Positions 1 to 21,692 of a stretch of 21,692 bases of DNA are shown piece after piece; the first letter of the stretch is position 1; every line of letters begins with the position of its first letter. This stretch comes from a virus. Where the stretch lies: the IMG/VR virus record IMGVR_UViG_3300042475_003676, positions 1 to 21,692 of that record; one strand, written 5' to 3'. Below the pieces are notes generated by a model that saw nothing but the letters and a program-made list of their open reading frames with translations, was not told the origin of the DNA and did no database searches. The position numbers and the translations under genes were made by a program.

Positions 1-162
1 CCAGTCGCCAGCGCCAGCCTCCCAGGCGGCGTAGGCAGTCTCGCCGTGGAAGGTTGCGGAGCCAGCGCCGGACTTGAACCGGAAGCCCAGGTTGCCCAGT
101 TGCTTCTGGGCGTGGACAAGCGCTGCAGCTTTGACGCGAGCGCCAATGATTTGATTTGCCAT
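1..162 (-). CDS. Unknown phage protein, N-terminal part only
   Basis: The reading frame starts with ATG at 162 (minus) and stays open to the window edge, giving the first 54 residues. It begins MANQIIGARVKAAALVHAQK and later has a Gly/Ala/Trp-rich stretch (AYAAWEAGAGDW). A clear ribosome binding site, GGAGGT, lies four bases before the ATG and is the same as the one before the upstream ATPase gene. The gene starts 13 bases after that ATPase's stop and is almost certainly in the same leftward operon. In other phages CobS-like ATPases are often followed by a von Willebrand-factor-A (CobT-like) partner. These 54 residues show no metal-ion-dependent adhesion motif, so I cannot call it such a partner. 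Function unknown; C-terminal part not visible. Confidence 0.75.
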   Translation of the reverse strand, partial: MANQIIGARVKAAALVHAQKQLGNLGFRFKSGAGSATFHGETAYAAWEAGAGDW

Positions 163-175
163 GTTGACCTCCAGG

Positions 176-1408
176 TTAAGCAGCCAGTGACATTTCGCCG
201 TCGCTGGTCATGTTCGACCAGCCGGGGTCGGCAGCAGGGGCGTTGCTGTACTTCTGCGGGTTGAGAGCCCGTTCGATGGCAACGTCCGAGACGTTCGCCC
301 TCCAGATTTGCTGCAGGACCTCTGCAGACTCGGGAGAGGCGCGGTTGACCATCGTCTCCTCGAACGCCTTGCGGTACTCCTGACCGTCGGTCAGCCCCTC
401 GGCGAGGTAGAACGCCTCGCGCAGGGTCGGAATGTGATCAAGCTGAGCCTGATCGCCAGCCTGACGGCAGACGGTGAGGAAGCTGACGATCACCTCCGCA
501 AGCTCGACTGTGCAGCCAGAGCGCGCGGCAATCACCTTCGACTCAAGCTCGGGCTTCAGGTAGCTGAAGACCAGGGTCTTGGCGAAGCGGTTGACGAACG
601 CAACGTTCTGCTCGCGAATGCCGACGTACATGCCAGAGAAGTCTCCGCGACCGTTCGAGTTGTCGGCAGCGAAGAAGCAGACGCCGGGAGCCTTGCGGAT
701 CACCTGCCCGGTCTCGGGCACCGTGACAGCACCGTCCGGCTCTAGGGGAGCGTGGAGGGCTGAGAGGTACTCGGGGCGGGCGAAGCTGACCTCATCGAGC
801 AGGATCACCGCACCAGGGCGCTGCATGCCGCGAAGCACGACGCCTTCCTGGTAGACGGTGGAGCCGTTCTTGACGCGCTCGCCGCCGATGAACTCATAGC
901 GCTCAGCGCCGGAGTCGAAGCTGATCCGGATGAAGGCGCGACCGAGACCCGCGCAGAGGTTCTTGACGAACTCGGTCTTGCCAGTGCCAGCAGGACCAGC
1001 CAGCCAGACGTTGCGTCCGCGCTTGATCGCGACTGCAGCGGAGTGCAGGGCGTCGATGTCGAACTTGTAGAGCGGGTCCAGGGTCGGAGCAGCCGGGTCA
1101 TTCCAGACCTCGATCTCGGTCGAGGCAAGCTTGCCCCGGACTCCGAAAATCTGACCCAGGGTTGCGACCCGGACCGGCTTGATCTCGGGCAGCTGTTCAA
1201 CAGCTGGCGCGGGAGCAGCAGCCTGGACCGCCCAGGAGCCAGCGATCAGCCCCAGGGACTGGACCGCGCTGGTGACCGACTCGGCGGAACACGACGCCAG
1301 GGCGTCGAGGTAATCCTCCTTGGAGTTGCGAGCCATGTCTCGCCCCTTGCCGGTGACCCGGCGCAGGACTTCGTTGAGTTGCGGCTTCGAGAGATGCTGA
1401 ATTTCCAT
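176..1408 (-). CDS. CobS/MoxR-type AAA+ ATPase
   Basis: A 410-residue AAA+ ATPase. The ATG at 1408 is chosen because GGAGGT lies four bases upstream; an in-frame TTG at 1420 would overlap that site. Residues 1-30 form a short helical head (MEIQHLSKPQ...), residues 60-75 are Ala/Pro-rich linker. The ATPase core follows: Walker A GPAGTGKT at 138-145, Walker B VILLDE at 201-206, sensor-1 AADN at 247-250 and an arginine-finger NRF at 273-275. The EGVVLRGMQRPGAVILLDE block and the insert before sensor 1 are typical of the CobS/MoxR (AAA_5) clade. Members remodel partner proteins, usually with a VWA-domain protein; in cobalt chelation CobS works with CobT. No cobalamin gene is seen here, so a chelatase role is unlikely; in phages the role is unknown. 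It is the largest gene of the leftward operon. Confidence 0.88.
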   Translation of the reverse strand: MEIQHLSKPQLNEVLRRVTGKGRDMARNSKEDYLDALASCSAESVTSAVQSLGLIAGSWAVQAAAPAPAVEQLPEIKPVRVATLGQIFGVRGKLASTEIEVWNDPAAPTLDPLYKFDIDALHSAAVAIKRGRNVWLAGPAGTGKTEFVKNLCAGLGRAFIRISFDSGAERYEFIGGERVKNGSTVYQEGVVLRGMQRPGAVILLDEVSFARPEYLSALHAPLEPDGAVTVPETGQVIRKAPGVCFFAADNSNGRGDFSGMYVGIREQNVAFVNRFAKTLVFSYLKPELESKVIAARSGCTVELAEVIVSFLTVCRQAGDQAQLDHIPTLREAFYLAEGLTDGQEYRKAFEETMVNRASPESAEVLQQIWRANVSDVAIERALNPQKYSNAPAADPGWSNMTSDGEMSLAA

Positions 1409-1420
1409 GATGACCTCCAA

Positions 1421-1573
1421 TCAAAGGGCGAGACCAAGAACCAGCAGCGCGTAGATCAGCGCTGCGGCGAGAACGAACTGGACAGCCGTAAACAGCTGTT
1501 CAGCAATGAAACGCAGCAAACGGTATTGTTCGCGGCGACGCAAAATGCGGGTGATTGACTGGGCGGCGTTCAT
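1421..1573 (-). CDS. Small membrane peptide (50 aa)
   Basis: ATG at 1573 overlaps the stop of the upstream 72-residue gene by four bases (ATGA), which argues for translational coupling. The product begins MNAAQSITRILRRREQYRLL, a basic amphipathic head, and then has a single hydrophobic segment at about residues 31-50 (VQFVLAAALIYALLVLGLAL) that reaches the C-terminus. It is therefore probably a single-pass inner-membrane peptide with its basic N-terminus in the cytoplasm. It lies between two well-supported genes with no room to spare: its stop is 12 bases before the ATPase start. The stretch encodes a perfect AACAGCTGTT palindrome. No family recognised; a role alongside the ATPase is only inferred from position. 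Confidence 0.65.
   Translation of the reverse strand: MNAAQSITRILRRREQYRLLRFIAEQLFTAVQFVLAAALIYALLVLGLAL
1491..1500. repeat. AACAGCTGTT palindrome, copy 1
   Basis: Perfect ten-base palindrome inside the 50-residue membrane peptide gene, read on the minus strand as Gln-Leu-Phe. Confidence 0.6.
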
Positions 1574-1788
1574 GCGAGCGCCCCCTGACCAGTGAACATG
1601 CCCAGCGCCTCCTCAAGGGAAGGCGTCTTGTCCAGTTCAACCGTGACGCCAAGCGCCATGATCTTTTGGATCGCCTGCTTGGTGAGCGTCTTGGTCCCGG
1701 CAATTTCGGCGAACAGCTTGGCGTTGTCGCACACGGGGTAGATCGACTGGTTGCCGTACACAGTCTTGATGGCGATGATGATTTTCAT
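1570..1788 (-). CDS. Conserved small phage protein (72 aa)
   Basis: The 72-residue product starts MKIIIAIKTVYGNQSIYPVC and contains a single compact alpha/beta-like sequence (AKLFAEIAGTKTLTKQAI, MALGVTVELD) with no membrane segment. GGAG lies eight bases before the ATG, inside the end of the upstream gene; only two bases separate the two genes. The sequence looks like a small protein seen repeatedly in proteobacterial phages and plasmids (the 'YGN..IYP.C..A..FA.IAGTKTLT' type), for which I know no function. That family impression is from memory and has not been searched. Its stop overlaps the next gene's start by four bases. Confidence 0.75.
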   Translation of the reverse strand: MKIIIAIKTVYGNQSIYPVCDNAKLFAEIAGTKTLTKQAIQKIMALGVTVELDKTPSLEEALGMFTGQGALA

Positions 1789-1790
1789 GG

Positions 1791-2141
1791 TCAGTACTCC
1801 GAGGCAAGCATGAGAACGCAGGGCTCGCCTGCGACGAAGAAGAAGCGGTAGTCACCGTCCGGGCAGTCGGTGAAGTCCACCAGACGCGGCTTGGTGTAAG
1901 AGCCGTTGCCGTCCGAGACCTCGATCACCGCGCTGTTGCGGCTGACCTTCAGGTCAATGGTCAGGAACCCCTCGCGGCGCACCAGGGCGTCCCACTCGGT
2001 CAGGACGATGTCCAGGAACCAGTAGGCACCCGCCTGCTCGGCGAAGTACTTGACGCCGTCGGTGTAGACCGAGCGGGTGAAGGGGTGGCGGTAGTAGTTG
2101 TCGGTCCCGTAGAAGCCGGACAGGTCGATTGCAGTGGTCAT
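1791..2141 (-). CDS. DUF6876-like protein
   Basis: Start ATG at 2141 is preferred over an in-frame GTG six bases upstream because AAGGAG lies five bases before the ATG. The 116-residue product carries the pattern I associate with DUF6876: LSGFYGTDNYYRHPFTRSVY, then YTDGVKYFAEQAGAYWFLD, and a C-terminal DFTDCPDGDYRFFFVAGEP ending VLMLASEY. It is soluble by appearance. DUF6876 proteins occur on phages and integrative elements and have no assigned role that I know of. It is the second gene of the leftward operon. Confidence 0.78.
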   Translation of the reverse strand: MTTAIDLSGFYGTDNYYRHPFTRSVYTDGVKYFAEQAGAYWFLDIVLTEWDALVRREGFLTIDLKVSRNSAVIEVSDGNGSYTKPRLVDFTDCPDGDYRFFFVAGEPCVLMLASEY

Positions 2142-2143
2142 GT

Positions 2144-2242
2144 TCACTCCTTGACGTAAGAGGGGCAGAGGGCGGCTGCAGCGGCGCTGAACAGCACCAG
2201 AGCCGTGAAGACGGACATCAGAACCAGCAGGAAGGAAAGCAT
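2144..2242 (-). CDS. Hydrophobic micro-protein (32 aa)
   Basis: A 32-codon ORF from ATG 2242 to TGA 2144, nearly all hydrophobic through residue 25 (MLSFLLVLMSVFTALVLFSA), then CPSYVKE. It could be a single-pass membrane peptide or an exported signal-like peptide. AAAGG lies seven bases before the ATG, a weak site. The last codons (AAG GAG TGA) form the ribosome binding site of the next gene, and its stop lies just before that gene's start, so translation could be coupled. It would be the first gene of the leftward operon. It is short enough that a chance ORF cannot be excluded. Confidence 0.5.
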   Translation of the reverse strand: MLSFLLVLMSVFTALVLFSAAAAALCPSYVKE

Positions 2243-2648
2243 TGAGAGCCTTTCATGCGCTGGGAACCGCCAACGCTCGGTAGGACAGGGCGTCCGCACT
2301 TACCCACCACGGTGGGCAAGGTCTGAAACCCTGTTGCAGCCGGGTCAGAAGATCGGCTGGGACGGTGGGATTTCCGGCGGGCTGGTCGAGCGCTCTTTAC
2401 GGTCGGGTTAGCTCACCGTCTCTGGCGTCTTGCCGGGACCAAACCGACTCTCGCCCACCAGGACATTGCTCGGTCGCCTGGAACCCAGTCCCCAGTCGCG
2501 TCGGTGGCGGGGACAACAGACACAAAGAACATCACCGACACCCGAATCTTATCGTTCGGTATTGCTGCATGTCAATACCAAACGGTATTCAACAGATGTC
2601 GAACAGTTGTTTCTTTGCAACATCAAGAGTGAAACAAGGAGTGAAACC
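2243..2648. other. Divergent intergenic region
   Basis: About 400 bases between the leftward operon and the rightward packaging/structural genes. No reading frame here has a convincing ribosome binding site or recognisable protein. The left two thirds are GC-rich with a short inverted repeat CCCACC-AC-GGTGGG near 2304-2317 and a GTCCCC/GGGGAC pair at 2488-2493 and 2509-2514. The right third (about 2540-2640) is clearly AT-richer and holds the GGTATT/AATACC cluster. I expect promoters for both directions here but cannot point to a good -35/-10 pair. Confidence 0.6.
2558..2589. promoter_or_regulatory. Operator-like inverted-repeat cluster
   Basis: Three copies of one half-site lie in 32 bases. 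GGTATTG (2558-2564) and CAATACC (2573-2579) form an inverted repeat with an eight-base spacer. AATACC (2574-2579) and GGTATT (2584-2589) form a second one around AAAC. The middle half-site is shared, so only one arrangement can pair at a time. It sits in the AT-rich part of the divergent region, about 60 bases before the first rightward gene. It could be a dimeric repressor or activator site, or alternative RNA hairpins in the leader. Function is inferred. Confidence 0.4.
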
Positions 2649-2789
2649 ATGAAGAAAGCAGTGAAGGTCCCAGTGAAAGCCGTCAAGGGGTACGCAAAGG
2701 GCGGTCCCATTGGCAAGTTCAAGCCCTGCTCTGGCTGCAAGAACGCCGCTGCCTGCGCCAAGGCTGGCAAGTGCATGAAGGGCGGCTAA
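2649..2789 (+). CDS. Lys/Gly-rich four-cysteine small protein (46 aa)
   Basis: The ATG at 2649 has AAGGAG seven bases upstream. The 46-residue product starts MKKAVKVPVKAVKGYAKGGP and ends with a cysteine cluster: CSGCKNAAAC at about 32-41 and a further CMKGG end. Four cysteines in a C-x2-C-x5-C-x5-C pattern could bind one zinc ion. The protein is strongly basic with Gly-Gly steps. Small Lys/Gly-rich proteins of this look are common just before terminase genes in podoviruses of aquatic bacteria, where no function is known. It is the first rightward gene after the divergent region. Confidence 0.72.
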   Translation: MKKAVKVPVKAVKGYAKGGPIGKFKPCSGCKNAAACAKAGKCMKGG

Positions 2790-2792
2790 CCC

Positions 2793-2870
2793 GTGAAGGG
2801 CTGGCTGACGATCATCCGCGCGTCCATTGCAGCAGCCCTTGAGGCGCTGGCAGCGAAGATCAAGCCGTGA
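2793..2870 (+). CDS. Amphipathic micro-protein (25 aa)
   Basis: A GTG-started 25-residue peptide (begins MKGWLTIIRASIAAALEALA, ends AKIKP) three bases after the previous stop. AAGGG lies some ten bases before the GTG, a weak site, so coupling to the upstream gene is likely. Its TGA overlaps the GTG of the next gene by four bases, matching the two following junctions, and this regularity is the main support. The sequence predicts a single amphipathic helix. No family recognised. Confidence 0.45.
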   Translation: MKGWLTIIRASIAAALEALAAKIKP

Positions 2871-3043
2871 AGAAGTCGACCGTGAACGCCGCCGGGAACT
2901 ACACCAAGCCCGAGATGCGCAAACAGCTGTTCAACAAGATCAAGGCGCAGGCTGTTCAGGGGACCGCCGCAGGGCAGTGGAGCGCCCGCAAGGCGCAACT
3001 GCTGGCAAAGCAGTACAAGGAAAAGGGCGGGGGCTACAAGTGA
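2867..3043 (+). CDS. Small basic conserved phage protein (58 aa)
   Basis: The GTG at 2867 overlaps the preceding stop (GTGA). The 58-residue product contains VNAAGNYTKPEMRKQLFNKI, then TAAGQWSARKAQLLAKQYK and a GGGYK end. The 'GQWSARKAQLLA..YK..GGGY' pattern is one I recognise from many phage genomes near the terminase. I am unsure whether it has a formal family name. It is highly basic and lacks a membrane segment; nucleic-acid binding is plausible but unproven. There is no good ribosome binding site of its own, so translation probably depends on coupling. Confidence 0.72.
   Translation: MKKSTVNAAGNYTKPEMRKQLFNKIKAQAVQGTAAGQWSARKAQLLAKQYKEKGGGYK
2922..2931. repeat. AACAGCTGTT palindrome, copy 2
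   Basis: Same ten bases in the 58-residue basic protein gene, read as Gln-Leu-Phe in KQLFNK. Confidence 0.6.
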
Positions 3044-3273
3044 AAGCGCCCCAGAAGAGCCTGAAGGACTGGACAGAGCAGAAGTGGCGCACCAAGTCCG
3101 GCAAGCCAAGCAGCCAGACGGGCGAGCGCTACCTGCCAGAGAAGGCGATCAAAGCATTGACGCCCGCCGAGTACGCCGCGACGACAAAGGCGAAGAGGGA
3201 AGGGAAAGCCAAGGGCAAGCAGTTCGTCGCCCAGCCCCAGAAGATCGCCGCCAAGACCGCGAGATACCGATGA
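3040..3273 (+). CDS. Small basic conserved phage protein, DUF5872-like (77 aa)
   Basis: Starts at GTG 3040 (GTGA overlap with the previous gene) and ends at 3273. The 77-residue product has the marks KDWTEQKWRTKSGKPS, TGERYLPEKAIKALTPAEYA and a basic tail ending KTARYR. This resembles a family of small basic phage and plasmid proteins that I tentatively link to DUF5872; the family name is from memory. It is soluble, rich in Lys/Arg and follows a similarly basic protein. Its stop overlaps the ATG of the small terminase by four bases (ATGA), so it belongs to the same translational chain. Confidence 0.72.
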   Translation: MKAPQKSLKDWTEQKWRTKSGKPSSQTGERYLPEKAIKALTPAEYAATTKAKREGKAKGKQFVAQPQKIAAKTARYR

Positions 3274-3947
3274 ACGAAGAGCAAGAACGCCAAGAGCGCG
3301 AAGCTGCCAGGAAAAGGGCAGCAGAGAAGAAGCGCCAGCAAAAGGACGCAGCAAGGGATCAGGCGCTGCAGGAAGTCGCCCTGGCTGAGAAAAACGCCCA
3401 TGAGCAGCTACAGCTGGCACAACAGCAGGCAACAGCTGTGCAAAGCGTAGGGGAAGAAAACAGCACCCAAACAGCTGTCATGGGCAGACCAAGCGAATAC
3501 ACAGACGAAGAGGCAGATCGCATCTGCGCCTGGATCGCAGAGGGGAGATCACTGCGCAGCTACTGCAGACTGGAGCATCGAGGGCTCGACACTGTCTATC
3601 GGTGGTTACGGGAAAGGAAGGACTTCCGGGAGCGGTACGCGCGCGCACACGACGACCGCGCCGATTCCCTGGCTGATGAGATCGTCGACATCGCCGACGA
3701 AGCCGCCACTGGCAGCATGGAGGAAATCCAGGCAGCACGGCTGCGCGTGGACGCCCGCAAGTGGGTTGCCAGCAAGCTCAAGCCGACGAAGTGGGGCGAT
3801 TACCAGGGCGACACCGCCAAGACGAACGTCATCTTCAACATTGGCATCCGCTCTACCCACAGTCAGCCGCCCACAATCGACTGCAACCCCGCGCCAGTGC
3901 TGGGGAGTCGACCGGGCACTGAGTCCGGTCCTCTGCTCCCAGGCTGA
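3270..3947 (+). CDS. terS: Terminase small subunit, Sf6 gp1 type
   Basis: A 225-residue DNA-recognition subunit of the packaging motor. Residues 72-176 match the Sf6 gp1 pattern: GRPSEYTDEEADRICAWI, a helix-turn-helix ending TVYRWL, KDFRERYARA, then RADSLADEIVDIADEA and ARLRVDARKWVASKLKPTKW followed by GD. In the family this region binds the pac/cos DNA and makes the oligomeric ring. Residues 1-70 are an unusual highly charged, Gln/Glu/Arg-rich coiled-coil-like extension; Sf6 gp1 has only a few residues before GRPS. An in-frame ATG at 3480 would give the family-typical length but has no close ribosome binding site. The ATG at 3270 overlaps the preceding stop (ATGA). The last 40 residues are Pro/Ser-rich and unlike the family. 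Confidence 0.88.
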   Translation: MNEEQERQEREAARKRAAEKKRQQKDAARDQALQEVALAEKNAHEQLQLAQQQATAVQSVGEENSTQTAVMGRPSEYTDEEADRICAWIAEGRSLRSYCRLEHRGLDTVYRWLRERKDFRERYARAHDDRADSLADEIVDIADEAATGSMEEIQAARLRVDARKWVASKLKPTKWGDYQGDTAKTNVIFNIGIRSTHSQPPTIDCNPAPVLGSRPGTESGPLLPG

Positions 3948-4242
3948 ACAGCGGCAACAGCTGTCGGACAGGGCGTAAACGCGCGCGTTGTCGTGCGCGG
4001 AGTCGCGGGCACCCCCACGCGGACCCGCGAGCGCGCGAGGCGGCGGGGTTGGGACCCACCACATACCCATCCCCACACGCACTGGGCGCCTTTTTGTAGC
4101 GAAGTTAGCCGGTTTATCGCCTGACGATAACTTTGGCACCCCCATGCGGACCAAGACGCCCCCCTGGAGAGGGGTACATGTTCGTTTTTCGCAAAATTTT
4201 GTGCATATCAGCCTTAAAGCGCACAGAAATTGGAGGAGTTGG
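3948..4242. other. Intergenic region between small terminase and lysis module
   Basis: A 295-base gap. A frame open from 3988 runs in phase into the next gene, but its translation (Arg/Pro/Gly-rich) looks non-coding and the downstream ATG has a much better ribosome binding site. The left part is very GC-rich and has a copy of AACAGCTGTC at 3956-3965. The right part (about 4175-4225) is AT-rich with a near-palindrome GCAAAATTTTGTGC. I see no convincing -35/-10 pair and no classic terminator; the run TTTTT at about 4091-4095 has no stem before it. Confidence 0.55.
4114..4130. promoter_or_regulatory. Inverted repeat, possible operator
   Basis: TTATCG and CGATAA flank a five-base centre (CCTGA), a perfect six-base inverted repeat in non-coding DNA about 110 bases before the lysis-module genes. 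There is no T-tract behind it, so it does not look like a terminator. It may be a protein binding site or a small mRNA hairpin. Confidence 0.3.
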
Positions 4243-4506
4243 ATGGTTGATCGTGAGCTTGAGGGCTACTTGAGGCAGTTTGAGCCCCTGAAATTTGTGG
4301 ATGTGGGCTACAAAAGCCCGGAGGCTGAGGCGATTGCCCCCTTCCTGGTCACGATTTCCGGTCTTGTGAGCCTGTATGGCGCCGTTCACCGCTTTGAAGT
4401 CGATGTGGACCTGCGGGAGATGGGCTCCGGTAAGGATTTGGAGCGGCTTGCAGCCCTGTTGATCGAGTCGTTTGACCGCGCAGCCGAGCAAGCCAAGCTG
4501 CACTGA
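4243..4506 (+). CDS. Unknown protein (87 aa)
   Basis: Start at ATG 4243 is well marked by GGAGGAG four bases upstream. The 87-residue product (begins MVDRELEGYLRQFEPLKFVD) has a mixed alpha/beta look, with a possible strand pair around LVSLYGAVHRFEVDVDL and a C-terminal acidic/Ala helix (LAALLIESFDRAAEQAKLH). No membrane segment, signal or known motif. Codon use shows more TTG/TTT than the neighbours. It stands alone between two short non-coding gaps at the head of the lysis module. I do not recognise a family. Confidence 0.72.
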   Translation: MVDRELEGYLRQFEPLKFVDVGYKSPEAEAIAPFLVTISGLVSLYGAVHRFEVDVDLREMGSGKDLERLAALLIESFDRAAEQAKLH

Positions 4507-4530
4507 GATGAATTTCACAAATAAAGAGGA

Positions 4531-4550
4531 GGGGCGGCACTAGAAGCCCC
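4531..4550 (+). other. Short hairpin next to an unused ribosome-binding-like site
   Basis: GGGGC (4531-4535) can pair with GCCCC (4546-4550). It directly abuts GAGGAGG (4526-4532), which has no start codon at a usable distance. The structure lies in the 88-base gap between two genes. A leader or decoy role is speculative; the stem is short. Confidence 0.2.
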
Positions 4551-4594
4551 AATTGGGTGTGCTGTCTGTTGGTATTACCTTCAGGGAGGACACC

Positions 4595-5089
4595 GTGATA
4601 GACCCGTTTACCGCGATGGCGGCGGTATCAACCGCCGTATCAATGATCAAGAAGGCGTCGGCGACCATCGACGACGTCAGAAGCCTGGGACCGCTGCTCG
4701 GCAAGTACTTTGATGCCAAGCACACCGCTACCAAAGCGGTTAGGGAAGCGAAGAAGCAGGGCGGCTCGAACATGGGCAAAGCCATTGAGATCGAGCTTGC
4801 CCTCAAGCAGCAGGCTGACTTCGAGCGAGACCTCAAGGAACTGTTTTATTACAGCGGTCACGCCGACACCTGGGAGGCTATCGCGGCGCGAGCCAAGGCG
4901 ATGGACCAGGAGGACAGGGATGAACTGCGCCGCAGCGCAGAGGCTGAGCGACAGAGGAAGCGAAAGCTCTCCCAGCTGATCGACAACATCGTGCTTGCCG
5001 TCATCGCCTTTGTGGTGCTTGGCGGTGCGGCAGTTGCTGTGACCTACGGGATCGTTCACTGCGCGAGGATCAAGACATGCGGATTTTGA
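4595..5089 (+). CDS. MIDPFTA-type phage protein with C-terminal membrane anchor
   Basis: GTG at 4595 with GGGAGG five bases upstream; a TTG in frame at 4553 lacks such a site. The 164-residue product starts MIDPFTAMAAVSTAVSMIKK, continues as charged helices (about 60-128, with a Lys/Arg/Glu-rich stretch at 107-125) and ends with one transmembrane segment at about 130-154 (NIVLAVIAFVVLGGAAVAVT). The MIDPFTA head plus C-terminal anchor is a widespread arrangement in podoviruses of aquatic bacteria, usually lying near lysis genes and followed by a small lipoprotein, as here. The function is not known to me; a lysis or spanin-like role is only suggested by position. It overlaps the next gene by 13 bases. 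Confidence 0.78.
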   Translation: MIDPFTAMAAVSTAVSMIKKASATIDDVRSLGPLLGKYFDAKHTATKAVREAKKQGGSNMGKAIEIELALKQQADFERDLKELFYYSGHADTWEAIAARAKAMDQEDRDELRRSAEAERQRKRKLSQLIDNIVLAVIAFVVLGGAAVAVTYGIVHCARIKTCGF

Positions 5090-5271
5090 TCTTCGTCTTG
5101 CTGCTGGCTGGGTGTGACGCACCCGAGTACTACCGCTACCCGTGCATGAACCCCAAGAACTGGGAGCGCGAGGACTGCAAGCGTCCCGTTTGCGCCATTA
5201 CTCAGGAATGCCCCGACCAGCTTCTCAAACCAGAGGACATGAAGGGTGAGCCGAAAGGGGAAGTGCGATGA
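5077..5271 (+). CDS. Small lipoprotein (64 aa)
   Basis: The ATG at 5077 lies inside the end of the previous gene with GAGGA before it. The product starts MRILIFVLLLAGCDAPEYYR: a short signal peptide with a lipobox LLAGC, so Cys13 would become the lipidated N-terminus. Asp follows the cysteine, which in enteric bacteria favours retention in the inner membrane. The mature part has paired cysteines (PCMNPKNWEREDCKRPVC, CPDQLL) suited to disulfides in the periplasm. I recognise the 'APEYYRYPC..P.NWE...C..P.C' pattern from similar positions in other podoviruses. An outer-spanin role is possible but the length and Pro content are not diagnostic. Confidence 0.78.
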   Translation: MRILIFVLLLAGCDAPEYYRYPCMNPKNWEREDCKRPVCAITQECPDQLLKPEDMKGEPKGEVR

Positions 5272-5543
5272 GATGGGATAACGAATCTGTTGAGTCGAAG
5301 ATCAAGCTGATGATCGCCACGACCTTCTGCCTCACCGTACTGGTGATGGTGGTCTTGTCGATGTTCAGCATCGTGTTTGTCCCGCAGCCCATGAATGGGA
5401 TCGCTCCTGCAGACAAGCAGTTCTTCTTCCTGTTGAGCGACATGAGCAAGTACATCCTCGGAAGCTTGGGCACCTTGCTTGCCATCAAAGGCAAGGAAGC
5501 CATCACCAAAGCTTGCGAGAAGAAGGAGGACAAGAATGCTTGA
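5268..5543 (+). CDS. Small membrane protein, possible second holin/antiholin
   Basis: ATG at 5268 overlaps the lipoprotein stop (ATGA) and follows AGGGG. The 91-residue product has a transmembrane helix at about 14-38 (MIATTFCLTVLVMVVLSMFS), a short loop, and a moderately hydrophobic helix at 60-74 (YILGSLGTLLAIKG) before a charged tail ending KKEDKNA. That charged C-terminal tail is usual for holins. Its place between the lipoprotein and the 3TM holin suggests a role in lysis timing or membrane arrangement. The sequence pattern recurs in podoviruses with the same gene order; no function is proven there to my knowledge. It overlaps the next gene by eight bases. Confidence 0.72.
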   Translation: MRWDNESVESKIKLMIATTFCLTVLVMVVLSMFSIVFVPQPMNGIAPADKQFFFLLSDMSKYILGSLGTLLAIKGKEAITKACEKKEDKNA

Positions 5544-6030
5544 TCTGCTGAGTGGTGGTTTGCTGGGGTCGATCTTTGGCGGCATCTTCCGCCTCGCCCC
5601 TGAAGTCTTGAAGTGGCTGGACAAGAAGAACGAGCGCGCCCATGAACTGCTGATGTTCCAGCGCCAGTGCGACCTGGAAGCCCAGAGAGGCGCGCAGAAG
5701 CTTGCCGAGATCGGAGCCCAGCGCGAAGCAGCTGTGGACGTAGGCGCGATGGCTGCGTTCAATGCGGCGATCAACCAGCAGACCGAGATGGTCAAGGCAG
5801 CTGGTGGCTGGGTGGCTTCTCTGTCTGCCAGCGTCCGCCCTGTAGTCACGTACTGGGTGCTGTTCATCTGGTCGTTCATCCACGTCTGGTTTGCCTGGAA
5901 CGCCTGGATCAACGGCGCACCTCCTGATGCGGTGTTCAAGACCATGATGACCGCCGACATGAGCGCCCTGATCTCCGGGACCATCAACTACTGGTTCCTT
6001 GACCGGACCCTTGCCAAGCGAGGACTCTGA
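5536..6030 (+). CDS. 3TM holin, gene-transfer-agent type (PF11351-like)
   Basis: ATG at 5536 with GGAGG six bases upstream, inside the previous gene. The 164-residue product has a glycine-rich hydrophobic N-terminus (about 1-22), a long charged helical middle (30-95: ERAHELLMFQRQCDLEAQRG and neighbours), then a Trp-rich transmembrane stretch at 102-125 (VVTYWVLFIWSFIHVWFAWN) and a last hydrophobic helix at 138-156. Together with the RPVVTYW motif this fits the 3TM holin family first described for gene-transfer release. It would form the inner-membrane lesion that releases the lysozyme encoded next. The next gene's ATG shares one base with this stop. Confidence 0.82.
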   Translation: MLDLLSGGLLGSIFGGIFRLAPEVLKWLDKKNERAHELLMFQRQCDLEAQRGAQKLAEIGAQREAAVDVGAMAAFNAAINQQTEMVKAAGGWVASLSASVRPVVTYWVLFIWSFIHVWFAWNAWINGAPPDAVFKTMMTADMSALISGTINYWFLDRTLAKRGL

Positions 6031-6479
6031 TGCAGGAGGCAGTGCAAATCGCTGCCGACCTCTGCAAGTTGTTTGAGGGGTTCCGGTCAAAGCCGTACTT
6101 GTGCCCAGCTGGTGTCGCAACCATCGGGTACGGCAGCACGTACTACGAGAACGGCAACAAGGTCGAACTCACGCACCCGCCAATGAGCAAGGAGCGCGCT
6201 GAACAGCTGTTGCTGTTCGAACTGAATCACACATACCTTCCTGGAGTCCTCCGTCAATGCCCAAATCTGCTGCAAGAAAAGCCGGGTCGTCTGGCAGCGA
6301 TAGTGGACTTCGCCTACAACCTGGGCGTCGGGAGGCTGCAGACGTCCACCCTGAAGCGAAAGATCATCGCGAAAGATTGGGAAGGGGCGAAGGAACAGCT
6401 GATGCTCTGGACTCGTGGCGGCGGGAAGGTTCTCCCCGGTCTGGTGAAACGCAGGTCCGCCGAGGTCCAGTTGATGTAA
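6030..6479 (+). CDS. Endolysin, GH24 lysozyme with Glu-Cys-Thr triad
   Basis: A 149-residue phage lysozyme that cuts the glycan bond between N-acetylmuramic acid and N-acetylglucosamine. ATG 6030 follows GAGGA. The catalytic block reads LFEGFRSKPYLCPAGVATIG: Glu16, then Cys25 where most relatives have Asp, and Thr31, at the family spacing (E-8x-D/C-5x-T). Natural Glu-Cys-Thr triads exist, for example in phage P1 Lyz. Conserved helix NLGVGRL and C-terminal PGLVKRRSAE are present, so the enzyme is full length. No signal-anchor is visible at the N-terminus, so release should depend on the holin. An extra cysteine (Cys12) lies near the active site. It is the last clear lysis gene. Confidence 0.9.
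   Translation: MQEAVQIAADLCKLFEGFRSKPYLCPAGVATIGYGSTYYENGNKVELTHPPMSKERAEQLLLFELNHTYLPGVLRQCPNLLQEKPGRLAAIVDFAYNLGVGRLQTSTLKRKIIAKDWEGAKEQLMLWTRGGGKVLPGLVKRRSAEVQLM
6202..6211. repeat. AACAGCTGTT palindrome, copy 3
   Basis: Same ten bases in the lysozyme gene, read as Gln-Leu-Leu in AEQLLL. Confidence 0.6.
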
Positions 6480-6652
6480 CCCCGAAGCACCCGGTCTACG
6501 ACCCCAAGACCGACGGGAACATCTTCGAGTGGATCACTCAAGCCTGCGCTCAGATGCGGGCTGCACAACAACTTGAGCGGATCAAACGAAAACCGCCAAA
6601 GGTAATACCACCTGATGAACGTCAACTACCAAGCCCCTGGTCCGATAACTGA
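6480..6652 (+). CDS. Coding-like ORF without a normal start (about 58 codons)
   Basis: Between the lysozyme stop and the large terminase an open frame encodes TPKHPVYDPKTDGNIFEWIT and then QACAQMRAAQQLERIKRKPP, ending SPWSDN at 6652, overlapping the terminase start by 38 bases. Codon choice is GC-rich and gene-like. The frame is -1 to the lysozyme. No ATG, GTG or TTG stands near its beginning; the first ATG (6554) has no ribosome binding site and would leave only 33 residues. Options are a non-standard start, a -1 frameshift product of the lysozyme gene, or a small sequence error or decay event near the ATGTAACC at 6474-6481. Boundaries given cover the region after the lysozyme stop. Confidence 0.4.
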
Positions 6653-8060
6653 AGCCTTCCATCAAGACAACTCGTTCGTGCGCGGTCTGATGGGTCCTGT
6701 CGGATCAGGCAAGTCGACCGCATGCTGCTTCGAGGTCCTGTCCCGAGCCTTGGAGCAAATGCCTGGACCTGATGGCGTGAGGCGATCACGCTGGGCGATC
6801 TGCAGAAACACATACCCTGAACTGAAGTCGACCACGATCAAGACGTGGATGGACTGGTATCAGGACTTGGCGACGATGAAGTGGGACACGCCCATCACGT
6901 CGAACATCAACATCTCCGACATCGGGGATGGAACGGGACTTGAGCTTGAGGTCATCTTCATGGCGTTGGATCGCCCTGATGATGTCGGCAAGCTGAGGTC
7001 CTTGGAGTTGACCGGCGGCTGGATGAACGAAGCCAGCGAGATGGAGAAGGCGGTTCTGGACATGCTGACTCAGCGTGTCGGTCGCTTCCCCTCCAAGCGC
7101 AACGGCGGTCCCAGCTGGACTGGTGTGATCATGGACACCAACCCGCCTGACGATGACTCCTGGTGGTACAAGCTGGCTGAAGAAGAGCGCCCGGAAATCT
7201 TCCGGTTCTTCAAGCAGCCAGGTGGCTTGATCCAGGACATGGACCCCAAGTCGCCCACGTACCAACAGTACGTGCCGAACCCGCAGGCTGAGAACATCCA
7301 GAACCACAGCCTCGGGTATCAGTACTACCTGAACCAGCTGTACGGCAAGACCGAAGACTGGATCAGGGTGTTCCTGCTGGGGCAGTACGGCACCACGATG
7401 GATGGCAAGCCTGTCTATCCGGAGTGGAACGAAAGAGTGCATCTGTCGGAGATGGCGATCACGCCGATCCAAGGGATGCCAATCTTGCTGTCGTTTGACT
7501 TTGGTCTGACCCCAGCCTGCGCTTTCCTGCAGATGAACAGTCGCGGACAGCTGTTGGTCCTCAAGGAGTTGGTCTCCGAGGACATGGGCATCCGGCAGTT
7601 CTACTCCGAGGTTGTCCGCCCGGTGATCAGAGGCGAGTACTCGAAGCATCGCGTCGAGGCTGTTGGCGACCCCGCTGGGAACATGCGCAGCCAGACCGAT
7701 GAGAAGACCTGCATGCAGGAACTGATGGAGCTTGGCATCCTTTGTGAGCCTGCTCCGACCAATGAATTTGTGGCTCGACGCGAGTCCGTTGCTTACTTCC
7801 TGCAGCGGATGTCCGGCGGAGAGCCTGGGTTTGTCCTAGACCCCTCTTGCAAGATGCTGAGGAAAGGGTTCAACGGCGGCTACCGCTACGAGCGACTTCG
7901 AGTCTCTGGCTCTGCGCGGTTCAAAGACCGTCCGGTGAAGGACAAGTTTTCACACATACACGACGCCCTTCAGTACGGGTGTCTCCAGATGAGGTCCGAG
8001 ATGAACCCTATTCGCTCAAAAACAGTACACAACCACCCGGTAGCTGCCGGTTGGGTCTAA
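6615..8060 (+). CDS. terL: Terminase large subunit
   Basis: The 481-residue packaging motor ATPase and nuclease. Walker A is GPVGSGKS at 27-34; the Walker-B-like segment with catalytic acid is LTGGWMNEASE at 132-142 (Glu139); a coupling motif DTNPP is at 174-178. The C-terminal RNase H-like nuclease has acidic residues at Asp295 (LLSFDFGLTP), Asp352 (AVGDPAGN) and Asp450 (FSHIHDALQYG), the usual three. It cuts concatemeric DNA and pumps it through the portal encoded next. The ATG at 6615 has only a distant AAAGG (12 bases), so translation may lean on the overlapping upstream ORF. The N-terminus starts close to the Walker A, short for the family but common in podoviruses. Confidence 0.95.
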   Translation: MNVNYQAPGPITEAFHQDNSFVRGLMGPVGSGKSTACCFEVLSRALEQMPGPDGVRRSRWAICRNTYPELKSTTIKTWMDWYQDLATMKWDTPITSNINISDIGDGTGLELEVIFMALDRPDDVGKLRSLELTGGWMNEASEMEKAVLDMLTQRVGRFPSKRNGGPSWTGVIMDTNPPDDDSWWYKLAEEERPEIFRFFKQPGGLIQDMDPKSPTYQQYVPNPQAENIQNHSLGYQYYLNQLYGKTEDWIRVFLLGQYGTTMDGKPVYPEWNERVHLSEMAITPIQGMPILLSFDFGLTPACAFLQMNSRGQLLVLKELVSEDMGIRQFYSEVVRPVIRGEYSKHRVEAVGDPAGNMRSQTDEKTCMQELMELGILCEPAPTNEFVARRESVAYFLQRMSGGEPGFVLDPSCKMLRKGFNGGYRYERLRVSGSARFKDRPVKDKFSHIHDALQYGCLQMRSEMNPIRSKTVHNHPVAAGWV

Positions 8061-8069
8061 GGAATCGAC

Positions 8070-10010
8070 ATGGCACTTGAATCACTGAGGTTGCGGCGCG
8101 ACGTCGAGAAGGAGCAGATCAAGGAGGAACCTGCTGTTCTCTCCCTGAGCGCCTACATCGACCGCTGCTACACCGAAGCCAAGTCTGCCAAAGCTGACAT
8201 CACCGAGCGCCTGCTTCGCTGCGAGCGCCAGCGCCGTGGTGAGTATGACCCCGACAAGCTCGCACTGATTCGCCAGACTGGTGGCTCAGACATCTACATG
8301 ATGCTCACGGACATCAAGTGCCGCGCAGCCGAGTCATGGATTAAAGACGTGCTGTTGTCGGGCACCGGATCAAGCTGGAGCCTGCAGCCCACTGCTGAGC
8401 CTTCGCTGCCCAGCGAAATGCGCGAGGGAATCATCGAGACCGTCGTCATGGAAGCTGACGCCGTGTCCCAGCAAGGCATGGCGATTGACCCGCGAGCGAT
8501 CAATGCTCGGATGAAGGAGTTGTACGACACGGTCACCAAGCGCATGAACGAGCTTGCCAAGAACGCCGCCATGAACATGGAGCGTCGCATGCTGGACAAG
8601 CTCACTGACGCGCGCTGGTCGGAGACGATGTCGGAAGTCATCTATGACTTTGTGACCTTCCCGTCATGCGTAATCAAGGGTCCGGTCATCAAGCAACGAC
8701 GTCAGATGCGTTGGACCAAAGGCTGGAAGCCGGAGGTCTTTGAGGACATCAGCGAGTCGTTCGAGCGTGTGTCACCCTATGACTGCTTCCCTTCTCCCAA
8801 CGCGGTGACGCCGCAGGACGGCTACTTCATCCAGCGCCACCAATTGACGCGGGCATCGCTGTCCAAACTGATCGGCGTTCCTGGGTACAACGACGACGCT
8901 ATCCGCGCAGCGCTTGAGCAGTACGGGCGTGGCGGTCTGCGCAACATGGAGCAGGGCGACTCTGAGCGCCACCTGCTTGAGGGCAGGAACAACACGCTGA
9001 TCGGCACTGAGATCATCGAAGCCGTCGAGTTCTGGGGCTCCGCTTCGGGCTACATGCTCCGCGAGTGGGGCATGAAGGACGTTGAGGATCACGTTGAGTA
9101 CGAGGTCAACTGCTGGAAGGTCGGCGCGCACACGATCAAGGCGATCAAGAACCCTGATCCGCTTGGGCGTCGTCCGTACAGCAAAGCAGCCTGGGAGAAC
9201 ATCCCTGGTGCGTTCTGGGGCATGGCTCTGCCAGAGATCATGCGAGACACCCAGGTTATCTGCAACGGTGCCGCTCGCGCCTTGTCGAACAACATGGGCA
9301 TCGCGTCAGGTCCCCAGGTGGAGGTCAGCGTTGACCGCTTGCCTGATGGCGAGAACCTGACCTCGATGTACCCCTGGAAGATTTGGCAGACGACGTCTGA
9401 CCGCACTGGCGGCGGACAACCCGCTGTTCGCTTCTTCCAGCCCAACATGAACGCTGAGACGCTGATGAACGTCCTTCAGTACTTCCAGAAGGTGGCTGAT
9501 GAGGTCACCGGGGTGCCGAACTACGTCTACGGCAGCAGCAACGTCAGTGGCGCTGGACGCACCGCAAGCGGCTTGAGCATGCTGATGGAGAACGCAGCCA
9601 AGGGCATCAAGCAAGCGATCCTGAGCCTGGACAAAGCAACGTCCGAAATGCTCACTCGCTTCTACGACCACTTGATGATCTATGACGACGATGTCAGCAT
9701 CAAGGGCGACATGCAGATCGTCGCCTCCGGGATCGTCGGGACCCTCCTCAAGGAGACCCAACAGCAGCGCCGCAATGAGTTCATGCAGCTGACTGCCAAC
9801 CCATTCGACATGCAGATCATCGGACCCGCTGGTCGTGCAGAGCTTCTGCGCGAGACCGCCAAGTCCTTGAACATCGATGTCGACAAGATCGTGCCGAAGC
9901 CTGATGAGATTCTGATGGCTCAGCGCGCGCAGCAGGAGGCTACCGCAGCTGCAGCCGAACAAGCTCAGCCGCAGCCGCCCCAACAACCGCAGCCTCCGAT
10001 GCTGCAATAG
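8070..10010 (+). CDS. Portal protein
   Basis: AAGGA precedes the ATG at 8070 by six bases. The 646-residue product is the size and position of a podovirus portal, the dodecameric ring through which DNA enters and leaves the head. Visible features: N-terminal charged helices, a long helical 'DRCYTEAKSAKADITERLLR' start, a central beta-rich wing (FERVSPYDCFPSPNAVTP; YEVNCWKVGAHTIKAIKNPD), the conserved AGRTASGLSMLMENAAKGIK block at about 494-513 that is typical of portals, and a Gln/Pro-rich tail (QPQPPQQPQPPM). Function is assigned from family look and from its place directly after the large terminase. It is followed by a small gene whose ribosome binding site overlaps its end. Confidence 0.92.
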   Translation: MALESLRLRRDVEKEQIKEEPAVLSLSAYIDRCYTEAKSAKADITERLLRCERQRRGEYDPDKLALIRQTGGSDIYMMLTDIKCRAAESWIKDVLLSGTGSSWSLQPTAEPSLPSEMREGIIETVVMEADAVSQQGMAIDPRAINARMKELYDTVTKRMNELAKNAAMNMERRMLDKLTDARWSETMSEVIYDFVTFPSCVIKGPVIKQRRQMRWTKGWKPEVFEDISESFERVSPYDCFPSPNAVTPQDGYFIQRHQLTRASLSKLIGVPGYNDDAIRAALEQYGRGGLRNMEQGDSERHLLEGRNNTLIGTEIIEAVEFWGSASGYMLREWGMKDVEDHVEYEVNCWKVGAHTIKAIKNPDPLGRRPYSKAAWENIPGAFWGMALPEIMRDTQVICNGAARALSNNMGIASGPQVEVSVDRLPDGENLTSMYPWKIWQTTSDRTGGGQPAVRFFQPNMNAETLMNVLQYFQKVADEVTGVPNYVYGSSNVSGAGRTASGLSMLMENAAKGIKQAILSLDKATSEMLTRFYDHLMIYDDDVSIKGDMQIVASGIVGTLLKETQQQRRNEFMQLTANPFDMQIIGPAGRAELLRETAKSLNIDVDKIVPKPDEILMAQRAQQEATAAAAEQAQPQPPQQPQPPMLQ

Positions 10011-10018
10011 GAGATCAC

Positions 10019-10339
10019 ATGGGAAAGTTTGCATCATTCGTCTCTGGCGCAGGTCAGGGCGCACTGGCAGCGAAGCGCTACCAGGACAGTCAAAAGCGCA
10101 TGGAAAAGCAGGATGAACTGCTGCGCGATGTCTTGGCTGGGAACATGAAGAAGACGCCGGAAAGCAACATGACAGCCCCCGGTCCAGAGGTTCCGCTCAA
10201 CCAGTTCACTGACGAGCAGCTTGACGAAATGAGAAAGCGCCCCGGCTATAGCGCCGGTATGGCTAACGGCGGGATGGTCCAGCCGATGCCGCAACACTGG
10301 GACAAGATGTCCTGGCAGCGCGCCTCATTCAAGAAGTGA
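10019..10339 (+). CDS. Small conserved phage protein after the portal (106 aa)
   Basis: GGAG lies five bases before the ATG at 10019. The 106-residue product starts MGKFASFVSGAGQGALAAKR with a Gly/Ala-rich helix, then a charged segment (RMEKQDELLRDVLAGNMKKT) and a C-terminal part with MANGGMVQPMP. It has no clear membrane segment although the first 20 residues are amphipathic. Proteins of this style commonly follow the portal gene in podoviruses, and an ejected internal or head-completion role is possible but unproven. Its stop overlaps the next start by four bases (GTGA). Confidence 0.72.
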   Translation: MGKFASFVSGAGQGALAAKRYQDSQKRMEKQDELLRDVLAGNMKKTPESNMTAPGPEVPLNQFTDEQLDEMRKRPGYSAGMANGGMVQPMPQHWDKMSWQRASFKK

Positions 10340-10542
10340 TCACACCAAAACAGCGCGAAGTCGTTGAACGCCTGAGACGGGACTCAGACTTCCAACACTT
10401 CGTGCAGTACCTCATTCAGGAGCGGGAAGCGAAGCGAGATGACCTGGAGGCGGCAACCGCCGCAGTCCAGGCTCACAAGCTGCAGGGCTACTGCCTCGCG
10501 CTTTCCGACCTGATAAAGCTGTGTTCGACTGAACACAGGTAA
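10336..10542 (+). CDS. Small helical protein (68 aa)
   Basis: Starts at GTG 10336, overlapping the preceding stop (GTGA), and ends at 10542. The product is mostly helical and charged (MITPKQREVVERLRRDSDFQ, YLIQEREAKRDDLEAATAAV), with two cysteines near the end. It looks like a small coiled-coil protein; function unknown. The last 24 bases, including the stop codon, fall in or next to the first of three hairpins in the following leader, so RNA folding and translation end of this gene could influence each other. Confidence 0.72.
   Translation: MITPKQREVVERLRRDSDFQHFVQYLIQEREAKRDDLEAATAAVQAHKLQGYCLALSDLIKLCSTEHR
10519..10538 (+). other. Hairpin 1 before scaffold gene
   Basis: Perfect eight-base stem CTGTGTTC / GAACACAG around the loop GACT. 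It overlaps the last codons of the upstream gene. No T-tract follows, so it is not an ordinary intrinsic terminator; processing, stability or translation control is more likely. Confidence 0.55.
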
Positions 10543-10545
10543 CCC

Positions 10546-10561
10546 GCCGGGGAAACCCGGC
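10546..10561 (+). other. Hairpin 2 (GAAA tetraloop) before scaffold gene
   Basis: Perfect six-base all-GC stem GCCGGG / CCCGGC closed by GAAA, a GNRA tetraloop known to be very stable in RNA. It starts eight bases after hairpin 1 and four bases after the upstream stop codon. Confidence 0.6.
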
Positions 10562-10593
10562 ATCAACCCGCCCTGAACTCCGGTCACGTAGGC

Positions 10594-10613
10594 AGAGACT
10601 CCGATGAGGCTCT
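10594..10613 (+). other. Hairpin 3 before scaffold gene
   Basis: AGAG-A-CTC / GAG-G-CTCT around loop CGAT: seven pairs with one A-G mismatch. It lies about 34 bases before the scaffold ATG and leaves that gene's ribosome binding site (GAGGAAA) free. Confidence 0.4.
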
Positions 10614-10646
10614 CTTGCGCGTAGGACATGGCTCAGAGGAAATTTA

Positions 10647-11597
10647 ATGTCACGACTACCAAGAGCAGTTGAGAAGCAAGCCGAGCTTGCGGAACAAGCG
10701 TACCAACAAGCGTATGGAACTCCGGATGGCACCACACCACCGGCTCCAGCACCAGCCGTCGATCCAGCACCTGCTGAACCGACTGATCCGAAACCGACTG
10801 AACCTGTCGACAGCGCTCCGCCTGCGGAACCCGCGAAAACAGATCAGGCGCCTGCCGATAAATCCGCCGATGAGAGCGGCGACCTTGACCACTGGAAGCA
10901 ACGCGCCAAAGTGGCTGAGGGTCGTCTTGCGAAAGAGATGCCCCGCATGGCTCAGACGATCCGCGAACTGCGTGATCAGCTGGCTACTGCAGAGCAGAAG
11001 GTCGCATCACTCGAAACGCCTGCGCCCACCAACGACGGCATCAAGCCGGAAGAGGTTGAGCAGTACGGAGCGGAGTTCATCGACATGGTCAAACGCGCTG
11101 CAAAGAGCGCGAATGGCGTAGACGGTGATGTCAAGAAGCAGCTTGAACAGGTCACGGAGGCGCAGCGCAGGGTCGCACGTCAGGCGTTCTTTGAATCACT
11201 GAACCGAGACGCTCCGCAGTGGGAACAGCTGAATACCGATCAGGACTTCCTGAACCACCTCTCAGGGCTCGACCCGTATACAGGTCGCCCGAGGCAGGAA
11301 CTCTTTGACGACGCTTATGAAAAGCTCGATGCATGGCGCATCGCCAACTTCTTCAACTCCTTTGAGCAGTCGAGACAACCAAGCACTGAGTCGCGACCGC
11401 CAAGCCGCGCTGATCAGGTAGTGCCGTCCTCGACGAGGGCAGCGCAACCTGCAGCAGCACCGGCAAAAAGGGTCTGGACCACGGAGGATGTCGCTCGTTT
11501 CTACGACGACGTCAGGCGTGGAAAGATCGCTGAGGCAGAAGCGGCTCGGATTGAATCCGACATATTCGCCGCTCAATCTGAAGGGCGCTTTCGTTGA
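10647..11597 (+). CDS. Capsid scaffolding protein
   Basis: GAGG precedes the ATG at 10647 at a slightly long but usable distance (GAGGAAATTTA). The 316-residue product is Pro/Ala-rich and disordered at about 28-75, then has a coiled-coil (LDHWKQRAKVAEGRLAKEMP... IRELRDQLATAEQKVASLET, about 80-125), a helical middle (VTEAQRRVARQAFFESLNRD) and a charged C-terminus (DVARFYDDVRRGKIAEAEAA). This composition and its place directly before the major capsid gene identify it as the scaffold that directs procapsid assembly and then leaves the shell. The C-terminal helix is the usual coat-binding part in such proteins. No protease domain is visible. Confidence 0.85.
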   Translation: MSRLPRAVEKQAELAEQAYQQAYGTPDGTTPPAPAPAVDPAPAEPTDPKPTEPVDSAPPAEPAKTDQAPADKSADESGDLDHWKQRAKVAEGRLAKEMPRMAQTIRELRDQLATAEQKVASLETPAPTNDGIKPEEVEQYGAEFIDMVKRAAKSANGVDGDVKKQLEQVTEAQRRVARQAFFESLNRDAPQWEQLNTDQDFLNHLSGLDPYTGRPRQELFDDAYEKLDAWRIANFFNSFEQSRQPSTESRPPSRADQVVPSSTRAAQPAAAPAKRVWTTEDVARFYDDVRRGKIAEAEAARIESDIFAAQSEGRFR

Positions 11598-11671
11598 AGC
11601 AGACAATCCGGTCTGACGCGAACGCTTAGCAAACAGAGGGGCGGCGAGGACATACAACCAAGGAGTTTCAA

Positions 11672-12655
11672 ATGTCCATCGCTGTTTCTGGAAACTACTA
11701 CGGCGCCGGTTCCGGCACCGACGGCTACACCGGGAAGTTCATCCCGCAAATCTGGTCCGGCAAGCTCCAGGTCAAGTTCTATAGCTCGACCGTTCTTTCC
11801 GAGATCACCAACAACGACTGGGAAGGCGAGATCAAAGACCAAGGCGACAAGGTCGAGATTCGCACGATCCCCTCGATCACCATCAGTTCGTACAGCAAAG
11901 GTCAGACCCTGTCTTCTCAGGTCCCGACCAACAGCGTGATCGAACTGAACATCGATCAGGGCAAGTACTTCCAGGTCGTCGTGGACGACGTCGATGAGGT
12001 GCAGGCTGACCTCAAGCTCATGGACATCTTCACCAATGACGCTGCTCAGCAGATGAAGATTTCCGTGGACACCGATGTGTTGGCTGGCGTGAAGAACGCT
12101 GCAGCTGCCGCCAACCAAGGCGCATCTGCCGGTGTTCTGTCCGCCAACATCAACCTCGGCGACGGCAACGCCACTGGTGGTCTGACCGGCGTTCAGCTGT
12201 CCAAGACCACGGTCATCAACAAGATCGTGGAAATGGGTCAGGTCCTGGACGAGCAGAACGTGCCTGAAATGGGTCGCTGGATGGTCATCCCTGCGTGGAT
12301 GGCAGCCATGATCAAGCAGTCCGATCTGAAGGACGCCTCGATCACTGGCGACAACCAGACCCCGCTGCGCAATGGTCGCCTCGGCACCATCGACCGCTTC
12401 ACCCTCTACGTGTCGAACCTGTTGCCCACCGCAACTGGCGCGACCCGTATGTCTGGTGACGCTGGCGCTGGCACCGTCAAGGGCACCTACGTGTACGCAG
12501 GTACTCGCGACGCCATCACCTTTGCTTCGCAAATCACCAAAGTCGAAACGCTGCGTTCGCAGTCCACGTTCGGAAACATCGTTCGTGGCTTGAACGTGTT
12601 TGGCTACAAGGTGATCAAGCCCGAGGCTCTGGTCGAAGGCTTCTTCTACGCCTGA
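11672..12655 (+). CDS. Major capsid protein, HK97 fold
   Basis: AAGGAG lies seven bases before the ATG at 11672, one of the best ribosome binding sites of the window, which suits the most abundant virion protein. The 327-residue product carries the usual start of this podovirus coat group (FIPQIWSGKLQVKFYSSTVL, then GDKVEIRTIPSITI), a spine-helix segment (FQVVVDDVDEVQADLKLMDI), a P-domain region (WMVIPAWMAAMIKQSDLK) and a C-terminal A-domain with VYAGTRDAITFASQITKVET. It should form the icosahedral shell. A terminator-like hairpin follows within ten bases of the stop, probably limiting read-through into the connector genes. Confidence 0.93.
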   Translation: MSIAVSGNYYGAGSGTDGYTGKFIPQIWSGKLQVKFYSSTVLSEITNNDWEGEIKDQGDKVEIRTIPSITISSYSKGQTLSSQVPTNSVIELNIDQGKYFQVVVDDVDEVQADLKLMDIFTNDAAQQMKISVDTDVLAGVKNAAAAANQGASAGVLSANINLGDGNATGGLTGVQLSKTTVINKIVEMGQVLDEQNVPEMGRWMVIPAWMAAMIKQSDLKDASITGDNQTPLRNGRLGTIDRFTLYVSNLLPTATGATRMSGDAGAGTVKGTYVYAGTRDAITFASQITKVETLRSQSTFGNIVRGLNVFGYKVIKPEALVEGFFYA

Positions 12656-12660
12656 TGAGT

Positions 12661-12694
12661 AGGGCGGGCTGGGGCAACTCGGTCCGCCCTTTCT
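12661..12694 (+). terminator. Rho-independent terminator after the capsid gene
   Basis: Stem AGGGCGG (12661-12667) pairs with CCGCCCT (12684-12690) and is followed by TTCTT. The seven-pair GC-rich stem begins five bases after the capsid stop. The T-run is interrupted by C, so termination is probably partial. Confidence 0.65.
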
Positions 12695-12698
12695 TCCA

Positions 12699-12887
12699 AT
12701 GCTTCTACGACACAAACGAAACGGCAATGTTTATGCGTATGCCAAGGTCCTGATGGACTCTGGCGATTACGAGATTTACGAAGAGCCCAAGCCCGCAAAG
12801 GTTGAGCCTGAGCCCGCGAAGGTTGTTCGTCGCAGAAGGTCAGCCATCCCAAAGACCGGAGAGCCACATGGCACAGACACCCAATGA
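12699..12887 (+). CDS. Small conserved phage protein after capsid (62 aa)
   Basis: ATG at 12699. The product starts MLLRHKRNGNVYAYAKVLMD and has an acidic/Pro segment with the repeat PKPAKVEPEPAKV before VRRRR. The 'MLLR(N/H)...G.VY.Y...L......YEE' pattern is familiar from short genes that follow the major capsid gene in many phages; function unknown. There is no ribosome binding site: the start follows the pyrimidine tail of the terminator hairpin directly. It overlaps the next gene by 20 bases and may help to open that gene's start. The duplicated AKVEPEP/AKV stretch suggests a small internal repeat. Confidence 0.7.
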   Translation: MLLRHKRNGNVYAYAKVLMDSGDYEIYEEPKPAKVEPEPAKVVRRRRSAIPKTGEPHGTDTQ

Positions 12888-13566
12888 AATCCTCACCAGG
12901 GCTGGAGACATCCTTCAGGACCAAACCAACGTCCGTTGGGCGCAAGCCGAGCTGCTCCGCTACTTGAATGATGGACGCCGGGAGCTTGCGATCCATCGCC
13001 CCGATATTTACTCATCGACCTTCGTCCTGACGCTGGTTGCTGGGTCTCAGCAGTCCATCCCTACGGATGGCAACCGCTTCCTGGATGCAGTCCGCAACAT
13101 ATCTGCTGCCAACGCAGTGGGTCGTGCGGTCCGCGTGGTGGAGCGGGAAATCCTTGATGCTCAGCTGCCCGACTGGCATACCGAGACGTCATCGACGAGC
13201 CTCAAGCACTTCATGTTCGACGAGCGCAGCCCGAAGACGTTCTACGTCTACCCGCCTGCCACCGCTGGGCACAAGCTTGAGATCGTGTACTCGAAGTCTC
13301 CGGTCGACATCACGTCCGGCGATCTGTCGTCTACGTCGATCCTGTCAAACGAGGACATCTACTCTGGTGTGCTGCTGGACTACATCCTGTACCGCGCATT
13401 CAGCAAGGACAGCGAGTACGCCGGGAACATGCAGCGCGCTGGCGTTCATTACCAGATGTTCGCCAACAGCCTGGGCATCGGCAATCGTCGTCGCTACGCC
13501 ACTTCACCCAATGTCGCAAACATGGATGGCGTTCCATCCAAGGCGACCCAACTTGACGCGGCATAA
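12868..13566 (+). CDS. Head-tail adaptor candidate (DUF6682-like)
   Basis: ATG at 12868 with GGAG six bases upstream, inside the previous gene; an earlier in-frame start at 12802 would add 22 unlike residues. The 232-residue product begins with helices (PNEILTRAGDILQDQTNVRW, AQAELLRYLNDGRRELAIHR) and continues beta-rich (TFYVYPPATAGHKLEIVYSK) with a C-terminal helical end. I recognise this arrangement as the DUF6682 type, found after capsid genes in podoviruses. Position and helical bundle suggest a ring adaptor between portal and tail. The next gene starts two bases after its stop. Confidence 0.78.
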   Translation: MAQTPNEILTRAGDILQDQTNVRWAQAELLRYLNDGRRELAIHRPDIYSSTFVLTLVAGSQQSIPTDGNRFLDAVRNISAANAVGRAVRVVEREILDAQLPDWHTETSSTSLKHFMFDERSPKTFYVYPPATAGHKLEIVYSKSPVDITSGDLSSTSILSNEDIYSGVLLDYILYRAFSKDSEYAGNMQRAGVHYQMFANSLGIGNRRRYATSPNVANMDGVPSKATQLDAA

Positions 13567-13568
13567 AG

Positions 13569-14219
13569 ATGGCGACGCTAAGCGACTTCTATCCCTACGT
13601 CTTGCCTGAAATCCCTGGGTGCCCGGAGATCACGGCTGACGTCGCGCTGCGGGCTTCGCTCATCGAGTTCTGCGAGAAGTCGCTCATCATCCAGCGCGAT
13701 CACGATCCGATCACGGTCATCCTGAACAAGACGGACTACGACCTTGAGCCGCCGACTGGTCAGCTGGTCACCAAGATCATGCGAGCTTGGTACAAGGATA
13801 CGAAGCTTGACCCGATTGCGCCTGACAACGTAGACGCAGCCACGGTCTACAACTCGCTGTTCTCCAACGCGAGCATCAAGAAAGCTGACCCTCGTCAGTT
13901 CCTGCAGAAAGACGAGCGCACGATCACTGTGTTCCCCGTGCCCAAAGAGACGGCTGCGAACTCACTGACGTTGCGCGTAGCGCTCAAGCCCACCAGGAAG
14001 GCGACCGCTTTCGACGACATCCTGTTTGAGGACTACGCCGAGGGGATCGCTCACGGCGCGAAGTACCGGCTGTTGGGTATGGCAAACAAGCCTTGGACGA
14101 ACGGACCCGCTGCTGCCTCTGCGCTGTCGCTATTCAACGCTGCGGTCAATGTGGCGCGCAACCGCGCAGCCCGAGGCAACACACGCGGCGACGTTCGCGT
14201 GACTCTGACTGGAGTCTGA
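13569..14219 (+). CDS. Virion connector/structural protein (216 aa)
   Basis: ATG at 13569, two bases after the upstream TAA and without a good ribosome binding site, so re-initiation is likely. The 216-residue product starts MATLSDFYPYVLPEIPGCPE, followed by DVALRASLIEFCEKSLIIQR, a short beta region (TVILNKTDYDLEPPTGQL), and a C-terminal LPFED-like segment (FDDILFEDYAEGIAHGAKYR) ending in an Arg/Ala-rich helix. Proteins of this look follow the adaptor gene in many podoviruses and are counted as virion connector or tail-tube proteins; I cannot name the exact role. Its stop is one base before the next ATG. Confidence 0.75.
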   Translation: MATLSDFYPYVLPEIPGCPEITADVALRASLIEFCEKSLIIQRDHDPITVILNKTDYDLEPPTGQLVTKIMRAWYKDTKLDPIAPDNVDAATVYNSLFSNASIKKADPRQFLQKDERTITVFPVPKETAANSLTLRVALKPTRKATAFDDILFEDYAEGIAHGAKYRLLGMANKPWTNGPAAASALSLFNAAVNVARNRAARGNTRGDVRVTLTGV

Positions 14220-14220
14220 G

Positions 14221-14559
14221 ATGGCAGAAAAGATCAAGCTTGTACAAGGCGACACCTACCCACAGGTCAAGGTGACCCTGACTGAAGAGAACTCTGGTCA
14301 GCCGATTGATCTGACTGGCGCATCGGTGACGCTTCACTTCCGCGCCGTTGGCGGCACGACCGCGCTCTTCTCACGTAACGGGTTTGTGAACCCGCAGACC
14401 GCCACAAACGGCGAGGCAATCTTCCAGTGGCAACCAGGGGACCTCAACGTCCCCGCTGGCGACTACGAAGGCGAGATCGAGGCTGTGTGGAGCAGCACTG
14501 GGGCACGGCAGACCGCCTATGAACTGCTGAAGTTCAAGGTGCGCGAGGACATTGCGTGA
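14221..14559 (+). CDS. BppU-N-like Ig-fold baseplate/tail protein (112 aa)
   Basis: GGAG lies six bases before the ATG. The 112-residue protein is nearly all beta: IKLVQGDTYPQVKVTLTEEN, PIDLTGASVTLHFRAVGG, then AIFQWQPGDLNVPAGDYEGE and LLKFKVREDIA. The pattern 'GDTxPxVxxTLxDxxGxPIDLTGA.V.F..R' followed by 'G...Y.W...D...G.Y..E' is that of the Ig-like N-terminal domain of the lactococcal phage baseplate upper protein (PF10651 type). In phages it anchors receptor-binding parts. Here it stands alone without the usual C-terminal domain, and is followed with a GTGA overlap by the long repeat protein, with which it may form a complex. Confidence 0.8.
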   Translation: MAEKIKLVQGDTYPQVKVTLTEENSGQPIDLTGASVTLHFRAVGGTTALFSRNGFVNPQTATNGEAIFQWQPGDLNVPAGDYEGEIEAVWSSTGARQTAYELLKFKVREDIA

Positions 14560-16568
14560 ATCTGAACGCGGTCTGGCGCGTCATCACAAGCGCGGTCAAC
14601 GCGCCAGCGATCAAAGCAGAAGCCAGCGCCAGCGCAATTTCGATTCAGGCTCAGGTCGAGTACATCAAGCTCGTCTATGAGATCGGCATCTTCCTGCTCA
14701 TCCTGGAACGCGAGGACACGGTCCCGGTTTCGGATGCAACGCGGCGAGACTTTGGCAAGCTGCTGGCTCACGCAACAGCTGTTGTCGACCAGTACGCCTC
14801 AGCCTATGGGCTGAACAAGGCTGACGCTTCTCAGATCACTGACGCGCACTTCAAGGACCTAGAGAAGGTCTTTGGCGGGATCGTCCCGTACTCGTTCGAC
14901 TACTTTGCCGAGGACTACATCTACGGCGGCTCGGGCGGAGAGGAGCGCTTCAGCGCCCGCGACCTGTATGTCTACTTCCTTGGCAAGCCCCTTGCCGATT
15001 CCTTCAAGGCTGTTGACAAGGCTGTCCTGGCAACCGACAAGCCCCTGCTTGACAGCAGCGGAGCAGCGGAGCAAATCTCCAAAGGACCCAACAAGGTCCT
15101 GGTAGACCTGTCGGCTGCAGCAGAGAAGTACATCGCCGAGGTGGGCAAGAACATCGCCGACACGGCTCGGTTCTCAGACGTTGCTCGCCGTGATTTTGGC
15201 AAGGCGCTCCAGGACACGGTTGGGTTCACTGACGACGTCGACGGAGCGTTGACGATTGAGGATGACCAAGAGGTCGACTTCTTCAAGTTCACGACGGACC
15301 GCTTCGTTGCTACTGACATCTTTGATCGCACTGTCCAGTTCGACCGCAAGTTCGCTGACGGCTCCGGGGCGTCAGACGCCAAGTCCATCGAGACCGGGAA
15401 AAACCTAGCGGACGGGTCTGGCGCAACAGATGTCAAGCAGCTGTTCACTGCGAAGTCTCTGGCTGATAGCTCTGGCGCAGCCGAAGCGATCAGCAAGGGT
15501 CCTGGCAAGACAAACTTTGACGCCGCCTCGACATCGGACAAAGCAAACAAAGAGACTGGTAAGAACAACAGCGACACAACAGCTGTTGCTGACTCGCGCG
15601 CCGCCCACGTTGGCAAACCGTTGTCGGAAACAGCTGGTGCAACAGATGCCGCCAGCCTAAAACCCGGCAAGGTACTGTCTGACAGCGCTGCGTTTGCTGA
15701 CGCCTTGTTCAGGGCGCAGGGCAAAGCGCTTGCAGACCAGAGCAGTGCCACTGACCTGATCAGCAAAGAAAGCGGCAAGCCACTGAGTGACGCCTGGGTC
15801 GTCTCAGACCTCAAGTCTCTGTCACTCGGCAAGGTGTCGGCAGACAGCGCGGCGTTCGCTGATGTCCTACACAAAGGCGGGACAAAGCCCTTGGTGGACG
15901 CATCTCGCGCTGTGGACGCGATCAGCAATGCGCTGGGCAAGCTCCTGCCCGAGCCCTACGCCTATGACTTCTTCGCACAGGAGTACGTCAACGATGAGAT
16001 CGTCGTCCTGCGGGATGCGATCTTCTTGACGCCTGGAAAGGGGCTGTCCGACATCACTGGCGCAACCGACCTGTTCTACCGGCAGGTCAACTACGTGCGC
16101 TCCCTGGGTGATGGCGTGGGCGCGACCGATGACGTTGACGGGCTCACAACCAACCTAGACGACCAAGAGCTTGAGCCAGGGAAGAGGCTGTCTGACACCT
16201 ATGGTGTGGCGGACTTCCTTGCCAAAGCCTTGAGCAGAACCCTGGCGGAGTCTTCTTTCGTCACCGACGTGCGTGTGTTGTCCCCAGGCAAGGCGTCTTC
16301 TGACGCTGCTGGCGCCACCGACGTCAAGGTGCTGACCCCTGGAAAGGTGTTGGCTGAAACAAGCCGCGCAATGGACGCGGCATCCAAGTTTTCCGGCAAA
16401 GCGCTTACCGATGCGGGACGCGCAGCCGATCAAGTGCTCAGGTCTCCTGGGCTAGTCAAAGTGGATACGACCTCGATCTCCGACACGGGGTCGCTTGCCA
16501 ATCAGAGTTATTGCTCTGATGGCTTTTACTTCGGGGGCGACTTCGTCGGGGCGTCCAGAACTTTCTGA
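14556..16568 (+). CDS. Long tail/fibre protein of 18-residue repeats
   Basis: Starts at GTG 14556 (GTGA overlap; GAGGA upstream). The 670 residues have an N-terminal helical part (1-50, with the hydrophobic VYEIGIFLLILE), a first aromatic segment (about 109-130: YSFDYFAEDYIYGG), and then from about 143 to 650 some 24 tandem repeats of about 18 residues with consensus G-K-x-L-x-D-x-x-G-A-T-D followed by six variable residues; ten successive units at about 285-460 keep exactly 18. Two breaks near 224-265 and 470-550 hold related inserts. The C-terminus repeats an aromatic block (SDGFYFGGDFVG). Such regular repeats suit an extended trimeric fibre or tape-like rod. No enzymatic motif. Exact place in the virion is not known. 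Confidence 0.82.
   Translation: MNLNAVWRVITSAVNAPAIKAEASASAISIQAQVEYIKLVYEIGIFLLILEREDTVPVSDATRRDFGKLLAHATAVVDQYASAYGLNKADASQITDAHFKDLEKVFGGIVPYSFDYFAEDYIYGGSGGEERFSARDLYVYFLGKPLADSFKAVDKAVLATDKPLLDSSGAAEQISKGPNKVLVDLSAAAEKYIAEVGKNIADTARFSDVARRDFGKALQDTVGFTDDVDGALTIEDDQEVDFFKFTTDRFVATDIFDRTVQFDRKFADGSGASDAKSIETGKNLADGSGATDVKQLFTAKSLADSSGAAEAISKGPGKTNFDAASTSDKANKETGKNNSDTTAVADSRAAHVGKPLSETAGATDAASLKPGKVLSDSAAFADALFRAQGKALADQSSATDLISKESGKPLSDAWVVSDLKSLSLGKVSADSAAFADVLHKGGTKPLVDASRAVDAISNALGKLLPEPYAYDFFAQEYVNDEIVVLRDAIFLTPGKGLSDITGATDLFYRQVNYVRSLGDGVGATDDVDGLTTNLDDQELEPGKRLSDTYGVADFLAKALSRTLAESSFVTDVRVLSPGKASSDAAGATDVKVLTPGKVLAETSRAMDAASKFSGKALTDAGRAADQVLRSPGLVKVDTTSISDTGSLANQSYCSDGFYFGGDFVGASRTF
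14774..14783. repeat. AACAGCTGTT palindrome, copy 4
   Basis: Same ten bases in the repeat-fibre gene, in another frame (Thr-Ala-Val with the locally uncommon codon ACA). Confidence 0.6.
14982..16490 (+). repeat. Tandem 54-bp / 18-residue repeat array
   Basis: Protein-level tandem repeat inside the preceding entry. Units include GKNLADGSGATDVKQLFT, GKPLSETAGATDAASLKP and GKALADQSSATDLISKES. DNA identity between units is modest, so the array is old or under selection for protein pattern instead of recent slippage. Interrupted twice by non-repeat inserts, at about 15225-15350 and 15950-16170. Confidence 0.8.
15578..15587. repeat. AACAGCTGTT palindrome, copy 5
   Basis: Same ten bases about 800 bases further in the repeat-fibre gene, read Thr-Ala-Val within DTTAVADS, a unit that departs from the repeat consensus. 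Confidence 0.6.
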
Positions 16569-16582
16569 AAAGGAAAATCACC

Positions 16583-17041
16583 ATGCTGAATGAAAACCTC
16601 AAACTCTCCGGCGAAGTCAGCCTCGTCCTCAAAGACAAGGATGGCAACGTCAAGGATCAGCGCGAGATCAAGAACCTTGTCGTAAATGCTGGGTTGGCAT
16701 ACATCGCCTCCCGCATGGTTGGCACCGCCAAAGCTGTCATGTCTCACATGGCACTTGGCTCCAACAACACCGCCGCTGCCGCTCCTCAAACGGATCTGCA
16801 GTCGATCCTTGGCTCGCGCGAGGCAATCGACACCACCACGATCACCGGCAGCAACAACGAGAAGGTTCAGTACGTCTGCGCCTTCGAGGCTGGTGACGCG
16901 ACCGGCGCAATCGTCGAGGCGGGCATCTTCAACGCCGCATCTGGCGGCGACATGCTCTGCCGCACCACGTTCGCCGTGGTCAACAAAGCCGCTGACGACA
17001 CGATGACCGTCACCTGGACGATCACGCTGTCGGCTGTTTGA
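16583..17041 (+). CDS. Conserved virion/tail-fibre-associated protein (152 aa)
   Basis: AGGA lies eight bases before the ATG. The 152-residue product begins MLNENLKLSGEVSLVLKDKD and has the blocks KNLVVNAGLAYIASRM, MSHMALGSNNTAAAAPQTDL, then VQYVCAFEAGDATGAIVEAG and NAASGGDMLCRTTFAVVNK before a closing TVTWTITLSAV. I recognise this as a beta-sandwich family widespread near tail-fibre genes of siphoviruses and podoviruses, annotated variously as tail-fibre or hypothetical. It may be a short fibre, decoration or fibre-connector protein. The G-A-I-x-E-A-G-I-F-N motif is its most conserved mark. Confidence 0.8.
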   Translation: MLNENLKLSGEVSLVLKDKDGNVKDQREIKNLVVNAGLAYIASRMVGTAKAVMSHMALGSNNTAAAAPQTDLQSILGSREAIDTTTITGSNNEKVQYVCAFEAGDATGAIVEAGIFNAASGGDMLCRTTFAVVNKAADDTMTVTWTITLSAV

Positions 17042-17060
17042 TGAAACGGGAGACCCCTGA

Positions 17061-18983
17061 ATGGCACAGCTAACCACGCGCACGACCTCCGCACCTGGGG
17101 CGACCGCAAAGGGGTCTCCCCTCACCAATGCGGAGGTTGATCAGAACTTCAACCGTCTGAACAAGGCGGGACCTCAGATTCGTCCATCGCTGTTGCTGGA
17201 CTTCGCCAACAGCGAGTCCGTCGACAACCGAATCACGTTCAACCGTGCATCTGCGGCGACGCGGTACGACTCCAATGGTGTGCTGCAAACGCTGCGCAAT
17301 GACAAGCCGCGCATCGACTTTGACCCAGTTACTGGCGAATGCAAGGGTTTGTTGATTGAGGAGCAGCGAACGAATATTTCTGGCAATGTCAGCTATCCGT
17401 CTTCGGTGTCATTCCTGAATTGCTTTGGCGTGTTCAATGCCGCCGTTGCGCCTGATGGAACATACACCGCGCTGCTTGTTCAGAACGTACCCTCTCCGAC
17501 AAGCGTCACCTGTTTATTCGTTAATGCGCTGTCAACAGTAAGCGCCGGTCAAGTTTACCGTTGTTCTATTTATGTGAAGGCAGGTCCAAATCCGGATTCG
17601 ATTGCTTGGGCAATATATGACGTCGCGACAAGTGTAAATTATGGAAGCATAAATATTGCCTGGACAAACGGGGTCCCATCAATTACCGGAGGTAATGGCA
17701 CTGGCGCCATTTCAAGCGCGGGGAATGGCTGGTATCGCGTGAGCGTCACAGCGACTGTTGCCGCTGGCAAGACAAACATGCTTGGTCTTTTATACCCAAG
17801 CGGCGGCGGCGCCGGTAGCAAGAACATCTATTGCTGGGGCTCGCAGTTTGAGCTTGGCTCGTTTGACACCAGTTTAATCGACGTAAAGCCAATCTTCACC
17901 TCCCGCAATTCATCCGCCACATATTTCGACAGCACGGGCGTTTTGCGCACTGCCGGTCCCAATCAAGCCCGATATGGCTATGGGTATGACAGCGATTCTG
18001 GTAAGTGGGTCAGCCAGGGGCTTTTGCTTGAAGGCGCCGCAACGAATCTTATCCTCAGCTCTATAACTGCCAATATCGGGAGCAATTGGCAGCAGTACAA
18101 CACCGCAGTTCTGACTGAAAATTATTCAACCGCCCCAGATGGGTCAATGACCGCCGGAAGAATTACCACAACTTCGGCTGGGACCGTAAGAGTTGGATCG
18201 GGAGCCCTTAGCTCATCAACTTCATACTGCGCATCGATTTGGGTTAAGTCAAACACTGGCTCCAACTACACCTTGGCGCTCCAAGTTGGTGACACCAATG
18301 TTGCGCAGATTACAGCTACTCCAACTTGGCAGAGATTCTCAGGGGCTGGATCGCCACAACAAACCGGATACAACTTTATTGACCTGGAGCAAATTCAAGC
18401 CGGGGCTGATATTTCCGTTTGGGGTGCCCAGCTTGAAACAAGCGCTGTCGCAACCTCCTACATCCCAACCTTCGGCTCCACAGCAACCCGCGCTGCAGAT
18501 GTAAGCAGCAGCGCAGCCGCAACGCGGGCTGCTGACAATCTTGCAATGGACTTCAGCCGCTTGGCTAAGACCAAGGGATTTACTGTTGCGGGCGAGGCTG
18601 AGGCTTTCGGAGGTCAGTCTGGGCGAATCATTGCGCTGGCTCCGACATCGTCTGACACGTCGAACATCTTCAGCGTCAATTTTGAGCCAGCCAACTTCAG
18701 AACTTACCAGTACTCAGGTGGTGCGCTGCGTTTCAACACTGCAGGCGCCGGGTATCTGGCGAATACATTTTTGAAGTTTGCGCTTGGCGTTTCCGGCAGC
18801 GCGTTCAGCACCGTGGTCAATGGTTACAGGGAAAGCGGGACTGGTGCAGTTGAAATGCAGACAGACCACCTGCGCATCGGATCAATGAACCCAGGTCAGT
18901 ACTACCTGTCTGGGCATATCAAACGGCTTGCGTACTTCCCGCAGAAGCTGTCTGACAACGAACTGACTGCATTCACACAATAA
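17061..18983 (+). CDS. Modular tail spike/adhesin with duplicated domain
   Basis: GGGAG precedes the ATG at 17061. The 640-residue protein has an N-terminal fibre-attachment-like part (1-45, with LTNAEVDQNFNRLN), then a block at 46-108 (LLDFANSESVDNRITFNRAS, YDSNGVLQTL, GLLIEEQRTNI) that recurs at about 282-330 (SSATYFDSTGVLRT, GLLLEGAATNLI). Each copy is followed by a jelly-roll-like region (YRCSIYVKAG...GNGWYRVSV...; YCASIWVKS...WQRFSG...) ending in a WG(A/S)Q(L/F)E motif. The C-terminal 490-640 resembles a concanavalin-like fold (GRIIALAPTSS... LRIGSMNPGQYYLSGHIKRL). No glycosidase acids can be named, so a binding role is safer than a depolymerase claim. Codon use turns AT-richer from about 17360. 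Confidence 0.82.
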   Translation: MAQLTTRTTSAPGATAKGSPLTNAEVDQNFNRLNKAGPQIRPSLLLDFANSESVDNRITFNRASAATRYDSNGVLQTLRNDKPRIDFDPVTGECKGLLIEEQRTNISGNVSYPSSVSFLNCFGVFNAAVAPDGTYTALLVQNVPSPTSVTCLFVNALSTVSAGQVYRCSIYVKAGPNPDSIAWAIYDVATSVNYGSINIAWTNGVPSITGGNGTGAISSAGNGWYRVSVTATVAAGKTNMLGLLYPSGGGAGSKNIYCWGSQFELGSFDTSLIDVKPIFTSRNSSATYFDSTGVLRTAGPNQARYGYGYDSDSGKWVSQGLLLEGAATNLILSSITANIGSNWQQYNTAVLTENYSTAPDGSMTAGRITTTSAGTVRVGSGALSSSTSYCASIWVKSNTGSNYTLALQVGDTNVAQITATPTWQRFSGAGSPQQTGYNFIDLEQIQAGADISVWGAQLETSAVATSYIPTFGSTATRAADVSSSAAATRAADNLAMDFSRLAKTKGFTVAGEAEAFGGQSGRIIALAPTSSDTSNIFSVNFEPANFRTYQYSGGALRFNTAGAGYLANTFLKFALGVSGSAFSTVVNGYRESGTGAVEMQTDHLRIGSMNPGQYYLSGHIKRLAYFPQKLSDNELTAFTQ

Positions 18984-18992
18984 GGAATCATC

Positions 18993-19427
18993 ATGGATTA
19001 CTACCTCAAAGCAGAATCAGAAGCGGCTCTGTGGAGCGCGCTGACAGCTGTTGGTGCAGCTGTTGAAGTGCAGGTCAAGGACGAGGACGGCAACGTCGTA
19101 GGGACGCGCCACGCGCCTGCGCCTGGCTTCATCCTGGACATCGTCGGCACGATTTTCAAGCCCACCGGCAACCTCATTCAACAGACCGTTGGCGAGATGA
19201 CTGTCGAGGTGCCTGAGATGACGCCACTTGAAGGCTTCCACGCAAACATGCGCGGTCCTGCTGACCTTGCCCCCAAGGTCGAGTACGTGCCCTACGTGCC
19301 CACCGAAGCCGAGGCAATGGACCCCGAGTTCGTCATGCCGGAGCCCGAAGTGGTGACCACGCCCAGCCCACTGGCTGCGCTCTTGGTGGACCCGGCGCCC
19401 AAGACGCCTGCTCGTGTTTGGTTCTAA
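18993..19427 (+). CDS. Small conserved protein between adhesin genes (144 aa)
   Basis: AAGGA lies five to six bases before the ATG. The 144 residues start MDYYLKAESEAALWSALTAV, then VQVKDEDGNVVGTRHAPAPG and FILDIVGTIFKPTGN, and a conserved EGFHANMRGPADL; the last third is Pro/Glu-rich (PEFVMPEPEVVTTPSPLAAL). The family is common beside tail-fibre genes in proteobacterial phages and has no proven role that I know; a fibre chaperone or assembly factor would fit the place. Its codon use is GC-rich like the structural genes, unlike the flanking adhesins. Confidence 0.78.
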   Translation: MDYYLKAESEAALWSALTAVGAAVEVQVKDEDGNVVGTRHAPAPGFILDIVGTIFKPTGNLIQQTVGEMTVEVPEMTPLEGFHANMRGPADLAPKVEYVPYVPTEAEAMDPEFVMPEPEVVTTPSPLAALLVDPAPKTPARVWF

Positions 19428-19436
19428 GGAGACAAC

Positions 19437-21692
19437 ATGCCAGCATCCAACTATCTGGTCGGAACTGCGCCTGACCAAGTCCCGTCCAACGCCGACCTGG
19501 GTGAGATGGCATTCCAAAGTAAGGATGCCGTCGAGTTTACTGGCGGCAAGGGTGGGCTATCGCATCTGGACATCACGGCGATCAGCGCACAGCTGAACGT
19601 CAGCGCGACAGATGTCTTCGTCTACGACACCAGCAAGGATAGTGATGGCGGTGCGTGGCGGAATCGCTGCCAGCACACGTCCTGGTTCAACGAGGAGTTA
19701 AACACTGCCACCCGTGGCGAACGGCGTGAGTTTCCGGCGGTGGCGGTAATCGTTGCGACCACAACTAACATAACCATTTATGACGGAGACTCCCCTAATC
19801 TCCCGATGTGGATGGTTTTTGTTGGCGGGTCAGCGGGTCTGGCAAGCACTCTGATGCTACAAAACGGAAACTATTTTTCCGTAGCGGCAATGAATGGAGT
19901 TCTGGTTACCGGGGTTCACACAAACTCGGACAACTGGGGGTCGCCAATCATCAACTTTATTTCAGAAAAAGTTGTACGAATGGACCCGAATACCACCGAG
20001 GGCGGGGCTTGGCTCGGTGGCGGAATTGCAGAGCGTAATTTGCAAAAAGGCTACGCAAGTTATGCGGCGAGCGGTGCTGGATATTTAATTGTGGATAGTC
20101 GAATTACCGATGTTGCAATAACTTTATTGCCAAACGCGCCGATTGATGCGGCAACCGGATTGCCGAATCCAACGATTGCAGTGGCTACCAGCAACGGCAT
20201 TTCGATAATCAATCATCACAATATTGTTTACAACTTAACCCCAGAGTCAGAGGTTTCTTACAACGGTATAAGAAACTTTTTCTCAGTTTCGTTTACACGC
20301 AGCGGGATACTTTTGTCCGATAGACAAACCGGCTACGGGTTCAGTAATGCAATATATCTTCCTCTTTATAACTACAACGTCTCGCTATCAGATACATATT
20401 CGAAATTGCTTGGTTCGTTTTCACTTGAGTGGTCCGCAGATATTCGTGACAACCGCAACGGTCCCGGCTCTGTAGTTGGCTACTGGGCTGGTCAGGCAAA
20501 CACCGGGAGGCATATTAAATTCACATGCACAACAAAAGATTCGATTGTGCTAGGGACTACAAATGAGCTTGTCTTGGCGGACCAGACGGATTGCTCAATG
20601 GTTGCGAATATAAAGAGCAGGTACAACACGGGCTGGATGCCAGCAGGTGCTAAAGGTGCGTGGCTAAGCGACACGACGCAAGAAACATTGCTTAAAAAAG
20701 AACTTATCGTAAATGGTGATTTTGGTAGTGGAACTACTGGGTGGACTGCATCCAGTGGAGGCTCGCTCAGCGTTTCTGGCGGAGTACTTCGAATCACCAA
20801 TGGCGGTTCAAATGGGAGGGCGGTAGGCAATGCTTTTCAAACCACGGCTGGAAAGCAATACAGGGTTAAAGTAACTGCGATTAACCGAAGCTCGTCGAAT
20901 GCATCATATCGTCTTGAAGTTAGAGGACCCGAGTTAGCTTGGAACTGGACCTCGGCTACAACGCAAGAAGTATTTTTTACTGCCGTGGAGGCAACAACCT
21001 ATATAGAACTTTACGCACTGGGCGGAGCCGGTGAATGGGTGGAATTTGATAACGCATCAGTAACAGAAGGTGATGCAGACCGTTCAATTGTTGCAAATCC
21101 TTTGGAGTTGTTTGGGACAATCATCAAAACACCTGTTTCCGCCGGGGCTGACTTAGTTGCTTACAGCGGTTTTTCTCCAAGCAATTACTTGGCTCAGCCA
21201 TACAATAGCGCGCTTGATTTTGGCACGGGAGATTTCAGCTTTATTTGTTGGTTCAACTTCCAAAATGCTGGAGGTGGGACGCAATTTATAACGAGGGGCA
21301 GCTTATCTTCCGGTCTGGCGATATGGAGCGCAGCTGACTTGCAGTATGTTGCGGTTTTTATTGGCGGGCAACAAAGCGTCACTGGAAACGGGGTGTACCA
21401 AAACAACGTATGGAGCCAGCTCGTTGTTCAGCGCGTTAACGGCACGGTTGGTATGTACATCAACGGCAGGTCTGTGCATCAGAGCTTTAACCCGGCAAAT
21501 GCAAGCGGGTCAACGCCAGCCACTTATAGCGACGCCACCGGGAACGGAAGTCCAAGGTTTGCTTTGATGCGTCTGTCCTCAACCACGCTGTCAGAGGTGC
21601 AAATTGCCAAAATGTACAACGACGAAAAGCACCTCTTCCAAGACAACGCCAAGGCGACGCTGTATGGCACCTCAGACTCTGTCACAGCCCTG
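19437..21692 (+). CDS. Large modular tail fibre with carbohydrate-binding and LamG-like domains, partial
   Basis: AAGGAG five bases before the ATG at 19437. The frame is open to the right edge, giving 752 residues with no stop, so the C-terminus is missing. Residues 1-125 hold a podovirus fibre start (SNYLVGTAPDQVPSNADLGE; DVFVYDTSKDSDGGAWRN at about 59-76; ERREFPAVAVIVATTTNITI; PMWMVF) that presumably attaches to the virion. Residues about 130-410 are beta-rich. A galactose-binding/CBM-like domain starts near 425 (VNGDFGSGTTGWTASSGG) and runs to about 545, and a LamG/concanavalin-like domain spans about 585-735 (FGTGDFSFICWFNF; GMYINGRSVH; LSEVQIAKMYNDEK). It is likely the main receptor-binding protein. 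AT-rich codons (ATA, TTA, AAT) from about 19740 contrast with the N-terminal part. Confidence 0.85.
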   Translation, partial: MPASNYLVGTAPDQVPSNADLGEMAFQSKDAVEFTGGKGGLSHLDITAISAQLNVSATDVFVYDTSKDSDGGAWRNRCQHTSWFNEELNTATRGERREFPAVAVIVATTTNITIYDGDSPNLPMWMVFVGGSAGLASTLMLQNGNYFSVAAMNGVLVTGVHTNSDNWGSPIINFISEKVVRMDPNTTEGGAWLGGGIAERNLQKGYASYAASGAGYLIVDSRITDVAITLLPNAPIDAATGLPNPTIAVATSNGISIINHHNIVYNLTPESEVSYNGIRNFFSVSFTRSGILLSDRQTGYGFSNAIYLPLYNYNVSLSDTYSKLLGSFSLEWSADIRDNRNGPGSVVGYWAGQANTGRHIKFTCTTKDSIVLGTTNELVLADQTDCSMVANIKSRYNTGWMPAGAKGAWLSDTTQETLLKKELIVNGDFGSGTTGWTASSGGSLSVSGGVLRITNGGSNGRAVGNAFQTTAGKQYRVKVTAINRSSSNASYRLEVRGPELAWNWTSATTQEVFFTAVEATTYIELYALGGAGEWVEFDNASVTEGDADRSIVANPLELFGTIIKTPVSAGADLVAYSGFSPSNYLAQPYNSALDFGTGDFSFICWFNFQNAGGGTQFITRGSLSSGLAIWSAADLQYVAVFIGGQQSVTGNGVYQNNVWSQLVVQRVNGTVGMYINGRSVHQSFNPANASGSTPATYSDATGNGSPRFALMRLSSTTLSEVQIAKMYNDEKHLFQDNAKATLYGTSDSVTAL

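Follow-up and report, generated by a model that had tools for sequence, protein, structure and literature searches.

An 18-residue-repeat protein as the candidate rope of a beaded, side-attached phage adsorption fibre

Introduction

To our knowledge few structures of beaded phage fibres have been described, and we know of no account of how the length of such fibres is controlled. Fibre I of the Ralstonia podophage GP4 reportedly consists of five gp80 dimers strung on an elongated rope protein, and GP4 is also said to have two adaptors. Other described systems share parts of this design. In the Alishewanella siphophage LSH1, gp34, gp35 and gp36 are an Ig-fold protein, a GP4-fibril-like dimer and a distal payload, reported to occur together in all cases; gp35, a relative of the bead protein discussed below, matches 8JOU_g, the dimeric GP4 fibril protein, and a poorly predicted region beside the payload domain was left unexplained by the authors (PMC13243795). 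The neck fibre of the Anabaena myophage A-1(L) (gp82-gp81-gp80) has two end proteins and, between them, a repeating part of about 14 trimers of a single protein, with no rope reported (PMC10966104). Finally, the virion structural proteins of PHROG 384 (e.g. BcepGomr gp17) carry short repeats and are followed by a bead gene.

The window analysed here is a stretch of viral DNA of 21,692 nucleotides (IMG/VR record IMGVR_UViG_3300042475_003676). Like GP4, the window phage is a podophage with an SU10-type portal and adaptors, and in the window, as in GP4, a small adaptor-like protein, a candidate rope and a bead are encoded together. The bead is predicted to be of the same fold class as GP4 fibre I (gp80, PDB 8JOU), with a weak match to Pfam Gp80, and the candidate rope is likened to that described for GP4; unlike in GP4, the window bead falls under the Pfam Gp80 cut-off, and the repeat family reaches 32 units. 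We propose, with moderate confidence, that the window phage has a beaded adsorption fibre of the GP4 fibre-I kind, attached to the side, in which the repeat protein serves as the rope and its units dock the beads. A literature search found no account of 18-residue phage fibre repeats.

An 18-residue repeat in a 670-residue protein

The open reading frame at 14556-16568 encodes a protein of 670 amino acids, very rich in Ser, Ala and Asp, whose autocorrelation at lag 18 has a z of 12.8 against shuffles; lags 36, 54 and 72 are high too, and there is a 6-residue sub-period (z = 4.6). Six other window proteins tested gave z values of -0.5 to 1.5 at lag 18. With an iterated unit profile built from the family, 26 units are recognised in this protein, against a mean of 0.24 and a maximum of 1 in its shuffled versions, which bears out the 18-residue repeat described in a sequence-only reading of this DNA. 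That reading had counted ten consecutive units and about 24 in all, slightly low compared with the 11 and 26 given by the profile, and had placed the array at 14982-16490, which leaves out the first 142 residues of a gene that starts at 14556, and whose last unit ends at 16502. Exactly 18-spaced blocks have unit starts at residues 67-85 (2 units), 143-215 (5), 263-443 (11) and 542-632 (6), and two further units start at residues 494 and 514. The features of the protein, the units being assigned by the family unit profile, are as follows.

14754-14861, + strand: repeat units 1-2, residues 67-102
14895-14918, + strand: internal copy of the YFAEDY motif (FDYFAEDY), read from the sequence, the same as the conserved C-terminus of relatives
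14982-15251, + strand: repeat units 3-7, residues 143-232; unit 7 opens a long TDDVDG..DDQE unit
15342-15935, + strand: repeat units 8-18, residues 263-460; an unbroken run of 11 units, all exactly 18 residues apart
15963-15989, + strand: second internal YFAEDY-like motif (YDFFAQEYV), read from the sequence and compared with the C-termini of relatives
16035-16148, + strand: repeat units 19-20, residues 494-531; includes the second long TDDVDG..DDQE unit
16179-16502, + strand: repeat units 21-26, residues 542-649
16515-16565, + strand: putative C-terminal cap motif, SDGFYFGGDFVGASRTF (family form YCxFDYFAEDYVGxSxTF), near-invariant at the C-terminus of relatives

With two internal copies of the C-terminal motif, the window protein appears to be made of three fused blocks. 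The DNA copies are diverged, to the point that a 54-base array goes undetected by Tandem Repeats Finder, so the period is maintained by selection at the protein level and not by recent duplication.

A scan of viral contigs yielded 54 loci with 45 distinct repeat proteins and 577 units. The relatives are 212 to 694 amino acids long and have 6 to 32 units, with the consensus G1 K2 x3 L/F4 S/A5 D6 S7 x8 x9 hydrophobic10 T/S11 D12 x13 x14 x15 hydrophobic16 x17 x18. Over the 577 units, position 2 is K or R in 90%, position 6 is D, E or N in 99% and position 12 is D or E in 99%. Unit spacing is 18 nearly everywhere, with some steps of 19 or 20 residues and one recurrent longer unit of about 28 residues with TDDVDGxAxxxDDQExxF. 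The window has this longer unit at 15198-15287 and 16095-16184, and most relatives retain one or two copies; it could bind metal or offer a special site for docking.

The constancy of these positions bears on two other readings. A flexible low-complexity spacer, which would provide reach only and bind nothing along its length, would suit the low predicted order and fast evolution of the protein, but charge or polarity kept at 90-99% at positions 2, 6 and 12 is more constraint than a spacer needs, and the 18-spacing is retained across distant phages; we regard this reading as improbable. The two acidic positions per unit would also be expected of a calcium-binding RTX-like array, with two nine-residue repeats per 18-residue turn that become ordered only with calcium. 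However, these positions are 6 apart and not 9, no RTX/hemolysin-repeat Pfam family matched any of 18 members, and the units do not fit the GGxGxDxUx nonapeptide, which makes such an array highly improbable.

In searches with the window protein and 18 members, no Pfam family was found for the repeat protein, while PHROG 384, with partial coverage, was matched by 4 of 18 proteins scanned (phrog_384). Sequence searches of the PDB with repeat-protein profiles returned chance matches only (myosin, an Ig-repeat tail protein and others). The N-termini of many relatives (e.g. L031:6004-6180) have a nine-residue repeat of their own, xIxFKKAxA, in 2 to 5 copies and variable, which is perhaps an anchor to the adaptor.

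The gene cassette

The repeat gene lies in a cassette whose order is nearly invariant: an Ig/BppU-like adaptor, the repeat protein, a small beta-sandwich bead and a swappable adhesin. The idea that the repeat protein is a fibre component thus fits the data, its gene being within a tail-fibre cassette. In the window the four genes are the following.

14221-14559, + strand: Ig/BppU-like adaptor, 112 aa (Pfam BppU_N weak, E 0.024; phrog_1084, 5e-6)
14556-16568, + strand: repeat protein, the candidate rope, 670 aa (18-residue period z 12.8; 26 units; 45 distinct relatives)
16583-17041, + strand: bead protein, 152 aa, GP4 gp80-like beta-sandwich (Pfam Gp80 E 5e-4, below cut-off; phrog_5417 E 2e-30)
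17061-18983, + strand: adhesin-like tail protein, 640 aa, whose first 100 or so residues are constant and the rest swappable (phrog_5939 tail protein, E 9e-89)

Linkage was assessed in a non-circular way, on loci retrieved by the bead alone: in 80 of the 80 close bead loci the repeat protein is directly upstream of the bead, bearing the C-terminal motif or one closely similar. Conversely, in loci fetched with the repeat protein the bead is downstream in all but three (L006, L017 and L035), whose sequence stops at the repeat gene. At every locus selected by the repeat protein that is long enough to show it, adaptor, repeat protein and bead come in this order, including loci whose capsid and neck genes are dissimilar to those of the window. 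When bead-fetched and rope-fetched loci are pooled, 139 of the 140 bead loci that extend far enough upstream have the adaptor ahead of the repeat gene, and the protein downstream of the bead starts with KGSPLTNAEVDxNFxxLN (strict pattern) in 116 of 142 cases. A gene for a bead related to GP4 fibre I invariably comes next after the repeat gene, and this points to a rope on which other subunits are carried. Beside the distant bead groups (L169-L187) a clear 18-residue rope is mostly missing; bead and rope are therefore not universally associated.

Two contigs show the behaviour of the last gene. Over adaptor, repeat gene and bead, L002 has 0 differences from the window in 2818 bases and L004 has 33, and in both the distal parts of the 17061-18983 protein differ from those of the window, the first 80-100 residues being identical. 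Judged from these sequences, this protein behaves as an adhesin with exchanged distal parts.

Upstream of the cassette, two consecutive SU10-type adaptor genes occupy 12826-14219 (Pfam SU10_adaptor, E 2e-35 and 2e-8), in line with the two adaptors of GP4. At the other end of the window, an AAA_5 (MoxR/CobS-like) ATPase gene lies at 176-1420 on the - strand.

Identity of the bead protein

The window bead matches Pfam Gp80, 'Podophage GP4 fiber I protein', with an E of 5e-4 and 20.7 bits for a cut-off of 27, and the bead of the cyanomyovirus BUCT-ZZ01 matches it with an E of 0.0012. A plain Foldseek search with a bead model returned nothing significant. In a second look with VIA-align, the model of a relative's bead, which folds well, aligned with HFTV1 9h4p_BD (Z 11.1), also matched by sequence (E 2.6e-7), with 6hhk (Z 8.6), and with 8jou_a, 'Fiber I and fiber-tail-adaptor of phage GP4', over 105 residues (Z 6.9, a range that may mean only a common arrangement). 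Taken together with the model, these matches place the predicted bead in the fold class of GP4 fibre I gp80. That the Pfam match is under the cut-off and the Z with 8jou_a is in this range counts against the rope reading. Among the structures with which this model aligns are Listeria phage A511 gp105 and a phi812 arm segment. Herelleviridae arms were considered as a close parallel and rejected: although gp105 of A511 has the fold of the bead, such repeats are absent from gp104, encoded before it.

Length variation and conservation

Close relatives differ by whole units. Between L051 and L053, which are 95% identical in DNA, there is a single clean indel of 162 bases, exactly three units, and L055 is longer than L034 and L049 by three units; single-unit steps also occur, which argues against units being needed in pairs. 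These differences of exactly three or one unit fit the suggestion that the length of the array could set that of the fibre. The bead is the more conserved partner, with a mean identity of 65% versus 37% for the repeat protein, and it has the higher value in all 105 pairs compared.

Predicted structure of the repeats and proposed fibre

The structure prediction that had been proposed as a check was made on the monomer of a relative of 280 residues: from an alignment of 27 sequences, AlphaFold2 left it unfolded, without strands, at a pLDDT of 33. When the tail of the L027 rope and one bead were modelled as one chain, one stop codon being read through as a modelling device, the bead folded mostly at pLDDT 74-95 and the rope stayed at 25-44. 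The sequence-only reading had envisaged a self-contained fibre fold, which finds no support in repeats that are without a predicted fold alone or beside one bead. In this single-bead model the rope was not docked on the bead, which counts against the rope reading.

A single-chain beta-solenoid, in which each 18-residue unit would form one triangular coil of three hexads, is suggested by 18 being 3 x 6 and by the 6-residue sub-period; of the features of left-handed beta-helix hexapeptides this sub-period is present, with no Pfam match, but solenoids are usually predicted well and the 280-residue relative is not, so that we consider this fold very unlikely. The sub-period, with hydrophobic residues at positions 4, 10 and 16, would equally suit the stacked strands of a trimeric shaft, i.e. 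a beta-structured rod of three chains wound around each other, in which every unit makes one rung, the beads forming a separate tip or collar. This design is common among phage fibres, and intertwined trimers are often missed by monomer prediction. Nevertheless, a shaft leaves unexplained why a GP4-fibre-I-like bead gene is constantly adjacent and more conserved than the shaft itself, and the Ser/Ala/Asp-rich composition speaks against it; we judge it unlikely.

The rope reading rests on the linkage at 80 of 80 loci, the GP4-like character of the bead and the portability of the cassette, as well as on the repeat protein itself, which has no predicted fold of its own, has diverged more than the bead in all pairs compared and gains or loses whole units between close relatives. 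In the fibre that we propose, the small Ig/BppU-like adaptor would fix the N-terminus of the rope to the virion. The 18-residue units would form an extended chain, largely unstructured alone, on which they would act as docking sites for the bead subunits made from the next gene; we guess that each bead subunit takes one unit. The YFAEDYVG-type C-terminal motif would cap the chain and likely join it to the distal adhesin. The number of units would determine the number of beads, and hence the reach of the fibre. If this is true, fibre length and adhesin reach are written digitally as a number of units, altered by whole-unit duplication or deletion, and the family offers a countable length code (6 to 32 units), with near-isogenic pairs exactly three units apart, in a portable cassette with a swappable adhesin. 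The model would also give a testable function to proteins listed as 'hypothetical' or 'virion structural' that have no Pfam family.

Related architectures in other phages

Bead homologues follow repeat proteins in Achromobacter phages CF418P1, ART and Axy14, Burkholderia phage BcepGomr, Aeromonas phage phiA008, EBPR siphovirus 1 and phage Simon. In the siphophages the repeats lie behind a two-domain N-terminus, and in BUCT-ZZ01 they are fused to a baseplate wedge protein, the bead being elsewhere in the genome. Lag 18 is significant in CF418P1, phiA008, EBPR siphovirus 1 and BUCT-ZZ01 (z 4.1-16.2) and in Axy14 (z 4.3), and is not on the short arrays of BcepGomr, ART, Simon and CP81; the 18-periodicity persists beside some distant beads. 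Like the window repeat protein, the PHROG 384 protein ends in short repeats and the same type of C-terminal motif ahead of a bead gene, but it has a large two-domain N-terminal anchor and few repeats. By sequence comparison, the same architecture, diverged, is found in podo-, sipho- and myophages, where the proteins are mostly annotated 'hypothetical protein'. That an unfolded rope of 18-residue segments, each recruiting one beta-sandwich subunit, is a widespread unrecognised module in these three kinds of phages is a more tentative proposal, to which we would give somewhat less than an even chance.

The LSH1 module shares with the window cassette the Ig-fold protein, the GP4-fibril-like dimer and the distal payload, but no rope was recognised in it (PMC13243795). 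Its poorly predicted region might be rope-like, and the rope reading could account for it.

A profile of the adaptor matched none of the 8JOU chains, 8jou_D included, which counts against the rope reading. BcepIL02, a relative of GP4, has a candidate rope, gp56, between a bead-like gp55 and gp57, which matches the GP4 chain 8jou_D with an E of 3e-20. Compared with the window, the gene order is reversed. The 20-residue period of gp56 and its unrelated consensus also count against the rope reading; gp55-gp57 may represent one and the same design built on another repeat. The gp56 protein (L066:7723-8580), the candidate rope of Bcep22-like phages, has 285 amino acids, a 20-residue period with a z of 8.3 and, by eye, about ten GxGxAxLxL units.
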